From the NCBI RefSeq assembly GCF_009741925.1, contig NZ_WPCC01000001.1, positions 1 through 64,000 of the forward strand: a DNA stretch of 64,000 nt, in the 5' to 3' direction. The translations under genes and the position numbers were made by a program. Every line of letters starts with the position of its first letter. The stretch's first letter is position 1. Under the pieces are notes generated by a model that did no database searches, had not been told where the DNA came from, and saw only the letters and a program-made list of their open reading frames with translations. Of this stretch, positions 1 to 64,000 are shown one piece after another. This DNA is from Natronomonas sp. CBA1123. GTDB lineage: Archaea; Halobacteriota; Halobacteria; Halobacteriales; Haloarculaceae.

Positions 1-1962
1 GCCGACATCGACGTCTTCGACATCGAGTTGGACCAACACGACCCCAAGGAGATAATCACGTCCGTGAAGGCGATGGAGCCGACCTTCGGCGGCATCAACC
101 TCGAGGACATCAAGGCGCCGGAGTGTTTCGAAATCGAGAAAACGCTCCGAAAGGAGATGGACATCCCAGTCTTCCACGACGACCAACACGGGACGGCCAT
201 CATCTCCGGAGCGGCACTGTTGAACGCCGCCGAAATCGCCGACAAGGACCTCTCGGAAATCGAAATCGTCTTCTCCGGGGCCGGCGCGTCCGCGCTCGCC
301 ACCGCCCGCTTCTACGTCTCTCTGGGCGCCGACCGCGACAACATCACGATGTGTGACTCCTCGGGCATCATCACCGAGGAACGCGCCGAGTCCGGCGACG
401 TAAACGAATTCAAACAGGAGTTCGCACAGGACCGCCCCGCGGGCGACCTCGCTGATGCGATGGAGGGCGCCGACGTGTTCGTCGGTCTCTCGGTCGGCGG
501 ATTGGTCTCCGAGGAGATGGTCCAGTCGATGGCGGCGGACCCAATCATCTTCGCGATGGCGAACCCGGACCCCGAAATCGGCTACGAGGCGGCGAAGAAC
601 GCCCGCGACGACACGGTCATCATGGCAACGGGTCGCTCCGACTATCCGAATCAAGTCAACAACGTCCTCGGATTCCCCTTCATCTTCCGCGGAGCGCTGG
701 ACGTGCGCGCGACCGAAATCAACGAGGCGATGAAAGTCGCCGCCGCCGAGGCGCTGGCCGAGTTGGCCCAACAGGACGTTCCCGACGCCGTCGTCAAAGC
801 CTACGGCGACCAACCCCTGCAGTTCGGCCCCAACTACATCATCCCCAAACCGCTCGACCCCCGCGTCCTCTTTGAGGTCGCCCCAGCGGTGGCGAAGGCG
901 GCGATGGACAGTGGGTGTGCCCGGAAGGAACTCGACCTCCAGAAGTACGCCGAGCGGTTGGAGGCGCGACTCGGGAAGTCCCGCGAGATGATGCGAGTCG
1001 TCCTCAACAAGGCCAAAAGCGACCCCAAACGTCTGGTCCTCGCCGAGGGCGACGACGAGAAGATGGTGCGTGCGGCCCACCAACTCGTCGACCAGGGCAT
1101 CGCCGAACCGGTTCTCATCGGCGACCGCGAGGAAATCTGGGAGCACGCCGAACGGCTCGGATTGGACTTCGACCCCGAAATCGTCGACCCCGAGGAGGGC
1201 AATCTCGCGCCCTACGCCGAGCGGCTGTACGAACTCCGCCAGCGGAAGGGCGTCACCCGCCGGGAGGCCGACGAACTCATCGAGGACGGCAACTACCTCG
1301 GCAGCGTAATGGTGGAGATGGGCGACGCCGACGCGATGCTGACGGGGCTTATGCACCACTATCCCTCGGCGCTTCGGCCGCCGCTGCAGGTCATCGGTAC
1401 CGACCCCGAGGCCGACTACGCGGCAGGGGTGTACATGCTGACGTTCAAGAATCGCGTCGTCTTCGTCGCCGACGCCACCGTCAACCAATCGCCAGACGAA
1501 GACGTCCTCGCCGAAATCACGAAACAGACCGCGAAACTCGCCCGCCGGTTCAACGTCGAACCGCGGGCGGCACTGCTGTCGTACTCCGATTTCGGCAGCG
1601 TCAGAAACGAGGGGACCAGCAAACCCCGCAACGCCGCGAAGATGCTCCACGAGGACCCCGAGGCCGACTTCCCGGTCGACGGTGAGATGCAGGCGGACAC
1701 GGCGGTCGTCGAGGAGATGCTGACCGGCGATTACTCCTTCTCGGAGTTGGACGAGCCGGCGAACGTGCTGGTCTTCCCGAACCTCGAAGCCGGCAACATC
1801 GCCTACAAACTGCTCCAGCGACTCGGCGGCGCCGAGGCCATCGGTCCGATGCTCGTTGGCATGGACAAGCCTGTTCACGTCCTCCAGCGCGGTGATGAGG
1901 TGAAAGACATCGTGAACCTGGCCGGCGTTGCGGTCGTCGACGCACAGTCAAACGGACAGTAA
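1..1962 (+). CDS. maeB: NADP-dependent malic enzyme with C-terminal phosphotransacetylase-like domain (5' end missing)
   Basis: Oxidative decarboxylation of malate to pyruvate, linking the TCA cycle with gluconeogenesis and NADPH supply. The frame is open from base 1, so the true start lies upstream; 653 codons are visible and roughly the first 100 residues are absent. The visible part opens inside the malic-enzyme domain ([21 protein letters not shown]), followed by a nucleotide-binding fold ([11 protein letters not shown]). After a linker near visible residue 320 comes a PTA-like domain ([17 protein letters not shown]), which in MaeB-type enzymes is generally regulatory rather than catalytic. 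The last codons are duplicated about 150 bases downstream. Family assignment is secure. Confidence 0.95.
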
Positions 1963-1999
1963 CTGACTGAGTTCGTTAGTTGCGGTTTTTTCACCCATG

Positions 2000-2043
2000 T
2001 TTTTGCGCCGAGTGGGGAGCGGAGCGACCCCGAGGCGGAAAAA
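2000..2043. terminator. Interrupted hairpin between T5 and A5 tracts downstream of maeB
   Basis: A T5 run at 2000-2004 pairs with A5 at 2039-2043, CGCC (2006-2009) with GGCG (2034-2037), and GGGG (2014-2017) with CCCC (2028-2031), leaving a loop rich in AGCG/GCGA. The pairing blocks are separated by short mismatches. A second T-rich stretch (1986-1991) lies just upstream and may be the actual terminator. The same design (T5, g, GC-rich arm, AGCG-type loop, GC-rich arm, A5) recurs at 21337-21409, suggesting a family of intergenic hairpins. Confidence 0.5.
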
Positions 2044-2044
2044 G

Positions 2045-2113
2045 ATGGAAGTGGAGGACATCGTGAATCTGGCCGGTGTGGCGGTCGTCGACGCACAGTC
2101 AAACGGACAGTAA
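2045..2113 (+). pseudogene. Duplicated 3' end of a malic-enzyme gene (relic)
   Basis: Translation of this stretch gives [20 protein letters not shown], then GQ and a stop. The last 22 codons of maeB (1894-1962) read [20 protein letters not shown], then GQ and a stop. The match extends through the stop into the following bases (taactgac versus taaccgac) and includes silent differences. It is therefore a diverged copy, not an assembly repeat. It could in principle be read as a 22-aa peptide from its ATG, but a remnant of a tandem paralogue after deletion is the simpler reading. Confidence 0.7.
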
Positions 2114-2217
2114 CCGACCGCGTCTGGACGACTGTCCGCTTTCTCCGCGAAGCACGTGAACAGCCACAGCAGGCCTCCGTCGAAACGTTGAAACCGGATT
2201 CCCCCGACAATCGAGGT

Positions 2218-3069
2218 ATGGCACGCAAGTTCAGCATGGACCGTCGTGCGTATCTGAAGACGGTCGGAGCAGCGGGGACGACCGCAGCGGTTGCGGGTTG
2301 TCTCGGCAACGGTGGGAACGGCAACGGAAACGGCAATGGGAACGGCAATGGAAACGGAGACGGGAACGGAAACGGGAACGGAAACGGAGACGGGGACGAC
2401 GTAATCGTCCCGGGGACAGCCTCCGGATTCCCGCCGTTCGAGTACACCCAAGACGGGGAGTTGGTCGGCTTCGACGTCGACCTCGCCGAGGAGGCGATTA
2501 CCCGCGCCGGCTACGAGGTCGGCGACTGGGTCGACATCGAGTTCGACTCCCTCATTCCGTCGTTGACCGGCGGTGACATCGACCTCGTCGCGGCCGCGAT
2601 GACGATTACCGACGAGCGGTCGGAGCAAATCGCGTTCTCGAACCCCTACTACGAGGCCAACCAGTCCGTGTTGGTCAGCTCGGAGGGCGATTTCGCCCCC
2701 GAAGGCGAGTCCGACCTTGAGGGTCGTGTCGTCGGCGCCCAGTCGGGGACGACCGGCGCCGCAGAGGCCGAACGGCTCATCGAGGAGGGCGTCGTCGACG
2801 GCGACGACTACCGCCAGTACGACAACTACACGCTGGCGGTCGAGGACCTCGAGAACGGCAACGTCGACGCCATCATCATCGACGTGCCGGTCGCGAACAA
2901 CTTCGCCGACAGCCGGTCGGTCGAGGTCGCCTTCGTCATCGAAACCGGCGAGGAGTACGGGCTCGGAATGCGACAGGACGACGACCGCATCGGCGACATC
3001 AACGACGCACTCGCCGAGATTCGCGAGGACGGCACCTACGAGGACCTCGTCGCCGAGTACTTCGAGTGA
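2218..3069 (+). CDS. Amino-acid ABC transporter substrate-binding lipoprotein
   Basis: A 283-aa solute-binding protein of the polar/basic amino-acid family (SBP_bac_3): SGFPPFEYTQDGELVGFDVD, then DLVAAAMTITDERSE and LVAEYF at the C-terminus. The N-terminus has a Tat motif (DRRAYLKTVG) and a lipobox ending AVAGC, predicting export folded and lipid anchoring outside the cell. A low-complexity Gly-Asn(/Asp) linker of about 30 residues follows the cysteine. The ATG at 2218 is chosen because the longer upstream frame lacks a signal. First gene of a tight operon with two permeases and an ATPase. The exact amino acid transported cannot be read from sequence. Confidence 0.92.
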   Translation: MARKFSMDRRAYLKTVGAAGTTAAVAGCLGNGGNGNGNGNGNGNGNGDGNGNGNGNGDGDDVIVPGTASGFPPFEYTQDGELVGFDVDLAEEAITRAGYEVGDWVDIEFDSLIPSLTGGDIDLVAAAMTITDERSEQIAFSNPYYEANQSVLVSSEGDFAPEGESDLEGRVVGAQSGTTGAAEAERLIEEGVVDGDDYRQYDNYTLAVEDLENGNVDAIIIDVPVANNFADSRSVEVAFVIETGEEYGLGMRQDDDRIGDINDALAEIREDGTYEDLVAEYFE

Positions 3070-3074
3070 GATAG

Positions 3075-3791
3075 ATGGAATCGGTGTTCCTGCAGGCCGG
3101 CGACTGGGCGTTCATCGCCTCGAACGGGTCGTACCTGCTGGTCGGGACTATCGTCACCGTGCTGTTGACGGTGACGAGCCTCGGCCTCGGCTTCCTCGCT
3201 GGCTTTCCGGCCGGCGCCATCGAAGTGTACGGCTCCGGGCGGCTGGAGGACATCGTCAGCACCGTCGGCGTCGTCCTGCGCGGGACGCCAATCGTCGTGC
3301 TCATCTTCCTGTTCCACTTCGGGCTCCCGATTCCCGACCTCGGAGACATCCAGTGGCTGGACATCCAACTGAGTACGTTCGTCGCGGCGACGCTCGCGTT
3401 GGGGCTCCGGAGCGCCGCCTACCAGGGACAGGTGTTCCGCGGTGCCATCCAATCCATCGATGAGGGGCAGATGGAGGCCGCCCGCTCCGTCGGGATGACG
3501 AGACTGCAGGCCATCCGTCGGGTCGTCTTCCCGCAGGCCCTTCGACGCTCCGTGCCCGGCTTTCAAAACGAGTTCACCATCGTTCTCAAGGACACGAGCG
3601 TCGCCTTCGCTATCGGGTTGGCCGAACTCCTGACTCGCGCCGAGAACCTGTATCTCCAACCGGGACGCGGGACGGCGGCCATGGAGGTCATCATCACCAT
3701 CAGCGCCATCTACTTCGTACTCACGTTCACGACGAACCGTTCGCTCGACCGTCTCGAAGACGTCTATGCGACACCCGGAGGCAACGAATGA
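3075..3791 (+). CDS. Amino-acid ABC transporter permease (HisM/GlnP family)
   Basis: 238 aa with about five hydrophobic segments and the polar amino-acid permease signature (VLRGTPIVVLIFLFHFGLP; GAIQSIDEGQMEAARSVGM, the EAA loop that contacts the ATPase). It begins 5 bases after the binding-protein stop and overlaps the next gene (ATPase) by 4 bases, so translation is probably coupled. It forms the membrane pore, probably together with the second permease three genes into the operon. Confidence 0.93.
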   Translation: MESVFLQAGDWAFIASNGSYLLVGTIVTVLLTVTSLGLGFLAGFPAGAIEVYGSGRLEDIVSTVGVVLRGTPIVVLIFLFHFGLPIPDLGDIQWLDIQLSTFVAATLALGLRSAAYQGQVFRGAIQSIDEGQMEAARSVGMTRLQAIRRVVFPQALRRSVPGFQNEFTIVLKDTSVAFAIGLAELLTRAENLYLQPGRGTAAMEVIITISAIYFVLTFTTNRSLDRLEDVYATPGGNE

Positions 3792-4519
3792 GTCTACTAC
3801 GCGTCGAGAACGTCGACAAATCCTACGGCGACGAGGAGGTACTGCACGACGTGAGTTTCGAGATGGACCGCCAGGACGTCGAGGTCATCGTCGGCCCCAG
3901 CGGCTCGGGGAAGTCGACGATGCTCCGGTGTGTCAACAGACTCACCGAAATCGACGACGGTGCCATCTACCTCGACGACGAGGAGATTCACGGCATCGAC
4001 GAAAACGACCTTCGACGCCGCGTCGGCATGGTGTTTCAGGACTTCAATCTCTTTGCACACCGCACCGCCCGAGGCAACGTCACGCTCGGGTTGACCGAGG
4101 TGCTGGGACTGTCGAAGGAGGAGGCCCAGGCGAAAGCCGACGACTACCTCGGCCGCGTCGGCCTCGCCGAACAGGCCGACTCCTACCCGGCGGAGCTCTC
4201 CGGCGGCCAGAAACAACGCGTCGGCATCGCCCGCGCGCTGGCGATGGACCCCGAACTCATCCTCTTCGACGAACCGACGAGCGCACTCGACCCCGAACTC
4301 ATCGGGGAGGTGCTGGAAGTGATGCGCGACCTCGCCGAGGGCGGGATGACGATGTTGTGTGTCACCCACGAGATGGGCTTTGCTCGCTCGGCGGCGTCGA
4401 CGCTGACGTTCCTCGACGAGGGTCGCATCGTCGAGCGCGGCCCGCCCGAACAGCTGTTCGATACCCCCGAACACGACCGCACGAGACAGTTCCTCGGTGA
4501 ACTGACCGACCTCCACTGA
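3788..4519 (+). CDS. Amino-acid ABC transporter ATP-binding protein (GlnQ family)
   Basis: 243 aa with a complete ABC ATPase set: Walker A GPSGSGKST (about residue 37), Q-loop VFQDFNLF, signature LSGGQKQR, Walker B LILFDEPTSALD and the H-loop CVTHEMGFA. It energises amino-acid import by the flanking permeases. Its ATG overlaps the upstream permease stop, and its TGA shares a base with the ATG of the next permease, so all four genes form one translationally coupled operon. Confidence 0.95.
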   Translation: MSLLRVENVDKSYGDEEVLHDVSFEMDRQDVEVIVGPSGSGKSTMLRCVNRLTEIDDGAIYLDDEEIHGIDENDLRRRVGMVFQDFNLFAHRTARGNVTLGLTEVLGLSKEEAQAKADDYLGRVGLAEQADSYPAELSGGQKQRVGIARALAMDPELILFDEPTSALDPELIGEVLEVMRDLAEGGMTMLCVTHEMGFARSAASTLTFLDEGRIVERGPPEQLFDTPEHDRTRQFLGELTDLH

Positions 4520-5538
4520 TGAGCGAAATAGAAGTCAGAGGGTCGACGGTCGGTGAGATTCCGGGGCGAAAGCGGCTAGTCGTCATCGCAGTCGGGGCCG
4601 TCTTCTGGACGTGGCTGCTCGCCCGGTGGGCCTACCACAACACGCTGTTGGACCGCCTGTTCACCGCGTTGGGGTTTCCGGACCTCGTTCGCTCGGAGTT
4701 GGGCTACCGCCAACAGGAGCCGTGGCTTCCAGCAGCACCGTTCGAAGCCGTCGCCGAGGCCATCCTGAGCGTCCAGAGTGCCTTCGGCCCCCTCGAGTTC
4801 CTCGTCGGGTGGGCAGCGTGGCCGTTCGAACTCGCGGCCTTTGCGACGACGACCGAGCCCGCACTCGCCTCCGGGGCGTTCATCACGGTGTATCTCACCA
4901 TCCTCTCGATGCTGTTCGGGCTGGTCATCGCCGTGCCGCTGTCGGTCGCACGGGTGTACGGCGGGCCGATTCTCTCGGGGATTTCGCTCGTCTACACCGA
5001 ACTCATCCGCGGGACGCCGTTGCTCGCACAGCTGTTTTTCCTCTACTTCGGGCTGCCGCTTGCGAGTTTCTTCAACGGTTTCGCGTTCGTCGGCGAGGGC
5101 GCGATTCCGCGGGCGTCGATTCTCGTCGCGATAATCGGCTTCACCATCAACTCCTCGGCGTACCAATCGGAGTACATCCGGTCCGCCCTGCAGTCGGTCG
5201 ACGCCGGCCAACTGACGGCCGCGCGGGCCGTCGGCCTCTCGAAACTCGACGGCATCAGACACGTCGTCCTCCCACAGGGACTGCGCTTTGCCATCCCCGG
5301 CTGGACCAACGAGTTCGTCTACCTCATCAAGTACTCCTCACTGGCATCGTTTATCACCGTCCCGGAACTGTTCCGGCAGGCCCGAAACATCGGCTCCGAT
5401 ACCTTCCAGTTCACCGATATCTACGTCATCGCCGCGCTGTTCTATCTCGCCTTGGTGTTGACGACGGCGCTGGCGATGTCGAAACTCGAATCGGCGGTGG
5501 CGATTCCGGGACTCGGGTCCTCCGCCCGACGCGACTGA
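4519..5538 (+). CDS. Second amino-acid ABC transporter permease
   Basis: 339 aa, same family as the first permease but with about 100 extra N-terminal residues, including one hydrophobic segment near residues 17-33. The core has the family motifs (ELIRGTPLLAQLFFLYFGLPL and ALQSVDAGQLTAARAVGLS). Two different permeases in one operon suggest a heterodimeric channel. The stop codon at 5536-5538 directly abuts the stop of the convergent rfcL (5539) with no base between them. Confidence 0.92.
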   Translation: MSEIEVRGSTVGEIPGRKRLVVIAVGAVFWTWLLARWAYHNTLLDRLFTALGFPDLVRSELGYRQQEPWLPAAPFEAVAEAILSVQSAFGPLEFLVGWAAWPFELAAFATTTEPALASGAFITVYLTILSMLFGLVIAVPLSVARVYGGPILSGISLVYTELIRGTPLLAQLFFLYFGLPLASFFNGFAFVGEGAIPRASILVAIIGFTINSSAYQSEYIRSALQSVDAGQLTAARAVGLSKLDGIRHVVLPQGLRFAIPGWTNEFVYLIKYSSLASFITVPELFRQARNIGSDTFQFTDIYVIAALFYLALVLTTALAMSKLESAVAIPGLGSSARRD

Positions 5539-7024
5539 TTACATGAAATCCGAGAGACCGGCCTGCCCGTCGTCGTCTTCGGCCGCTTCGGCGCGTTCCT
5601 CGGTCGTCTGTTCGGCCCCACTGTCGGCATCGGTACCGTCGTCTGCGGTCTCCGAACCGCCGAAATCAGCGAGGGTGCCACTAGCGTCGCTGTCGTCGCT
5701 TGTCGCCTCGCCGTCCGTCTCGTCGCCGTCGTCGGCCGCCGACTCCAGTTGGGCGAAGGCCCCCCCCGGAGTGGTCGACGGCCTCCTGTTCGAGCAGTTC
5801 CTCGGCGTCCTCGACGATTCCCTGCACCTTGTTGGTCGTCTTCCCCGACCCGGTTATGAAGGAGACGTGTTCGGCGTCGAGGTCGTAGCGAGCGACCATC
5901 CGGACCGTGAGGTCGCGGTTCCGACAGTGGTGGGTCATCGCCGCCAGATACGGCATGATTTCCCGGCGGGCGGTCGCCGTCGAAACGCCGGCGGTTTCGG
6001 CGATTTTCTGGGCGATGTAGTCCCGCGTCGAGTCCCGCGAGGACCGATACGGCGCGCCGCCGTAGCGAGTCCAGCCGCCGCGTTCGGACCGTCTAACCGC
6101 CGCGACGCCTGCCGCGACGTTGTCGGTGGCGTAGCGCCAGTAACTGTAGTTCTGGGTCGCACGAACCCGACCGAGCCACACGTCGGCGTCGGCGAGGTGT
6201 TCGTAGGCGTCGGCGAGTTCGTCACCCTCGTACACCTTGGGTACCTTGTCCTCTATCCACTGCAACAGGTCGTCGGGCGTCTCGTCGACCGAGTAAGCCG
6301 TCTGGAGGGCGTCTTCGGCGGACTCCTCTTTCAGAACAGCATCGAGAAACGAGAAGATGTCGACCGTCTTGTCGCGGTCGCTCTCCTCGCCCTCGGGACG
6401 TATCTCGCCGTCGCGTTCCCGTGATTGGAGGTCCTTGATGGCGCCTCGAAGGTCACCACGATTTTGCTCGGCGATGCCCTTTAGCACCGACTCCTCGAAG
6501 GCGACGTTCTCCTGTCGGCAGATGTCCCGGAGGACGGGGACGATAGAGCGCGAGGAGATGTCGCGGAACTCGATGTCGCGGCAGGCACTCCGGAGTCCTG
6601 ACGACATCTCGTAGTAGTCGTTGGCGATGAGGACGATGGGTTGGGTGGCGCTTTTCACCAGTCGCGTCATCGCCGCCGCGCCGCCGCGGTCCTTGTGCTG
6701 ATGGAGGTTGTCGGCCTCGTCTAAGATGATGAGTTGTCGGGAGCCACCGAGCGTCGTGTTCGAGGCAGCCCGCCCCGCGACGCGGTCGATTTCGTCCTTC
6801 GTCCGGGAGTTCGAGGCGTTGAGCTCCATCACCGGCCACCCCATGTCGTTGGCCAAGGCGTGGGCCGCTGAGGTCTTCCCGACGCCCGGCGAGCCGTGGA
6901 GGACGACCGCCTCGCCGTGGTCGTCCCACGTGTCGGCCCACTCCTTCAGCGCGTCGCGGGCCTTGTCGTTGCCGCGGACCTCCGACAGCGTCGAGGGGCG
7001 GTATTTTTCCGTCCAATCACTCAT
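5539..7024 (-). CDS. rfcL: Replication factor C large subunit, frameshifted near the 3' end
   Basis: Large subunit of the clamp loader that opens PCNA onto primed DNA using ATP. It shows Walker A GSPGVGKTS (about residues 44-52), Walker B LIILDEAD (98-105) and the RFC-box SNSRTKDE. The literal frame runs past DHSGG into a basic nonsense tail and stops at 5681. Removing one C from the C8 run at 5760-5767 restores an acidic tail ending QAGLSDFM at 5539, a PIP-box-like PCNA-binding motif (494 aa in all). The restored frame is plainly the ancestral one. A functional gene with a sequencing indel is more likely than a real lesion, because RfcL is expected to be essential. Confidence 0.93.
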
Positions 7025-7075
7025 TGTCGGAGGGAGGCACGTGGCGGGTAAAGTGGTTGCGGAGCGACCGACGGT

Positions 7076-7633
7076 CTACGCTTCCCGGAGGTCGTCGACG
7101 GCCTTCGAGCGAATCCCCGCGGCCGCCACCTCGTCGGCCCGGCGGACGATTTCGGCCTCCAGCGTCGCCGGTTCGACCGTCGTCCGCGAGGAGTGCGAGA
7201 GAACGATATGGGCGATTTCGACCGGGAGGTTGGCACGGGAGACGACCGCCACGCCGTAGTGGGGATGTCCCAACAGGTCGCCGACCTCCGTCGTCTCCAT
7301 CCCGTCGAACTCGTAGGGTTTCGAGACGTCGTGGACGAGCGCACCCGCGATGACGACATCGAGGTCGATGTCGATGTCCGAATCGCGGGCGAGCAACGAT
7401 TCGGCGAGGCCGACCGCACACGAGGTCACGTCCCGGACGTGCTCGACGAGGGAAGCCTCCTCCGCCTCGATGTCCAACTCGCGTTGCGCCGGCGGAAACC
7501 ACGGCACGTCGGGGAGGTCCTCGACGTCGAGTCCGTTGATGCCGGCCGCAGTAGTCCACGCCGAGGCGACGCCAGTTCGGAGGGTGTCGTCGTCGATGCT
7601 CTCGATTTCTGGGAACACGTCCTCGATGTCCAT
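7076..7633 (-). CDS. HD-domain protein (putative metal-dependent phosphohydrolase)
   Basis: 185 aa. A probable HD-superfamily metal site is visible: H (VEHVRDV), the HD pair in ALVHDVSKPYEF, and later histidines (GHPHYGV, VLSHSSRT). HD proteins usually hydrolyse phosphomonoester or phosphodiester bonds, often in nucleotides; the substrate cannot be inferred here. It lies 51 bases upstream of rfcL in the same orientation and could be co-transcribed. ATG at 7631-7633. Confidence 0.8.
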   Translation of the reverse strand: MDIEDVFPEIESIDDDTLRTGVASAWTTAAGINGLDVEDLPDVPWFPPAQRELDIEAEEASLVEHVRDVTSCAVGLAESLLARDSDIDIDLDVVIAGALVHDVSKPYEFDGMETTEVGDLLGHPHYGVAVVSRANLPVEIAHIVLSHSSRTTVEPATLEAEIVRRADEVAAAGIRSKAVDDLREA

Positions 7634-7728
7634 ACGACCACGACGACGGGCAGGCCGCTAAACGCTGTGGAACCCGTCCGACCTCAGTCGTGGGCAGGAC
7701 TTATGCGGTGCGTGCCGAATCACTCTGT

Positions 7729-8073
7729 ATGGTCGACGACATCGACGGGACGACACTGGCCCAGCGAATCATCCTCTGCTGTTTAGCTGACCTCTCGACC
7801 GAGGGGGCGACACCGGCGAACTCAGCGGAGATACGCGAGTTGGCCACAGACCGACTCGAGAAGACGGACACCGATGCGGCCGGCCACCTGACCGAAGCCG
7901 ACGTGATGCGCGCGCTCAACACGCTGGTCGAATCCGAGTTCGTCGAGGAGTCCTCACCCGACAGCCACTCGCCCGTCGGCAAGGGCCGACTCGAATATTC
8001 GCTGACGAGCCACCCCGAGGCGGTGCGGTCGGCGCTCCGAAGCGACGAGCGAATCGCACCGCTGTTGGAGTAA
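7729..8073 (+). CDS. Small conserved haloarchaeal protein, possible winged-helix
   Basis: 114 aa starting MVDDIDGTTLAQRIILCCLADLS. The region with helix-helix-strand character (ADVMRALNTLVESEFVEES ... GRLEYSLTSHP) resembles a winged helix-turn-helix, which would make it a small DNA-binding protein, but I do not recognise the family. ATG at 7729 is preferred over an upstream GTG because a TATA-like cttatg lies about 30 bases before it. Divergent from the HD gene. Confidence 0.65.
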   Translation: MVDDIDGTTLAQRIILCCLADLSTEGATPANSAEIRELATDRLEKTDTDAAGHLTEADVMRALNTLVESEFVEESSPDSHSPVGKGRLEYSLTSHPEAVRSALRSDERIAPLLE

Positions 8074-8190
8074 CGTCGACAGACGGCTCGATACCGACGA
8101 CCGACGTGTCGCTACGCCGGAGTCGCGTGGGGCGCACCCTGACGGAGAAGGCGACCGCGGGGTTCAGCTACCGTGTCTCAGCCGAGGGCG

Positions 8191-11100
8191 TCACTCGCCC
8201 CAGTTGCGGCGCTCGGTCGGCCGCTCCGACAGCGCCATCACGTCCAGCGGTTCGTCCTTCGTCTCGATGGCCTCGAGCGCCGCGCGGGCGCTCGGCACCG
8301 TCGAGAAGTAGGTCACCGTCTCCTCGACGGCGACCTCCAGAACGTCGCGGTCCCGCGAGAAGATGACGTCGATTTCGCCGTCACGGATGGCCTGTTCGAG
8401 GTCCTCGAAGTCGTCTTTCTCGTGTACCTCGAAGTTGCGTTCGGCGCCCTCGCGCACGTCGGAGATGTCCTCGTTCTTCTGGGACATCCCGCGAAGGGTT
8501 TCGAGGTCGACGACGGCAGTCCCCTCGGTCGGGATGGGCTTGCCGGTCGAGGACTGGGCCTTCAGGTACGCCTTCCCGAAGGAGCGTGCCGTCCCCATGA
8601 CCTCGCCGGTGGATTTCATCTCGGGGCCGAGACGGGGGTCGCTACCCGGCAGGCGGTCGAACGGCAGGACGACTTCCTTCACGGAGACGTGTTCGGGAAT
8701 CTGCTCGTGGGCCTGAAGCTCGTCCAGCGACTGGCCGGCCATCACCTTCGCCGCGAGTTTGGCGATGGGAACGCCCGTGGCCTTCGAGACGAACGGCACG
8801 GTACGAGAGGAACGGGGGTTGGCCTCTAAGACGTACACCTCGCCGTCGCGGACCGCGAGTTGGACGTTCAGCAGGCCGACGGTGTCGAGCGCGCGGGCGA
8901 TGTCGAGTGCCACCTCGCGGACGCGTTCGAGCGTCTCCTGAGACAGCGAGCGCGGCGGAATCATACAGGCCGAGTCCCCGGAGTGGACACCGGCGGCCTC
9001 GACGTGTTCCATGATGCCGCCGATGAGTACGTCGTCGCCGTCGGCGACTGCGTCGACGTCGAGTTCGACGGCGTCGGCGAGGAACTCGTCGACGAGGATG
9101 GGCTTGTCGGGGGCGACGCGAACCGCCTCCTCGATGTACTCCTTCAGTTCCTCGTCGGAGTACACCACGTCCATCGCGCGGCCGCCCAGCACGTAGGAGG
9201 GGCGAACGAGGACGGGATAGCCGATGTCGTGGGCGAGTTCCAGCGCCTCTTCCTCGCTCGTCGCCGTGCCGCCCTTCGGCTGGCTGATGCCGAGTTCGTC
9301 CATCAGGACGTTGAACCGGTCGCGGTCCTCCGCGAGGTCCATCGCCTCGACGGACGTGCCCATGATTTCACAGTCGAGGTCGCGGCGTTCGAGTTCCTTC
9401 TCGAGTGGGTCACCGACGTTGACGGAGGTCTGACCGCCGAACTGGACCATCACGCCGTCGGCGTTGGTCTCCTCGATGATGTCGGCGACCTCTTCGGCCG
9501 TGATGGGCTCGAAGAACAGGCCGTCGGAGGTGTCGTAGTCCGTCGAAACCGTCTCGGGGTTGTTGTTGACGACGTGGGCGTCGATGCCCTCCTCGCGGAG
9601 GGCGCGCACGGCGTGGACCGCACAGTAGTCGAACTCGACGCCCTGTCCGATGCGGATGGGGCCGCCGCCGACGACCACGACCGACTCGACGTCGCGGTCG
9701 ACCTGCACCTCGCTTGCGCCCTGTCCCGTGGGTGGTTCACGCGCGGAGTAGTAGTACGGGGTGGAGGCACGGAACTCGCCGGCACAGGTGTCGACCTGCT
9801 TGTAGGTGCGACTGGAGGTTTCGTTCTCCACGTCCTCGACCGTGACGCCGGCGCCGTCTGTTTCGACCGGCCGGCCCTCGTCGTCTTCGTCGGCGTCCCG
9901 TACCTCGGAGGGTATCCAGGAGGCGTGAGTGTCGTTGAACTCGCCGCCGGCGATGGCGGTGACCTCCTGATTGGTGAAGCCGGCATCGGCGGCAATCTGG
10001 AACTCGCCGTTTTGGGCGGCCTCTGCGGCATCGGCGATACGCTTGAACCGCTCGACGTACCACTCGTAAATGCCAGTCAACTCGACGATTTTATCGACGG
10101 TGTAGCCGCGCTCGAAGGCCTCGAAGATGGCGTAGGGACGGTCCGGCGTCGGCCTGATGAGGTACTGTTCTTCGAGTTCCTCGTCGTCTACGTCGGCCCA
10201 GTCGACGGCCGGGTCGTACTCCGAGGACCGCAGCGCCTTCAGCATCGACTCCTCGAACGTTCGACCGATGGACATCGCCTCGCCCGTCGACTTCATCGCC
10301 GGGCCGAGTTCGAACTCCACGTCGGAGAACTTGTCCTTCGGCCACCGTGGGACCTTCGTGACGACGTAGTCGATTGCGGGTTCGAACGCCGCCGTGGTCT
10401 CGCCGGTGATTTCGTTGTCGATTTCGTGGAGGCGCTTGCCCATCGCCACCTTCGCGGTGACGCGGGCGATTGGGTAACCCGTCGCCTTCGAGGCCAGCGC
10501 CGAGGACCGCGAGACGCGGGGGTTGACCTCGACGACGCGGTACTCCCCGGAGGGAGTGCCGTCGTCGCGCCAGGCGTGTTGGATGTTACAGCCGCCTTCG
10601 ATGCCCAACTCGCGGATGACTTTCAGCGCCGAGTCGCGCATCTCTTGGTGGGCCTCGTCGGGGATGACCTGACTGGGCGTGACGACTGTCGACTCGCCGG
10701 TGTGGATGCCCATCGGGTCGATGTTCTCCATGTTGCAGATGATGATACAGGAGTCGTCGGCGTCCCGCATCACCTCGTATTCGAGTTCGACCCAGCCGGC
10801 GATGGACTCGGTAATCTGGACTTCGTGGTTCCGGGAGAGCTGGAATCCCTTGCGGGCTATTTCCCGCAGTTCGTCCATGTCGTCGACGACGCCGGAGCCC
10901 GACCCACCGAGGGTGTAAGCCGTACGAGCGATGACCGGCAGGCCGCCGACTTCCTCGACGGCGTCTTCGATTTCGTCCATCGACTCGATGGTCGCTGAGC
11001 TGCACACGGGTTCGCCGATATTCCGCATCCGTTCGCGGAACAGTTGGCGGTCCTCCGTCGCGTAGATGGTGTCCAGCGGCGTCCCCATGATTTCGACGTC

Positions 11101-11427
11101 GTGTTCCTCGAGGACGCCCTCCTCGGCGAGTTCGGCGGTGACGTTCAGGCCGGTCTGGCCGCCGAGGCCGGCGATGACGCCGTCGGGTTTCTCCTCGCGG
11201 ATGACCTCGGCGATGGCCTCGGTGGTGATGGGTTCGACGTACACCTTGTCGGCCATCTCGGGGTCCGTCATGATGGTCGCCGGATTGGAGTTGACGAGGA
11301 CGACCCGAGCGCCTTCCTCCTGGAGCGCCCGGCACGCCTGTGCGCCGGAGTAGTCGAACTCGGCCGCCTGTCCGATTTGAATGGGTCCGCTGCCGATGAG
11401 CAGGATAGTGCGGTCCTCGTCTGGCAT
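8191..11427 (-). CDS. carB: Carbamoyl-phosphate synthase large subunit
   Basis: 1078 aa, full length. It makes carbamoyl phosphate from glutamine-derived ammonia, bicarbonate and two ATP, feeding pyrimidine and arginine synthesis. Two homologous ATP-grasp halves are visible: IGSGPIQIGQAAEFDYSG at the N-terminus and VGGGPIRIGQGVEFDYCA in the second half. Both contain NPRVSRSSALASKATG/NPRSSRTVPFVSKATG motifs. A C-terminal MGS-like allosteric domain is present. The CarA subunit is not in the window. A TATA-like ttatta about 25-30 bases upstream of the ATG suggests a leaderless transcript. Confidence 0.97.
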   Translation of the reverse strand: MPDEDRTILLIGSGPIQIGQAAEFDYSGAQACRALQEEGARVVLVNSNPATIMTDPEMADKVYVEPITTEAIAEVIREEKPDGVIAGLGGQTGLNVTAELAEEGVLEEHDVEIMGTPLDTIYATEDRQLFRERMRNIGEPVCSSATIESMDEIEDAVEEVGGLPVIARTAYTLGGSGSGVVDDMDELREIARKGFQLSRNHEVQITESIAGWVELEYEVMRDADDSCIIICNMENIDPMGIHTGESTVVTPSQVIPDEAHQEMRDSALKVIRELGIEGGCNIQHAWRDDGTPSGEYRVVEVNPRVSRSSALASKATGYPIARVTAKVAMGKRLHEIDNEITGETTAAFEPAIDYVVTKVPRWPKDKFSDVEFELGPAMKSTGEAMSIGRTFEESMLKALRSSEYDPAVDWADVDDEELEEQYLIRPTPDRPYAIFEAFERGYTVDKIVELTGIYEWYVERFKRIADAAEAAQNGEFQIAADAGFTNQEVTAIAGGEFNDTHASWIPSEVRDADEDDEGRPVETDGAGVTVEDVENETSSRTYKQVDTCAGEFRASTPYYYSAREPPTGQGASEVQVDRDVESVVVVGGGPIRIGQGVEFDYCAVHAVRALREEGIDAHVVNNNPETVSTDYDTSDGLFFEPITAEEVADIIEETNADGVMVQFGGQTSVNVGDPLEKELERRDLDCEIMGTSVEAMDLAEDRDRFNVLMDELGISQPKGGTATSEEEALELAHDIGYPVLVRPSYVLGGRAMDVVYSDEELKEYIEEAVRVAPDKPILVDEFLADAVELDVDAVADGDDVLIGGIMEHVEAAGVHSGDSACMIPPRSLSQETLERVREVALDIARALDTVGLLNVQLAVRDGEVYVLEANPRSSRTVPFVSKATGVPIAKLAAKVMAGQSLDELQAHEQIPEHVSVKEVVLPFDRLPGSDPRLGPEMKSTGEVMGTARSFGKAYLKAQSSTGKPIPTEGTAVVDLETLRGMSQKNEDISDVREGAERNFEVHEKDDFEDLEQAIRDGEIDVIFSRDRDVLEVAVEETVTYFSTVPSARAALEAIETKDEPLDVMALSERPTERRNWGE

Positions 11428-11512
11428 TACTCGACTCCAATCCGCACATCGTAATAAGCCCGGCGATAGAATGCGGATATCGTAACGCGAGTACGAATTT
11501 CGAATCGAAAGA

Positions 11513-11571
11513 GGTTTGTTGCAGGCGGCGCCAGCGCTGTCGCTCGGGGGCGAAGCAGCGACGACGCGACA
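11513..11571. repeat. Imperfect hairpin between the small HTH-like gene and carB
   Basis: TTTGTTGC near 11515 pairs, with one wobble, with GCGACAAA near 11565. Inside this, GTCGCT and AGCGAC flank a C/G-rich loop. It sits downstream of one minus-strand gene and upstream of the carB promoter, so it could terminate the upstream gene. The AGCGA-type core recalls the hairpins at 2000 and 21337. Weakly supported. Confidence 0.35.
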
Positions 11572-11576
11572 AATAA

Positions 11577-11831
11577 TCAGTTCACTTCGCCGAGTCGGTA
11601 CCGATAGGGCTGGCCGTCGATGACTTCGACTTCGCCGACCTGTGCCTCTCGGCCGAGAACGGTCGCAACCTGGTGAGCGCTGTCGAACTCCTCGCCGTGC
11701 TCCTCGAGGAGGTCGAGAATCTCCCGAGCCGTCAGCGGCTCCTCGGGGTCGGCTTTCGACAGCACGGTTCGGATGCGCTCGAACTCACCCCGGCGTATGC
11801 GCATGTTCTTACACATGTGCCCACATACCAT
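11577..11831 (-). CDS. Small conserved haloarchaeal protein, HTH-like
   Basis: 84 aa if translated from the first ATG; internal ATGs at 11816 and 11804 (MRIRRGEFERIR) are equally possible and give 79 or 75 aa. The core (LTAREILDLLEEHGEEFDSAHQVATVLGREAQ) looks like a helix-turn-helix followed by a short beta segment (GEVEVIDGQPYRYRLG), reminiscent of small winged-helix proteins. No function can be assigned. It lies upstream of carB on the same strand. Confidence 0.65.
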   Translation of the reverse strand: MVCGHMCKNMRIRRGEFERIRTVLSKADPEEPLTAREILDLLEEHGEEFDSAHQVATVLGREAQVGEVEVIDGQPYRYRLGEVN

Positions 11832-11945
11832 AACACCCCGTCAGACAAACGTCGGACGAGTGGACGACGGAAACCGAGAGACGGAGCACGGATGGAATCG
11901 CCGACGTTCGTCAGACACCGAATCCCGAATTCGTGTGACGCCGTG

Positions 11946-12476
11946 TCACACCGGCGTGTCGACTTCCGACTCGAAGTCCCGCTGTTCGCGGTACTGTTCG
12001 ACGAACGCCTCGACATCGAACTCCAGCATCTGTTCTTCGAACGCCGAGGCGGTGTCGCTGTCGCCGTGGCTGGCGGCGTGTTCCATCAACTCCACGAGCA
12101 ACTCGACGACGGTCTCGTGGAGCCGTCGGGAGTCGAAGTCGGTGACCCACACGATAGCGTAGCCGATAGAGCCGTCCTCGCTCACGTCGGCGACGGCGAC
12201 CTCGTCGGGAAACTCCTCTAAGACGATACCCATCACGTGGGCGATGCCGAACTCGGGGAACTCGTCGGCGGTCTCGATGGTCTCGCGCAACACGTCGGCG
12301 ATGGATTCGGGGACGAACCGGGAGACAGGGTGGACGTCGACGACGACGGCGTGGCGCTCGCCGCAGTCACAGCGAACGTCGCGCATCCCCATGTCGATGT
12401 CCCGAGCGTGAACCGTCTCGCCACACGCCAACTCGAGTGTGCCCGGGTCGTCGCCCGGAACGCGCGGTTCTGCCAT
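11946..12476 (-). CDS. Conserved haloarchaeal protein (resembles DUF5815)
   Basis: 176 aa. The N-terminal part has a Cys/His set (ELACGETVHARDIDMGMRDVRCDCGERHAV) that may bind zinc, followed by an acidic mixed alpha/beta body. I recall this as a conserved haloarchaeal family of unknown function. A TATA-like tttttaac lies about 26 bases before the ATG. It is followed downstream on the same strand by the small HTH-like gene, 114 bases away. No catalytic residues recognised. Confidence 0.7.
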   Translation of the reverse strand: MAEPRVPGDDPGTLELACGETVHARDIDMGMRDVRCDCGERHAVVVDVHPVSRFVPESIADVLRETIETADEFPEFGIAHVMGIVLEEFPDEVAVADVSEDGSIGYAIVWVTDFDSRRLHETVVELLVELMEHAASHGDSDTASAFEEQMLEFDVEAFVEQYREQRDFESEVDTPV

Positions 12477-12530
12477 TGGTCACTCTCGGTCGTCTGCGGG
12501 GTTAAAAACAGCGTTCCGCGACGGTCAACC

Positions 12531-12872
12531 TCACGGCTCGTCGTCGTTGTCCGCTTCCCCGTCTTCGTCGTCGTCGGCCGCCTCCCCGTCTTCGTCGTCG
12601 CTTTCCGACGACAGTTCCTCGGAGTTAGCGTCTCCGTCATCTTCCTCCGTGTCGTTTTCCTCGAATTCGTCTTCACCGGCGTCGTCTCCCTCTACTGCTT
12701 CGTAGTTCTCGTCGGCGGCGTGCCGCTCGACTTCCACCTCGACTTCGATTTCCACGCCGTCGGTCTCCAGTTCAGCCTCGGCCTCGGTCGCATCCCCGAC
12801 CTCGATTTCGAGTTCGTCCTCGTCGACCGCTACCTCGACCTCCACGTCGACTTCGATATCCGGGTCGCTCAT
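12531..12872 (-). CDS. Very acidic low-complexity protein
   Basis: 113 aa, dominated by Asp and Glu. The first half alternates acidic residues with Val/Ile (EVDVEVEVAVDEDELEIEVG), compatible with a beta-strand-rich piece; the second half is a DE/S/A/N tail likely disordered. The TATA-like ttattt about 30 bases before the ATG and the preserved reading frame support a real gene. Function unknown; it could act as a protein or metal-binding polyanion, but nothing in the sequence proves it. Confidence 0.6.
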   Translation of the reverse strand: MSDPDIEVDVEVEVAVDEDELEIEVGDATEAEAELETDGVEIEVEVEVERHAADENYEAVEGDDAGEDEFEENDTEEDDGDANSEELSSESDDEDGEAADDDEDGEADNDDEP

Positions 12873-12917
12873 ACGTGGTCAGAGTACGACCCGCAGTGAG
12901 AAATAACCTCTTGGCCG

Positions 12918-13778
12918 TTATTCCGGGATGTCGTCCGGCCCGAGTGCCGCGTCGTAGGGGTCGGCGTCCTCGTCGTCGGGCTCCCTCTCGCCCGCTTCGA
13001 GTTGGACGTAGCCGCGCGTGACGACCGCGGCGCCGAAGGCCAAGACGACCCCGCCGACGGCGGCGGTAATCACTGCACTCGCGATGGGCGAAACGAGGCT
13101 CAGAACCGACCCGACCAGTTCGTCGATGAGCGAGACGACGACGACGAGCAATCCGAGAGCGAACACCTCGATGCGGTGGCCCTTCGTCAGCCGCCACGAT
13201 TCGGCCATCGCCTCGACGAAGTTCTCGTTCTCGATGGCGATTCGCTGGCGCATGAAGAGGAACACGACCGCGAAGAATATCCCCGGCAACAGGAAGAACA
13301 CCGACCCGACGATGATGAGCCCCCAGACGACGATGCTGCCGATAAAGCCGTTGAGCGTCGCGAGCAGGATGTTCTCGGTGAGGCGGTCACGTGAGACCGC
13401 CTCGGAGTCGGCGGCAGCGAACGTCCGCACGGCGACGATGGAGACCGTTTCCGAAACCAGCGAGAGCGCGAGGAGGGCGCCCGCTGCGACGCCCGCAGGA
13501 AGGCCCAACGCGAGCGGCGAGGACTCCCGAGCCGCCTCCACCTGTGTCTGGAGGTCCGAAATCAGCGTCTCGTACTCCTGTTGGCTGACGTTGAGTTCCT
13601 GCGGCGACAGCCCCTGGAACGATTCGAGCATCGCTTCGAGTAACCCGACCGAAAGCGTCTGTGCGAAAACGCCGAAGAGGAGGGTGACAACCGCGAAGGC
13701 CGCCGCCAACAGCAGGCCGTTCTTGGCGAACGTTCTGGAGGTACCGTCGCTGAACGCCTCGCCGATGTCGAGACTCAT
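12918..13778 (-). CDS. Polytopic membrane protein of unknown function
   Basis: 286 aa with six hydrophobic stretches (about residues 20-42, 95-115, 142-175, 202-225, 229-252) and a central loop GLIIVGSVFFLLPGIFFAVVFLFMRQRIAIENE. The loop resembles the haloarchaeal DUF7847/glycerophosphodiesterase-type membrane domain. A region with coiled-coil tendency (about 55-85) lies between the first two segments. TATA-like cttaag 26 bases upstream of the ATG. Role unknown; probably integral cytoplasmic-membrane protein. Confidence 0.75.
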   Translation of the reverse strand: MSLDIGEAFSDGTSRTFAKNGLLLAAAFAVVTLLFGVFAQTLSVGLLEAMLESFQGLSPQELNVSQQEYETLISDLQTQVEAARESSPLALGLPAGVAAGALLALSLVSETVSIVAVRTFAAADSEAVSRDRLTENILLATLNGFIGSIVVWGLIIVGSVFFLLPGIFFAVVFLFMRQRIAIENENFVEAMAESWRLTKGHRIEVFALGLLVVVVSLIDELVGSVLSLVSPIASAVITAAVGGVVLAFGAAVVTRGYVQLEAGEREPDDEDADPYDAALGPDDIPE

Positions 13779-13822
13779 AGACGAGTGGGCGCCCGCGGGC
13801 CTCTTAAGCGTGGCCGAAACCG

Positions 13823-14239
13823 TTAGGGCCAGTCGTCGCGTTCCTCACCGTCGTCGTCGCCGGATTCGTCTTCGGGGTCGCCGAGGTCCCACTCGGCGGC
13901 CTCGGCTGCCTGTTCGACCGGGAGGAACTCCCAGTCGACCGTCTCGGCGAGAGCGGCATCGTCGTCGTCGACGCCGATGAAGACGTGTCGGTCGGTGTCG
14001 AACTGTTTCTTGACGTTTTCGAGGCTCTCCTCGCGGCCCCGCGGCCCGGAGAAGAAGTCCTGTCTGATTCGGTTCTTCCGCGTGAAGTTCGTCACGACGT
14101 ACGTCGGCTTATCGGAGACGACACCGACGTACTCACTCCACGTGCGAGCGTCGGAGAACACCTCTTCGGGCCGTGCAAGCCGCTTGAGCGCCTCCAGCTC
14201 GAACGCGAGTGTCATGTCCGTAGAGCCGCCGCCATCCAT
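13823..14239 (-). CDS. Conserved haloarchaeal protein (resembles DUF7124)
   Basis: 138 aa from the outer ATG; an inner ATG at 14215 (MTLAFELEALKRLA) is the alternative. A TATA-like ttttct about 28 bases before 14239 mildly favours the outer start. The body (DARTWSEYVGVVSDKPTYV, FTRKNRIRQDFFSG) is highly conserved in haloarchaea in my recollection, but no biochemical role is known to me. The C-terminal 25 residues are acidic tail. Confidence 0.7.
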   Translation of the reverse strand: MDGGGSTDMTLAFELEALKRLARPEEVFSDARTWSEYVGVVSDKPTYVVTNFTRKNRIRQDFFSGPRGREESLENVKKQFDTDRHVFIGVDDDDAALAETVDWEFLPVEQAAEAAEWDLGDPEDESGDDDGEERDDWP

Positions 14240-14340
14240 ACGCGAGTGGGGGAGGCCACCGGAGAAAACACTTTGGATACGGGGAGACGGTCCCGCCTTT
14301 GACCCGGACAGTTATCGGCGCCCCCGTCGACGGAGCGGGT

Positions 14341-14871
14341 ATGGGTTCCGTCCGTCCGGGTGCGCTCGCGGAGTGGAACCGAGTTCCCGCACTCGCCGTC
14401 GTCTTCGGCATCGCCTCGGTGCCGTGGACCTACGGCTTCGTCGCAGGGCTCGAAATACCGTTGTGGCCGTCGTTCATCGCGTCGGCAACGTTCTTCGCCG
14501 CGGGGAGCGGCCTCGACGCACTCGTTCGCGGGTACGCGAGCAATTTCGCGGGCATCCTCTACGCTGCCGCCACGCTCGCTATCGTCGACGGCCTCTTCGG
14601 AGGCGGCGTCCTCGCGCTCAGCCTCGTCGTCGGCGGGTTCATGTTCCTCGCAAGTCTCCATGAAACCGTCCCGTTGCTGTCGTTCACGCCGGGTGCGTTC
14701 TTCGGATACGCAACGATGTTCAGCGTCGAAGCCGCTGAAGCGACGGCCTTCGGCGTGGCCGGCCTCCCCGGTGAGACGCTGGCCGCCGTGGTGTCGATGC
14801 TGTTTGGCGCGGTCATCGGCCTCGGCGCGGACGAACTGTCCTCGCGGCTCACCCCCGACCAGAACCTTTAG
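14341..14871 (+). CDS. Small polytopic membrane protein
   Basis: 176 aa with five or six hydrophobic segments and short loops, starting MGSVRPGALAEWNRVPALAV. Probably an integral membrane protein; no transporter motif recognised. The upstream in-frame TTG/GTG extension is rejected because the ATG at 14341 follows a typical spacing from an upstream AT-containing stretch. Its stop overlaps the TATA-like element of the next gene. Confidence 0.7.
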   Translation: MGSVRPGALAEWNRVPALAVVFGIASVPWTYGFVAGLEIPLWPSFIASATFFAAGSGLDALVRGYASNFAGILYAAATLAIVDGLFGGGVLALSLVVGGFMFLASLHETVPLLSFTPGAFFGYATMFSVEAAEATAFGVAGLPGETLAAVVSMLFGAVIGLGADELSSRLTPDQNL

Positions 14872-14896
14872 GCGGCGCTCCAGTGAATCCGAGAGC

Positions 14897-16747
14897 GTGT
14901 TTCCCCTCCTCGCCGGCACCGGGCTGACGACGGAGATGCTCGTCGTCTTCGCGGTCATCCTCGTCGCGTTGGTCCTCTTCGTCGCCGAGCCGGTTCCCAT
15001 CGACATCACGGCCATCGGCGTTCTCGTCTCGCTGGTCGTTCTGGAGCCGTGGACCGGCGTCACGCCCACAGACGGCGTCTCCGGGTTTGCCTCCTCGGCG
15101 ACGGTGACGGTGCTTGCGATGTTCGTTCTCTCGGAGGGTATCCGACGGACCGGCGTCGTCAACATCATCGGTCGGGAAATCGCCGACCGGTTCGGCGAGA
15201 GCCCCTTCGGGCAACTGGCGGCAGTGCTGGGTCTCGCCGGCGGTAGCGCCGGGTTCATCAACAACACGCCGGTCGTCGCGGTGATGATTCCGATGGTGAC
15301 CGAACTGTCGGACCGAACCGGCATCTCGCCGTCGAAGTTGCTCATCCCCGTCTCCTTCGCGTCGATGATGGGCGGTATGCTGACGCTCATCGGCACGTCG
15401 ACGAACATCCTCGCCTCCGACGTCTACGACCGAATCGGCGGCGCTGCGACCGAACCGTTCTCGATGTTCGAGTTCACGGCGCTGGGGCTTTTGGTTCTCG
15501 TCTCGGGAACGCTGTATCTGCTGGCGTTCGGGCCGCGACTCCTCCCCGAGCGCATCAAAGCCAGAACGGAACTCACCGACGAGTTCGAGATGAAGCAGTA
15601 CCTCACCGAGGTCGTTGTCCGGGCGGACTCGCCGATGGTCGGCCGGTCGGTCGACGAAGCGCTATCCGACATCGAGGTCGACGCCGATATCGTCCAACTC
15701 ATCCGCGACCGGAAGTCGTTCAACGAACCGCTGTCCAGAAAGGTCGTCCGGGAGGGTGACATCCTCGTGTTGCGCGTCGACCGCGGGAGTCTCGTCGGCC
15801 TGATGGACGCCGAGGGGCTGGATTTCGCCCCCGACGTAGACGCGACCGACGACCTCCTCGAAGGGGAGGAAAGCGACGTACGCGAGGAGGGCGAACAGCG
15901 CCTCGTCGAAATCGTCCTCACCCCCGATACGAACCTCATCGGAGAGACCCTCGAGACGCTGAACTTCCGGCAGCGCTACGACGCGACGGTCCTCGCGATT
16001 CGCCGCGGTGGCGAAATCATCCACCAGCGGATGGACAAACGCCACCTTCGCCCCGGCGACACGCTGTTGATACAGGCCACCGAAGACACGGTCAACCGCT
16101 TCGGCCGCGACCGGAACTTCGTCGTCGCCCAGGAACTCACCCGGCCGTACTTCCGGACGGAACGGATTCCAGTCGCCGTCGGCATCGTCGCCGGCGTCGT
16201 CGCCCTCGCGGCCCTCGACATCCTCCCCATCATGATATCGGCGCTGGGCGGTATCCTCGGAATGGTCGTCACCGGTTGTGTCAAGCCCAATGAGGTGTAC
16301 GACGCCGTCGACTGGAACGTCATCTTCCTGCTCGCAGGGCTCATCCCGCTGGGCGTGGCGATGGAGGAGTCGGGGGCGGCCGCGTGGCTCGCCGACCTCG
16401 TCGTCGGCGGCAGCGCCGGGTTGGGAATGGTCGCCTTACTCGCCGTCTTCTATCTGTTCACCGCACTCGTCACGAACGTCATCAGCAACAACGCCAGCGT
16501 CGTGTTGATGGTGCCGGTCGCATACGACGCCGCTATTCAGCTGGGTGCCGACCCCTTCGCGTTCGTGCTGGCGGTCACCTTCGCCGCCTCGACGGCGATG
16601 CTGACGCCAATCGGCTATCAGACGAACCTGATGGTGTACGGTCCCGGTGGCTACAAGTTCACCGACTTCGCACGCGTCGGCGCGCCGCTGCAGTTGCTTC
16701 TCACCGCTGTGACAACGCTAGGAATCGTCTGGCTGTACGGCGTTTGA
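14897..16747 (+). CDS. SLC13-family anion/sodium symporter with two RCK_C (TrkA-C) domains
   Basis: 616 aa. The N- and C-terminal membrane halves carry SLC13/CitM-type motifs (GGSAGFINNTPVVAVMIPMV; LVTNVISNNASVVLMVPVA) expected for uptake of sulfate, phosphate or dicarboxylates. Two soluble TrkA-C domains lie between them (about residues 220-300 and 320-400), which usually gate transport in response to ligands. GTG at 14897 is chosen because an accttta box lies about 27 bases upstream; ATG at 14936 is the alternative. Substrate not determinable. Confidence 0.88.
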   Translation: MFPLLAGTGLTTEMLVVFAVILVALVLFVAEPVPIDITAIGVLVSLVVLEPWTGVTPTDGVSGFASSATVTVLAMFVLSEGIRRTGVVNIIGREIADRFGESPFGQLAAVLGLAGGSAGFINNTPVVAVMIPMVTELSDRTGISPSKLLIPVSFASMMGGMLTLIGTSTNILASDVYDRIGGAATEPFSMFEFTALGLLVLVSGTLYLLAFGPRLLPERIKARTELTDEFEMKQYLTEVVVRADSPMVGRSVDEALSDIEVDADIVQLIRDRKSFNEPLSRKVVREGDILVLRVDRGSLVGLMDAEGLDFAPDVDATDDLLEGEESDVREEGEQRLVEIVLTPDTNLIGETLETLNFRQRYDATVLAIRRGGEIIHQRMDKRHLRPGDTLLIQATEDTVNRFGRDRNFVVAQELTRPYFRTERIPVAVGIVAGVVALAALDILPIMISALGGILGMVVTGCVKPNEVYDAVDWNVIFLLAGLIPLGVAMEESGAAAWLADLVVGGSAGLGMVALLAVFYLFTALVTNVISNNASVVLMVPVAYDAAIQLGADPFAFVLAVTFAASTAMLTPIGYQTNLMVYGPGGYKFTDFARVGAPLQLLLTAVTTLGIVWLYGV

Positions 16748-16802
16748 ACGCCGGCCTCACGTCGATTCGGGGTCGAAATCCGCTCGCGGCCTTCGCCGGG
16801 GG

Positions 16803-18047
16803 TTACTCCGCCGCCGCGGGTTCCTCGAAGGCCTCGACGTCGATCTCCTCTTCGAGCAGGAGGTCTTCCTTGCCGGAGACGTCGACCTGCTCGCGGGCCA
16901 GTCGCTTCAGACCGGACTGCGGTGCGAGGTCGCCGATGAGGACGCCGCCGATGACGCGGCCGTCCTTGAGCGCGACGCGGCGCCACGTTCCCTCGTCGTA
17001 CTTCTTTTCGACTGAATCGTCGCCGAGCGTCGGGTGGCCGAAGGAGAGGAAGGGGAAACCGAAGTGCGTGATGGAGTACGAGGAGACCCACTCGAAGGTC
17101 TCCTCGGGGCCGTCGGCGGCCATGTTCGCGCCGGCGATAGAGCCCTGTTCTTTGGCCGACCCCCACGCGCCGTTCTGTGCGCGGTCGCCCAGGATTACGT
17201 CGTGGAACTGCGTGATGTCGCCGGCGGCGTAGACGTCTTCGACGTTGGTCTGCATGTGTTCGTCGACGACGATGCCGTTGTCCGTCTCGATACCGCTGCC
17301 GCGGAGGAACTCGGTGTTGAAGTTCAGGCCGATGGCGACGCCGGCGAACTCCGCCTCGAAGCGGTCGCCGTTGGGGTCGACCGCAGCCGTAACGTGGCCC
17401 TCGTCGTCGGTCTCGAAGTGGTCGACGCCCGAATCGAAGACGGGCGTGACGCCGACATCGCGCAGGGCCTCGTGGATGATTTCGGCGCCCTCCTCGCTGA
17501 GCGCGTAGCGCCACCACGCGTTGCCGCGCATCAGGTAGTGTGCGTCGATGCCCTGTGCGCCGCAGATAGCCGCGAGGTCGATACCGAGCAGGCCCGCGCC
17601 GACGACGACGCCCTTATCGGCCCGTTCGGCGTTCTCCTTGATTGCGCGGGCGTCCTCGAAAGTCCAGAAGTGGTGGACGCCTTCGGCGTCGCTGTTGTCG
17701 ACGGGGAGCTGTGTCGGCGTCCCGCCGGTGGCGACGAGCAGTTTGTCGTACTCGTAGACGTCGCCCTCGTGAGTGTGTACCTCCTTGTCGTCGGTGTCGA
17801 CGGACGTGACGACGGTGTTCAACTCGAGGTCGATGTCGCGTTCCTCGTACCAATCGGGGTCGTGAATCGAGACGGGCGCGGCGGGCAGTTTGCCCTTCGC
17901 GAACTCCTTTATCAGAATCCGATTGTAGAGAGCTTCCCCTTCCTCCGTGATGACGGTGATATCGGCATCCGGGTCGGCCTCGCGAATCGTCTCCGCGGCC
18001 GACGAGCCGGCGATGCCGTCACCGATAATGACGTGCGACGCACACAT
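16803..18047 (-). CDS. NAD(P)/FAD-dependent oxidoreductase (nitrite/rubredoxin reductase-like)
   Basis: 414 aa. FAD dinucleotide fold at the N-terminus (VIIGDGIAGSSAAETIREAD), second Rossmann motif VVVGAGLLGIDLAAI and the late FAD motif NVEDVYAAGDITQF. This is the pyridine-nucleotide disulfide oxidoreductase class II fold as found in nitrite reductase large subunits, rubredoxin reductases and related electron-transfer flavoproteins. The start at 18047 (MCASHVIIGDG) is chosen over longer frames because the Rossmann fold begins at once and a TATA-like ttaa lies about 26 bases upstream. Electron partner unknown. Confidence 0.88.
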   Translation of the reverse strand: MCASHVIIGDGIAGSSAAETIREADPDADITVITEEGEALYNRILIKEFAKGKLPAAPVSIHDPDWYEERDIDLELNTVVTSVDTDDKEVHTHEGDVYEYDKLLVATGGTPTQLPVDNSDAEGVHHFWTFEDARAIKENAERADKGVVVGAGLLGIDLAAICGAQGIDAHYLMRGNAWWRYALSEEGAEIIHEALRDVGVTPVFDSGVDHFETDDEGHVTAAVDPNGDRFEAEFAGVAIGLNFNTEFLRGSGIETDNGIVVDEHMQTNVEDVYAAGDITQFHDVILGDRAQNGAWGSAKEQGSIAGANMAADGPEETFEWVSSYSITHFGFPFLSFGHPTLGDDSVEKKYDEGTWRRVALKDGRVIGGVLIGDLAPQSGLKRLAREQVDVSGKEDLLLEEEIDVEAFEEPAAAE

Positions 18048-18267
18048 ACCACCGGGTAGAGGGCCGGGCTTAATGTGAATTGCTATGTCGCGGTCCTTCA
18101 TGTTTCGGCGGGTCGAAGTCGGCCGTTCGGGTTCGATTCGGAACGCTGTAAGCGGAACGGGAGACCGGCGTTATCGCTGTACAGGACCGAGGGAGAATCG
18201 TTACCGCTCGAAGCCGACGGCTGCCGCGTTCCGGGGGTTGAAGAACGACGAACACCAACCGTGGCGT

Positions 18268-18864
18268 ATGAAACTGTATCAGAATCCGCGACACTGGGCG
18301 TCGATGAAGGCGCTGACGACCCCGGGGGTTCGCAACGTCGCCAACTACGCGCTCGTGAAGATGCACACGAAAATCTTCCTCGGGAAAGCCGACGAAGAGC
18401 GCCGCGAGGAGCGCCGCGACCACCTCGATGACTTCTTCGATGGGACGATGGACGCCTACGTCGCCGCGCTACAGGAGGGCTACAGCGAGGCCGAAGCCCG
18501 CGAAATCACGCACATTCAGGCGAACTTCGACTTCTTCAACCACGGCTGGACGGAGATGATGGAGATTCCCGGCGACGAACTGCAGCCACACTACCGCCGC
18601 TACGAGGCGTTCTTCGTCGCCCACGACATCACCATCGACGACCCTCTCGGTGAGTTCGAACCCGACGACGGCGTCGCCGAGGCGCCGAAAACCCTCGAAA
18701 AACTCGAAGAGCCGGAGTTCGAGAACGCTGTCGCCGGCTTCGACGACGACGTGTACGTCGAGACCGCCGACGGCGAGACCGTGGTCGGTGGCGACACCGA
18801 AGAGCCCGACGTGAGCGTCACCGACGCCCCCGGCGTCTCCGACGAGGACGCGAAGGCCGACTGA
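18268..18864 (+). CDS. Conserved haloarchaeal protein (resembles DUF6149)
   Basis: 198 aa, starting MKLYQNPRHWASMKALTTPG. A helical, charged N-terminal two thirds (TKIFLGKADEERREERRDHL, HIQANFDFFNHGWTEMMEIP) is followed by a strongly acidic, probably flexible tail. I recognise it as a conserved haloarchaeal family but know no function. The start is at the first residue of the conserved part; the frame extends upstream without conserved features. Confidence 0.72.
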   Translation: MKLYQNPRHWASMKALTTPGVRNVANYALVKMHTKIFLGKADEERREERRDHLDDFFDGTMDAYVAALQEGYSEAEAREITHIQANFDFFNHGWTEMMEIPGDELQPHYRRYEAFFVAHDITIDDPLGEFEPDDGVAEAPKTLEKLEEPEFENAVAGFDDDVYVETADGETVVGGDTEEPDVSVTDAPGVSDEDAKAD

Positions 18865-18875
18865 GTCGACGCCGA

Positions 18876-20180
18876 CTACGTTTCCAGTATCGCGTCGGCG
18901 GCGGCGTACCCCGCTTCTATCGCGCCATCGAGACTCCGCTCTGGGTACTGTGCCCGCGAGGCCATCCCCGCGTAGTAGACGCCCGGCGCGGCGTCGCCGA
19001 GGTCGTAGGGGACGACCATATCGAGATACCCCCGCTCGTAGATGGGCGCCGTCCGAGGATTACGGGCAGTCCGTATCCAGTTGACCGACTCGCGGTCGAA
19101 CTCCGGAAACAGCGATTCGATACCATCCAGCCACGCTTCTTCGACGCCCGAATCGTCCATCTGCCACAGTTCTTCCTCGGGGCGCTGGATGTAACTGACT
19201 GCGTACAGTAGGTGTTCGCCGCCGTAGCGCTCCGGCGGGACGAAGTTCGTGTGCTCGATGAGCGCACCGAAGGGGACTTCTTCGGCGATGTTCAGCCAGT
19301 AGGTGTCGGTCAGCGGTTCATCGACGCTGATGACCGAACACACTGTCCCCTGGAAGTCGATGTCGCATTCGTAGCCGGTGAGGTCCTCCAAAACGTTCGG
19401 CATCGCCGCGACGACGGCGTCGTCGACTGCGTGTGTCGTCTCGCCGTCGGCAGTCTCGACGGTCATCGTGGAAACGCCATCCGTACATTCGAGGTCGGTC
19501 ACGCGTGCGCCCGTCGTGATGTTCTCCCGTCCGACCGCCTCGACGAGCGCGTCGAGCAGCGTGGCGAACCCGCCGTCGAAGTAGCCCAGCACCTCCCCTT
19601 TCAGGATGTCGCGTTCGCCGCGGAACTTGATGCGGCCGAGCAGCCACGCGGCGCTGACCTCTTCCCAGCGGTCGCCGAACTTCGCCCGCAACAGCGGCAG
19701 GAAGAAGTGCTCGAAACAGCCCCGGGAGGTGTGTTCGAGGATGAACTCCTTCACCGGCACGTCCTCGAAATCCTCGAGTCGCTCGTAGCTGTCGAAGGAG
19801 GGGACGCCGCCGCGGACGTCGATGTCCAACACGAGCATGCCGAGGCGGAACTTGTCGTACAGCGAGAGGTGCGGGTAGGCGAGGATTTCCCACGGCTTGT
19901 TCATCGGGTGGACGACCCCGTCGACGTAGTAGGCGTCCGAACCGTAGCGCCACTCCAGTCGGTCGTCGACGCCCAACTCGGCGGCGAGTTCGACGATGGT
20001 CTCCTCGGACTTCGAGAGGTGGTGATAGAAGGCCTCGATGCGGTCGCCGCTCGTCTCGTAGGTAGCGGCGAGACCGCCGACGGCGTCGGCGGCTTCGAAG
20101 ACGTGTGCCTCCCGGCCCGCCTGCTGGAGGCGGTAGGCGGCAGCGAGGCCCGCGAGCCCGCCACCGACGATACCAATCAT
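18876..20180 (-). CDS. FAD-dependent amine-oxidase/protoporphyrinogen-oxidase-like protein
   Basis: 434 aa. N-terminal FAD fold GIVGGGLAGLAAAYRLQQAG, then a region (KSEETIVELAAELGVDDRLEW) and a C-terminal YYAGMASRAQYPERSLDGAI typical of the amine-oxidase/HemY/phytoene desaturase superfamily. In haloarchaea such proteins are found in isoprenoid and surface-sugar metabolism as well as in tetrapyrrole synthesis, so the substrate is left open. Convergent with the preceding gene (11 bases between stops) and divergent from thrB. Confidence 0.82.
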   Translation of the reverse strand: MIGIVGGGLAGLAAAYRLQQAGREAHVFEAADAVGGLAATYETSGDRIEAFYHHLSKSEETIVELAAELGVDDRLEWRYGSDAYYVDGVVHPMNKPWEILAYPHLSLYDKFRLGMLVLDIDVRGGVPSFDSYERLEDFEDVPVKEFILEHTSRGCFEHFFLPLLRAKFGDRWEEVSAAWLLGRIKFRGERDILKGEVLGYFDGGFATLLDALVEAVGRENITTGARVTDLECTDGVSTMTVETADGETTHAVDDAVVAAMPNVLEDLTGYECDIDFQGTVCSVISVDEPLTDTYWLNIAEEVPFGALIEHTNFVPPERYGGEHLLYAVSYIQRPEEELWQMDDSGVEEAWLDGIESLFPEFDRESVNWIRTARNPRTAPIYERGYLDMVVPYDLGDAAPGVYYAGMASRAQYPERSLDGAIEAGYAAADAILET

Positions 20181-20269
20181 GTTCGGGCCTGCGCCCTCGG
20201 CGGTGTTGGCTCTTTTGACTGGGCGAGCAGTTCGGGTACCTTTATCCGAGGCCGACCGGTACTGCGGGC

Positions 20270-21145
20270 ATGGTCACGGTGCGGGCCCCGGCGACGAGTG
20301 CGAATCTGGGCAGTGGCTTCGACGTCTTCGGTGCCGCCTTAGAGCGGCCCGCCGACGTGGTTCGCGTCGAGAAGGCCGACCGCACCACTATCGACGTTAC
20401 CGGCGTCGGCAGTCAGTACATCCCCGAAGACCCCGAGAAGAACACCGTCGGGGCGGTCGCGGAGGCGCTGGACGCCCCCGCCCACATCAGCATCGACAAG
20501 GGCGTCCGGCCAGCCTCGGGGCTTGGCTCCTCGGCCGCCTCCGCCGCTGCCGCCGCCGTCGGCCTCAACGAGCTGTACGACCGCGGCCTCACTCGCGAGG
20601 AGTTGGTCCCCATCGCCGCGGAGGGCGAGGCGGTCGTCTCCGGGGCCGCCCACGCCGACAACGTCGCCCCTTCGATTATGGGTGGGTTCACCATTGCTCG
20701 CGAGGACGGCGTGACGCAACTCGACGCCTCGATTCCACTGGTCACCTGCCTACCCGAAATCGTCGTCTCGACGCGGGACGCCCGCGAGGTCGTCCCCGAC
20801 GGCGCACGCATGGAGCAGGTCGTCGAATTGGTCGGCAACGCCGCGACGCTGGCGGTCGGGATGGCGCGAAACGACCCCGACCTCGTCGGCCGAGGCATGA
20901 ACGACAGCATCGTCACGCCCGCGCGTGCGAAACTCATCACCGGGTACAGCGAAGTCCGGGAGGCGGCCTTCGAGGCCGGCGCGACCGGCGTCACCATCTC
21001 CGGTGCAGGTCCGGCGGTCATCGCCGCCTGTCACGAACGAGACCGTCGCGACATCGCCGGAACGATGATAGACACCTTCGAGGAGGCTGGCGTCGAGGCA
21101 CGCGCCTACCAGACGGAAATCGGGAAGGGCGCGACGATTTACTGA
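20270..21145 (+). CDS. thrB: Homoserine kinase
   Basis: 291 aa GHMP-family kinase phosphorylating homoserine on the way to threonine. Visible motifs: N-terminal VRAPATSANLGSGFDVFGAA, ATP loop ASGLGSSAASAAAAA, and C-terminal TGVTISGAGPAVIA. Length and motif order match ThrB. A cctttat box about 29 bases upstream of the ATG suggests a leaderless transcript. Monocistronic in this window. Confidence 0.95.
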   Translation: MVTVRAPATSANLGSGFDVFGAALERPADVVRVEKADRTTIDVTGVGSQYIPEDPEKNTVGAVAEALDAPAHISIDKGVRPASGLGSSAASAAAAAVGLNELYDRGLTREELVPIAAEGEAVVSGAAHADNVAPSIMGGFTIAREDGVTQLDASIPLVTCLPEIVVSTRDAREVVPDGARMEQVVELVGNAATLAVGMARNDPDLVGRGMNDSIVTPARAKLITGYSEVREAAFEAGATGVTISGAGPAVIAACHERDRRDIAGTMIDTFEEAGVEARAYQTEIGKGATIY

Positions 21146-21185
21146 ACACGAGGAGCTTTTTGCTAGCATCCGCGAGCGGTTTGCT

Positions 21186-21292
21186 GAAAAGAGCGCAAAG
21201 CGCTCTTTTCGCATACCACAGGAGCAGAGCTCCTGTATAGCTCGCAAATCTTCGATTTGCTTACTGACGAAAGACGCCGCTGGCGTCTTTCG
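21186..21292. repeat. Array of four perfect hairpins, each with a 3-base loop
   Basis: Four successive perfect inverted repeats. 21186-21210: 11-bp arms GAAAAGAGCGC, loop AAA. 21218-21236: 8-bp arms ACAGGAGC, loop AGA. 21244-21260: 7-bp arms GCAAATC, loop TTC. 21268-21292: 11-bp arms CGAAAGACGCC, loop GCT. Stems differ in sequence, so this is not a simple repeat; only the geometry is shared. It lies downstream of thrB and ahead of the convergent membrane-protein gene. No function known to me. Confidence 0.85.
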
Positions 21293-21299
21293 AACCACA

Positions 21300-21330
21300 C
21301 CGGACACGACCGCAGGGAGCGTCCGGGTCG
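21300..21330. repeat. Overlapping inverted repeats in the hairpin array
   Basis: CCGGAC at 21300-21305 pairs with GTCCGG at 21321-21326, while CGACC (21307-21311) can pair with GGTCG (21326-21330). The two pairings interleave, so either mutually exclusive hairpins or a pseudoknot is possible. A T5 run follows at 21331-21335, so this could be a rho-independent-like terminator for thrB. Confidence 0.5.
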
Positions 21331-21336
21331 TTTTTC

Positions 21337-21409
21337 CCCACGTTTTTGCGCGAGGGGGTTTCCTCGCTCGCTACGCTCGCTGCGGAAACCCCCTCGCGTA
21401 AAAAGTGGG
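21337..21409. terminator. Very long hairpin between convergent genes
   Basis: Twenty contiguous base pairs (one G-T wobble) join 21343-21348 and 21349-21363 to 21384-21404, and the stem continues past a single bulge through CCCA/TGGG to 21337/21409. The stem contains T5/A5 and G5/C5 blocks. The 20-base loop is made of CGCTCG-type repeats. It sits between the thrB side and the stop of the minus-strand gene at 21413, suiting a bidirectional terminator. Architecture resembles 2000-2043. Confidence 0.75.
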
Positions 21410-21412
21410 TTT

Positions 21413-23794
21413 TCAGAACTCCTTGATAACGCCGTAGCCGACACCCATCACCACTCCGTAGACGACGAAGGCCAGCAGGAACCACGGCTGGAGCGTCGGG
21501 ACGAACAGGCCGAACGGCGTAACGGTGTTGACCGCCAGCGGCACCGCGATGGCGCCGACGGAGATGGCGGCGACGATGCCGTAGACGAAGCCGGCGACAG
21601 CGGCGGCGGTGGTGACCGGCGCACGGTCGAAGAAGTCGCCGAAGACGGCGTCGAGGTCGGCGTCGGCCTCGACCGTCTCGTCCATCGAGCGGGCGTACTG
21701 GCTGAGTCGCGGGCCGACGGCGACGGCGAAGGTCAACCCGAGAATCAGCGAGATGGCGAGCCAGACGACCCAGCCGATGGTAACGCTGCCACCGTAGCCG
21801 ACGATGGCGGCGAGGAACCGCATCGCGCCGCCGCCGACCATGTGGTGGACAATGAGGCCGCCGACGGAGCCGCCGAACAGCGACCCGAAGACGATGGCCC
21901 GCTGACCGCTCGTCCCGATGGCCGTCGAGGTGGGGAGGTCCTCACGGACGATGGTTCGCTTCCGGAGTTGTGTGTAGACGAGGGTGAAGGCGACACCGAA
22001 GACGAAGTAGCCGGCGACGGGCGGTGCAGTGTGCGGCAGGTCGATGGCGGTGGCGGCGGGAATCCCCACAACACCGAAAGCAACGGTGAGTATAGCGCCG
22101 TAGACCAATCCGACACCGAGTCCCCGGACGAAGCCGAGACGGCGTTCGAGCGTCCCGGCCGCAAGCGGCACGAACAGCAGGCCGGCAACGAGCGATAGGA
22201 CGAACCAGACGGCGATGCCGGCGGTGAGCGAGGGCATCCCGACGATGTTCCCGAGGACGTAGAGATAGGGGTTCGGCGGGAGGGCGCCGTAAATGAGGCC
22301 GATGCCGGCGGTGCCACCGACGATAGCGCCGCCGAGGACCGGCACACCGCGGCCGTGGAGGAACGCGGGGGTGAGACCGGCACCGCGAGTCCCCTCGTAG
22401 ACGGCGCCCAAGGCGACGCCGAAGAGGAGGTACGCTGCGAGGACCGTGCCGGCGATGTGCGGCGTCGGCAGGGCGAACGGCGTCGCCGAGGTGATGACCG
22501 ACGGCATGAGAAGCATCGCGACGAAGACGAGTAAGACGCCGTAGACCGTACCGACCTTCAGGCCGGTCTGGGCGGGCACGTCGGTCCGTTCGACACGACG
22601 GGCGCCCAACGCGGCGAAGACCATCGCGAACAGGAAGGTGAGGCCCAGCCACATGCCGAACCCGATACCGGCGGAGCCGCCGAAGCCGACGATGGCGCCG
22701 AGCAGTCGGAGGTAGACCGGAGAACTGGCGTACAGCAGTCCGCCGGAGACGGCGCCGGCGACGAGCGCCGAGAACATCACGGCACGGCTCCGGCCGACGA
22801 GGAACGCGGGCCGGAGCGGCCGTTGGTTGACGACCTTCCCGAACGTCGACCCGAGGACGACGCCGTAGACGACGAACGCGCCGAGGGTGCTCACCGCGAC
22901 GTTGCCGAAGCCGAGTTCGAACGGCGTCACCGCGGAGGCAACCGCCGGCACCGCGAGCAGGCCGACGAAGACGGCCAGCACGATGCCGTAGACGAAGCCG
23001 TAGCCGGTGGTACCGTTACCGCGGGCGGCGTGGCCGCCGGCGACGAGCGCGAACAGCAGTCCCAGCACGGCGGTGAGTCCGACCCAGATGCCGAGGCCGG
23101 TCGTCGGGACGCCGTCGCCGGCTATCGCGCCGAGATAGCGGAGATACAGCGGTTGTTGGGAGTAGACGATGGCACCCGAGAGGGTGCTGGCGAGAGTCGG
23201 GGCGAGGACGGTCGCCCGGACTCGAGGACTGATGAACGAAAAGGAGGGGAGCGGAATGGTACCCTCGAGCGTGAGGCCGTAACCGAGGCCGAAGACGAAC
23301 CCGAAGACGGCGTAGCCGACGACGATGTTCGTGTTCGTCAGCGGCACGTCGGCCGCCGGGATGAGCGAAGGGACGACGACCAACCCGACGACGACGCCCG
23401 CGAGGGCGCCGTAGAGGAGGCCGACCCCGGCCGCGGTCGTCCCCAGCGGCGAGCGCATGACGAGCGGTTGGACGAGTTTGCGGAACAGTGCGATTCGTGC
23501 GGTCAACCACGTGGTCGCGGCGGTGTAGGCGGTGATGGCCGGCGCCGCGAACGCGGCGAACACCAATCCGAGAACGAGGGCCAAGCCGAGCCACGCACCG
23601 TAACTCGCGGTGCCGCCGACACCGACGACGCTGCCGATGAAGGCGAGATGAATCGGCGCGAGGCTGTTGAAGGCCGCAAGACCGGCGAGGCCGCCGAGTA
23701 TCGACCCCACCAGGGCCGCCCCCAAAACCCCGTCGTCCAGCGAGGCCGCCTCCTCGGACGCCTCGGGTTGACTCTGTGCGTTGCGGGTAGTCAC
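21413..23794 (-). CDS. Large polytopic membrane protein built of five internal repeats
   Basis: 793 aa, very hydrophobic. A unit of about 145 residues recurs five times, recognisable by a Gly-rich block: FIGSVVGVGG(51)...YGAWLGLALVLGLVFA, YLGAIAGDG(219), LLGAIVGFGG(363), VLGNIVGMPS(512), and FLAAIVGYGG(659). Each is followed by a W/L-rich helix and then V(Y)G-rich helices. Units begin near residues 23, 192, 335, 480 and 628. Function unknown; no transporter or enzyme motif. N-terminal 20 residues are polar. Monocistronic, followed by the hairpin array. Confidence 0.8.
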   Translation of the reverse strand: MTTRNAQSQPEASEEAASLDDGVLGAALVGSILGGLAGLAAFNSLAPIHLAFIGSVVGVGGTASYGAWLGLALVLGLVFAAFAAPAITAYTAATTWLTARIALFRKLVQPLVMRSPLGTTAAGVGLLYGALAGVVVGLVVVPSLIPAADVPLTNTNIVVGYAVFGFVFGLGYGLTLEGTIPLPSFSFISPRVRATVLAPTLASTLSGAIVYSQQPLYLRYLGAIAGDGVPTTGLGIWVGLTAVLGLLFALVAGGHAARGNGTTGYGFVYGIVLAVFVGLLAVPAVASAVTPFELGFGNVAVSTLGAFVVYGVVLGSTFGKVVNQRPLRPAFLVGRSRAVMFSALVAGAVSGGLLYASSPVYLRLLGAIVGFGGSAGIGFGMWLGLTFLFAMVFAALGARRVERTDVPAQTGLKVGTVYGVLLVFVAMLLMPSVITSATPFALPTPHIAGTVLAAYLLFGVALGAVYEGTRGAGLTPAFLHGRGVPVLGGAIVGGTAGIGLIYGALPPNPYLYVLGNIVGMPSLTAGIAVWFVLSLVAGLLFVPLAAGTLERRLGFVRGLGVGLVYGAILTVAFGVVGIPAATAIDLPHTAPPVAGYFVFGVAFTLVYTQLRKRTIVREDLPTSTAIGTSGQRAIVFGSLFGGSVGGLIVHHMVGGGAMRFLAAIVGYGGSVTIGWVVWLAISLILGLTFAVAVGPRLSQYARSMDETVEADADLDAVFGDFFDRAPVTTAAAVAGFVYGIVAAISVGAIAVPLAVNTVTPFGLFVPTLQPWFLLAFVVYGVVMGVGYGVIKEF

Positions 23795-23964
23795 GAGTAT
23801 CTACACAGGTGTGTTTTTCCTATGTAATAAAGCGTTGCGGGGGGTGTACACGGTCATTTAAGCCGGGGCGTAACCGGGAGTGGCAATCGCCGCCACCCTG
23901 CCGAACCTTTTATTTCCGACACGTTCGATGGTGGGTTGTCGACACACACCACAGGTATTCACAC

Positions 23965-24387
23965 ATGTCCATCCCGTTTCCATCCGAAGAGTGGATTGTA
24001 GAGTGGCGCGAGCAACTGAACGACAACGACGAGTACGCCGAGAAGGGACAGGGGTGGGGCGTCGGCTTCAACGGGGACTTCGTGTTCCACATCCGCGCCG
24101 ACGACCGACTCCCGGAGGACCGATACTTCTTCATCGCCCTCGACGACGGCACCTGCACCGAAGCGCGGGAAATCGATTCCCCCGACGAAGTCGATGCTGG
24201 GTTCGTCTATCGGGGCGACTACGACGACTGGGTCGCGCTCAATCAGGGCGACATCGGCCCGATAGACGGGATGATGTCCGGCGTCTTCGACATCGAGGGC
24301 GACATGCAGAAAGTCCTGCAGTACAGCGAGGCCGCCGTCGCGATGAGCGAGACGGGCCAGCGCATCGACACGGAGTACACGTACTGA
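23965..24387 (+). CDS. SCP2-like (sterol-carrier-type) small protein
   Basis: 140 aa starting MSIPFPSEEWIVEWREQLN. The pattern of an N-terminal helix, then GWGVGFNGDFVFHIRAD, YFFIALDDGTC and GMMSGVFDIEGDMQKVLQYSEAA resembles the SCP-2 lipid-binding fold (hydrophobic-ligand binding). The ATG at 23965 gives a natural helix start; a ttttattt box about 55 bases upstream would leave a short leader. A T7 run follows the stop and probably terminates transcription. Confidence 0.7.
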   Translation: MSIPFPSEEWIVEWREQLNDNDEYAEKGQGWGVGFNGDFVFHIRADDRLPEDRYFFIALDDGTCTEAREIDSPDEVDAGFVYRGDYDDWVALNQGDIGPIDGMMSGVFDIEGDMQKVLQYSEAAVAMSETGQRIDTEYTY

Positions 24388-24472
24388 GCGGTTCCGACTC
24401 GTCTTTTTTTAAACGGCCAGCATTGAGAGGCATCACGCCCAACTCGAATCCCGAGAACTGTCGTGGTGCACC

Positions 24473-24727
24473 ATGGCAGACAGAGACGCAGTTCGAGAGC
24501 AGTTCGAGGACGCCTTCGGCGGCGCCGACTACCCGGTGAACAGCCCGATGGACCTCGTGCCCGCCCTCCCGCAGGGCCCCGGCACGACGTTCGACATCGG
24601 CGATGAGACCATCACGGCGATGGAACTGAACCAGGAGGCATCCGGACAGGCCGACTATCCCTACGACAGCGTCGACGAACTCGTCGACGCCCTGATGGAC
24701 GGCCTCGAAGACGAAGGCTACGTCTGA
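24473..24727 (+). CDS. MTH865-family small protein
   Basis: 84 aa: DAVREQFEDAFGGADYPVNSPMDLVPALPQGPGTTFDIG, then DSVDELVDALMDGLEDEGYV. This matches the MTH865 family, small helical archaeal proteins with an EF-hand-like fold and unknown role. It is followed by a strong hairpin terminator. Confidence 0.8.
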   Translation: MADRDAVREQFEDAFGGADYPVNSPMDLVPALPQGPGTTFDIGDETITAMELNQEASGQADYPYDSVDELVDALMDGLEDEGYV

Positions 24728-24753
24728 ACGCGACCCTCTGACGGAGGTCGTCT

Positions 24754-24778
24754 ACGCCCTCGACAGAGGGCGTCTTTT
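24754..24778. terminator. Hairpin with T-tract
   Basis: ACGCCCTC (24754-24761), loop GACA, GAGGGCGT (24766-24773), then CTTTT. Lies between the MTH865-like gene and the convergent ATP-grasp gene, so it serves the + strand gene. Confidence 0.75.
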
Positions 24779-25671
24779 CATGCAACGGTGGCTTCGATAG
24801 CCGCCTCGACAGCGTCGGCGAAGCGGTCGACGGCGCCGGCCGAGCGGTCGAGTCCGAGAAACGGCTCGATGAGTTCGAGTTCCGACAGCAGGAACTCGCC
24901 GTCCCGAACGATGCCGTCGACGCGGGCATAGGGGAGTGCCTCGGGAGCGAGGCCGAGGTGCTTCCGTGCCGCGACGAGAACCGATTCCGCGGTCGCTATC
25001 GTCGCTTCGTGTGGGTTGTACGGTTCGACAGCGTCGTTTGCGGCGAAGTCGTCTTTGGCGGGCCTTCGGATGGAGGCGTGGCTGTACTCGCCGCCGAAGA
25101 AGACGAGCGAGCGCTCGCCGTCGAAGATTTCGGGGAGATACTTCTGTACGAGAAGGTCACCCTCCGAACGGGCGCGTTCGAATCGCCCTTGGGTGTCGCT
25201 GTCGGCGGCCGCCGCACGCGAAACGCGCCAGACGCCGGCCGAACTCGTTCCGACGGCCGGTTTGACGACGGCTTCCGCCCAGTCGTTTCCCTCCAGTATC
25301 GAGGCCAGTTCCCGGTCGCTCGCCGCCGGAACCTCCGTCGTCGGGACGATATCGACGCCGGCATCGGCGAGGTCGCGGAGGTAGGACTTGTGCATGTTCC
25401 AGCGGACGACCGATGTCGGGTTGAACGCGGGGACGCCGGCCGAATCGAGGGCGTCCAGCCACCGCCGGAACGCGTCGGGTCGTCGGTGGTACTGCCAACA
25501 GGAGCGAAACAGGACGGCATCGAGGGCGGTGGAGTCGGCCTCGTTGTCGCTCCAGACGACCGGCTCGGCGTCCATGCCGCGAGTCGAGAGTTCGGCGGCG
25601 AGCGCTTGGCCGTCGTCGGTGAGGGAGGGCGCTTTCTCGCCGGTGACGATGCCGACATCGAGCGGCGTCAT
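24778..25671 (-). CDS. ATP-grasp family protein (RimK/glutathione synthetase-like)
   Basis: 297 aa. The ATP-grasp layout is visible: N-terminal domain with SCWQYHRRPDAFRRWLDAL, KSYLRDLADAGVDIVPT, nucleotide-binding AEAVVKPAVGTSSAGVWRV, and the metal-binding end YARVDGIVRDGEFLLSELELIEPFLGL. Such enzymes ligate a carboxylate to an amine via acyl-phosphate; the substrate here is unknown. No obvious partner gene next to it. Confidence 0.82.
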   Translation of the reverse strand: MTPLDVGIVTGEKAPSLTDDGQALAAELSTRGMDAEPVVWSDNEADSTALDAVLFRSCWQYHRRPDAFRRWLDALDSAGVPAFNPTSVVRWNMHKSYLRDLADAGVDIVPTTEVPAASDRELASILEGNDWAEAVVKPAVGTSSAGVWRVSRAAAADSDTQGRFERARSEGDLLVQKYLPEIFDGERSLVFFGGEYSHASIRRPAKDDFAANDAVEPYNPHEATIATAESVLVAARKHLGLAPEALPYARVDGIVRDGEFLLSELELIEPFLGLDRSAGAVDRFADAVEAAIEATVA

Positions 25672-25746
25672 GACTCGGGAGTCGAATCGGCGTGACCGTA
25701 AGAATGTCGTCGGATGGTCGAAGGCCGTGGTTGAATTACCCGGCGG

Positions 25747-26652
25747 TTAGACGCCGCGGCCCTGCAGTTTCTCCTCTTCGGGCATCGTCTCGTTGGCCTG
25801 TCCCTTCATGCCCTTGCCGATGCCCTTGGCGATGTCGCGGAGTTTCTCGGGGTCGTCGTAGTTGTTGACGGCCTCGACGATGGCGGTGCCCATCGCGTTG
25901 GGGTCCTCCGCGCCGAAGATGCCGGAGCCGACGAAGATGCCGTCACAGCCCAACTGCATCATGAGCGCGGCGTCGGCGGGCGTGGCGATGCCACCGGCGG
26001 CGAAGTTGACGACGGGAAGCCGGCCCATCTCGGCGGTCTCGTGGACCAACTCTCGCGGGGCTTCGTGGTTTCGCGCCCACTCGTCGCGCTCCTCGTAGTT
26101 CATGCCGGAGAGTTTCCGAATCGACCGCTGGATGTTGCGCTGGTGGGTGACTGCCTGGTTCACGTCGCCGGTGCCGGCCTCGCCTTTCGTTCGAATCATG
26201 GCGGCACCCTCGTCGATGCGGCGCAGCGCCTCGCCGAGGTTGCGGGCGCCACAGACGAACGGCGCGGTGAAATCGCGTTTGTCGATGTGGTATCGCTCGT
26301 CGGCGGTCGTCAGGACCTCGCTCTCGTCGAGCATGTCGGCGCCGGTGGCTTCGAGAATCTGGGCCTCGGCGGTGTGGCCGATGCGGCACTTGCCCATCAC
26401 GGGGATGGACACTTCGTCGATAATCTCTTCGAGGGCCGCGGGGTCGGCCATCCGAGCGACGCCGCCGCGTTTGCGGATGTCGGCGGGGACTGCCTCCAGC
26501 GACATGACGGCGACTGCGCCGGTGTCCTCGGCGATTCGAGCCTGCTCGCGGGTGACGACGTCCATGATGACGCCACCCTTCTGCATCTTCGCGAAGCCGC
26601 GCTTGACGAGGTCCGTCCCGCGACGGAGCTCTTCGAGGTCCGTTTCGGTCAT
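25747..26652 (-). CDS. pdxS: Pyridoxal 5'-phosphate synthase, PdxS subunit
   Basis: 301 aa. Forms PLP from ribose 5-phosphate, glyceraldehyde 3-phosphate and ammonia delivered by PdxT. Hallmarks: [15 protein letters not shown] at the N-terminus, catalytic-lysine region [20 protein letters not shown], phosphate loop [11 protein letters not shown], and the FVGSGIF phosphate-binding end. The start at 26652 ([12 protein letters not shown]) matches the family; the frame stays open upstream only by chance. PdxT is not in the window. TATA-like ttaagt about 28 bases upstream. Confidence 0.97.
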
Positions 26653-26748
26653 ACGCCCGTGTTGGAGTCGGACCCACTTAACGCGTGTCTTTCGAGGGGT
26701 GGTGGCCGGTGCCGAGGTGTTTTTGTGCCATCGCTCGGTGGAGGCCAC

Positions 26749-27441
26749 ATGGACATCCGAGGGTTGTTCGAATCCGACGTGCCCCGCGCGGACCTCCCGC
26801 GGTACGTCGCGCCGCTGCCGGAGGCCATCGAGAACCTCGGCCTCAACCTCGCGTGGCTGGTCGTCCTCGTCAACCTCGCCGGCACCGCATTCGGCTTCTA
26901 CTACTACCGGTTTCAGTTCCAGATTACGCCCGTCGAGATGTGGCCGTTCGTCCCCGACAGCCCCGCGGCGACGCTGCTCATCGCCCTCGCCTTGGCGGCG
27001 TGGAAACTCGACCGGCCACAGGCGTGGCTGACGGCGCTCGCCTTCTTCGGCAACATCATCCTGGGCGGGTGGACGGTGTACGTCCACTTCGCATACTGGG
27101 ACGCCTTCAGCTATCTCCACCCGGCGATGCGGCAGTTCCTCATCTGGAGCCACGCCGCGATGGTGGTGCAGGCGTTCCTGTTGCACCGAATCGGCGATTT
27201 CGACCCGCGCGCGGTCGGCGTCGCGACGCTGTGGTACACCGTCGACACCGTCGTCGACTACTTCATTCCCGTTCGCGGGGACCTCCATCACACGCTGATT
27301 CCGCTGGAACGTGACGCACCCGTCTTTTTGGGTGCCGACGCCCTCGGCGTCGCGGCCGCCGGTGCGGTCGTCTTGCTCATAATCGCGGTGTATCTGTCGC
27401 TTGCGACCCACATCGAAAAACAGCGAACAGGCGCGGTCTGA
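26749..27441 (+). CDS. DUF1405-family membrane protein
   Basis: 230 aa with six or seven hydrophobic segments: [20 protein letters not shown], then [19 protein letters not shown] and [20 protein letters not shown]. These motifs match the DUF1405 family found in Firmicutes and archaea; no function established. ATG at 26749 begins at the conserved N-terminus. Its stop abuts the stop of gpmI (27442) with no intervening base. Confidence 0.8.
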
Positions 27442-28956
27442 TTACTCCAAGAGGCTCTCGCCGGTCATCGCCTCGGGCTTCTCGACGCCGATGAGTTCGA
27501 GTAACGTCGGCGCGATGTCTGCGAGCGTCCCGCCCGAGCGCACGCGTCGGCCGCCGTCGGTTCCGTCGGGGGCGACGTAGACGAACGGAACCGGATTCGT
27601 CGTGTGTGCGGTGTGGGGGTCCTCGGGAGTGCCCATGTCGTCTGCGTTGCCGTGGTCGGCGGTGACGAGGACGTGTCCGCCCGCGTTCCGAACCGCTTCG
27701 ACGAGTCGGTTCAGTTGTGCGTCGACGGCTTCGACGGCGGCGACGGCAGCCTCGAAGTCGCCCGTGTGGCCGACCATGTCGGGGTTGGCGTAGTTCAACA
27801 CCAGCACGTCGGGGTCCTCGCGGTCGATGTAGTCGACGGCGGTGTCGGTCACCTCGCGGGCGCTCATCTCGGGTTGCTCGTCGTAGGTCGGCACGTCCGG
27901 ACTCGGGATGATTTCGCGGTGTTCACCCTCGAACTCCACCTCGCGGCCGCCGTTGAGAAAGTAGGTGACGTGGGCGTACTTCTCGGATTCGGCCATCCGG
28001 AGTTGCGTGAGGCCGGCCTTCGAAACCGTTTCGCCGAGCGTCTCCTCGGGTTCCAGCGGCGGGTAGGCCACCGGCAACTCGAACGTCTCGTCGTACTCGG
28101 TCATCGTGACGAGGTGGGTGTCGGGTGGGTCGGTCTGGAAGTCCCACTCGGGGCGGATATCGGCGAGCATCCGGACGAGTTGGCGGGCGCGGTCCGACCG
28201 GAAGTTGAAGAAGACGACCGAATCGCCGTCGGCGAGTGCGGGTCCGCCGGAAACGAGCGTCGGTTCGACGTACTCGTCGGTGTCGCCACGCGCGTACGAT
28301 TCTTCGACAGCCTCGACCCCCGAATCGGCCTCGAAGGGTGCCTCCCGGTCGACGATGGCGTCGTAGGCGCGTTTCGTCCGTTCCCAGTTCTCGTCGCGGT
28401 CCATCGCGTAGTAGCGGCCACACACCGTCGCCACGTCACCTGTTCCGGCCTCCTCGGTGACGGCTTCGAGGTCCGCGAGAAAGCCCGCGCCGCTCTTCGG
28501 GGCCGTGTCGCGGCCATCGGTGAAGGCGTGGGTGACGGCGTCGACGCCGCGTTCGCCCGCGAGTTCGACCAGTGCGTGGAGGTGCGCTTGATGCGAGTGG
28601 ACGCCGCCGTCGCTGACCAATCCCATGAAGTGGACGCGGCCGTCGTTGTCACGTGCGTGCGTGAAGGCGTCGGTGATGGTCTCGTTGTCGGCGAAGACGT
28701 CGGCGTCGATGTCGTCGGTGATGCGCGTCGAGTCCTGTTTGACCACGCGGCCGGCACCGATGTTGAGGTGGCCGACTTCGCTGTTGCCCATCTGTCCCTC
28801 CGGAAGGCCGACGCGTCGACCGTGTGTTTCCAGGGTTCCGAAGGCACCCGTCTCGCGGAGGCGGTCGAACGTCGGCGTGTCGGCGGCGGCGACGGCGTCC
28901 GATTCGCCACCGTCGCCGAGCCCCCAACCGTCAAGGATGACCAGCGCTGCTCTCAT
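27442..28956 (-). CDS. gpmI: 2,3-bisphosphoglycerate-independent phosphoglycerate mutase
   Basis: 504 aa, glycolysis/gluconeogenesis (3-PG to 2-PG), metal-dependent. Visible: N-terminal VILDGWGLGD, the catalytic serine motif MGNSEVGHLNIGAGR (Ser about residue 62), HVLVTADHGNAD near the C-terminus for metal binding, and TTNPVPFVYV. Start at 28956 (MRAALVILDGWG) is the family start. Confidence 0.97.
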   Translation of the reverse strand: MRAALVILDGWGLGDGGESDAVAAADTPTFDRLRETGAFGTLETHGRRVGLPEGQMGNSEVGHLNIGAGRVVKQDSTRITDDIDADVFADNETITDAFTHARDNDGRVHFMGLVSDGGVHSHQAHLHALVELAGERGVDAVTHAFTDGRDTAPKSGAGFLADLEAVTEEAGTGDVATVCGRYYAMDRDENWERTKRAYDAIVDREAPFEADSGVEAVEESYARGDTDEYVEPTLVSGGPALADGDSVVFFNFRSDRARQLVRMLADIRPEWDFQTDPPDTHLVTMTEYDETFELPVAYPPLEPEETLGETVSKAGLTQLRMAESEKYAHVTYFLNGGREVEFEGEHREIIPSPDVPTYDEQPEMSAREVTDTAVDYIDREDPDVLVLNYANPDMVGHTGDFEAAVAAVEAVDAQLNRLVEAVRNAGGHVLVTADHGNADDMGTPEDPHTAHTTNPVPFVYVAPDGTDGGRRVRSGGTLADIAPTLLELIGVEKPEAMTGESLLE

Positions 28957-29052
28957 TACCCGAGGGAAGCCGTCGGCGGCGTAAGGCCGTGTCGGTGTTC
29001 GTCGGTTCGCCGTCTCGGAAGGGTTTTCCCGCGCCCCGCCGGACACCGTGGT

Positions 29053-29634
29053 ATGGACTTGCGGGTCATCGGCGTCCTGCTGCTCGTCCCCCTGCTCGAC
29101 ATCATGCTGCTCGTCGTCCTGGCGACGCAGTTGGGCGGGGTCGTGACGGTCGCACTCGTCGTGTTGACGGCGCTCATCGGTCTGCTGCTCGCCCGCGCAG
29201 AGGGGCGTCACACACTCCAGCGCCTCCAGCGAAAACTGGCGCAAGGCGAGCCACCGACCGACGAACTGCTCGACGCGGCCCTCCTGTTGGTCGCCGGCGT
29301 CTTGATGCTCACGCCCGGTCTCGTGACCGACCTCCTCGGGCTGCTGTTGGTGTTGCCGCCGACGCGGTACCCCATCAGGGTGTTCACCAAACGGTACGTC
29401 GTCAAGCCGTACATCGACGCCCAGACCGGCGGCTTCGCCTCCGGCAACGTCTACATCGGCGGGTTCCCCAACGACGACGAGGGCGGCGACCCCGGCGAGG
29501 AGTTCTTCCGTCAGGGCATGGGCGAGGGCCGCCCCGGCTCGGAACCGGTCGATATCGACGAGGAGGCCTACGAGTTCACCGACACGGACGAACCTGACGA
29601 CGACGGCGACGATTCAACCGACCGCCGGGCGTGA
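29053..29634 (+). CDS. FxsA-family membrane protein
   Basis: 193 aa. N-terminal membrane part with FxsA-like layout (PLLDIMLLVVLATQLGG, LIGLLLARAEGRHTLQRLQRKL, LMLTPGLVTDLLGLLLVLPPTR). The acidic cytoplasmic tail, about 70 residues, is haloarchaeal in character. In E. coli FxsA interferes with phage exclusion by the F plasmid; its normal role is unknown. Divergent from gpmI. Confidence 0.8.
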   Translation: MDLRVIGVLLLVPLLDIMLLVVLATQLGGVVTVALVVLTALIGLLLARAEGRHTLQRLQRKLAQGEPPTDELLDAALLLVAGVLMLTPGLVTDLLGLLLVLPPTRYPIRVFTKRYVVKPYIDAQTGGFASGNVYIGGFPNDDEGGDPGEEFFRQGMGEGRPGSEPVDIDEEAYEFTDTDEPDDDGDDSTDRRA

Positions 29635-29708
29635 CATAGCCCACCGAAGGGCCGCCGAAAAGAAACGTTTAAACAACCAACCGCTTTACGATGAAACGCG
29701 CCTACCTA

Positions 29709-29783
29709 GGGCCAATAGCTCAGCTAGGTATGAGCGCTCGGCTGATAACCGGGAGGTCCTCGGTTCAAATCCGAGTTGGCCCA
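29709..29783 (+). tRNA. tRNA-Ile (anticodon GAT)
   Basis: 75-base cloverleaf: acceptor GGGCCAA/TTGGCCC, D arm GCTC/GAGC, anticodon stem CTCGG/CCGGG with loop CTGATAA (anticodon GAT), five-base variable region AGGTC, T arm CTCGG-TTCAAAT-CCGAG, discriminator A. CCA is not encoded. No intron. It stands alone, not within an rRNA operon here. Confidence 0.97.
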
Positions 29784-30151
29784 CTCGGTTTCCAACCGGC
29801 CTTTGGCCGACGGAAATCGGTGGCCAAACTCCCGTAGGCGCCCAATTTCGGACGATACCACTTCTCGAAGAGCGGCAGTTCTCGGATGGGTTCGTTCGAC
29901 TATCCCGCCCGATAGCGGCACTCTACCGAACTCTCGGCAGGAGGTAGCCGTCGAGTGAGTCTATATGAATTGACCAAGGGGGTATCATAATTGCCACGTC
30001 ACTGAAGCGTGGTTGGACTGTAGGAGCGACTGGGCGGAACACGAGAGGCACAACTGCACATCCCCCACCCAACCGACGATAGCGCGTCGGCTCCTGTGTC
30101 TCTTCCGTCCTAACTGTTACTCAACACGCCCGGAACAGCCGAAGAGACCGC
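29784..30151. other. Intergenic region after tRNA-Ile
   Basis: About 370 bases without a supported gene. It holds a short hairpin GGCC-TTT-GGCC just after the tRNA and an inverted repeat CCACG/CGTGG near 29996-30014. I searched for a second copy of the tRNA 3' end as evidence of an integrated element downstream and saw none. Confidence 0.6.
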
Positions 30152-31366
30152 TCAGTCCTTCGAGCCGTGCTCGGGGAGTCGAAGGGTCAGCAGCACGACC
30201 ACGACCAGTATCCCGGCCAACAGCAGGTACCCTTCGTCGAAGTATCCACGGTCGGCGATGGCGCCGAAAAGTACCGGCCCGGCAGCGCCGAGCGTCGCCG
30301 ACGTCGTTCGAACCGCACCGAGTCCGGTTCCCTGAATCTCGTCGGGAATCGCATCCGAGAGGAACGACTGGGTAATCGCCCCGGAGCCGAGCATCGTACT
30401 CACGAGGGCGGTGACGGCGACGAGCGGCCAGATTCCCTCGATGAAGGGGAGCGACGCCAGACCGGCGACGGGGCCGACGAGAACGGCGACGAGGGATTTT
30501 CGCATGCCGATTCGGTCGTAGGCCGCGCCGGCGAGTGGCTTGACGACGACGCCGAAGGCGAAGAACACGCTGAACAGCACCCCGGCGACCGACGACGGAA
30601 GGTCCTTCTCCTCGACCAGATACGTCGGATAGAAGCCGGTGAACGACTGCCAGATGAGGATGTACAGAAAGAGGATGAACGCGACGAAAAGCAGGTTCGA
30701 CCGGCGCAACTCGGCGATAACGTAGCGTGCGCTCTCGGCCGAGAGCGAATCGACCGCGCTGGCCGTCGGCGTTTGTGCCGGCAGGACTATCCAGAGGACG
30801 ACGCCGACCAACAGGAGCAGTGGGATGATGAATCCCAGGCCGAGTTGCCACGCGACGGCGGCCGCGAGCGCACCGGCAATCGGCGGCAACACCGTCTGGC
30901 CGAGGTCGCCGGTGGCCATCGTCACCCCGAGGGCGCTCCCGATTCGGCCGGGGTAGATGTCGGAGAGTATCGTGATGCGCGCGATGGGATACAGCGACTG
31001 TCCGAGACCCACGAGCGCCGTCGCGGCGAACAGGACGAGGGGCGTCGGTGCCGTCACGACGGCCACGAGTGCGATGGCGACGACGACAGTCCCCGCGGTC
31101 ATGACCGCCCGTTCGCTGTACCGGTCGGCGAGGATACCGCCCGGGAGTTGGCCGAGTGCCGACCCGAGCCACAGAACGGTCACGAGCAGGCCCGCGACCG
31201 TAAGACTGAGACCGAACGACTCCCGGAGGTACGGCAACAGCACGGGATACACCATCCGGGTGCCGAGCAGTATTCCCCAACCACCCGCAATCGCGACGAG
31301 GAGCGGTCCCTTGCCGTCGCCCCACAGTTCTCGTCCCTCGTTTCCGATAGATTCGACCAATTCCAT
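30152..31366 (-). CDS. Major facilitator superfamily transporter
   Basis: 404 aa with 12 predicted hydrophobic segments. The MFS loop-2/3 motif is visible (GQLPGGILADRYSERAVM) and repeated in weaker form in the second half (GVVVKPLAGAAYDRIGMRKS). The substrate is not apparent. Divergently oriented from the tRNA region; no regulator adjoining. Confidence 0.88.
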   Translation of the reverse strand: MELVESIGNEGRELWGDGKGPLLVAIAGGWGILLGTRMVYPVLLPYLRESFGLSLTVAGLLVTVLWLGSALGQLPGGILADRYSERAVMTAGTVVVAIALVAVVTAPTPLVLFAATALVGLGQSLYPIARITILSDIYPGRIGSALGVTMATGDLGQTVLPPIAGALAAAVAWQLGLGFIIPLLLLVGVVLWIVLPAQTPTASAVDSLSAESARYVIAELRRSNLLFVAFILFLYILIWQSFTGFYPTYLVEEKDLPSSVAGVLFSVFFAFGVVVKPLAGAAYDRIGMRKSLVAVLVGPVAGLASLPFIEGIWPLVAVTALVSTMLGSGAITQSFLSDAIPDEIQGTGLGAVRTTSATLGAAGPVLFGAIADRGYFDEGYLLLAGILVVVVLLTLRLPEHGSKD

Positions 31367-31474
31367 CTCGAGTGCTAGTATCGACCCGTTTCAGAGCGGA
31401 CGAATAACTGTTTATAAATGCAGGAGGGCGGGGGGGACAGGAAATGTCAGCTCGTCTCTAATTCGGGTCGGTGA

Positions 31475-31798
31475 TCAGGTGTCGGCGACTTCGACCGTGA
31501 TGTCGGCGACGGGGCCAAGCGGGTCGCCCTCGGTATCGCCGGATGGGTCGGCATACAGCTCCGGTCGGGGAAATTTCTGGGAGGCCGACGCTTCCGTCCG
31601 GACCTCGAGTGTTTCGCCTGCAGTACCTTCTTTGCCGTCGATTTTGATACCGAGGTGACCGGCCTCGTCACCCTCCGGCGCCGTGTACTCGGTGCAAGCG
31701 ATGACGCCATGGTAGGTTTCCTCGTCAGTTTCGATTGTGACGACGGTTCCGTCCTCAAGTTCATGCATGGTGTCGATAAGGGCGGTGATACTCTGCAT
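31475..31798 (-). CDS. Small acidic protein of unknown function
   Basis: 107 aa from ATG at 31798 (MQSITALIDTMHELEDGTVV), predicted mostly beta: TVVTIETDEETYHGVIACTEYT, GHLGIKIDGKEGTAGETLEV. The upstream in-frame extension overlaps the neighbouring lipoprotein gene antiparallel in composition and lacks support. A TATA-like atatat lies about 35 bases upstream. No family recognised; the beta pattern could be an Sm/SH3-like barrel, which is speculation. Confidence 0.6.
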   Translation of the reverse strand: MQSITALIDTMHELEDGTVVTIETDEETYHGVIACTEYTAPEGDEAGHLGIKIDGKEGTAGETLEVRTEASASQKFPRPELYADPSGDTEGDPLGPVADITVEVADT

Positions 31799-31853
31799 CT
31801 GAAGTATTGGTATTACTCCACGCTTGAATATATCATCTGGGGAATCAGTTCCG

Positions 31854-32832
31854 CTACGAGTTATCTTCGGTGAATTCACGTGCCCTCTCTCGGTATACTT
31901 CGATAGCGGCGCGGAGACGGTCCAATTGGCCGTCCAAAGACAGTTCGCTCTCTGAAAAGGCGGATAGTTGGTCGAGAGCGGTATCGAACTCTTCGATGGC
32001 GTCTTCGGCGATGCTTTCTGCTCGTCCCGGGTATCCCTCGCTTCGTTCCCGTTCCGCATCTTCCAACAAATCGATTCCGTCCTCGATTTGATTCAGCGAG
32101 ACGTCACGGACGACAGCGTAGGCATTGTAGCTTCTCGACAGCGAACGCACTCTCCGGCGATAGCGCCGCGGCGGGTTTTTTGCGTTCTCCAAGGCGGCTT
32201 GAAGTTCATTCAACCGCTGGGTATTCACGTCATCGTAGCTGTTACGAATATCTCGCGCAGCGCTCTCGGTCTGTCGTCGGTTATCGGCTTCGAGTCTAGC
32301 GACGTAGAAATCCACGCTCTCCCAGACAGAATAGAGGTCGTTGTGTGGCCTCGGAAGGGCCCGAAGAATGGCGATTTGTGAACGAAGTTCGTCGATTCGG
32401 GATACCTGACGCTCGCTCGTGCGCGGTTGTGACTCCGCCTCATCAAGCTTTTCTGAAACGTTGTTGTCGTTTAGCGGCCGAAGCATCCGCGTAGCGAAAA
32501 TTTCGACGGAGAGCGGCACCTCATCGAACGCTTCGTCGGCCTCGGATTCGTCTTTGTATCGTTCCTCGGTTTTAGAGATATGGGCCTCCACCTCGGCGAT
32601 TACTTCGGCCGCTCGCCCCGACTCCGTCGGAGTGGGATCCTCCGTTGGTTCTTCGGTCGGAGTCTCCGTCGGCGTATCTGTTGGCGTGTCGGTCGGTTCG
32701 TCGGTGAGTGTTTCTGTTGGTGTGTCAGTCGGGGTATCAGTTCCGGCCGGGGGTTCGGTTTGTTCACCGCACCCAGCGAGCATCGTCGAGAGGGCTCCCC
32801 CCCGTAATAGCGAGGTAACAGCGGCGTCGCAT
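31854..32832 (-). CDS. Tat lipoprotein with Pro/Thr-rich stalk, frameshifted in the signal peptide
   Basis: Literal reading starts at 32858 (MSRQCKSS) but the TATA-like box tttatat lies only a few bases before that ATG. Removing one C from the C7 run at 32797-32803 gives a start at 32832 reading MRRRCYLAITGG, continuing into ALSTMLAGC, a classic Tat signal and lipobox, with the TATA box at about -28. Restored length is 325 aa: lipidated Cys, about 50 residues of TDTPTDTPTE-type repeats (a stalk), then a highly helical domain (LSRSYNAYAVVRDVSLNQIE) with coiled-coil character. Surface lipoprotein of unknown role. Confidence 0.75.
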
Positions 32833-32858
32833 ACGGACGACTTACACTGCCGAGACAT

Positions 32859-32865
32859 ATAAAGC
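32859..32865 (-). promoter_or_regulatory. TATA-like box for the PT-rich lipoprotein gene
   Basis: On the minus strand the bases read TTTATAT. Placement about 27-30 bases upstream of the ATG at 32832 fits a leaderless haloarchaeal promoter, and argues against the ATG at 32858. Confidence 0.6.
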
Positions 32866-32904
32866 CCTGACCGCGAGCCACTCAATGAGGTAAATCGACA
32901 GTTC

Positions 32905-32920
32905 TTTAGGCCAGCCTAAA
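32905..32920. promoter_or_regulatory. DtxR/IdeR-type operator palindrome, site 1
   Basis: TTTAGGC CA GCCTAAA: perfect 7-bp arms with a 2-base centre, ending 20 bases before the ATG of the RGP-like gene. It resembles the TTAGG...CCTAA operators of iron-dependent DtxR/IdeR-family repressors. One of four related sites in this cluster. Confidence 0.75.
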
Positions 32921-32940
32921 ACATAGCCAGTAAGCGAAAG

Positions 32941-34101
32941 ATGAGTCAAGACATCTGCGTCGTCGTTCCGACGATTCGGGAGTACGAATGCATGCGGGCG
33001 TACTTCGACAACGCTCGCCGCCACGACTTCGACCTCTCGCGGTTGCACGTCGTCCTCGTCACCGAAGACTTCTGTGACACAGACGAGATGGAGGCGATGC
33101 TCGACGAGGAGGGCGTCTCCGGAGAAGTCTTCGACGGGTCGCGCCGACAGGAGTGGTACGAGGCACACGACATCGCGGAGTACAGCCACGTCGTTCCGGC
33201 GGCCAGCCACGCCGAGACGAGTTTCGGCCTGCTGTACATGTGGGCCAACGACCGCTTCGAGTACGGTTTCTTCATCGACGACGACACCCTGCCTCACGAG
33301 GAAGACGACTTCTTCGGCCGGCACATGGAGAACCTCGCGTTCGAGGGCGACATCGAGTCGGTATCCTCCGACGAGCAGTGGGTCAACGTGCTGTACCAGA
33401 ACGCCGACGACCACGGCCTCTATCCACGGGGTTACCCCTACGCGGCGATGGACGAGACCGTCGAGACGGACACCGAATCCGTCGACGACGTGGTCGCCTC
33501 ACAGGGGCTGTGGACGAACGTGCCGGACCTCGACGCCGTCCGGATTCTGATGGACGGCGACCTGCAGGGACAGGCCCAAACGCGGACGACGCGGGACGAC
33601 TTCGAAGGTGATTTCGTCGCTGCGGAGGGCGATTACCTCACCGTCTGTTCGATGAACCTCGCCTTCGAGCGAGAGGTCATCCCCGCGTTCTACCAGCTCC
33701 CGATGGACGAAAACGCATGGGACGTGGGCCGCTTCGACGACATCTGGAGCGGCGTGTTCCTCAAACGCGCATGCGACGTGTTGGGCAAGCAGATTTACAA
33801 CGGCTACCCGCTGTGTGAACACAACAAGGCGCCGCGGTCGACGTTCGACGACCTCACTAACGAGGTCGCCGGCCTGGAGTTGAACGAACACCTCTGGGAA
33901 ATCATCGACGACGCTGGCGCAGACGCCGACAGCTACGCGGGCGTGTTCGAGGCGATGGCCGACGAACTCCGGGATGAAGACTACTCCGAATACAACAACG
34001 GTGCGTTCTTCAACCACGTCGGCGAGTACATGCACGATTGGCTCGACTGTCTGGACAGCCTGGAATCGCTGCAGCGCGTCCCGGCGGCCGCGGACGACTG
34101 A
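32941..34101 (+). CDS. Reversibly-glycosylated-polypeptide-like / alpha-1,4-glucan-protein synthase-type protein
   Basis: 386 aa. N-terminal nucleotide-sugar fold (ICVVVPTIREYECMRAYFD), a DDD motif (YGFFIDDDTLPHEED) as in GT-A folds, then YPRGYPYAAMDE and WDVGRFDDIWSGVFLKR. This matches the RGP/glucan-protein synthase family of plants and some prokaryotes, which autoglycosylate or interconvert UDP-sugars. In archaea the role is unproven. Operator site 1 lies 20 bases upstream, so it is probably metal-regulated. Confidence 0.8.
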   Translation: MSQDICVVVPTIREYECMRAYFDNARRHDFDLSRLHVVLVTEDFCDTDEMEAMLDEEGVSGEVFDGSRRQEWYEAHDIAEYSHVVPAASHAETSFGLLYMWANDRFEYGFFIDDDTLPHEEDDFFGRHMENLAFEGDIESVSSDEQWVNVLYQNADDHGLYPRGYPYAAMDETVETDTESVDDVVASQGLWTNVPDLDAVRILMDGDLQGQAQTRTTRDDFEGDFVAAEGDYLTVCSMNLAFEREVIPAFYQLPMDENAWDVGRFDDIWSGVFLKRACDVLGKQIYNGYPLCEHNKAPRSTFDDLTNEVAGLELNEHLWEIIDDAGADADSYAGVFEAMADELRDEDYSEYNNGAFFNHVGEYMHDWLDCLDSLESLQRVPAAADD

Positions 34102-34110
34102 ACCGACGAG

Positions 34111-34136
34111 TATAAGTGAATTTAGGCAAGCCTAAA
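34111..34136 (+). promoter_or_regulatory. TATA box and DtxR/IdeR-type operator, site 2
   Basis: TATAAG at 34111-34116, about 30 bases before the binding-protein ATG, is followed by TTTAGGC AA GCCTAAA at 34121-34136 (perfect 7-bp arms). A protein bound here would cover the transcription start. Same palindrome as site 1. Confidence 0.8.
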
Positions 34137-34140
34137 ACAC

Positions 34141-35280
34141 ATGGATTCACCGAAATCGTTCTTCGACGGAACCGACCGACGGACGTTCCTCGCGGGGGCC
34201 GCCGCCGCGGGAACCGTCGGACTGGCAGGATGTTCGGGCATCCTCGGCAACGGCGAGGGCAATGGAAACGGCAACGGCGACAGCCCAATCGGACAAATCG
34301 GCTCCGGGCGGGCGGGACGCGGCACCCCCGGCGGTACCCCGATGGCGGAGATGCCGGACCTCGAAGGCGAGTTGACGCTGTACTCCGGTCGCGGGGAGTT
34401 CCTCGTCGGTGACCTCATCAGCTACATCGAGGACCTATACGACGATTTCTCGCTGACGGTCCGGTATGCCGGGTCGACGGACCTCGTCAATCAGATAATC
34501 AACGAGGGCCAGGGGACGCCGGCCGACGTGTTCTACTCTGTCAACGCCGGCTCCCTCGGCGCACTCACCGACGCGGACCGTACGCAGGCGCTTCCGGACG
34601 AAGTGCTAAACATGGTCCGGGAGGAGTTCCGCACCGACGAGTGGGTCGGCACCTCCGGCCGCGCTCGAAGCGTTCCCTACAACACCGACGCGTACTCGGA
34701 GTCCGACCTCCCGAACGACATCATGGCCTACCCCGACTTCGAGGGCGACCTCGGGTGGGCACCCTCGTATGGCTCCTGTCAGGCCTTCGTGACGGCCATG
34801 CGCATCATCGAGGGCGAGGACGCGACCCGACAGTGGCTCGAAGGCATCGTCGAGTCGGGCATCACTTCCTACCCCGACGAGTTCGTCACGTGTCAGGCCA
34901 TCGCTGACGGCGAAATCGACGCCGCGTTCACGAACCACTACTACATCCAGCGCGTCCTCGACGGCTCGCCGGATGCACCCATCGCGACGGCGTTCACCGA
35001 GGGCGACGCCGGCGCCGTCTTCAACGTCGCGGGCGCGACCGTCACCGACGCGGCCAGCGACGCGACGCTCGCCTCGAACTTCGTCCGACACCTGCTGTCG
35101 GCGGAGGCACAGGACTACTTCGCCCGCTCGACCTTCGAGTACCCGCTGGTCAACGAGGTCGAACCCATCGGTGATTTGCCGACCATCGACGAGCTCGACG
35201 TGCCGGACATCGACCTGACCCAGCTCTCGGACCTCGAACCGACCATCGACCTCATGCGTGAGGTCGGTATCGACGTCTGA
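34141..35280 (+). CDS. Iron(III)-type ABC transporter substrate-binding lipoprotein
   Basis: 379 aa. Tat signal (DRRTFLAGAAAAGTVG) and lipobox LAGC, then a Gly-Asn linker. The body matches the FbpA/ferric-binding class of extracellular binding proteins: ELTLYSGRGEFLVGDLI, STDLVNQIINEGQGTPADVFYS, ALPDEVLNMVREEFR, SVNAGSLGALTDADR. The iron assignment is by family and by the DtxR-like operator directly upstream (site 2). The likely permease is at 40451; no ATPase is encoded nearby. Probably co-transcribed with the glycosyltransferase at 35318. Confidence 0.85.
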   Translation: MDSPKSFFDGTDRRTFLAGAAAAGTVGLAGCSGILGNGEGNGNGNGDSPIGQIGSGRAGRGTPGGTPMAEMPDLEGELTLYSGRGEFLVGDLISYIEDLYDDFSLTVRYAGSTDLVNQIINEGQGTPADVFYSVNAGSLGALTDADRTQALPDEVLNMVREEFRTDEWVGTSGRARSVPYNTDAYSESDLPNDIMAYPDFEGDLGWAPSYGSCQAFVTAMRIIEGEDATRQWLEGIVESGITSYPDEFVTCQAIADGEIDAAFTNHYYIQRVLDGSPDAPIATAFTEGDAGAVFNVAGATVTDAASDATLASNFVRHLLSAEAQDYFARSTFEYPLVNEVEPIGDLPTIDELDVPDIDLTQLSDLEPTIDLMREVGIDV

Positions 35281-35317
35281 CCAAACGACGTATCATCACT
35301 GATTTGTACGATTCGAC

Positions 35318-37447
35318 GTGATTCGGCCGCTCCATGCTCTCCGCCGTCGGTTCCGTGAGACGCCCACGGAGACGCTTCTGGCGGCCGGCCTCGCCGTCCT
35401 CGCCGGCATCGTGGTGTTCGCAACTGCGGAGACGCTGTTTCCCTATCACTCCAGCAACCACGACGAGGGCGTCTATCTCCAGCAGGCGTCGATGCTGTTG
35501 GCTGGGCAACTCGAGCTGTACGCTGGCAGCCTCGCCGACGCGTTTCATCCCTGGTTCTTCATCGAGGACGGCGGCCGACTCTACCCCAAGTACACGCCCG
35601 TCCCCGCCGCGATGTACGCAGTCTCGATGGCGCTGTTCGGCGAGCCGCGCGTGACGCTCGCAGTCGTCGCCGCCGCCAACGCGGCGTTGGTGTACCGCCT
35701 CGGTTCGCTCGCCTTCGACCGCCGCGTGGGTCTCGTCGCGAGCGTCGTCTACGCCGTCTCTCCGATGGCGCTTCTCACCACCTCGGTGTTCCTGCCGTAC
35801 GCACCGACGACGATGCTGAATCTCGCCTTCGCGGTGCTGTATCTCCGGGCCGTCCGGGAGAACGCTCTCCGGAGCGCCGGCCTCGCCGGTGCCGTCGTCG
35901 GCATCGCGTTCTTCGCCCGCCCGTACACGGCAGTCCTCTTTGCGGTGCCGTTCATCGTCCACGCGGTCTGGACCGTCCTGCAGGGTGTCCGCGCGGACGG
36001 CGTGTGGCCGCTCTCCGACGCCGCGCGTCGAAACGCCCTGACGGCCACCTTTGGCCTCCTCGGCGTCGGCGTCGCCTTGGCGTACAACGCACGCATGACC
36101 GGGTCGCCGTTCGTCTTCCCCTACGAGGCGTTCGCGCCGATGGACGGCCCCGGGTTCGGCGAGCGGCGCATCCTCGGCCACGAAGTCGACTACACGCTCG
36201 ACCTCGCGCTGGAGGCCAACGGCTACGTCCTCTGGTACTTCGCCACCCGGTGGTTCACGGCCGGCCTCCTCGGGACGGCCGTCGCCGCCGTCGGCCTCGC
36301 CGTCGCCGCCCGGCGCTGGTTCGACGACCAACTCACCGGCGAACGCCGACGCGTCGGCGCCCTCCTCGCCGCGCTGTTCGTGACCGTCCCGCTGGGCAAC
36401 CTCGCCTTCTGGGGCAACTACAACATGTTAGCGACGATGGACGACCCGACCGACGGCCTGCTCTCGCAGTTCGGGGCCTTCTATCACTTCGATTTGCTCG
36501 TCCCGCTGTCGGTGTTTGCGGCGTTCGCACTCGTCGTCGGCTGGCGGCACGCCCGCGACAGCGCTGCCGTCGGACGACTCTCCGCTGCCGCCTCGCCGCG
36601 GGCCGTCCGCGCGGTGGGCATCGTCGCGCTCGCAACGGTGCTTCTCGTCGGCGGCGTCGCCAACGCCGCCGTCCTCACGCCACCCGTCGAGCGCCACGCG
36701 GGCAACACCGAGAAGTACGACACCGCCTACGAGCCCATCGATTCGGCCGACTTCGAGAACGCCGTCGTGTTCATCCCGGCGCCGTACGGCGACTGGCAGA
36801 ACCACCCCTTCCAGTACCTCCGCAACGACCCCGGCTTCGACGGGCCCGTCGTCTACGCCCTGGACCGCGAACCCGACGACGACTTCGCCGTGATGGACGC
36901 CTACCCGAACCGGACTCACTACCGCTACACCTACCGCGGGACCTGGACCGGCGACCCCGACCGTCACGTTACGCCGAAACTCGACGAACTCGACGTTCGC
37001 GAGGGCCGACGTCTCAGCGGCGAGACGACGGTGGGCATTCCGGCGCGCGTCGACCGGGCGAGCGTCCGGCTGTTCAGCGTCTCGGGCAACCACGTCGAGT
37101 ACGACGCCGGCAACGTCGGTGGCGTCGGGAACGACTACACCGCCGAGTGGCGCCTCGACGGCGACGAAGCGAGCCTCGCCGGCGCCAACGGCACCGTCTC
37201 GGTCGCCGACACGGACGAACTCATCCTGCTCGTTCGGCTCGTCCAACCGGACGGCGGCACCCTGACCTACAGACAGGAGATGACGGTACGGACGACCGGT
37301 GACACCGTCGAGGTGATCTGGCCCCCCGAGCGAACCGTCTGTCGGCTGGTCGACTACTGTGACCGGGAGGGTACGTACCTCCCCGACCATCCGGAAGAAC
37401 ACTTCGCCGGCGTCGACTTCGAAACTGACGTAGAAGCGTCGTCGTGA
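35318..37447 (+). CDS. GT39-like polyprenyl-sugar glycosyltransferase, membrane protein
   Basis: 709 aa from GTG. About eleven hydrophobic segments in the first 440 residues, with the acidic motif of PMT/ArnT enzymes (PYHSSNHDEGVYLQQA) in the first external loop, followed by a soluble C-terminal domain of about 260 residues outside the membrane. Such enzymes transfer sugar from a lipid carrier to protein or lipid on the outer face. It starts 37 bases after the iron-binding protein, so it is likely in the same operator-controlled operon. Convergent with the GT2 gene (1 base between). Confidence 0.8.
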   Translation: MIRPLHALRRRFRETPTETLLAAGLAVLAGIVVFATAETLFPYHSSNHDEGVYLQQASMLLAGQLELYAGSLADAFHPWFFIEDGGRLYPKYTPVPAAMYAVSMALFGEPRVTLAVVAAANAALVYRLGSLAFDRRVGLVASVVYAVSPMALLTTSVFLPYAPTTMLNLAFAVLYLRAVRENALRSAGLAGAVVGIAFFARPYTAVLFAVPFIVHAVWTVLQGVRADGVWPLSDAARRNALTATFGLLGVGVALAYNARMTGSPFVFPYEAFAPMDGPGFGERRILGHEVDYTLDLALEANGYVLWYFATRWFTAGLLGTAVAAVGLAVAARRWFDDQLTGERRRVGALLAALFVTVPLGNLAFWGNYNMLATMDDPTDGLLSQFGAFYHFDLLVPLSVFAAFALVVGWRHARDSAAVGRLSAAASPRAVRAVGIVALATVLLVGGVANAAVLTPPVERHAGNTEKYDTAYEPIDSADFENAVVFIPAPYGDWQNHPFQYLRNDPGFDGPVVYALDREPDDDFAVMDAYPNRTHYRYTYRGTWTGDPDRHVTPKLDELDVREGRRLSGETTVGIPARVDRASVRLFSVSGNHVEYDAGNVGGVGNDYTAEWRLDGDEASLAGANGTVSVADTDELILLVRLVQPDGGTLTYRQEMTVRTTGDTVEVIWPPERTVCRLVDYCDREGTYLPDHPEEHFAGVDFETDVEASS

Positions 37448-37448
37448 G

Positions 37449-38201
37449 TTATCGGAACCGCTCTTCGAGACACACCTTCACGATGGATTTCGCGATGGCG
37501 GCCCCGCCCTCGATGGGGTCGAGTTTCGTCTCGCCGGCGCGTTCGGCGTACTCGATGGGTCGCTCCTGGATGTCGTAGCCGCGCATCAGGGGTCGGATGA
37601 GCAACTCCGCCGACAGGCCGGTGTTCTCGGTCCATTCGATGTCTTCGACCACATCGCGGCGGTAGGCGCGCATACCCGTGGTGGTGTCGTGGACGCGCTC
37701 GCCCATCAGGACGCTGGCGACGGCGGCGAAGGCGTGGTTACCGAAGCGGTTGAACGCCGGCATCGCGTCGGCGCCGTGATACAGGCGGTCCCCCGAGACC
37801 ACGTCGTAGCCCTCGTTGATGGCTTCGAGGAACTCCGGCAGTTGCTCCATCGGGTAGGTGTCGTCGCAGTCGGTCGTGACGACGATGGGACGGTCGGGGG
37901 CGAGAACCGCCTCTCGGACAGCGACGCCGTAGCCCTGTGGCTCCTGTTCGATGACGCGAGCGCCGTGTTCGCGAGCGATTTCCGGCGTGCGGTCGTCGGA
38001 ACCGTCGACGCAGACGACTTCGGCCTGCCCGTCGGTGACGCGCTCGATGTCCTCGAGAACGGTCGCGATGGCCGCTTCCTCGTTGTAGGTACCCATCACG
38101 ACGCTGAGGTCCTCGAAGGTGTATTCGTCCGCTGTGTCGCCGTCTGCTGTCTCCGCATCGTCGGCGGATTCGGAGCCGTTAGAGTGCTGTAACTGACTCA
38201 T
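37449..38201 (-). CDS. GT2-family glycosyltransferase (dolichyl-phosphate sugar synthase-like)
   Basis: 250 aa from ATG at 38201 (MSQLQHSNGSESADDAETAD). Visible GT-A features: SVVMGTYNEEAAIATVLEDI, EVVCVDGSDDRTPEIARE, the acidic TTDCDDTYPMEQLPEFLEA. Type resembles dolichyl-phosphate mannose/glucose synthases that load sugar onto a lipid carrier, which would supply the GT39-like enzyme encoded convergently. Operator site 3 lies upstream. N-terminal 30 residues are acidic and probably flexible. Confidence 0.82.
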   Translation of the reverse strand: MSQLQHSNGSESADDAETADGDTADEYTFEDLSVVMGTYNEEAAIATVLEDIERVTDGQAEVVCVDGSDDRTPEIAREHGARVIEQEPQGYGVAVREAVLAPDRPIVVTTDCDDTYPMEQLPEFLEAINEGYDVVSGDRLYHGADAMPAFNRFGNHAFAAVASVLMGERVHDTTTGMRAYRRDVVEDIEWTENTGLSAELLIRPLMRGYDIQERPIEYAERAGETKLDPIEGGAAIAKSIVKVCLEERFR

Positions 38202-38227
38202 TATTCTGTCGTCTCTTCCCCACCGAC

Positions 38228-38251
38228 TTAGGCTTTTAGGTTTGCCTAAAA
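38228..38251. promoter_or_regulatory. DtxR/IdeR-type operator, site 3
   Basis: TTTTAGG TTTG CCTAAAA (38234-38251), with an additional TTAGGC half-site at 38228-38233 that pairs at wider spacing with GCCTAA. Three half-sites overlap the region where a TATA box for the GT2 gene would lie, 27 or more bases from its ATG. Less symmetric than sites 1 and 2. Confidence 0.65.
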
Positions 38252-38256
38252 CAGAG

Positions 38257-39841
38257 TCAGAGGGACGCATCGATGGCTTCAGCGGCCCGAATCGCGAGTG
38301 CAGCGATGGTGAGCGTCGGGTTCATCGCACCGCCGGTGGGGAAGACGTTGCTGCCGACCAGCCAGCAGTTCTCGAGGTCGTGGGTGCGGAGTTGGGGCGT
38401 CACGACGCTGTCGTCGGGGTCGGTCCCCATCCGGGTCGTCCCCATGTGGTGATACGCCGGGCCGGTGTTTTCGGGGCCGACCTGCCACGTAATCTCCGCG
38501 CCCAACTCCTCCAGAATCGCCCGCTGTTTCTCGTTTGCTCGCTCGATAGTTCGGCGCGTGCGGTCGTCGAGCGACCAGTGTATCTCGGGGACGGGGTTGC
38601 CGTGGTCGTCCGTACGGCTCTCGTCGAGCGTGACGTAGTTGTCCTCGCTGGGTAGCTGTTCGACGAGTGCGCCCATCCCGACGTGGTCGCCGTAGTTCGC
38701 CCGGAGGCGGTCGAGTAATTCGTCGCCCCAGTCGTCGCCGGTCAGCGCCATCTCCACCGGCGAGGGGCCGGCGTAGTTGAAGAACTCCAGTTTGAACGGG
38801 CCGACCGTCTCGTCGGCGTCGTCGTAGAACTGGTGGCTCTCGCTGGTGAGAAAGCCGACGTGGTTCTGTCGAGTCGGTTCGCCGAGTCGGCCGCCCATCC
38901 CGGCGAAGAGGTGGTCCATGAAGCACTTGCCGACGAGGCCGCTGGAGTTGGCGAGGCCGTCGGGGTAGTGTTCTGACTCGGACAGCAACAGCAGCCGGGG
39001 TGTCTCGACGCCGCCACAGGCGACGACGAAGGCATTGGCTTCCTGTCTATGAGTCTCGCCATCCGGCGTCGCGTAGACGGCCGCCTCGACCGATTCGGGG
39101 CCGTGTTCGAGCCGCTGGACGGGTGCGCGGTCGATGACCGTCGCCCCCCCGTCGCTCGGCGGCTTCGGCGTGAACCGTCGCGTCGTACTTCGCGCCGGAG
39201 GGACACACCGGTTGGCAGGTGCCGTAGCCGACACACGCGCTGCGGCCGTTCCGGGACTCGGAGTTGCGTGCGTTCGGCACCGAGTGCATCGCGATTTCGA
39301 GTTCCTCGCAGGCGTCGGCGAACAGGCTGTCGCTGTAGGAGGGCGGGAACGCCGCCATCGGGTGGGGCTCCTCCCGCGGCGGCGCGAAGGGGTTATCGGA
39401 GGCCCCGGAGACGCCCAACTCCCGTTCGGCCTCGGCGTACTGCGGTCGGAGGTCAGCGTAGTCGATTGGCCAGTCGACGCCGACGCCGCGGGCGCTGCGG
39501 GAGTTGAAGTCGTCCTCGTGGAGCCGCATCACCATCCCCTGCCAGTGGAGCGTCGACCCGCCGACGCCCTTCACGCGGGCGTGATTCAGCGGATACCCCT
39601 TCTCGCCGCTGGAGGTGTAGGCGTCCCGTTCGGCGTCGCCGTCCCAGACGTCCGGCCGCGAGAAGGAGGGTCGTATCGAACGCTCCTGTCTTCGAATTCG
39701 GTCGTCGGGGTCGAACCGCGGGCCGGCGTCGAGGACGACCACCTCGTGGCCCGACGCGGCGAGGCGGTCGGCAACGATGGTTCCGGCCGGACCGGCGCCG
39801 ACGACACACACGTCGGCACCCGTGACGGGTTTTCGAGTCAC
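38257..39841 (-). CDS. GMC-family FAD oxidoreductase (gluconate 2-dehydrogenase/choline oxidase-like), frameshifted
   Basis: Restored length 527 aa. N-terminal FAD fold VCVVGAGPAGTIVADRLA, FAD-attachment region VGGSTLHWQGMVMRL, Cys-rich CVGYGTCQPVCPSGAKY, and C-terminal MNPTLTIAALAIRAAE as in the GMC family. The literal frame breaks at the C7 run 39144-39150: AEAAERRG continues ATVIDRAP only after removing one C. The GTG start at 39841 overlaps the stop of the upstream small subunit (GTGA). The two proteins resemble the FAD and small subunits of membrane-bound gluconate dehydrogenases. Real lesion or sequencing indel cannot be told from one sequence. Confidence 0.85.
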
Positions 39842-40371
39842 GATGGCGGCCCCCGCTGGTAGGTGTCGGTGCCACCCGGATGCCCCTGGGGGTTCTCGAT
39901 GCCGACCAACTCCCCACCTGTCGGCGAGGTGTACAGCGCCATGAGGAGTTCGTTGACGACGAAGTACCGGACGCGCTCGGCGGTCGTTCCGTCGGGGACC
40001 TCGTCGGCGACGTCGGCACCGGCCTCCCGGAGCAGTTCCTCGCGGGCCGCCGGCGACAGCTCGTCGATTGCGGCGTCGTGCCAAGCGACCGCCAACTCGT
40101 TTAGGTCGGTCACGGTCGCTCGCAGCGCTTCGCCGTGACCCTCGCGTTCGAGCCGGTCGGTCACGAACGTCTCGACGAACGGCTCGACACCGGAGACGGC
40201 CGAGGGATAGAGAACCTCGGCGAGCGCAATCATCGCCGAGACGACCGCGTCGTCGTCGAGTCGGTCGGGGGGGTCGTCTCGCTCCCGGACGGCCCTGAGA
40301 CCGACTGCGGCGGCGCCGCCCGAGCTGAGGGCTGCCAACGCGATGGTGGCGTCGCGCCGCGTCAGTTCCAT
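39838..40371 (-). CDS. Gluconate 2-dehydrogenase subunit 3-type protein with Tat signal
   Basis: 177 aa. The N-terminus TRRDATIALAALSSGGAAAVG is a twin-arginine signal. The body has features of the Gluconate_2-dh3 family (LAEVLYPSAVSGVEPFVETFVTDRLE; YFVVNELLMALYTSPTGGELVGIENPQGHPG). The GMC partner lacks its own signal, so it is probably exported by riding with this subunit. Translation coupled to the GMC gene by GTGA overlap. Operator site 4 is 10 bases upstream of the ATG, between a TATA-like element and the start. Confidence 0.82.
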   Translation of the reverse strand: MELTRRDATIALAALSSGGAAAVGLRAVRERDDPPDRLDDDAVVSAMIALAEVLYPSAVSGVEPFVETFVTDRLEREGHGEALRATVTDLNELAVAWHDAAIDELSPAAREELLREAGADVADEVPDGTTAERVRYFVVNELLMALYTSPTGGELVGIENPQGHPGGTDTYQRGPPS

Positions 40372-40380
40372 GGGATTGAA

Positions 40381-40394
40381 TTAGGCTGACCTAA
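40381..40394. promoter_or_regulatory. DtxR/IdeR-type operator in divergent promoter, site 4
   Basis: TTAGG CTGA CCTAA, flanked by AT-rich sequence (aaatatat at 40393-40400, TATA-like in both directions). Lies between the divergent subunit-3/GMC pair (minus) and the iron-type permease (plus), so one site could govern both. Weaker arms (5 bp) than sites 1 and 2. Confidence 0.7.
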
Positions 40395-40450
40395 AATATA
40401 TCCGTTGGAATGGGTTCGCTCAAGTACGTCGGGACACGAACGGTCGGACA

Positions 40451-42064
40451 ATGAGGGATATCGCGGGACTTCGGGAACGCTTCACCGGGGAGTTCCCGCT
40501 CGGATTGGCGCTTCTGTGTGCGTTCATCGCCGTGGCGCTCGTGTTCCCGATGTCGTGGCTGTTCATCGAGGCGGTGACCGTCGACACCCAACGCGCCACC
40601 GACCTCCTGTTCCGGTGGGGAACCGCCGAAATCATCCTCAACAGTTTGCTTCTGATGGCCGGTGTGACCGGCCTGTCCGTGCTGTTGGGCGTTCCGCTGG
40701 CGTATCTCACCGTCCGCACCGACCTGCCGTTCCGGCGCTTCTGGACCATCGTCGTCGCGCTGCCGCTGGTCGTGCCGAGTTACGTCGGCGCCTTCACCTT
40801 CGTCTCGGCGTTCGGCCCTCGCGGGGAGTTCAGCGACCTGTTGGCGCCGCTCGGGGTCGAGTCGATTCCCGAAGTGTACGGCCTCGGGGGAACGATACTC
40901 GTCATCACGCTGTACACCTACCCGTACGTGTACCTGACGACGCGGGCGTCGCTCCTGTCGCTCGATACGACGCTCATCGACGCCGCCCGCACGCTCAATC
41001 AGGACCGCCTGACCGCGTTCCGGCGAGTCACGATACCGCACATCCGACCCGCCGTCCTCGCGGGTAGCCTCCTGGCCGCGCTGTATGCGGTTTCGGACTT
41101 CGGGACGCCCGGCATCATGCGACTGCCGGTGTTCACCCGCCAGATATACGTCGAGTACAACGCCTTCGGCCAGGACTTCGCGGCGCTGTTGTCGTTGCAG
41201 TTGCTCGCCATCGTCCTCGTCGTCCTCGTCTTGGAGCGATGGGTGCGCCCGCAAACCTCCGTCGAGGGCGGGTCGGATTCCAGCGGCGATTCGACGGTCA
41301 ACCTCGGCCTCTGGCGCTGGCCCGCGACGCTGCTGCCCGTCGCCGTCACCACCATCGCTCTGGCCGTTCCCATCTGGATTCTCGGCCTGTTGCTCGTCAA
41401 CTCGGAAGCCGGCCGTCGCCCATCGCTGGCCTTCGAGTGGATATACGCCGTCAACTCCGTCGGCGTCTCGCTCGTGGCGGCCATCGTCGCCGCCCTCGCC
41501 GCCCTCCCCATCGCCTACTTCGCCGCACAACACGACTCCCGCCTCGCGGCGCTGTTCGAACGCATGACGTACCTCGGCTTCGCCGTGCCCGGTATCGTTC
41601 TCGCGCTCGCGTTGGTGTACTTCGGGGCCGGCTACGATTCCCTCGATATCCCCTACTCGCCGGCGCTGTATCAGACGATTCCCCTGCTGGTGTTCGCCTA
41701 CGTCGTCCGATTCATGCCGCAGGCCGTCGGTTCGATTCGCACGACGACGCTACAGGTCGATACGACGCTCGTCGAGGCCGCACGCACACTCGGAGAGTCG
41801 CCGTTCAGCGCGTTCCGACGGATTACCCTCCCGCTCATCGCGCCCGGCGTGGTAGCGGGTGCGGCGCTCGTCTTCCTCACGACGATGAAGGAGTTGCCCG
41901 TGACGCTCATCCTCCGACCGACCGGCTTCGAGACCATCGTCACTCAAATCTGGCGCGCCCAAGCGGCCGCCTACTACCAGTACGCCGTCGTTCCCGCGTT
42001 CCTGCTGCTCGCCGTCTCGGGGCTGTCGATGGTCGTGTTGCTGTTACAGGAGGAGCGACTGTGA
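40451..42064 (+). CDS. Iron(III)-type ABC transporter permease, two-domain
   Basis: 537 aa, about 12 hydrophobic segments in two homologous halves, each with an EAA-like loop (SLDTTLIDAARTLNQDRLTA and QVDTTLVEAARTLGESPFSA). The double-length architecture is typical of FbpB/ThiP permeases. It presumably works with the binding protein at 34141. Its promoter region contains operator site 4. The GNAT gene downstream overlaps its stop codon (GTGA). No ABC ATPase is adjacent, which is unusual. Confidence 0.87.
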   Translation: MRDIAGLRERFTGEFPLGLALLCAFIAVALVFPMSWLFIEAVTVDTQRATDLLFRWGTAEIILNSLLLMAGVTGLSVLLGVPLAYLTVRTDLPFRRFWTIVVALPLVVPSYVGAFTFVSAFGPRGEFSDLLAPLGVESIPEVYGLGGTILVITLYTYPYVYLTTRASLLSLDTTLIDAARTLNQDRLTAFRRVTIPHIRPAVLAGSLLAALYAVSDFGTPGIMRLPVFTRQIYVEYNAFGQDFAALLSLQLLAIVLVVLVLERWVRPQTSVEGGSDSSGDSTVNLGLWRWPATLLPVAVTTIALAVPIWILGLLLVNSEAGRRPSLAFEWIYAVNSVGVSLVAAIVAALAALPIAYFAAQHDSRLAALFERMTYLGFAVPGIVLALALVYFGAGYDSLDIPYSPALYQTIPLLVFAYVVRFMPQAVGSIRTTTLQVDTTLVEAARTLGESPFSAFRRITLPLIAPGVVAGAALVFLTTMKELPVTLILRPTGFETIVTQIWRAQAAAYYQYAVVPAFLLLAVSGLSMVVLLLQEERL

Positions 42065-42657
42065 CGGCACTCGACCTCCGCGTTGTCGCGGCCGACGACG
42101 CCGCCGCCATCGCCTCGATTTATCGCCCTTACGTCGAGGAGACCGCAATCACCTTCGAGGAGGTCCCACCCGACGCCGAGGAAATCGAGCGCCGCATCGC
42201 CGACACCGTCGAGACGTACCCGTGGTTCGTCGCCGAAGTCGACGGGTCGGTCGTCGGCTACGCCTACGCGGGCCAACTGCGGAAGCGTTCGGCCTACCGG
42301 TGGGTGACCGAACTCTCGGTGTACGTCGAGCGGTCGGCCCGCGGTGCGGGAATCGGGTCGGCACTGTACGCGGCGCTGTTGGAGACGCTCACCGAACAGG
42401 GGTTTGCCAGCGCCTACGGCGTCGTCACGCTGCCGAATCCCGAAAGCGTCGGCTTCCACGAGGCCTTCGGCTTCGAGCGTGCGGCGTTGCTGCCCGAGGC
42501 CGGCTACAAGCACGGCGAGTGGCACGACGTGGCGTGGTTCGAACGCAGCCTCGCCGCCCGAAGCGACGACCCGGCCGACCCGACCCCGTTTTCGGCGTGT
42601 CGGGACGCCGAGTGGCTCGACGCTCTTCTCGACGCCGCGGCCACCGGAAAGCCGTAG
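42061..42657 (+). CDS. GNAT N-acetyltransferase (phosphinothricin acetyltransferase-like)
   Basis: 198 aa from GTG overlapping the permease stop. PAT/bar-type features: ASIYRPYVEETAITFEEVPP, WFVAEVDGSVVGYAYAG, acetyl-CoA motif ARGAGIGSALYAALLETL, and GFHEAFGF. Translation is coupled to the permease. Substrate unknown; the C-terminal 30 residues extend beyond the usual family length. Confidence 0.85.
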   Translation: MTALDLRVVAADDAAAIASIYRPYVEETAITFEEVPPDAEEIERRIADTVETYPWFVAEVDGSVVGYAYAGQLRKRSAYRWVTELSVYVERSARGAGIGSALYAALLETLTEQGFASAYGVVTLPNPESVGFHEAFGFERAALLPEAGYKHGEWHDVAWFERSLAARSDDPADPTPFSACRDAEWLDALLDAAATGKP

Positions 42658-42700
42658 CCGAACGGTAGCGTTTTGCCGGTGGGGTTGGTACTTCGGAGCA

Positions 42701-42991
42701 ATGATACAACGGCTGGCGAGACAGCTGGCGAAAGAGGAACGGGACCTCCGCGTGTTGGAGGCCGTCATCGAACACCAGCCGATCGGTATCACCCGCGTCG
42801 CCACGGAGACGGGCATCGACGAGCACAAAGCACGCTACTCCCTCCGGATGCTGGAGGACGACGGCCTCATCGAGCCAACGCCGGATGGCGCGGTTACCGC
42901 CGAGGGGTTCGAGACGCACGCCACCGAGATAAACGAGGGGCTGGACGGCCTCATCGAGCGGATGGAGTCGCTGAAGGAAATCGACCTGTAA
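42701..42991 (+). CDS. Small winged-helix DNA-binding-type protein
   Basis: 96 aa. EERDLRVLEAVIEHQPIGITRVATETGIDEHKARYSLRMLEDDGLIEP is a winged helix-turn-helix, with a helical C-terminus that may dimerise. Probable transcription regulator; target unknown. An intergenic T-run and short spacer separate it from the GNAT gene. Confidence 0.75.
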   Translation: MIQRLARQLAKEERDLRVLEAVIEHQPIGITRVATETGIDEHKARYSLRMLEDDGLIEPTPDGAVTAEGFETHATEINEGLDGLIERMESLKEIDL

Positions 42992-43035
42992 TCGCGAACC
43001 GGAACACTCGAATCCGTCGGAACCCTATCGCAGGC

Positions 43036-43260
43036 ATGAACAACCCACTCGAAGACAACGAGGTCCCGGGGTGGGCCCTCGGTATGCTCCTATTGGCGAC
43101 GACCGTCGCCGTCGCCGGCGTCACCGACTACGTGTTGACCAACGCCGGCTACCGGAACCTCGGACTCTTCGTCTGGGCAGTGTGTTACACCGGCGTGTTA
43201 CTCATCGTCTGGGTGCTGTGGCTCAGCGACATCGAGTTGACCGGTCCCGCCGAGGGGTAA
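43036..43260 (+). CDS. Small two-helix membrane protein
   Basis: 74 aa with two hydrophobic helices (about residues 13-32 and 41-63) separated by NAGYRNLGLF, with acidic ends. Conserved small membrane proteins of this shape are frequent in haloarchaea. No function assigned. ATG at 43036. Confidence 0.6.
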   Translation: MNNPLEDNEVPGWALGMLLLATTVAVAGVTDYVLTNAGYRNLGLFVWAVCYTGVLLIVWVLWLSDIELTGPAEG

Positions 43261-43300
43261 CGGAACCATTAAGAACGAAACACCGCGATATTCACCAAAG

Positions 43301-43561
43301 ATGTTCGAGATGCCGCTGCAACTGGTCGACGACTTCCTGCGGCAGTACCACGTCGGGCACGCACTCCTCGTCGGGTTCGTCCTCGCCGTCGTCGGCGGGT
43401 TCGCCATCAATCGGTCGGTGAAAGTGCTTGGAATCCAGCTGTCGCTGTTCGGACTCCTGTTCATCATCACGCCAACGTCGACGATGACCATCCCGTTCCT
43501 CTTCCTCGGAATCGGGCTGGCCGTCATCGGCCCCGTCGTCGCCATCTCGGCGAACGACTGA
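43301..43561 (+). CDS. Small membrane protein
   Basis: 86 aa, two or three hydrophobic segments (HALLVGFVLAVVGGFAI; VLGIQLSLFGLLFIITP; IPFLFLGIGLAVIGPVVAIS). Separate from the preceding small membrane protein by about 40 bases and on the same strand, possibly one transcript. No family recognised. Confidence 0.6.
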   Translation: MFEMPLQLVDDFLRQYHVGHALLVGFVLAVVGGFAINRSVKVLGIQLSLFGLLFIITPTSTMTIPFLFLGIGLAVIGPVVAISAND

Positions 43562-43568
43562 CCCGGTT

Positions 43569-43979
43569 TCACAGTTCCTTCTCGATGACGTACCCCCATC
43601 TCTCGTAGCCGCGGCGCTCGTAGTAGTCGTGCGTATCGGTCTTCGATTCGGGCGAGGCCAACGCGAGGAACGCACAGTCTTCCGTGTCCGCCCACGATTC
43701 GACGAATCGGAGTAGCTCAGTGCCGTAACCCTCCCCGCGGTGTGGTTCGTCGACGACGAGGTCGTAGAGCCACGCGTGGCGAGCGTGATGGAGAACACCC
43801 GCAACGAGGACGCCCGCGACGGCGACCAACTCACCGTCGACGAACGCGCCGAAACAGCGGTAGTCGTCCTCGCCGGTCCACGCGAGTACGTCCGCGGGCG
43901 ACTTCTCGGTCCACAGCTGTCGGAGAATCGGGACCGCCTCGCGGCGCTCCGTCTCGTCGGTCAACTCCCGAACGTCCAT
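43569..43979 (-). CDS. GNAT-family N-acetyltransferase
   Basis: 136 aa. GNAT features: CFGAFVDGELVAVAGVLV, DLVVDEPHRGEGYGTELLRFVE (acetyl-CoA loop), CAFLALASPESKTDTHDYYERRGYERWGYV. Acceptor unknown. Convergent with the small membrane protein gene (7 bases between stops). Confidence 0.87.
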   Translation of the reverse strand: MDVRELTDETERREAVPILRQLWTEKSPADVLAWTGEDDYRCFGAFVDGELVAVAGVLVAGVLHHARHAWLYDLVVDEPHRGEGYGTELLRFVESWADTEDCAFLALASPESKTDTHDYYERRGYERWGYVIEKEL

Positions 43980-44033
43980 ATCCGGGCGTCGTAAGTCGGC
44001 GTCAAGAAACTGATTGTGCCGTGGTGACAGGGC

Positions 44034-45083
44034 TCACGACTCGGTGACGATGTCGTCGTAGCGCGCGCCAGTCTGTTTCAGCGTCTCGGTGGAGTACAGG
44101 CGCTCGTGTTCGACGGGGAGGTACTCGTCGGCGAGTTCGTCGATTTTCTCGTCGACGGCCTCGGGGTCGCGGCCGTGAATCATCGTAAAGAGGTTGTAGG
44201 GCCATCCCTGCTCGGGCCGGCGGGGGCGGTGATAACACAGCGTCACGTAGGGCAACTCGCCGACGGTCTCTCCGCGGGCGTCGAGTTCCTCGTCGGGGAC
44301 GTTCCAGACGACCATGCAGTTGGCGTCGAAGCCGGTGACGACGTGGTTGACGACACAGCCGATGCGCTTGATGCAGCCGTCCGCGCGAAGCGCTTCGATG
44401 GCGTCGAGAACGTCTTCGACTGGCGCGTCGACGGCGTCGGCCACGTCTTCGTAGGGCGTCATCGACAGCGGGAAGCCGTCCTGTATCTCCAACAGCAGCG
44501 CCTTATCGAGGTCCGAGAGGTCCGCTGCGGCCGTCTCGGAGATGCGTGTCGCCGTCACCTCGGTCCGTTCGACCGACTCCCGGGCGAATCGGTCCGAATT
44601 GACGACCGGGAACTCCAGGTCGATGTAGAAGTCCGTCAACATCGGGAGGTTCAGCACCTCACAGCCGGTTCGTTCCTCGATTTCCGCGAGGATTTCGTCG
44701 CGGCGGTCGAGCGAACCGGCGGTGACGACGAACCACATGTTCCACTCGTGGTCGCGGCGGTAGTTGTGGTTGACCTGCCGGTAGCCGTTGATGATATCGG
44801 CAATCTCGTCGAAGCGCTCCTCGGGCGCGCTGACGGCCGCCAGCGTCGAGGCGCCGATGACGGGGGGGTTCAGTACCGCTCCGAAGCGTCGGAAGACGCC
44901 TGCCTCGCGGAGTCGCCGCACGCGTTCGAGCGCTTCGTCCTCTTCGATGCCGAGTTCCGCCCCGACGCGGCGGAACGGTCGCCGCTCGACGGGGAAGTCC
45001 GACTGGTAGCCGTCGATGAGGGCTTCGTCGACCGCATCGAGGTCCGAACGCCAGTCCGCGTCGTCGGCCGCCGGCGTACTCAT
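44034..45083 (-). CDS. Siroheme decarboxylase, fused AhbA/AhbB type (Lrp/AsnC fold)
   Basis: 349 aa. Two copies of an HTH plus AsnC ligand-binding unit: first domain about 15-160 with HNYRRDHEWNMWFVVTAGS, second about 185-340 with CMVVWNVPDEELDARGETVG and YHRPRRPEQGWPYNLFTMIHG. The Y/H-rich WNMWFVV and WPYNLFTMIH motifs are those of siroheme decarboxylases, which remove two carboxylates in the alternative (siroheme-dependent) haem pathway. In many species these are two proteins; here they are fused. Its neighbours suggest tetrapyrrole or iron metabolism but do not prove it. Confidence 0.85.
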   Translation of the reverse strand: MSTPAADDADWRSDLDAVDEALIDGYQSDFPVERRPFRRVGAELGIEEDEALERVRRLREAGVFRRFGAVLNPPVIGASTLAAVSAPEERFDEIADIINGYRQVNHNYRRDHEWNMWFVVTAGSLDRRDEILAEIEERTGCEVLNLPMLTDFYIDLEFPVVNSDRFARESVERTEVTATRISETAAADLSDLDKALLLEIQDGFPLSMTPYEDVADAVDAPVEDVLDAIEALRADGCIKRIGCVVNHVVTGFDANCMVVWNVPDEELDARGETVGELPYVTLCYHRPRRPEQGWPYNLFTMIHGRDPEAVDEKIDELADEYLPVEHERLYSTETLKQTGARYDDIVTES

Positions 45084-45189
45084 TACCCCACGTAGGACCG
45101 GCGGGGATTAGGGTCCGTCGGTTCCGGCGGGCCGTTCCGTGACAGGTGGCAACCGTGGAGGTTTTTGTGCCCCTGCCCCAATCTTCGGT

Positions 45190-46254
45190 ATGGCCAAAGC
45201 GACCGAGAAATACGGCGAGTGGCCCCTCAAGCGTCTGATGACCGAAGTCGTCGGCTCCGGACACAAGTCCGCCGACGACATGACGCGCGAGCAGGCCGCC
45301 GAGGCGTTCCGTCGCATCCTCGATTTCGAACCCGACGACACGACACTGGGCGCCTTCTGGCTGGCGAACCGCTGGAAGCGCAACACGCCCGAGGAGCTGG
45401 CCGCCTACATCGACGTGATGGCGGAGGGAACCGAGACGTACGCGCCGCAGTGTGACCCCGTCGACTGCGGGGCGAACTACGACGGCAAGGGCCGGAGCGC
45501 CATCTTCGGTGTCGCCGCCGGCCTCGTCGCCGCGGCCGCGGGCACGCCCGTCGTCGTCCACTCCGGGGACCGCGTCCCGACGCAGAAACAGGACGCCTAC
45601 AAGCACGTCCTCGACGAGCTGGGCGTCCGGACCGACCTCACGCCCGAGGAGTCGGCCGAGATGACCGACGAGGTCGGCTTCGGCTTCTACTACCAGCCGA
45701 ACTTCGCACCCGAGATTACCGCCCTCGAAGAGCGTCGCGACATGATGGGCGTCCGCACCTTCGTCAACACCATCGAGACGCTGGCGAATCCCGCCGAGGC
45801 GTCGACGCACCTCGGGTCGTTCTATCACCTGCCCTACGCCAAGCGCATCATCGACACCGTCCAGGAAAGCGAAACCGCACCCGTCGACCGCGTCGTCATG
45901 TTCCAGGGGATGGAAGGCTACGACGACGTGCGTCCGGGGTCGACGAAAGTCGCCGTCTGGAACGAAGGTGAGGAGATGGACGACTTCGACATCGAGACGC
46001 CCGAGTACGGCATGGACTTCGAGGAGGAGGACCTCGGCGTCGACGACGTGGCAGCCGACTCCGCGGCGATTACCGAGGAGGTGCTGTCGGGCGACCGCCA
46101 GGACAACTTCGCCGACGCCGTCGCCGTCAACGCCGCCCTGCGCATCTACGCGGGCGGTGACGCCGACGACATCCGCGGCGGCCTCGAACAGGCCCGCGAT
46201 GCACTCGAATCGGGCGCAGCGGCGGAGAAACTCGAAGCCCTCCGGTCGTTCTGA
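45190..46254 (+). CDS. Anthranilate phosphoribosyltransferase-like protein (TrpD2/YbiB type)
   Basis: 354 aa. The glycosyltransferase family 3 fold is seen: helical N-terminal domain (DMTREQAAEAFRRILDFEPDDTTLGAFWLANRWK) and catalytic half with DCGANYDGKGRSAIFGVAAGLVAAAAGTPVVVHSGD and a late MFQGMEGYDD. The usual GTGGD phosphate loop of true TrpD is replaced by DCGANYDGK, so it is likely a paralogue of unknown substrate rather than the tryptophan enzyme. Divergent from the siroheme decarboxylase. Confidence 0.75.
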   Translation: MAKATEKYGEWPLKRLMTEVVGSGHKSADDMTREQAAEAFRRILDFEPDDTTLGAFWLANRWKRNTPEELAAYIDVMAEGTETYAPQCDPVDCGANYDGKGRSAIFGVAAGLVAAAAGTPVVVHSGDRVPTQKQDAYKHVLDELGVRTDLTPEESAEMTDEVGFGFYYQPNFAPEITALEERRDMMGVRTFVNTIETLANPAEASTHLGSFYHLPYAKRIIDTVQESETAPVDRVVMFQGMEGYDDVRPGSTKVAVWNEGEEMDDFDIETPEYGMDFEEEDLGVDDVAADSAAITEEVLSGDRQDNFADAVAVNAALRIYAGGDADDIRGGLEQARDALESGAAAEKLEALRSF

Positions 46255-46275
46255 AACTGAGGCGGCGAGGACCGA

Positions 46276-47951
46276 CTACTGTTCGACCGTCGGGGCGTCG
46301 GTGGCCTCTCGGAGTTCGAAGCCGTCGTAGTCGTCTTCGGCGACCCGTTCACAGATGCCCCGGTACATCTCGAGACCGCCGGGGAACGGCGTGAAGATGC
46401 TCGGCTTGCCGGGGACGTTCTCGCCGCGATACCACGATTTGGCCTCCGAGAACAGCATGTTGTCGGCCAGCATGTTCGTCTGGGAGACCCACTGCTGTTC
46501 GGATTCGGCGGTCGCTTCGATGCGGTCGTAGCCCTCGCGGTCCATGTAGGCGATGCAGTCGGTTATCCACTCGACGTGCTGTTCGATGGACATCGGCATG
46601 TTCGTCAACACGGAGGGACTCTGGGGGCCGGTGATGGTGAAGAGGTTGGGGAAGTCGTGCATCCCGAGACCGAGGTACGTGGTCGGACCGTCGGCCCACT
46701 TCTCTTCGAGCGAGCGGCCGTCGCGTCCGTAGATGTCCATCGCCAAGATGGCGCCGGTCATCGCATCGAAGCCGGTCGCGAAGACCAACACGTCGATGTC
46801 GTAGTGGTCGGCGGTGGTCCGGACGCGTCTGGCGTGATTTCGGTTATCGGGTTGGCGTCTACGTCGACGAGGCGCACGTCGTCGCGGTTGTACGTCCCGT
46901 AGTAGTCGTTGTAGTCCATCGGCGGACGCTTGGAGGCGTAGGGGTGGTCCGTCGGGACGAGTTTCTCGGCGGTTTCGGGGTCGTCGACTCTCTCGCGAAT
47001 CTTCTCGCGGATGAACTCCGAGATAATCGCGTTGGTGTCGGCGTCCGACAGCACGTGGCCGGGCTCGAAGGCGTGCAGAAAGCGGAAGCCGCCTTGCTGC
47101 CAGCGGTCCTCGAGGATGTCGCGTATCTCGTCTTCGGAGAGGCCTCGAGCGGAGTTCTCGTCGGGGTCGAACGGCATCCCCAACCGGGAGTTGCGCGCCT
47201 GCTCCCAGATGGCGTCGTAGTTCTCGCGTATCTCCTCGTACTCCTCGTCCTCGATGGGTCGGTTCCGCGCCGGGACGGCGTAGTTCGGCGACCGCTGGAA
47301 GACGGTCAGGTGCCCCGCCCGCGAGGCGTTCTCGGAGATGAACTGGATGCCCGTCGACCCCGTGCCGACGACGCCGACGCGCTCGCCGTCGAGGTCGACG
47401 CCGTCGTGGGGCCACCGGGCCGTGTGGTACCACTCGCCCTCGAAGGTGTCGAGGCCGTCGAAGTCGGGTTTGAACGGTTCGGAGAGACAGCCGACAGCGC
47501 TGATGAAAAACCGTGTCTCGACGCGTTCGCCGTCGGCCGTCTCGACGGTCCACGTCGCCGCGTCGTCGTCGTAGCTGGCCGAGGTGACCTCCGTCTCGAA
47601 GGCGATGTCCCGGCGGAGGTCGAGTTCGTCGGCGGCGAAGTTGAGATACTCGAGGATTTCGGGCTGTTCGGGGTAGCGTTCCGTCCACTCCCACTCCTCG
47701 TAGAGGTCCTCGTCGAAGGAGTAACAGTAGATGTGACTCTCGCTGTCACAGCGGGCGCCCGGATAGCGGTTCCAGTACCACGTCCCGCCGACGCCGTCGC
47801 CCTTCTCGTAGGCGCGCACCGACAGTCCCAACTCTCGGAGTCGGTGTAACATGTACAGTCCCGAAAAGCCCGCGCCGACGACGACAGCGTCGAAGTCGGT
47901 CGGTTCGCTGTCGTGTTCGGTCGTGGCTTCACGTACGTCCCCGTCAGACAC
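46276..47951 (-). CDS. Flavin-dependent Baeyer-Villiger-type monooxygenase, frameshifted
   Basis: N-terminal FAD motif VVVGAGFSGLYMLHRLRE, the BVMO fingerprint FEGEWYHTARWPHD, and NADPH motif VGTGSTGIQ. The C-terminal part (YDIDVLVFATGFDAMTGA) is in another frame. Joining requires adding one base at about 46826, after ITPD; the restored length is 558 aa, the family norm. The lesion is not in a long homopolymer. Start GTG at 47951 is preferred over TTG at 47957. Probably a ketone or steroid-type oxygenase; substrate unknown. Confidence 0.85.
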
Positions 47952-47967
47952 TGTCAATCACTGACAG
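47951..47967. promoter_or_regulatory. Inverted repeat at the monooxygenase start
   Basis: CTGTCA ATCAC TGACAG, 6-bp arms, lying at the start codon of the BVMO gene and a little below a TATA-like taaattta. A bound repressor would overlap the start. Modest evidence; one short palindrome. Confidence 0.35.
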
Positions 47968-48041
47968 ACCGTCCGGGCCAAGCGGTGTTAAATTTACTAC
48001 CAGTCAAACGAGGTCGAACGACACCGTGGCCCCGAATCCGG

Positions 48042-49178
48042 TCAGGCCTCGTAGCCGGCGTAGTCCATCAGTTCTGCGAAGAGGTCGGAATCCATCGCCT
48101 CCTCGTAGACGATGGCGCCGACCATCCCGCCGGGGTAGCTGTTGCCGTTCATCGCGTGGCTCACCTTGTGGCAGTGGATGAGGTAGATGCCGGGGTCGGC
48201 GTCGGCCTCGAACTCGATGGTCTTCCGTTCTGCGGGAGCGACGTTGACGATGTCCTGTTCGTACTGGGCGGCTTCGGGCACGTCGGAGCCGTCCTTCTGG
48301 ACGAGCCGGAACCGGTGGTTGTGCGTGTGAATCGGGTGGCTCATGTAGCCGTTGTTGGCGAGGTGCAGTCGAACGGTGTCGCCCTGTGAGACGATGACCG
48401 GCGAGCCGTCCTCGGGGTGGAGCGTCCGCGGCGCCGACCGGCCGTTGATGGTGAACACGTCCGGCGAGCGGTCACGCGGGCTGTAGGAGACGTCCTCGCC
48501 GGCAATCTGTCGGTTGAGCCGGGAGTCCCAGTCCTTCAGCGTCATAAACAGTTCCTGGTCGGCCCGCTCGTAGCCCTCTGGGTCGACACGGAAGACGCCG
48601 TACATCCCCATGTCGATGTGCCGGTGGGTCTGGTAGTGACAGTGATACAGATGCGTCCCGGGCACGTTCGCGGGAATCTCGTAGGTGTGTTTCTCGCCGG
48701 GGGCGACGGTGATGCCCGTCGTCGTCGGGACGCCGTCGTTCTCCCAGGTCTTCCGGACGCCGTGGAAGTGGAGGGTGTGGGGGTGCATCGAATCGGTGTT
48801 GTCCAGCGTCACCTCGATGTCCTCGCCCTCGACGGTCCGGATGACGGGACCGGGGACGCTCGGCGTTCGGTCGTCGGCCTGCCACGCCCAGACGGCGGGC
48901 AGTTCGACGGGACCGCCCATCGAATCGCCGGGGTGGGCGGCGAGTCGCGAGGTGACCGAGCGGAGCGTCACCTGATTGTTCTGTTCGTGCACGTCGACGA
49001 CTTCAGGCGCACCAGCGAGCGGCAGTTGCTCGCCGTCCTGGGTTCCCGTCGCCTGTTGGGCCGGGCCCTGATAGCCAGTCGAACAGCCCGCGAGACCCGC
49101 CACGCCGATAGTTCCAGTCGCCTTCACGAAATCTCGGCGCGAGAAATCCGTTCCGGGTGCGCCAATGTTGTCAGCCAT
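48042..49178 (-). CDS. Multicopper oxidase (laccase-like), Tat-exported lipoprotein
   Basis: 378 aa. Tat signal (FSRRDFVKATGTIGVAG) ending in lipobox LAGC. Copper ligands in the family order: HPHTLHFHG, HLYHCHYQTHRH, HPIHTHNHRF and the C-terminal HCHKVSHAM, which combine T1 and trinuclear sites. Two-cupredoxin-domain length (shorter than three-domain laccases) suggests a two-domain type. Extracytoplasmic oxidation of phenols or metals is the family role; the substrate is unresolved. Confidence 0.9.
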   Translation of the reverse strand: MADNIGAPGTDFSRRDFVKATGTIGVAGLAGCSTGYQGPAQQATGTQDGEQLPLAGAPEVVDVHEQNNQVTLRSVTSRLAAHPGDSMGGPVELPAVWAWQADDRTPSVPGPVIRTVEGEDIEVTLDNTDSMHPHTLHFHGVRKTWENDGVPTTTGITVAPGEKHTYEIPANVPGTHLYHCHYQTHRHIDMGMYGVFRVDPEGYERADQELFMTLKDWDSRLNRQIAGEDVSYSPRDRSPDVFTINGRSAPRTLHPEDGSPVIVSQGDTVRLHLANNGYMSHPIHTHNHRFRLVQKDGSDVPEAAQYEQDIVNVAPAERKTIEFEADADPGIYLIHCHKVSHAMNGNSYPGGMVGAIVYEEAMDSDLFAELMDYAGYEA

Positions 49179-49292
49179 TACAGTTCGACGTAGTAAGGCT
49201 ATACGTAAAGCACGGAAGGCGGATTCCCGGGGACTGAGAATCGGTTCTCCGAGGTGGGAATCCGACGTGAGAATTGAGAATCCCCCGGAGAT

Positions 49293-49586
49293 TCACTGCA
49301 CGCGCAGCGAGTAGGCAATGATGCTCAGGCCCGTGAGGATGAACAGGCCCTCGATGAGCACGCCGATGCCGATGTCTGTCCCGAGTATTTCGAACGTAAA
49401 CCCCGCGATGAGGACGCCGACGCCGACGAAAGCGAAGCCGACCGAGAGGAACTTCAGCGACCGGTCACCGGTCCGGCGGTAGGCACTCCAGGCGAGATAC
49501 GTCACGACGCCGCCGACGACGAGAATGAGTGTCTTTACGACTGCGATGGCGAGTTGGATTCCGGCCGTAGATTGCGTGTGAACCAT
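49293..49586 (-). CDS. Small membrane protein (DUF7521-like)
   Basis: 97 aa, three or four hydrophobic segments (LAIAVVKTLILVVGGVVTYLAW; LKFLSVGFAFVGVGVLIAG; GIGVLIEGLFILTGLSIIAYSL). Start at 49586 overlaps the stop of the upstream HTH gene by one base (TAATG), so the two are translationally coupled. In haloarchaea such pairs (HTH + DUF7521) are common. It may sense a membrane signal for the regulator; inference. Confidence 0.75.
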   Translation of the reverse strand: MVHTQSTAGIQLAIAVVKTLILVVGGVVTYLAWSAYRRTGDRSLKFLSVGFAFVGVGVLIAGFTFEILGTDIGIGVLIEGLFILTGLSIIAYSLRVQ

Positions 49587-49966
49587 TATCGCACCTCCTT
49601 GCCGACTTCCGACCACAGTTCGGCCAGTCGTTCGTCGGCGCGTCTGGCCGGCCGCTCGATTTCGATGCCGAACTCCCGGTCGTCGTCGCACTCGACGATG
49701 ACCTCGGTGAAGTCGACTTCGTAGCGGCCGGCGTGGCTGCCGTCCTGCCGTATCTCGGTTCCCTCCCGCAGCAACGTCGACTCCGTCAGCCGGTCGAGTT
49801 TCCGATACAGCGTCGACCGCGGAATGTCACACCGCTCGACGAGTTCACTCGCCGTCCGAGGCTCGTCGAGTTGCCGGACGATGTTTCGACAGTCCTCGTC
49901 GTCCAGCGTCCCGACGACCGTCTCAAGGTCTGGGTCGTCGGTGTCCGACAGCGGGTCCCGAACCAT
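49586..49966 (-). CDS. Winged-helix transcriptional regulator
   Basis: 126 aa. ECR-like HTH: EDCRNIVRQLDEPRTASELVERCDIPRSTLYRKLDRLTESTLL. C-terminal region (RYEVDFTEVIVECDDDREFGIE) is a beta sensor-like piece. ATG at 49966 follows a tttata/ttaata box. Coupled to the small membrane protein; neighbouring genes include the multicopper oxidase, but co-regulation is not shown. Confidence 0.82.
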   Translation of the reverse strand: MVRDPLSDTDDPDLETVVGTLDDEDCRNIVRQLDEPRTASELVERCDIPRSTLYRKLDRLTESTLLREGTEIRQDGSHAGRYEVDFTEVIVECDDDREFGIEIERPARRADERLAELWSEVGKEVR

Positions 49967-50058
49967 ACTGGTGGTATTAAGCCACGACTATAAACGGTTG
50001 CGAAGACGGGAAAACGCCGTTCCGGGGCGGTTATGCTCCCCGCCATCCGAGGAATAGC

Positions 50059-50730
50059 ATGTCAATCAATCGTCGGGCGGTTCTCGGGGCGGCGACAGCG
50101 ATGCTGAGCGGCGCCCTCGCGGGCTGTGTCGGCGACGACAGCAGTCGGCAGCCTTTTGCGACGCCCGCGCCTGAATCGGGTATGAGCGACAACCCGACTG
50201 TCACCCTGGGTACGAACCACGGCGACATCACCATCGAACTGTTCGAAGAGCGCGCACCCCGAACCGTCGAGAACTTCCTCAACCTCGCGCAACACGACCC
50301 CGCGGCCGACGACGAGCCGGCCCCCGAGACGACCACGTGGGAGGACCCCGAGACGGGCGAAACCCGCGGCGACTCGCTGTACGAAGGCACTATCTTCCAC
50401 CGCATCATCGCGGACTTCATGATTCAGGGCGGCGACCCCACCGGTACCGGTCGCGGCGGCCCCGGCTACGAATTCGACGACGAGTTCCACCCCGAACTCC
50501 GCCACGACGGCGCCGGCATCCTCTCGATGGCCAACTCCGGGCCGAACACCAACGGTAGTCAGTTCTTCATCACGCTGGACGCCCAGCCCCACCTCGACGA
50601 CAAACACGCCGTCTTCGGCGAAGTCGTCGACGGAATGGACGTAGTCAAAGAAATCAGCAACGTCCCGACGGGCCGCAACGACAAGCCGCACGACGACGTC
50701 GAAATCGAGTCGGTCGACATCGAGCGATAA
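50059..50730 (+). CDS. Cyclophilin-type peptidyl-prolyl isomerase, Tat lipoprotein
   Basis: 223 aa. Tat motif INRRAVLGAATAML, lipobox LAGC, then a cyclophilin domain with FHRIIADFMIQGGDPTGTGRGG and GSQFFITLDAQPHLDDKHAVFGEVVDGM. Proline cis-trans isomerase helping to fold proteins outside the cell. An internal ATG (MSDNPTV) would give a soluble form; the Tat-signal start is preferred. T-rich sequence follows the stop (50760). Confidence 0.93.
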   Translation: MSINRRAVLGAATAMLSGALAGCVGDDSSRQPFATPAPESGMSDNPTVTLGTNHGDITIELFEERAPRTVENFLNLAQHDPAADDEPAPETTTWEDPETGETRGDSLYEGTIFHRIIADFMIQGGDPTGTGRGGPGYEFDDEFHPELRHDGAGILSMANSGPNTNGSQFFITLDAQPHLDDKHAVFGEVVDGMDVVKEISNVPTGRNDKPHDDVEIESVDIER

Positions 50731-51178
50731 CTACCGGTAGGGAGCAGTCTGTCGGCGTCTTTTTGAGTTACGTCGCGGGCGCAGGATACTTCGTTCGACA
50801 CCACGAGCGCCGCGTTCAGTAGCCGTCTCCGGACCACCTTCGGTGGATTCGCGGTTGCGCCGCTCGGCGGACAGTTGGGACTCAGCCATTTCGTCCGGGA
50901 GGTTTCGGTGATGTGTACGGTGTGGGAGGCGAAAAACGCTCATCAGGGAGTTCCTATCGGAGAGTTTGTTTGGATGCTGGATATCAAAAATAGCTGTATG
51001 TCGACCTTACACGCCGTGAATGCCGTGAACTGTCGTTTCTATTAATGGCGCTTTGGAGTGACCTGACTACCTACTCATCTCGTCAAGGTGGGTGGAGTGG
51101 AGAGACAAGTACGGAACTGATGAAACAACGACAGTTGCGGCGCAAGGAGCCGAGCGAAAACACCGGAGACAAACAGAC
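50731..51178. other. Intergenic region, partly AT-rich
   Basis: About 450 bases with no supported gene. After the T5 terminator-like run near 50760, the stretch from about 50970 to 51060 is more AT-rich than its surroundings. It probably holds the promoter of the next gene. Short open frames here (both strands) lack signal or homologous features. Confidence 0.5.
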
Positions 51179-51751
51179 ATGAACGATGAAACCAAGGCGA
51201 ATCCGACGACGCTCTCCCGACGGCGGGTGCTGAAGGCGGGAGCGGTAACGAGTGGTGCACTGCTAATCGGCGGCACGGGTGTCGCAGCAGCCTACGACTT
51301 CCCGAGCACCAATGAGAACAACGAAGCAAAGGGGTGGCCATACGTCGACGAGCTCGACGATGACAACTGTGAGGTGACCCTCGAGTTCGTGAATGACACG
51401 AACTCGTTGGCGTACTTCGAGTATCGAATCGACGGTGAGACTCCCGAGGAGGCGGACACCCCTCATCCAGTCATCAGTGGCGACGTAATCTATCCGGGCG
51501 TGACCGTCGACGGGCGCGGTGAATCCGACCCGGTCGTCGAGATCCGGACGTTCAACGCGACGAGTATGGTGGAGATCAGACTCGCTCTCGGCGGTGAGCG
51601 GGACTGGGACTTCGACTGGACGCCGTTCACCGTCCCATCGTGTGATCCGGAAACCAAGAACGACTGTAAGGACGGCGGCTGGGAGGCCTACGGGTTCCGG
51701 AATCAGGGGCAATGCATCCGGTACGTCAACACCGGCAAGGATAGTCGCTGA
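51179..51751 (+). CDS. Tat-exported protein of unknown function
   Basis: 190 aa. Signal LSRRRVLKAGAVTSGALLIGG ending AAA, predicting Tat export without lipidation. The mature part is beta-rich (CEVTLEFVNDTNSLAYFEYRIDG). The C-terminus (CDPETKNDCKDGGWEAYGF, then RNQGQCIRYVNTGKDSR) is a short motif seen at the ends of many secreted proteins in bacteria and archaea. Three cysteines in that motif may form a disulphide. No enzyme function recognised. Confidence 0.75.
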   Translation: MNDETKANPTTLSRRRVLKAGAVTSGALLIGGTGVAAAYDFPSTNENNEAKGWPYVDELDDDNCEVTLEFVNDTNSLAYFEYRIDGETPEEADTPHPVISGDVIYPGVTVDGRGESDPVVEIRTFNATSMVEIRLALGGERDWDFDWTPFTVPSCDPETKNDCKDGGWEAYGFRNQGQCIRYVNTGKDSR

Positions 51752-51806
51752 ATACACTCGGTCGGTGTCGGTGACGGCACCGCATATTTTGGCGGTTCTG
51801 TCGACA

Positions 51807-51902
51807 TCAGACACCACCGACGCGCCGGTCGAGGCCGTCCACGAGCAGTCTGAACAGCCACTCTTTCTGGTCGTCGAGGCGATTACTGAACAGTCGCGCT
51901 TG
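51807..51902 (-). pseudogene. Relic of the 3' end of an S9 peptidase gene
   Basis: Minus-strand translation gives QARLFSNRLDDQKEWLFRLL, then VDGLDRRVGGV and stop. The intact S9 peptidase at 53984 ends QARLFRDRLDEL ... DQKERMFRLLVDFLDRRVAGV. The relic keeps both ends of this region, with about 25 internal residues deleted. It lies 25 bases downstream of the histidine kinase, which therefore sits between the live gene and this remnant. Confidence 0.75.
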
Positions 51903-51926
51903 TCAGCTGCTACCGAATACGGACCC

Positions 51927-53909
51927 CTAGCTGTCGGCGAACTCGATACCGGTGATTTCGAATCGTGCGCCGCCGTCGGCGCCGTCGGTCACGTCGATGG
52001 ACCACTCGTGGGCTTCGACGATTTGTTGTACGATACTCAGACCGAATCCGGTTCCCTCCTCTCTCGTCGAATAGCCGGTTTCGAAGACCTCGCCGTGGTC
52101 CTCTGGGGGTATCCCAGCCCCGTCGTCCTCGACGTAGATGCCGTCGTCCAACTCGCCGAACGTCACCGTCACACCCTCACCGCCGTGTTCGATTGCGTCG
52201 TCGGACTGTGTCCGACTGCCCGTGGAACCGTGTTCCACGGCGTTGCGGATGAGGTTCTCGAACACCTGTTTGAGGCGGCTCTCGTCGGCCAGTACCGTCC
52301 GGTCGATGTCCGTTCGTAGCGTCGCGTCCCCGGTTTCGACGTTCGACCAACACCGCTCGACGAGCGGCGATACCGCGATGGGTTCTCGGTCCGTCACCGT
52401 CGCGCCCTGCCGGGCCAGCGTGAGGAGGTCCTCGATTAACGCTTCCATTCGGTCGTGTGCCTTCCGGACGTGTTCGATGTCCTCGCTGTCACACTCCTCG
52501 CTGACGAGTTCTAACCGCCCCTTGGCGACGGTGAGTGGGTTCCGGAGGTCGTGTGAGAGGACACTGGCGAACTCCTCGAGCCGTTCGTTCTGCCGTTCGA
52601 GTTCCCGCACCTGTTGTTCGTCCGTGATATCGAGATACAGCGCGTGCGTTCCGATTATTTCGCCATCTCGGTCTCGACGAGGTACCGCGCGGAGAATCGT
52701 GAGTATCTCCTGTCCCTCACGGGTCACCAGCGTCCGTTGTTCGCGGAGGAAATCGCCGGTGAGGGCTCGCTCGTACCCCGCCTTGTCGATTAGCCGTCCA
52801 GTCGACCGTTGGGTGTAGTAGTCGGCCAGTGGCGTTCCGCGGAGTTCATCGCGGGTGTATCCGAGCCGGTCGGCGAAGGCCCGATTGCAGTCCTCGATAA
52901 TCGGCTCCCCATCGACGGCTCTCGTGAACACCACCATCACCGGGGCCTCCTCGAACAGCGTCCGATACTGGTCGGTGTACTGTCGCTGAAGTTCGATTCG
53001 GTGGTAGGCGTGTGCTATCGTCTCGCCGACGTTCGAGAGCAGTCGTCGTTCGCGCTCGTCGAACGCGTAGGTCCGGTCGGCGTAGACGTTCAAGACACCA
53101 TACAGCGTCCCCTCGCGGACGAGCGGAACGGCCGCGCTGGACCGATACCCTCGTTCGAGGGCCTCTCGCCGCCACGGTTCGTATTCGGAGTCCTCGGGGA
53201 TGTTCTGCATCACCGCGATGGTGCCGGTTCGGACTGCCTGCCCGGTGGGGCCACGCCCCGTGGGGCTCTCGTCGACGGTTATCTCGATTGCTTCGAGGTA
53301 ATCGCTCTCGATGCCGGCGGAACTCCGGGGTTCGACGGTTCGTGACTCGGCGTCGTATTCGCCGATCCACGCGAACTGATACGGCTCGGCATCACTGATA
53401 ATCTCACAAACGCGGGCGTCGACCTCGCTTCGCGCCGTTGCACGGACCAGGACCTCGTCGATGTTCCGAACGACCGTATTGATTCGTTGTTCCGCCGCCG
53501 CCTGTTGGTTCGCCCGGTATTGTTCGACCGCGTTTCGAATCCGATTCGACAGGAGCGTGTACTGGTCGGTGCCGGTATCCTTCTGGAGGTAATCGGTCAC
53601 CCCGGCGCGAATCGCCTCACCCGCGACTTCCTCGGAGCCCTTCCCCGTATACAGGACGAATGGAAGGTCCGGATGGTCCGCTCGAACCGCCCTGAGGAAT
53701 TCGATACCGTTCTGGCCGGGCATCTCGTAATCCGAGATGATACAATCGAAGTCCTCCTCGGCGAGTCGGTCTAACCCTTCTTCGGCGCTGGCTGCCGAGT
53801 GAATATCGAATCGGTCGTCCTCCTTCTGGAGAAAGCGGGAAACGAGTTCAGTGAGACGGGTATCATCGTCGACGTGCAGGATGTGAATCGTATCACCCGT
53901 CTTGCGCAT
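51927..53909 (-). CDS. Hybrid sensor histidine kinase with receiver, GAF and PAS domains
   Basis: 660 aa, no membrane segments. Receiver domain 1-125 with acidic pocket and Asp60 (ISDYEMPG), GAF about 145-305, PAS about 310-430, then HisKA with His453 (SVLSHDLRNPL) and HATPase about 540-655 (NLIRNAVEHG, DDGAGIPPED, GTGFGLSIVQQ). Cytoplasmic signal-transduction kinase of the haloarchaeal receiver-first type. It lies between an S9 peptidase and its relic. Confidence 0.93.
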   Translation of the reverse strand: MRKTGDTIHILHVDDDTRLTELVSRFLQKEDDRFDIHSAASAEEGLDRLAEEDFDCIISDYEMPGQNGIEFLRAVRADHPDLPFVLYTGKGSEEVAGEAIRAGVTDYLQKDTGTDQYTLLSNRIRNAVEQYRANQQAAAEQRINTVVRNIDEVLVRATARSEVDARVCEIISDAEPYQFAWIGEYDAESRTVEPRSSAGIESDYLEAIEITVDESPTGRGPTGQAVRTGTIAVMQNIPEDSEYEPWRREALERGYRSSAAVPLVREGTLYGVLNVYADRTYAFDERERRLLSNVGETIAHAYHRIELQRQYTDQYRTLFEEAPVMVVFTRAVDGEPIIEDCNRAFADRLGYTRDELRGTPLADYYTQRSTGRLIDKAGYERALTGDFLREQRTLVTREGQEILTILRAVPRRDRDGEIIGTHALYLDITDEQQVRELERQNERLEEFASVLSHDLRNPLTVAKGRLELVSEECDSEDIEHVRKAHDRMEALIEDLLTLARQGATVTDREPIAVSPLVERCWSNVETGDATLRTDIDRTVLADESRLKQVFENLIRNAVEHGSTGSRTQSDDAIEHGGEGVTVTFGELDDGIYVEDDGAGIPPEDHGEVFETGYSTREEGTGFGLSIVQQIVEAHEWSIDVTDGADGGARFEITGIEFADS

Positions 53910-53983
53910 ACGTAGTTTAGCCGCTACTGGTATTTCAATGTCGGCCGATGTTTCGCTCTCGAAACGGACGGCAACGGCCCCGT

Positions 53984-55897
53984 TCAGACCCCAGCGACCC
54001 GCCGGTCGAGGAAATCCACGAGCAACCTGAACATTCGCTCTTTCTGGTCGATATCCGAAGACGCGTGGCCCTCCTCGCCGAGTTCGTGATACTCGAAGTC
54101 GCCGTCTTCACCCTCGTCGTAGCCGAGTTCGTCGAGTCGGTCGCGGAACAGTCGCGCCTGCGAGACGGGGACGCGGCTGTCGTTGACGCCGTGGAGCATG
54201 AACAGCGGTGCCGTGAGGTTCTCGGCGTGGGTGATGGGCGAGCGCTCCCGATACAACTCGGGGGCGTCCTCGGGCGTGCCGAGGTACTGCTCCATCAACT
54301 CAGTCCGGTAGTGTGGCATCGTCGTCTCGTACATCTCCTCGAGGTCGGTGAGGCCAATCCACGCGACACCGGCGTCGTACAGCGAAGGGTACTGGACGAT
54401 TTGCCAGTACGCCGAGTAGCCGCCGTAGGAACCGCCGAAGACGACGATGCGGTCCTCGTCGACCCACTCGCGGTCGGCGAGGACCCTTTCGAGACCGATT
54501 GCCACGTCGCCCTGTTCGGCGCCGCCCCAGTCGTCGTACAGCGCCTCGATGAACGCCCGGCCGCGGCCGGTCGACCCGCGGTAGTTCACCTGCAGGACCG
54601 AATACCCCTGCTGGGCGAGGACCTGCGTGTAGAGGTCGAAGGCCTTGTCGTTGCGGCCGCGCGGGCCGCCGTGAGGATTGACGACGAGCGGCGAGGGTCG
54701 CTCTCCGGAGTCGTACAACAGCGCGCCGATTTCGTACGTCTCGTAGGGGTCGTGGTCGACGGCTTCGGCGTCGGCCTCGGGAACGCCGTCGGAGTCGAAG
54801 GTGAAGTACTCGGCGTCGGCGAAATCACCGGGCGAGAAGGGGCCGTGGTCGGCTTCGACGAGCGTCTCGGTAGTGTCGTCTCGGAGGTCGTAAGCCAGCA
54901 GGTCGGGGCGAGTAGTCGGCGTCGTGTGTTGTAACAGGATACGGTCCTCGTCGATGACGGAGTTCCCCGCCAGCCCGAAGTCGGCGACGCCCTCCGACAG
55001 GTCCAGTTCCCGGCTCTCGCCGGAGTCGAGGTCGTAGACGACCGGAACGACCGAGGCATCTCGAACCCGCGTCGCGACGACGTATTCGCCGTCGTCGCCG
55101 AAGCACTCCGGGTGTTCCTCGAATGCGAGGTCCCCGAGCCACCGCACGGTATCCTCGCGTAGGTCGTAGACGCCACAGCGGGTTCGGTCCTCGGTGTTAT
55201 CGGAGACGAGCAGGCGGTCGCCGTCGGGCCCCCAGTCGGCGACGACGGCTTCCGCGCCCGTCTCGCCGATGTCGAGGTTGCGCGCGTCCGAGTCGTCGTC
55301 AGCGCCACCGGCGGGACCGTCGGCATCGAGGGAGTCGACCGACGCGACGTAGGCGTCGCGGTTGTCGAAGTCGTCGGTCTCGTTGGTCGTGTAGGCGATG
55401 CGCTCGCCGTCGGGGGAGAGCATCGACGACCAGACGGCGCGGTCGTAGTCGGTGAGTTGGGTCACCTCGTCGCCGCCGAGAGCGTGGCGATAACAGTTCA
55501 TCTGGCCGTCTCGCGAGGAGCCGACGACGACGAACTCCCCGTCGGGGTCGACATCGTGGACGGTGTTCTGGGCCTCGGAGGCGGCGACGGTTTCGACGGT
55601 GCCGTCGGCGTCGATAGCGCGGATGTCGTTCTGTTCGTCGCCGCCCTCGTCGTCGTGGAAGAACACGCGCTCGCCGTCGGCGTCCCACTGCAGGAACCAG
55701 CGGGCGTTGCGCGGTACCTCGCCGTCACTCCACTGGGTCGACTCGCCGGTCTCGATGTCGAGAACGTGCAGTTCGTTGCGGCCAGTCACGTCGTAGTAGT
55801 AGGCGACTCGGTCGCCGTCCGGTGAGACGGTCGGGTGGGCCAGCGTCGGCAGCGCGGCGAGTGCTTCCAGTGGGTCCTGTTCAGAATCGAGCGACAT
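53984..55897 (-). CDS. S9 prolyl-oligopeptidase/acylaminoacyl-peptidase
   Basis: 637 aa from ATG at 55897 (MSLDSEQDPLEALAALP). N-terminal beta-propeller with TVSPDGDRVAYYYDV-type blades, C-terminal alpha/beta hydrolase with catalytic Ser in VFGGSYGGYSA, Asp in HGVNDSRVP, His in GEEGHASS. Cleaves short peptides or releases acylated N-terminal residues. No signal peptide, so cytoplasmic. The longer upstream frame is rejected because it is rich in Arg/Gly. Confidence 0.93.
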   Translation of the reverse strand: MSLDSEQDPLEALAALPTLAHPTVSPDGDRVAYYYDVTGRNELHVLDIETGESTQWSDGEVPRNARWFLQWDADGERVFFHDDEGGDEQNDIRAIDADGTVETVAASEAQNTVHDVDPDGEFVVVGSSRDGQMNCYRHALGGDEVTQLTDYDRAVWSSMLSPDGERIAYTTNETDDFDNRDAYVASVDSLDADGPAGGADDDSDARNLDIGETGAEAVVADWGPDGDRLLVSDNTEDRTRCGVYDLREDTVRWLGDLAFEEHPECFGDDGEYVVATRVRDASVVPVVYDLDSGESRELDLSEGVADFGLAGNSVIDEDRILLQHTTPTTRPDLLAYDLRDDTTETLVEADHGPFSPGDFADAEYFTFDSDGVPEADAEAVDHDPYETYEIGALLYDSGERPSPLVVNPHGGPRGRNDKAFDLYTQVLAQQGYSVLQVNYRGSTGRGRAFIEALYDDWGGAEQGDVAIGLERVLADREWVDEDRIVVFGGSYGGYSAYWQIVQYPSLYDAGVAWIGLTDLEEMYETTMPHYRTELMEQYLGTPEDAPELYRERSPITHAENLTAPLFMLHGVNDSRVPVSQARLFRDRLDELGYDEGEDGDFEYHELGEEGHASSDIDQKERMFRLLVDFLDRRVAGV

Positions 55898-56028
55898 AGC
55901 CGACACCTTGTGGCGGCGGCGATTTATCCGTTCGGCTCTCGGGACGCCCACGCCGAATAAGGCATCATAAACCCCACCTCGACACACCGGCACAACGTAT
56001 AGGTGGGGTCCGCGAGTCGTGAGTTTCC

Positions 56029-57111
56029 ATGACGACCGTATTCCTCACCGGCTTCCCCGGGTTTCTCGGGAGCGCACTCGTCGAACGATTGCTCGACCGG
56101 CACGACGACGAGACGACCGTCACCTGTCTCATTCAGTCGAAGTACCGCTCGCAGGCCGAAACGAAAGCCGAAGAAATCGAGGCCGAACACGACGCCGAGG
56201 GGCGCATCGAGTTGGTCGAGGGCGACATCACGGACGCCGACCTCGGGTTGGGCGAGGCCTACGACGACCTCCAGGCCGACAGCGTCGAAGTCTATCACCT
56301 CGCGGCCATCTACGATTTGACGATGGACCGCGAACCCGGCCGGCTGGTCAACATCGAGGGGACGCGGCACGTCCTCGATTTCGCCGAAGGTGGGAACGTC
56401 GACCGGCTGCACTACGTCAGTTCCGTCGTCGTCTCGGGCATCTACGAGGGCCGATTCACCGAGGACATGCTACAGGAGGGCCAGCAGTTCTGTAACTACT
56501 ACGAGACGACCAAACACATGGCCGAGGTTCTCGTCCAACAGCGGATGGACGAGATACCGACGACCATCTATCGGCCGGGCGTCGCCGTCGGCGACAGCGA
56601 GACCGGCGAGACACAGAAGTACGACGGCCCCTACGCCTTCGTCGAGATGCTACTCGACCAGGGCGACAACGCCGTGATTCCCGCTCCCCGCGGCGCCAGC
56701 GATGCCGAGTTCAACCTCGTGCCCCGCGATTACGTCGTCGACGCACTCGGCTACCTCAGCGGTATCGAGGAATCCGAAGGGAAGGTGTATCATCTCGCGG
56801 ACCCCGACCCGCCGACGACGACCGAACTCATCAAGACGTTCGGCGAGGCCGCCGGCAAGAGCCGAACCATCGTCGTCCCGTATCCGAAGGGTATCGTCAA
56901 GGGGCTCCTGGCGTCGTTATCGCCCGAGAGCGACCTGCTCAAAAGCGGCGGTCTGGAGTACCAGACGTGGGGGGCGAGCTTCGATTGTACCAACGCCGTC
57001 GAGGACCTCGAAGGGTCGGGCATCGAGTGTCCGTCCTTCGACTCCTACGCCGAGAACCTCGTCGATTTCGTCCGCGAGAACCCGGATATCGACGAAGGCG
57101 CGATGAACTAG
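56029..57111 (+). CDS. NAD-dependent epimerase/dehydratase (extended SDR)
   Basis: 360 aa. Rossmann start TTVFLTGFPGFLGSALVERLL, and YYETTKHMAEVLV with the Tyr-x3-Lys catalytic pair. It belongs to the extended SDR group, near thioester-reductase/epimerase-like proteins. Substrate unknown. Divergent from the S9 peptidase. Confidence 0.87.
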   Translation: MTTVFLTGFPGFLGSALVERLLDRHDDETTVTCLIQSKYRSQAETKAEEIEAEHDAEGRIELVEGDITDADLGLGEAYDDLQADSVEVYHLAAIYDLTMDREPGRLVNIEGTRHVLDFAEGGNVDRLHYVSSVVVSGIYEGRFTEDMLQEGQQFCNYYETTKHMAEVLVQQRMDEIPTTIYRPGVAVGDSETGETQKYDGPYAFVEMLLDQGDNAVIPAPRGASDAEFNLVPRDYVVDALGYLSGIEESEGKVYHLADPDPPTTTELIKTFGEAAGKSRTIVVPYPKGIVKGLLASLSPESDLLKSGGLEYQTWGASFDCTNAVEDLEGSGIECPSFDSYAENLVDFVRENPDIDEGAMN

Positions 57112-57231
57112 GGGAGTTTCCAGTTCGACAGGAGAGTGCGCAGTCCGTCCGTATCGAGGTCTTATGCGAATCGACGGAATCCCGATTCTACGATGTCGTC
57201 CGCATCTCGAAGCAGTTGGTTTCCCGCCGCT

Positions 57232-57675
57232 TCAGGGGTTGTCCGATTCCTCCCAGATGATACCGAGTCGCTCGTCGACCCATGGGAGTACGACTGTCTC
57301 GAGGTGCGCTGTAACGTCGGTAGGGAAGGTTCTGTCTTCGGCGTTCGCCGTGCTGGCGTCCGGCAGCGGGTGGAAATGGTCCACACTGCTGTGGTTCTGG
57401 TCGTGACGATCCCATCGACATTGCCGTTGCTCGCCGAGATACGTCTCGAGGTACGAGCAATGGAACTCGCCGTTGGTGTACAGCCGAATTTCGAGCCGCA
57501 CCGAGTCGATTGCTTCAGGGTAGTATGCAGTGTCCAGTTCGACGACGAGCGTCTCCTGTCGGTTCTTGGGGAACAGGGAGGTGCCAGCGATCTCCCTTCG
57601 CTGTCCGAAGAGTCCCGCGAGGTAGCGAAGCGTCTCGGCATCGACCCGGCGCTCGCCGTCTTCACTACCGTCCAC
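57232..57675 (-). CDS. Partner protein of the HTH module, copy 1
   Basis: 147 aa from GTG at 57675, two bases after the restored stop of the upstream HTH gene (57678). It contains a His-rich centre (RWDRHDQNHSSVDHFHPLPD) and a helical C-terminus (AHLETVVLPWVDERLGIIW). The same pairing recurs at 58965-59763, where the partner is interrupted. Pairs of HTH protein and small partner are typical of toxin-antitoxin-like loci (TumA/TumE shape), but I cannot assign it with certainty. Confidence 0.7.
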   Translation of the reverse strand: MDGSEDGERRVDAETLRYLAGLFGQRREIAGTSLFPKNRQETLVVELDTAYYPEAIDSVRLEIRLYTNGEFHCSYLETYLGEQRQCRWDRHDQNHSSVDHFHPLPDASTANAEDRTFPTDVTAHLETVVLPWVDERLGIIWEESDNP

Positions 57676-57677
57676 AG

Positions 57678-58203
57678 TTAGGCGGCCTCCGACCCCGGGG
57701 CGGAGTTCCCCGACCGACGTTTTCGAACCGTTTCGAGCCGTTCGATTCGTCGCCGCACCGTTTTCCACTCGCTGAGGTCCATCCAGACGGCTTCGAGGTC
57801 GTCGTAATCAGCGTGAGCAAGCGCGTCGACGGCATCGGGGGGCGTCAGTATCGTACGTCTCGCGGAACTGGCGCTCGCGTGCGGTCAGCTCCTCGAGTCG
57901 CTGCTGGAGTTCCTCAGTCGAGAGTTCGTCGAGACGGTTCTGTTTCCGCCATTCGAAGTACGATTCGTTTCGTCGGTACGTTACGGGGTCCTCCGAAGCG
58001 ACATCGAGCACCCCGATATCGGCAAGTCGCCGGAGATGCCGACGCGCCGTATCGGGAGCACAGTCCGCGCGGTCGGCGATTTCGGCGATTCGAGCCGGGT
58101 CATACAGCTGTAGTGCCACTCGGTAGACTCGCTCGTCGGCCGGTTCAGCCGCAAGCGTCTCGCTGATTCCCTCCGTCAGTTCGAACTCCGGTGGGGATGG
58201 CAT
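57678..58203 (-). CDS. HTH protein (DUF7342-like), copy 1, frameshifted
   Basis: Literal frame from ATG 58203 runs ISETLAAEPADERVYRVALQ and a winged HTH (RIAEIADRADCAPDTARRHLRRL), then ends RCRRRACSR. Removing one base from the G6 run at 57837-57842 continues as DAVDALAHADYDD and ends SGNSAPGSEAA at 57678, giving 174 aa, in line with the intact copy at 58965 (170 aa). Both copies have a helical coiled-coil tail after YFEWR. Probable DNA-binding autoregulator or antitoxin; frameshift real or an artefact. Confidence 0.72.
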
Positions 58204-58322
58204 AGCTGTCTTTCATCGTTGTAGACTAATATATTTTCCTTGGATAGAATTATTTAGTCTGTTCTGGATTTTCTGATGGCACCGTTCTCCAAGCGAAGGC
58301 CGTGGGTCGAGCTTCGTACGTC

Positions 58323-58874
58323 CTATTCAATTTTAAGCGCGTACTGCAACACCGCAAGCGCCGACCGCCCGTCTCTGAGGTCGCCGGTGACAGCCCGCTC
58401 CTGCAGTTCCGGGAAGGTCGTGGTCGTCACACGAATCGATTCGTTGTCGTCGAGGTCCTGTTCGGCCGTTGGCGTACACCCACGGGCGACGACGTAGTGA
58501 AACACTGAATCGAAGAGGCCGTTGGCCGGTTCGTACGTCGCCAGTCGTTCGATAGCGTCGGCCTCGTAACCGGTTTCCTCTCGCAGCTCGCGGTGGGCGG
58601 CCGCAAGAAGGTCGGTGTCGTCGTCTTCGAGGCCGCCTGCTGGCAGGCCGTAGTTGACGCGTTTGACGGCCTGTCGCCACTCCTCAATGACGACCACGTC
58701 GCCGTCGTCGGTGAACGGTAGCACGACGACCGACGGCGGTTCCGAGACGTAGTGAAACTCGGTGTCGGTGCCGTTCGGGAGGCGCACCTCGTCGCGAACC
58801 ACGTCGAAGCCGGGGCAGGTGTAGTCGGTTTCAGAATCCAGCGTCTCCCACGCGAGGTCGTCTTCGTCTGCCAT
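58323..58874 (-). CDS. NUDIX hydrolase
   Basis: 183 aa. The NUDIX box is visible as GLEDDDTDLLAAAHRELREETGYEA (G-x5-E-x5-[UA]-x-R-E-x2-E-E-x-G-U pattern). ADP-ribose pyrophosphatase-like layout (EEWRQAVKRVNYGLPAGG). Hydrolyses nucleoside diphosphates linked to X; the substrate is not clear. It lies between the two HTH/partner modules. Confidence 0.9.
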   Translation of the reverse strand: MADEDDLAWETLDSETDYTCPGFDVVRDEVRLPNGTDTEFHYVSEPPSVVVLPFTDDGDVVVIEEWRQAVKRVNYGLPAGGLEDDDTDLLAAAHRELREETGYEADAIERLATYEPANGLFDSVFHYVVARGCTPTAEQDLDDNESIRVTTTTFPELQERAVTGDLRDGRSALAVLQYALKIE

Positions 58875-58964
58875 ACCGTCTGTTGTGCGCCGGTAGTTGA
58901 AACAACTCTCGAAGAATTATTTCTTGACTAAAGGATTATATTCCATCAGACAGTAGTCAGCGGT

Positions 58965-59477
58965 ATGGTACGCTCGAATGGAGAGTCGTTCGAGAACCCG
59001 TTTACCGAAACCGAATCGGCCGAAGAGCGCGTCTACGGTGCACTCCTACAGACGAGGGAGCCAGCTACCGCGAACGATATTGCGAATAGAGCCGACTGTG
59101 ACCCGAAAACCGCTCGGAAGTATCTCGCGTGGTTCGGCAAACTCGGCATCGCTACCGAACACGATGGCGAGCCGACCACCTACGAACGAAACGACCAATA
59201 CTTCGAATGGCGACGAGTGAACGACCTCGCGACGACACACTCCTCCGAGGAACTGCAACGCCGCGTCCAGGAGTTGCTCGACCGAATCGAGACCTACGAA
59301 GAGCGGTACGGAACCGACCGTCCGGGCGATGTCGACGCCCTCACACCGCCGGAAGGCGTTTCGACCGAAACCGCGTTCGCGGAGTTGACCGACTGGGCGA
59401 CGGCGCGTGAAGAACTCCACCGCCACGAGCGCGCTCGTCGGCTACAGGCGAGTGACGCCGAATCCGCAGCACTGTGA
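58965..59477 (+). CDS. HTH protein (DUF7342-like), copy 2
   Basis: 170 aa. EERVYGALLQTREPATANDIANRADCDPKTARKYLAWFGKLGIA is a winged helix-turn-helix, followed by YFEWRRVNDLATTHSSEEL and a long helical tail. Same architecture as copy 1, though diverged. TATA-like gattatatt about 30 bases upstream of the ATG. The partner gene begins 3 bases after its stop. Confidence 0.78.
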   Translation: MVRSNGESFENPFTETESAEERVYGALLQTREPATANDIANRADCDPKTARKYLAWFGKLGIATEHDGEPTTYERNDQYFEWRRVNDLATTHSSEELQRRVQELLDRIETYEERYGTDRPGDVDALTPPEGVSTETAFAELTDWATAREELHRHERARRLQASDAESAAL

Positions 59478-59480
59478 CGG

Positions 59481-59763
59481 ATGGCTAATTCGTCCGACGA
59501 AGCAGACCGGAAGCCGCCCCGTATCGACCGTGCCATCCTCGAAGACATCGGAGACCGGCTCCGAACGACACCACAGTTCGACAGCGCACCCATCGTGACC
59601 GCCGATGGTCAAACGCGACTGAAAGCCGTCGTCGATTCAAATCGGAATCCACCCGAGGTCGAACAGCGGTATCTGGACATACGCTGGTATACGAACGACG
59701 ATTTCCGCATTCACTATCACGAACGATGGGCAGATGAGACGTGGATGAAACGGTGGGGTGACA
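59481..59763 (+). pseudogene. Partner gene, copy 2, 5' part, split by IS200/IS605 element
   Basis: Begins MANSSDEADRKPPRIDRAIL. The region to DETWMKRWGD aligns with copy 1 (RLEIRLYTNGEFHCSYLETY). The frame then runs into insertion-element DNA. The 3' part resumes beyond the element near 61482. Compared with copy 1, the missing part is the His-rich middle and the C-terminus. Confidence 0.75.
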
Positions 59764-59767
59764 TCCT

Positions 59768-59830
59768 CCGCGCCGTGAACGGCGCGGCTTCCCTGCATGG
59801 GAATACCGGCTACCTACCGGCAGTGGGTTC
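59768..59830 (-). ncRNA. Putative IS right end / omega-RNA scaffold of TnpB
   Basis: Three inverted repeats: CCGCGCCGT/ACGGCGCGG (59768-59787, loop GA), TTCCC/GGGAA (59789-59803) and CCGG-based repeats around 59806-59822, overlapping the tnpB stop. In IS605-type elements the omega-RNA starts in the 3' end of tnpB and ends at the right end, with the guide just outside. By analogy the guide would be the flanking bases below 59764. Predicted from position and structure only. Confidence 0.5.
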
Positions 59831-61066
59831 CGACCCGACCTCTCCGAGCGTCATTTGCCGTGGTTGGCTCTGCTCGGAGGGGGCCGTGGCGCTGTCACGG
59901 GCGCTCCCATCCCGTGAGATGTCATCGCCCGCCGGTTTCAGCGGCAGGCTCTCACCCCACGGGTCGTGGCGGTCAGCGATGTTAACCGCCGCATTGATGT
60001 CTGCGTGATACTCCGATACCCAACACTCCTCGTTCTGGCACCGGAACGCGTCACCGTTCCGGTGCCCGATGTGACCGCACTCGTGACACGTCTGACTCGT
60101 GTACCCCGGCCGAACGTATTCGACTGGGAGCCCAGCCTCTCGTGCTTTGTCTTCGATGCGCTCCTGCAAACGAGCGAACGCCCATGCGTGGAGGCGTCGG
60201 TTCATCCACTCGCCGTAATCGAGGTCGTCGCGGATGTGCGAGAGGTCTTCCAGCACGATTACAGGCTTCTCGAATCGCCGGGCGTACTCGACGGCCTGTC
60301 GAGATGCCTTCTCGATGTTGTCTGTGAGTGCGTTCTGGTAGCGGTCGAATCGCTCATCAATCCGCCACTCTGCGGCGTCACGCTCTTGGAGGCGCTTCAG
60401 CGTCGTGAACATCTCTTTGCGGAGGTGGCGAGCGCGGCCACCGTTGATGAGGAGTGGGTCGGTCGGAGTCCTCTGCTCGCAGGCACAGCCCGCGAGCAGG
60501 TGGGCTTCGCCAATATCGAAGCCGACTGGCGTCACGTCTTCGTCGGTCGGTTCGTAGTCCGGTTGTTCGACCGGGAACTCGACGGTGACGTGGAGCGTCC
60601 ACGACGTGCGGTGACGTTGCAGGCGGAGTTGTCCCGCTGACGCCTCACCGTCCACGAGGTCGTGCCACAGCCCCTCTTGGGCGGGGTTGATACGAAGCGG
60701 TATCCAGAAGTTAGTGCCGCGACCGGGCTGTGGCACCCACCACGTAAACTCGTAGTCGCGTTCTGGCGAGTGGTCGAACTCGGCGGCTTGGTTGGTGAGG
60801 CGAGCCGGGTGGTTGTCGTCCAACTCCTGTGCATCGTAGGTGCCGTGCAGTTGCGGGACGTAGTTGCACAAGGCCGCCTTCGCCTGATACGGCAGGTCGT
60901 AGGGCGTCACCACATCGCTGGTGGCGGTCATCGTCTCGCATCCGGCCTTGAACGCCTCGTGGAGTACTGCTCGGTAGGTGTCAAGCAGGTCGCACAGTTT
61001 TTGCTTTTTGTGGGCTGTCGGCGGAGCGAGCGTCGCCTCCAGGGTTTTCGTGGTTGTCGCAGTCAT
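59810..61066 (-). CDS. tnpB: RNA-guided endonuclease TnpB (IS605 OrfB)
   Basis: 418 aa. RuvC-like triad in order: Asp184 (VGFDIGEAHLLAG), Glu273 (VLEDLSHI) and Asp356 (SEYHADINAAVNIA). A zinc ribbon lies between: Cys327, Cys330, Cys343, Cys348. All catalytic residues are present, so it is likely active. Directly downstream of tnpA. Confidence 0.93.
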   Translation of the reverse strand: MTATTTKTLEATLAPPTAHKKQKLCDLLDTYRAVLHEAFKAGCETMTATSDVVTPYDLPYQAKAALCNYVPQLHGTYDAQELDDNHPARLTNQAAEFDHSPERDYEFTWWVPQPGRGTNFWIPLRINPAQEGLWHDLVDGEASAGQLRLQRHRTSWTLHVTVEFPVEQPDYEPTDEDVTPVGFDIGEAHLLAGCACEQRTPTDPLLINGGRARHLRKEMFTTLKRLQERDAAEWRIDERFDRYQNALTDNIEKASRQAVEYARRFEKPVIVLEDLSHIRDDLDYGEWMNRRLHAWAFARLQERIEDKAREAGLPVEYVRPGYTSQTCHECGHIGHRNGDAFRCQNEECWVSEYHADINAAVNIADRHDPWGESLPLKPAGDDISRDGSARDSATAPSEQSQPRQMTLGEVGSEPTAGR

Positions 61067-61067
61067 G

Positions 61068-61460
61068 CTACTGGTTTTCCACGTAGTCCATCAGCACGTC
61101 GATGCTGACCTGCCCGGTCGTGGCGAGGAAATATCCCGGTTGCCAGAACGCATCTTCGAGCGTCTGTTTCACCTCCGGGTACTCTTGTCGAATCCGACGC
61201 GAGGTGACACCCTTGAGCGAGTTGATGAACTTCGTGAGGTCGGTGGTGGGTTTGGTCGCGAACAAGATGTGAACGTGGTCGGTGCCGCCGTCGACATTCT
61301 TGATGTCGGCCTCGAAGTCGTCTGCAATCTCGTGGGCGACTTCGGCGACGCGCTCCAGTCGCTCATCGGTGAGGATGTCGGCGCGATACTTCGTGACGGT
61401 CACGAAGTGATACTGGAGCGCGTAGACCGTGTGCGACCCGGATTGCAGGTGATACTCCAT
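61068..61460 (-). CDS. tnpA: IS200/IS605 transposase TnpA (Y1 HUH)
   Basis: 130 aa from ATG at 61460 (MEYHLQSGSHTVYAL); an ATG at 61484 (MSDFRRGK) lies in what looks like the target flank and is rejected. HUH pair His62-Val-His64 in TDHVHILF, and catalytic Tyr126 in LMDYVENQ. Full-length and apparently intact. Single-strand transposition would move the element. Confidence 0.93.
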   Translation of the reverse strand: MEYHLQSGSHTVYALQYHFVTVTKYRADILTDERLERVAEVAHEIADDFEADIKNVDGGTDHVHILFATKPTTDLTKFINSLKGVTSRRIRQEYPEVKQTLEDAFWQPGYFLATTGQVSIDVLMDYVENQ

Positions 61461-61483
61461 TTTGCCTCTTCGAAAATCGGACA

Positions 61484-61675
61484 CCCAATTCCAATAACTC
61501 TTGTGCCGTTGGGTATTCAGTCGGACAGACTCGCGTTGACTGCCGCACCGGGCTTACTCCATTCACACCCGGCGAAGACCGGTCGTGGCCGGCAGACTAC
61601 CGGGACGTGATGGCGCTCGTGCTGTCTGCCCTTGCCGACCGAAACGACGCCATCTGGGAGCAAGCCGACGACTGA
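61484..61675 (+). pseudogene. Partner gene, copy 2, 3' part beyond the insertion
   Basis: In the frame ending at 61675 the DNA reads FTPGEDRSWPADYRDVMALV, then LSALADRNDAIWEQADD and stop. This aligns with the C-terminus of copy 1 (AEDRTFPTDVTAHLETVVLP). The first 30-40 codons are degenerate: the homologous stretch appears to switch frames near 61490. So even apart from the insertion the gene has decayed. Confidence 0.7.
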
Positions 61676-61696
61676 AACCGAGTACCACCGAGCGTG

Positions 61697-62047
61697 CTAC
61701 CGCCGGTCGGGCGTCTCCTCGACGCCCTCGAAGTAGAGGTGGTAGTGGTCGACGCAGGCTGGGTTGAACCGCGTGCCACACTCCGGGCAAGAGTCGACAC
61801 CCATGTACTCTTGGGCGGCGAGTTCGGCGCCGCAAGCGCCACACAGCACAGCGGGTTCGTCGCGACGCTCCAGTGGCCACGGCTCGGCGTCGTGGTCGGT
61901 CGTCTCGGCGTGACAGCGGAAACAGGGGTAGTACGTCTCACAGCAGCCGAACTTCAGGGCGACGACATCGCGGTCGGTGCCGTAGTGTGCACACCGCGTC
62001 TCGCCGTCGACGCCGACGCCGCGGACCTCGTGGCCGTGAACGTTCAC
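61697..62047 (-). CDS. CHY-type zinc-finger protein
   Basis: 116 aa from GTG at 62047 (MNVHGHEVRGVGVDG). Cys/His pattern CAHYGTDRDVVALKFGCCETYYPCFRCH, then CGACGAELAAQEYM and CPECGTRFNPACVDHYHLYF, matching the CHY zinc-finger fold. Probably small zinc protein of unknown role. The longer frame upstream lacks conservation. Confidence 0.8.
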   Translation of the reverse strand: MNVHGHEVRGVGVDGETRCAHYGTDRDVVALKFGCCETYYPCFRCHAETTDHDAEPWPLERRDEPAVLCGACGAELAAQEYMGVDSCPECGTRFNPACVDHYHLYFEGVEETPDRR

Positions 62048-62087
62048 GGTCGGCGGTTGGGCCGCAGCGACAAAAACCGTCCGCCGA

Positions 62088-62837
62088 CTACAGGCTGCCC
62101 CAGCGAATCCACACCATCGTGACGATGACGGCGAGTTGGAACAGGCCCTGAATCCCGCTGAGTTTCGCGTTGCGCATTCCGATATTGCTGATGACATCGG
62201 TGTCGGGATTGTCTGAGACCATCTCCCGATACATCCGCACCTCGCCGGGCATGAGCACGCCGAAGCCGAGGACGCTGAGGACGACGACGATGCCGAGTGC
62301 GATGGCGATGGAGGGTTCGGTCATCGCAAACGCCGGCAGCGTCGCGGCGAGATACCCACCGGAGCCGACGAGGACGACGGCGAAGACGGCCAGCCACCGC
62401 CAGTCACGGAAGGCGTCGAACTGCCAGCCGATGAGCGCCACCGCCGGCAGCAGCGAGGCGGCGGTGAACAACGCGAGCCACGGCTGTGGGTTCGGGAACA
62501 CCTCCAACCGCAAGGCGAGGGTGATGCCGCCGGCGATGGTGACGAGCGCCAGCGTCGGCATCAGGAACGTCATCTTGGGCGTGAACCGCTGGAAGACGTT
62601 CGCTCGCTCCTCGACGGCCAGCCCGCCCAACACCGGGCCCAGCACCATCGCCATGAACAGGTCGATGCCGGTCCACAGCACGCCAGCCATCACGTGGACG
62701 TAGATGTGTTGTGGTCGATTCCCCCACTGAAGGACGTACACCAAGGCGAGAACGGGTATCGCGACAGCGCCGGCCGCAAACGCCGGATTCGCTCGATTTG
62801 CCATCCCCCGCACCGTCCCGCGAACAGTCGCAGCCAT
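62088..62837 (-). CDS. Polytopic membrane protein (CopD/DUF-type)
   Basis: 249 aa with about seven hydrophobic segments; start at 62837 (MAATVRGTVRG) or at an inner ATG 62804. Motif YVHVMAGVLWTGIDLFMAMVLGPVLGG, with a His in a helix, recalls haem- or copper-linked membrane proteins (CopD, DUF2269-like), but no firm assignment. Confidence 0.68.
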   Translation of the reverse strand: MAATVRGTVRGMANRANPAFAAGAVAIPVLALVYVLQWGNRPQHIYVHVMAGVLWTGIDLFMAMVLGPVLGGLAVEERANVFQRFTPKMTFLMPTLALVTIAGGITLALRLEVFPNPQPWLALFTAASLLPAVALIGWQFDAFRDWRWLAVFAVVLVGSGGYLAATLPAFAMTEPSIAIALGIVVVLSVLGFGVLMPGEVRMYREMVSDNPDTDVISNIGMRNAKLSGIQGLFQLAVIVTMVWIRWGSL

Positions 62838-62959
62838 CGGGTTTTGCTCACTCGAAGGCGGCTCATAAACGCTGTGTCCTCGGCAGAAATACGGGGCGGC
62901 TGTGCGACCGCGGTACCGCATCGCGGCGGATTCAGGAGTCGCGAAGGACATCTTCAGGC

Positions 62960-63265
62960 ATGGCCGACATCGAACTGTACGATTTGAACGGGTGTCCCTA
63001 CTGTGCGAAGGTGCGGCGGGCGCTGGATGACCTCGAGTTGTCGTATGAAACCCACGCCGTCGCCGGACGGCGACGGAATCGCGAGGAGGTGTACGAGGTC
63101 AGCGGGCAGTACGGCGTGCCCGTGTTGGTCGACAACGCCAATGGCATCGAGGGGATGGCCGAGAGCGACGACATCGTGGCGTACCTCTATCGGGAGTACG
63201 GCGACGACGACCAGCAACTACCCGAGGGCGGACTGGTGTCGCGGCTGTTGTCGCGACTCACCTGA
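62960..63265 (+). CDS. Glutaredoxin-like protein
   Basis: 101 aa. Redox-active CxxC in LYDLNGCPYCAKVRRALDDL, cis-Pro in QYGVPVLVDNANGIEGMAESDDIVAYL. GST-N/glutaredoxin fold; reduces disulphides or acts with a thiol cofactor. Divergent from the membrane-protein gene by about 120 bases. Confidence 0.88.
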   Translation: MADIELYDLNGCPYCAKVRRALDDLELSYETHAVAGRRRNREEVYEVSGQYGVPVLVDNANGIEGMAESDDIVAYLYREYGDDDQQLPEGGLVSRLLSRLT

Positions 63266-63364
63266 GTCAGCCGCCAGCAGCCGCGACCTCCGAGTCGGCC
63301 CCGGAGGCTCGGTGACGAACGCCGGGTGTTTTTACGCTGGTCGGCGATTCATGGGTCGAAGAAC

Positions 63365-64000
63365 ATGGGTGACGCATCCGACCCAGCGCCGAGCGACGAC
63401 GTGGTTGACCGGCTGGAACGCGGCGAGGTAGAAGCGGCCACCGCGTCGCTCGATGAACTGCAGGCGGCCGACGCCGAGGCGCGAACGGAGGCGATACGGT
63501 CGCTACAGCGGTTTGCCGAGGAAGCCCCGGAGTCGTTCGAGCCGATTGTTTCGGCGCTGGCCCCGTTTCTGACGGACGAACAGCGCTCGATTCGGCTCTC
63601 GACGGCCAAACTGTTCGTGGCGGTGGCCCGAACGGCGCCGGAAGCGGCACTCGGAGGCGCCGACGCACTCGCCGCACGACTCGCCGACGACGAGGAGTTC
63701 TACTACGTTCGTGCGCGTTCGGCGGAGGCGCTCGGCTATCTCGCACTCGAAGCGCCCGAAGAAGTCGTCTCGCCGGATGTGCTGGCGGACCTCCGAGTCG
63801 GGTTGGAGTTCGACGAACCCGAGGTACGCGAGAAACTGGCGAAGGCGTTGGCCCAGGTGGCGGTGGCGAGTCCCGGTCGACTCCGACACCACGTTCCGAC
63901 GCTCGCGGCCCACCTTGAGGACGACAGTGAGGAAATCCGCTATCACCTCGCGACGGCGCTGGTCGCGGTCAGCTGTCGGAAGCCCGAGGCCGTCACCGAC
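63365..64000 (+). CDS. HEAT-repeat protein, 3' end outside the window
   Basis: Opens MGDASDPAPSDDVVDRLERG and stays open to the last base (212 codons). The translation shows helical repeats of HEAT/armadillo type: EEAPESFEPIVSALAPFLTD, ADDEEFYYVRARSAEALGYLALEAPEEV, EFDEPEVREKLAKALAQVAVASPGRL, EDDSEEIRYHLATALVAVS. Scaffold or adaptor role in general; partner unknown. Confidence 0.82.
   Translation, partial: MGDASDPAPSDDVVDRLERGEVEAATASLDELQAADAEARTEAIRSLQRFAEEAPESFEPIVSALAPFLTDEQRSIRLSTAKLFVAVARTAPEAALGGADALAARLADDEEFYYVRARSAEALGYLALEAPEEVVSPDVLADLRVGLEFDEPEVREKLAKALAQVAVASPGRLRHHVPTLAAHLEDDSEEIRYHLATALVAVSCRKPEAVTD

Follow-up and report, generated by a model that had tools for sequence, protein, structure and literature searches.

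The tandem hairpins at 21186-21404 of the window, the whole 64-kb stretch of DNA that was analysed, belong to a large family of modular hairpin arrays. The family spans the class Halobacteria, and its copies covary, carry inversions, are present in one relative and absent from another, and sit in cassettes that are exchanged whole for others. With about even confidence, we favour the explanation that the array is a Halobacteria-specific mobile or recombining DNA element, one that acts through DNA hairpins, is remodelled by strand switching at replication, persists past stop codons and may have been put to use as a terminator. The array lies between two convergent genes and is nested in a larger cassette, and its boundaries were set from the unique breakpoints of an empty site at another locus. 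The features are as follows.

20270-21145, + strand: homoserine kinase (thrB), above cut-off for NCBIfam TIGR00191 / NF002288 and with Pfam GHMP kinase domains; its stop codon faces the element
21165-21181, + strand: cassette left end, AGCATCCGC-GAGCGGTT, a reduced hairpin P1 with conserved linkers; the same linkers recur in other copies in the host genome and in relatives
21182-21297, + strand: tandem-hairpin array (module), TGCT[HPa]GCATACC[HPb]ATAGCTC[HPc]TTACTGA[HPz]AACCA
21186-21210, + strand: hairpin HPa, stem 11, loop AAA
21218-21236, + strand: hairpin HPb, stem 8, loop AGA (TCT in a paralogue in genome G009)
21244-21260, + strand: hairpin HPc, stem 7, loop TTC
21268-21292, + strand: hairpin HPz, stem 11, loop GCT; all arrays end in this conserved hairpin and then read AACCA(C)
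21300-21326, + strand: cassette hairpin P2, CCGGAC..GTCCGG, with the GACCGCAGGGAG motif (GA, an X-X' pair, C-GNA-G)
21331-21348, + strand: core of the cassette, TTTTTCCCCACGTTTTTG, which is conserved and gives + strand transcripts their T-tracts
21343-21404, + strand: cassette hairpin P5, closed by a T/A-tract stem (arms of 21 nt), from the fold
21400-21409, - strand: cassette right end AAAAAGTGGG (CCCACTTTTT on the - strand), a T-tract that directly follows the - strand gene's stop codon
21413-23794, - strand: 793-aa ORF, family unassigned, whose stop codon abuts the cassette

The preliminary description had reported four perfect stem-loops with three-base loops, an interleaved pair and a hairpin of 20+ bp, all with differing stems and standing shoulder to shoulder, and this anatomy holds throughout. 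Exactly four such stem-loops are present (21186-21210, 21218-21236, 21244-21260 and 21268-21292), the interleaved pair lies at approximately 21300-21331 (CGGAC/GTCCG with ACGAC/GTCGT), and the long hairpin has arms of 21 nt at 21343-21363 and 21384-21404 that are 95% complementary; the stems are mutually unrelated, and the hairpins together fill 21186-21404, a clustering far beyond chance. An origin by chance or as an artefact of base composition is next to impossible. Single triloop hairpins with a stem of at least 7 are indeed as frequent in the window as expected (12 against a mean of 12.1 in 100 third-order Markov windows), but four of them fall inside 107 bp, where the 100 simulated windows held at most two per 110 bp, and the segment 21160-21412 folds far below its shuffles on both strands, with RNA or DNA parameters (z = -11.6, -10.9 and -11.35). 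Together with membership of a repeated family with covariation, this already refutes chance. As to the neighbouring 793-aa ORF (21413-23794, - strand), no Pfam or NCBIfam family matched it, and a reading of its sequence by eye points to an apparently repetitive membrane protein.

A search for other loci with three-base-loop arrays, which had been proposed as a check, yielded many. The arrays of the family are modular, with 2, 4 or 6 triloop hairpins joined by constant linkers of 5-7 nt and ending in HPz-AACCAC; the conserved linkers read GTCGTT or TTTGCT, then TGATGA or GCATGA, then AACCAC. The minimal unit is a two-hairpin module of ~62 nt, for example gtcgtt[CGAGAGAGC nnn GCTCTCTCG]tgatga[CGAAAGACGC nnn GCGTCTTTCG]aaccac. 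We built a covariance model, R1, from 22 two-hairpin copies and defined the family by at least two triloop hairpins, the last of the CGAAAGACG type, with TGA/ATGA linkers, a following AACCAC and a match to R1. The window array has all of these features and matches R1 at 21237-21298 (E=2.1e-9), which places it in this Halobacteria tandem-hairpin family. The model found the module in 173 of 194 Halobacteria genomes, representing 61 of 65 genera, and in 40 of 43 Halobacteria in a second set; the same search found it in none of 204 genomes of other Halobacteriota. All 18 plasmid records with the module are haloarchaeal, none of those carrying annotation has a feature at the match, and phage records gave no module match. 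Searching Rfam returned nothing at or above a family gathering score, and the sub-threshold matches were at chance level (e.g., TLS-PK1 with 24 bits against a gathering score of 80). No description of the element was found in the literature searched, a coverage outside which most subscription journals and preprints lie. Abundant and unannotated in almost every haloarchaeal genome searched, the element seems to be unnamed. At three loci (L219, L273 and L274, in metagenome-assembled genomes of the host's genus), six triloop hairpins follow one another on short linkers that are constant, and their regular spacing of a few nucleotides seems to be kept.

The enclosing cassette is likewise a repeated structure. 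Its common architecture is AGCATCCGC[P1]GCGGTT, P2, often a branched P3/P4 domain, the core, P5 and AAAAAGTGGG, with linkers that are constant and stems that differ among copies; the array module is inserted in the linker between P1 and P2. The core motif TTTTTCCCCAMGTTTTTG at 21331 has 17 copies in the host genome at no more than two mismatches, the reversed pattern has none there, and the motif is present in 29 of 60 relatives. When a two-part cassette pattern was run over 85,000 species, matches appeared in Halobacteria only. In the recurrent cassette motif GA-X-C-GNA-G-X'-GAG, the X-X' pair is GC in 56 copies, CG in 44, AT in 28, GT in 3 and GG in 2. RNAalifold returned 6 pairs with two-sided changes in P3/P4 and zero consensus pairs in P1, the latter because the alignment mixes stem lengths. 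Further hairpin-pair inserts were noted in three cassettes (L098, L113 and L137; e.g., TCATCAGACCGC..GATTGCCCATCAGATTCC..GGAATCTGATGA) and apparently represent another module family. In another family of the order (L339-L343), a related post-stop cassette has the stem AAATTTTGC..GCAAAATTT, and behind it come two conserved motifs, AAAAGCACTCCTCCCTCC and CATCGGTCGTCGGCCCGC.

Covariation in the module, another of the proposed checks, is real: geometry is kept while stem sequence varies. In the module alignment 95.4% of cells are paired and two-sided changes occur in 12 of 22 pairs (38 cells), with one-sided changes numbering 4; the pairing signal is destroyed when the partner is slid and was reached in 0 of 500 shuffles. 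Compensatory selection for structure, which the preliminary description took to be implied by the differing stems, is not borne out as stated. G-U pairs make up only 4 of 433 paired cells (0.9%), against 12.6% in 16S rRNA of the same group, and in RNAfold structures the G-U share of the cassettes is 3.4-3.8% on either strand, against 12% for 16S; pairing is therefore of the Watson-Crick type and nearly strand-neutral. Moreover, a single template-switching event is able to create a perfect stem or to repair one (PMC8794818). Since G-U pairs are nearly absent, loops and whole hairpins are inverted and template switching can suffice, perfect stems alone are no proof of selection at the RNA level. 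Of the pairing measures, we relied only on the near-absence of G-U, because 16S also shows more two-sided than one-sided changes, so that these counts alone were rejected as a discriminator. A comparison of interior G-T and A-C stem mismatches as evidence of DNA-level pairing was dropped, because 16S rRNA gave zero G-T under the same rule. Most array hairpins (79 of 91) are closed by triloops, and GNA or the complementary TNC accounts for 55 of 81 loops; in RNA, hairpins usually favour tetraloops. DNA mini-hairpins of the GNA/GCGAAGC type have exceptional stability (PMC4686876).

The behaviour of orthologous sites was analysed in three genomes whose flanks are ~93-97% identical. Orthologous hairpins differ by inversions, of which we observed five distinct events between perfect arms of 7-10 bp: four are exact (GGA/TCC, AGA/TCT, a 15-nt segment and a 32-nt segment) and the fifth is a 17-nt segment with one mismatch. 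Apparent inversions of 4 nt without arms were counted as chance. At one site the whole cassette is replaced by another type (L042 vs L083), at another the array differs in length between two genomes, with 2 hairpins against 6 (L286 vs L274), and the copy number and position of the module vary between close relatives. Two empty sites were found. At the first, the host genome carries a two-hairpin array between GCGGTT and CTCCGG (L036), where two relatives (L077 and L094) read GCGGTTCTCCGG (GCGGTT^CTCCGG); at the second, an array sits inside a hairpin loop in G009 (L081), where the host locus L034 reads CGAAGCGAGG (CGAAG^CGAGG). Both have unique breakpoints and no target duplication, and both could be precise deletions instead of insertions. 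No mobilising enzyme was found, and no movement of the module was observed in the comparisons made. In order to rationalise these changes on the molecular level, we hypothesise that the hairpins form in single-stranded DNA at replication, where strand switching would restore perfect stems and flip loops. Gene 3' ends would tolerate the element, and this may be the main reason for its persistence, since it would settle past stop codons where disruption is cheap, and the T-tracts on both cassette strands could then serve as terminators for the flanking genes.

An alternative source of mobility would be a Y1 HUH transposase recognising single-stranded DNA hairpins, which would make the array a non-autonomous IS200/IS605-type element resembling REP/BIME repeats. 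Hairpin ends, the lack of target duplication and the intergenic spread would fit, as would the IS200/IS605 genes in the window (61068-61484) and in many relatives. However, two genomes that are each 99% complete have no PF01797 match and still carry 21 (G039) and 12 (G038) module matches, counted per genome among the candidates scored. Moreover, the IS right ends examined are unlike the module, and the insertion sites have no fixed flanking tetranucleotide in common. Measured against an IS200/IS605-derived MITE or a RAYT-associated REP, the two empty sites show the expected lack of target duplication, and the transposase is missing from G039 and G038. We therefore do not class the element as an IS200/IS605 derivative, since genomes with many copies lack the transposase, and consider such an origin improbable. 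One module lying near an IS right end in G007 was discarded as a link, as the IS's own end is a different hairpin. The IS200/IS605-type pair in the window (59810-61484, - strand) consists of a TnpA-like Y1_Tnp protein of 138 aa and a TnpB-like protein of 418 aa with a Cas12f1-like TNB domain; its right end is likewise a different hairpin (GGTATTCCCATGC.GGGAAGCC..), unrelated to the array.

By analogy, the element appears to behave most like mitochondrial double-hairpin elements (DHEs) and, more loosely, like REP/BIME repeats. The DHEs of Allomyces and the repetitive hairpin-forming elements of sponges are also very short, consist of two adjacent hairpins and are spread between genes, and no flanking duplications were reported for those of Allomyces (PMC2800124). 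The haloarchaeal element shares the two-hairpin structure and the empty sites without duplication, but it is archaeal and class-wide, has fixed linkers, arrays of 2-6 hairpins and strongly variable stems, and is nested in a post-stop cassette; descent from mitochondrial DHEs is not claimed. REP/BIME and the CGTC/GTAG-tagged palindromic repeats are, like it, short palindromes that lie between genes, in most cases convergent or co-directional ones (PMC3733652). In REPs the sequence of the palindrome is conserved, whereas the haloarchaeal element conserves linkers while its stems covary, and in the genomes tested it shows no link to a RAYT transposase; because its palindrome sequence is not conserved within a genome, we do not class it as a REP. 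Perfect stems and multi-base compensatory changes in single events are also features of the template-switch hairpins of Monttinen and Loytynoja (2022), which concern RNA genes and not a dispersed intergenic family (PMC8794818). In plastid DNA, too, hairpins in non-coding sequence have loops that flip between close relatives. The haloarchaeal flips share these features, but they occur in archaea, in arrays of a repeated family, and involve not only loops but entire hairpins. PMC5910586 mentions the small inversions associated with plastid hairpins.

An array bound by a chromosome or repair protein, and under selection for its hairpin or cruciform shape, might likewise be expected to have linkers of fixed length, a conserved geometry combined with free stem sequence and a class-wide spread. 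We found no candidate and know of no protein for such an array, and copy number and position differ between close relatives; this explanation is less probable still than the transposase one. Geometry also lies at the centre of an elaboration of the DNA-element reading that we offer tentatively, with confidence well below even. Here, the inherited trait would be hairpin geometry and not stem sequence: single-stranded DNA hairpins with GNA-type triloops on fixed linkers would be copy-corrected and flipped by strand switching during replication. They would spread from one gene 3' end to another and act there as exchangeable cassettes for termination in both directions.

The placement of the cassettes bears on the main competing explanation, which is that they and their arrays act as transcribed RNA, either terminating transcription in both directions or forming 3' UTR structures that block convergent read-through and protect mRNA 3' ends. 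In Natronomonas, the genus of the host, 78 of 103 cassettes begin 0-7 nt past a stop codon, that of the gene which reads into the CCCACTTTTT end (distances from a codon-based gene caller trained on the window), and T-tracts are carried on both strands. Cassettes are enriched between convergent genes (45/102 vs 12/60, p=0.002) and depleted between divergent genes (6/102 vs 12/60, p=0.009), with the background taken from this single window only. In other families, 12 of 30 copies examined have the module 11-21 nt past a stop codon together with a T-rich stretch, and the module there sits within a stem of the form AAATTTTGC..GCAAAATTT. Further support for an RNA-level role comes from Haloferax volcanii, in which T stretches and one tested hairpin terminate transcription (PMC7237163), and from the preference for one strand: the GA/GNA motif occurs 133 times on one strand against 11 on the other and, of 103 copies, 98 have the more stable fold on the + strand. 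This preference suggests that selection acts on a single strand, possibly at the RNA level. On the other hand, G-U pairs are almost absent and their share is alike on both strands, orthologous sites have gained, lost or inverted their arrays, and a simple scan scored zero terminator-like sites. In addition, the first T-tract precedes the hairpins on the strand of the abutting gene, so the hairpins would be dispensable for termination. An RNA-level role is thus a possibility that we rate clearly below even. Of the roles listed in the preliminary description (structured RNA, barrier between convergent genes, protein-binding array, scar of a mobile element), those of a mobile-element-like sequence and a convergent-gene site are the parts that appear supported at the sequence level. 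The tight fit to stop codons may also suit a host function, and a host role in DNA or RNA retains some probability, because the strand bias of the motif and the greater stability of the + strand argue against a purely passive element.

As the element sits where transcripts end, it bears on gene termination in haloarchaea. It resembles the Haloferax volcanii terminators in having T stretches and some hairpins at gene 3' ends, and the accessible text of PMC7237163 describes no large conserved multi-hairpin cassette with nested arrays. The family also offers natural replicates for the long-standing question of whether perfect covarying stems always reflect selection on RNA or are made and kept by DNA replication, a question that the inversions between sister genomes make testable, and covariation-based RNA discovery in archaea calls for care with such elements. 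Head-to-head pairs of cassettes were seen within one intergenic region (L034/L035, L037/L038, L079, L088, L095 and L132), in which mostly each cassette abuts one stop codon. Some cassettes lie away from stop codons (L153, L156, L041 and L139); these often end ~40 nt ahead of the next gene's start codon, just upstream of the expected promoter position.
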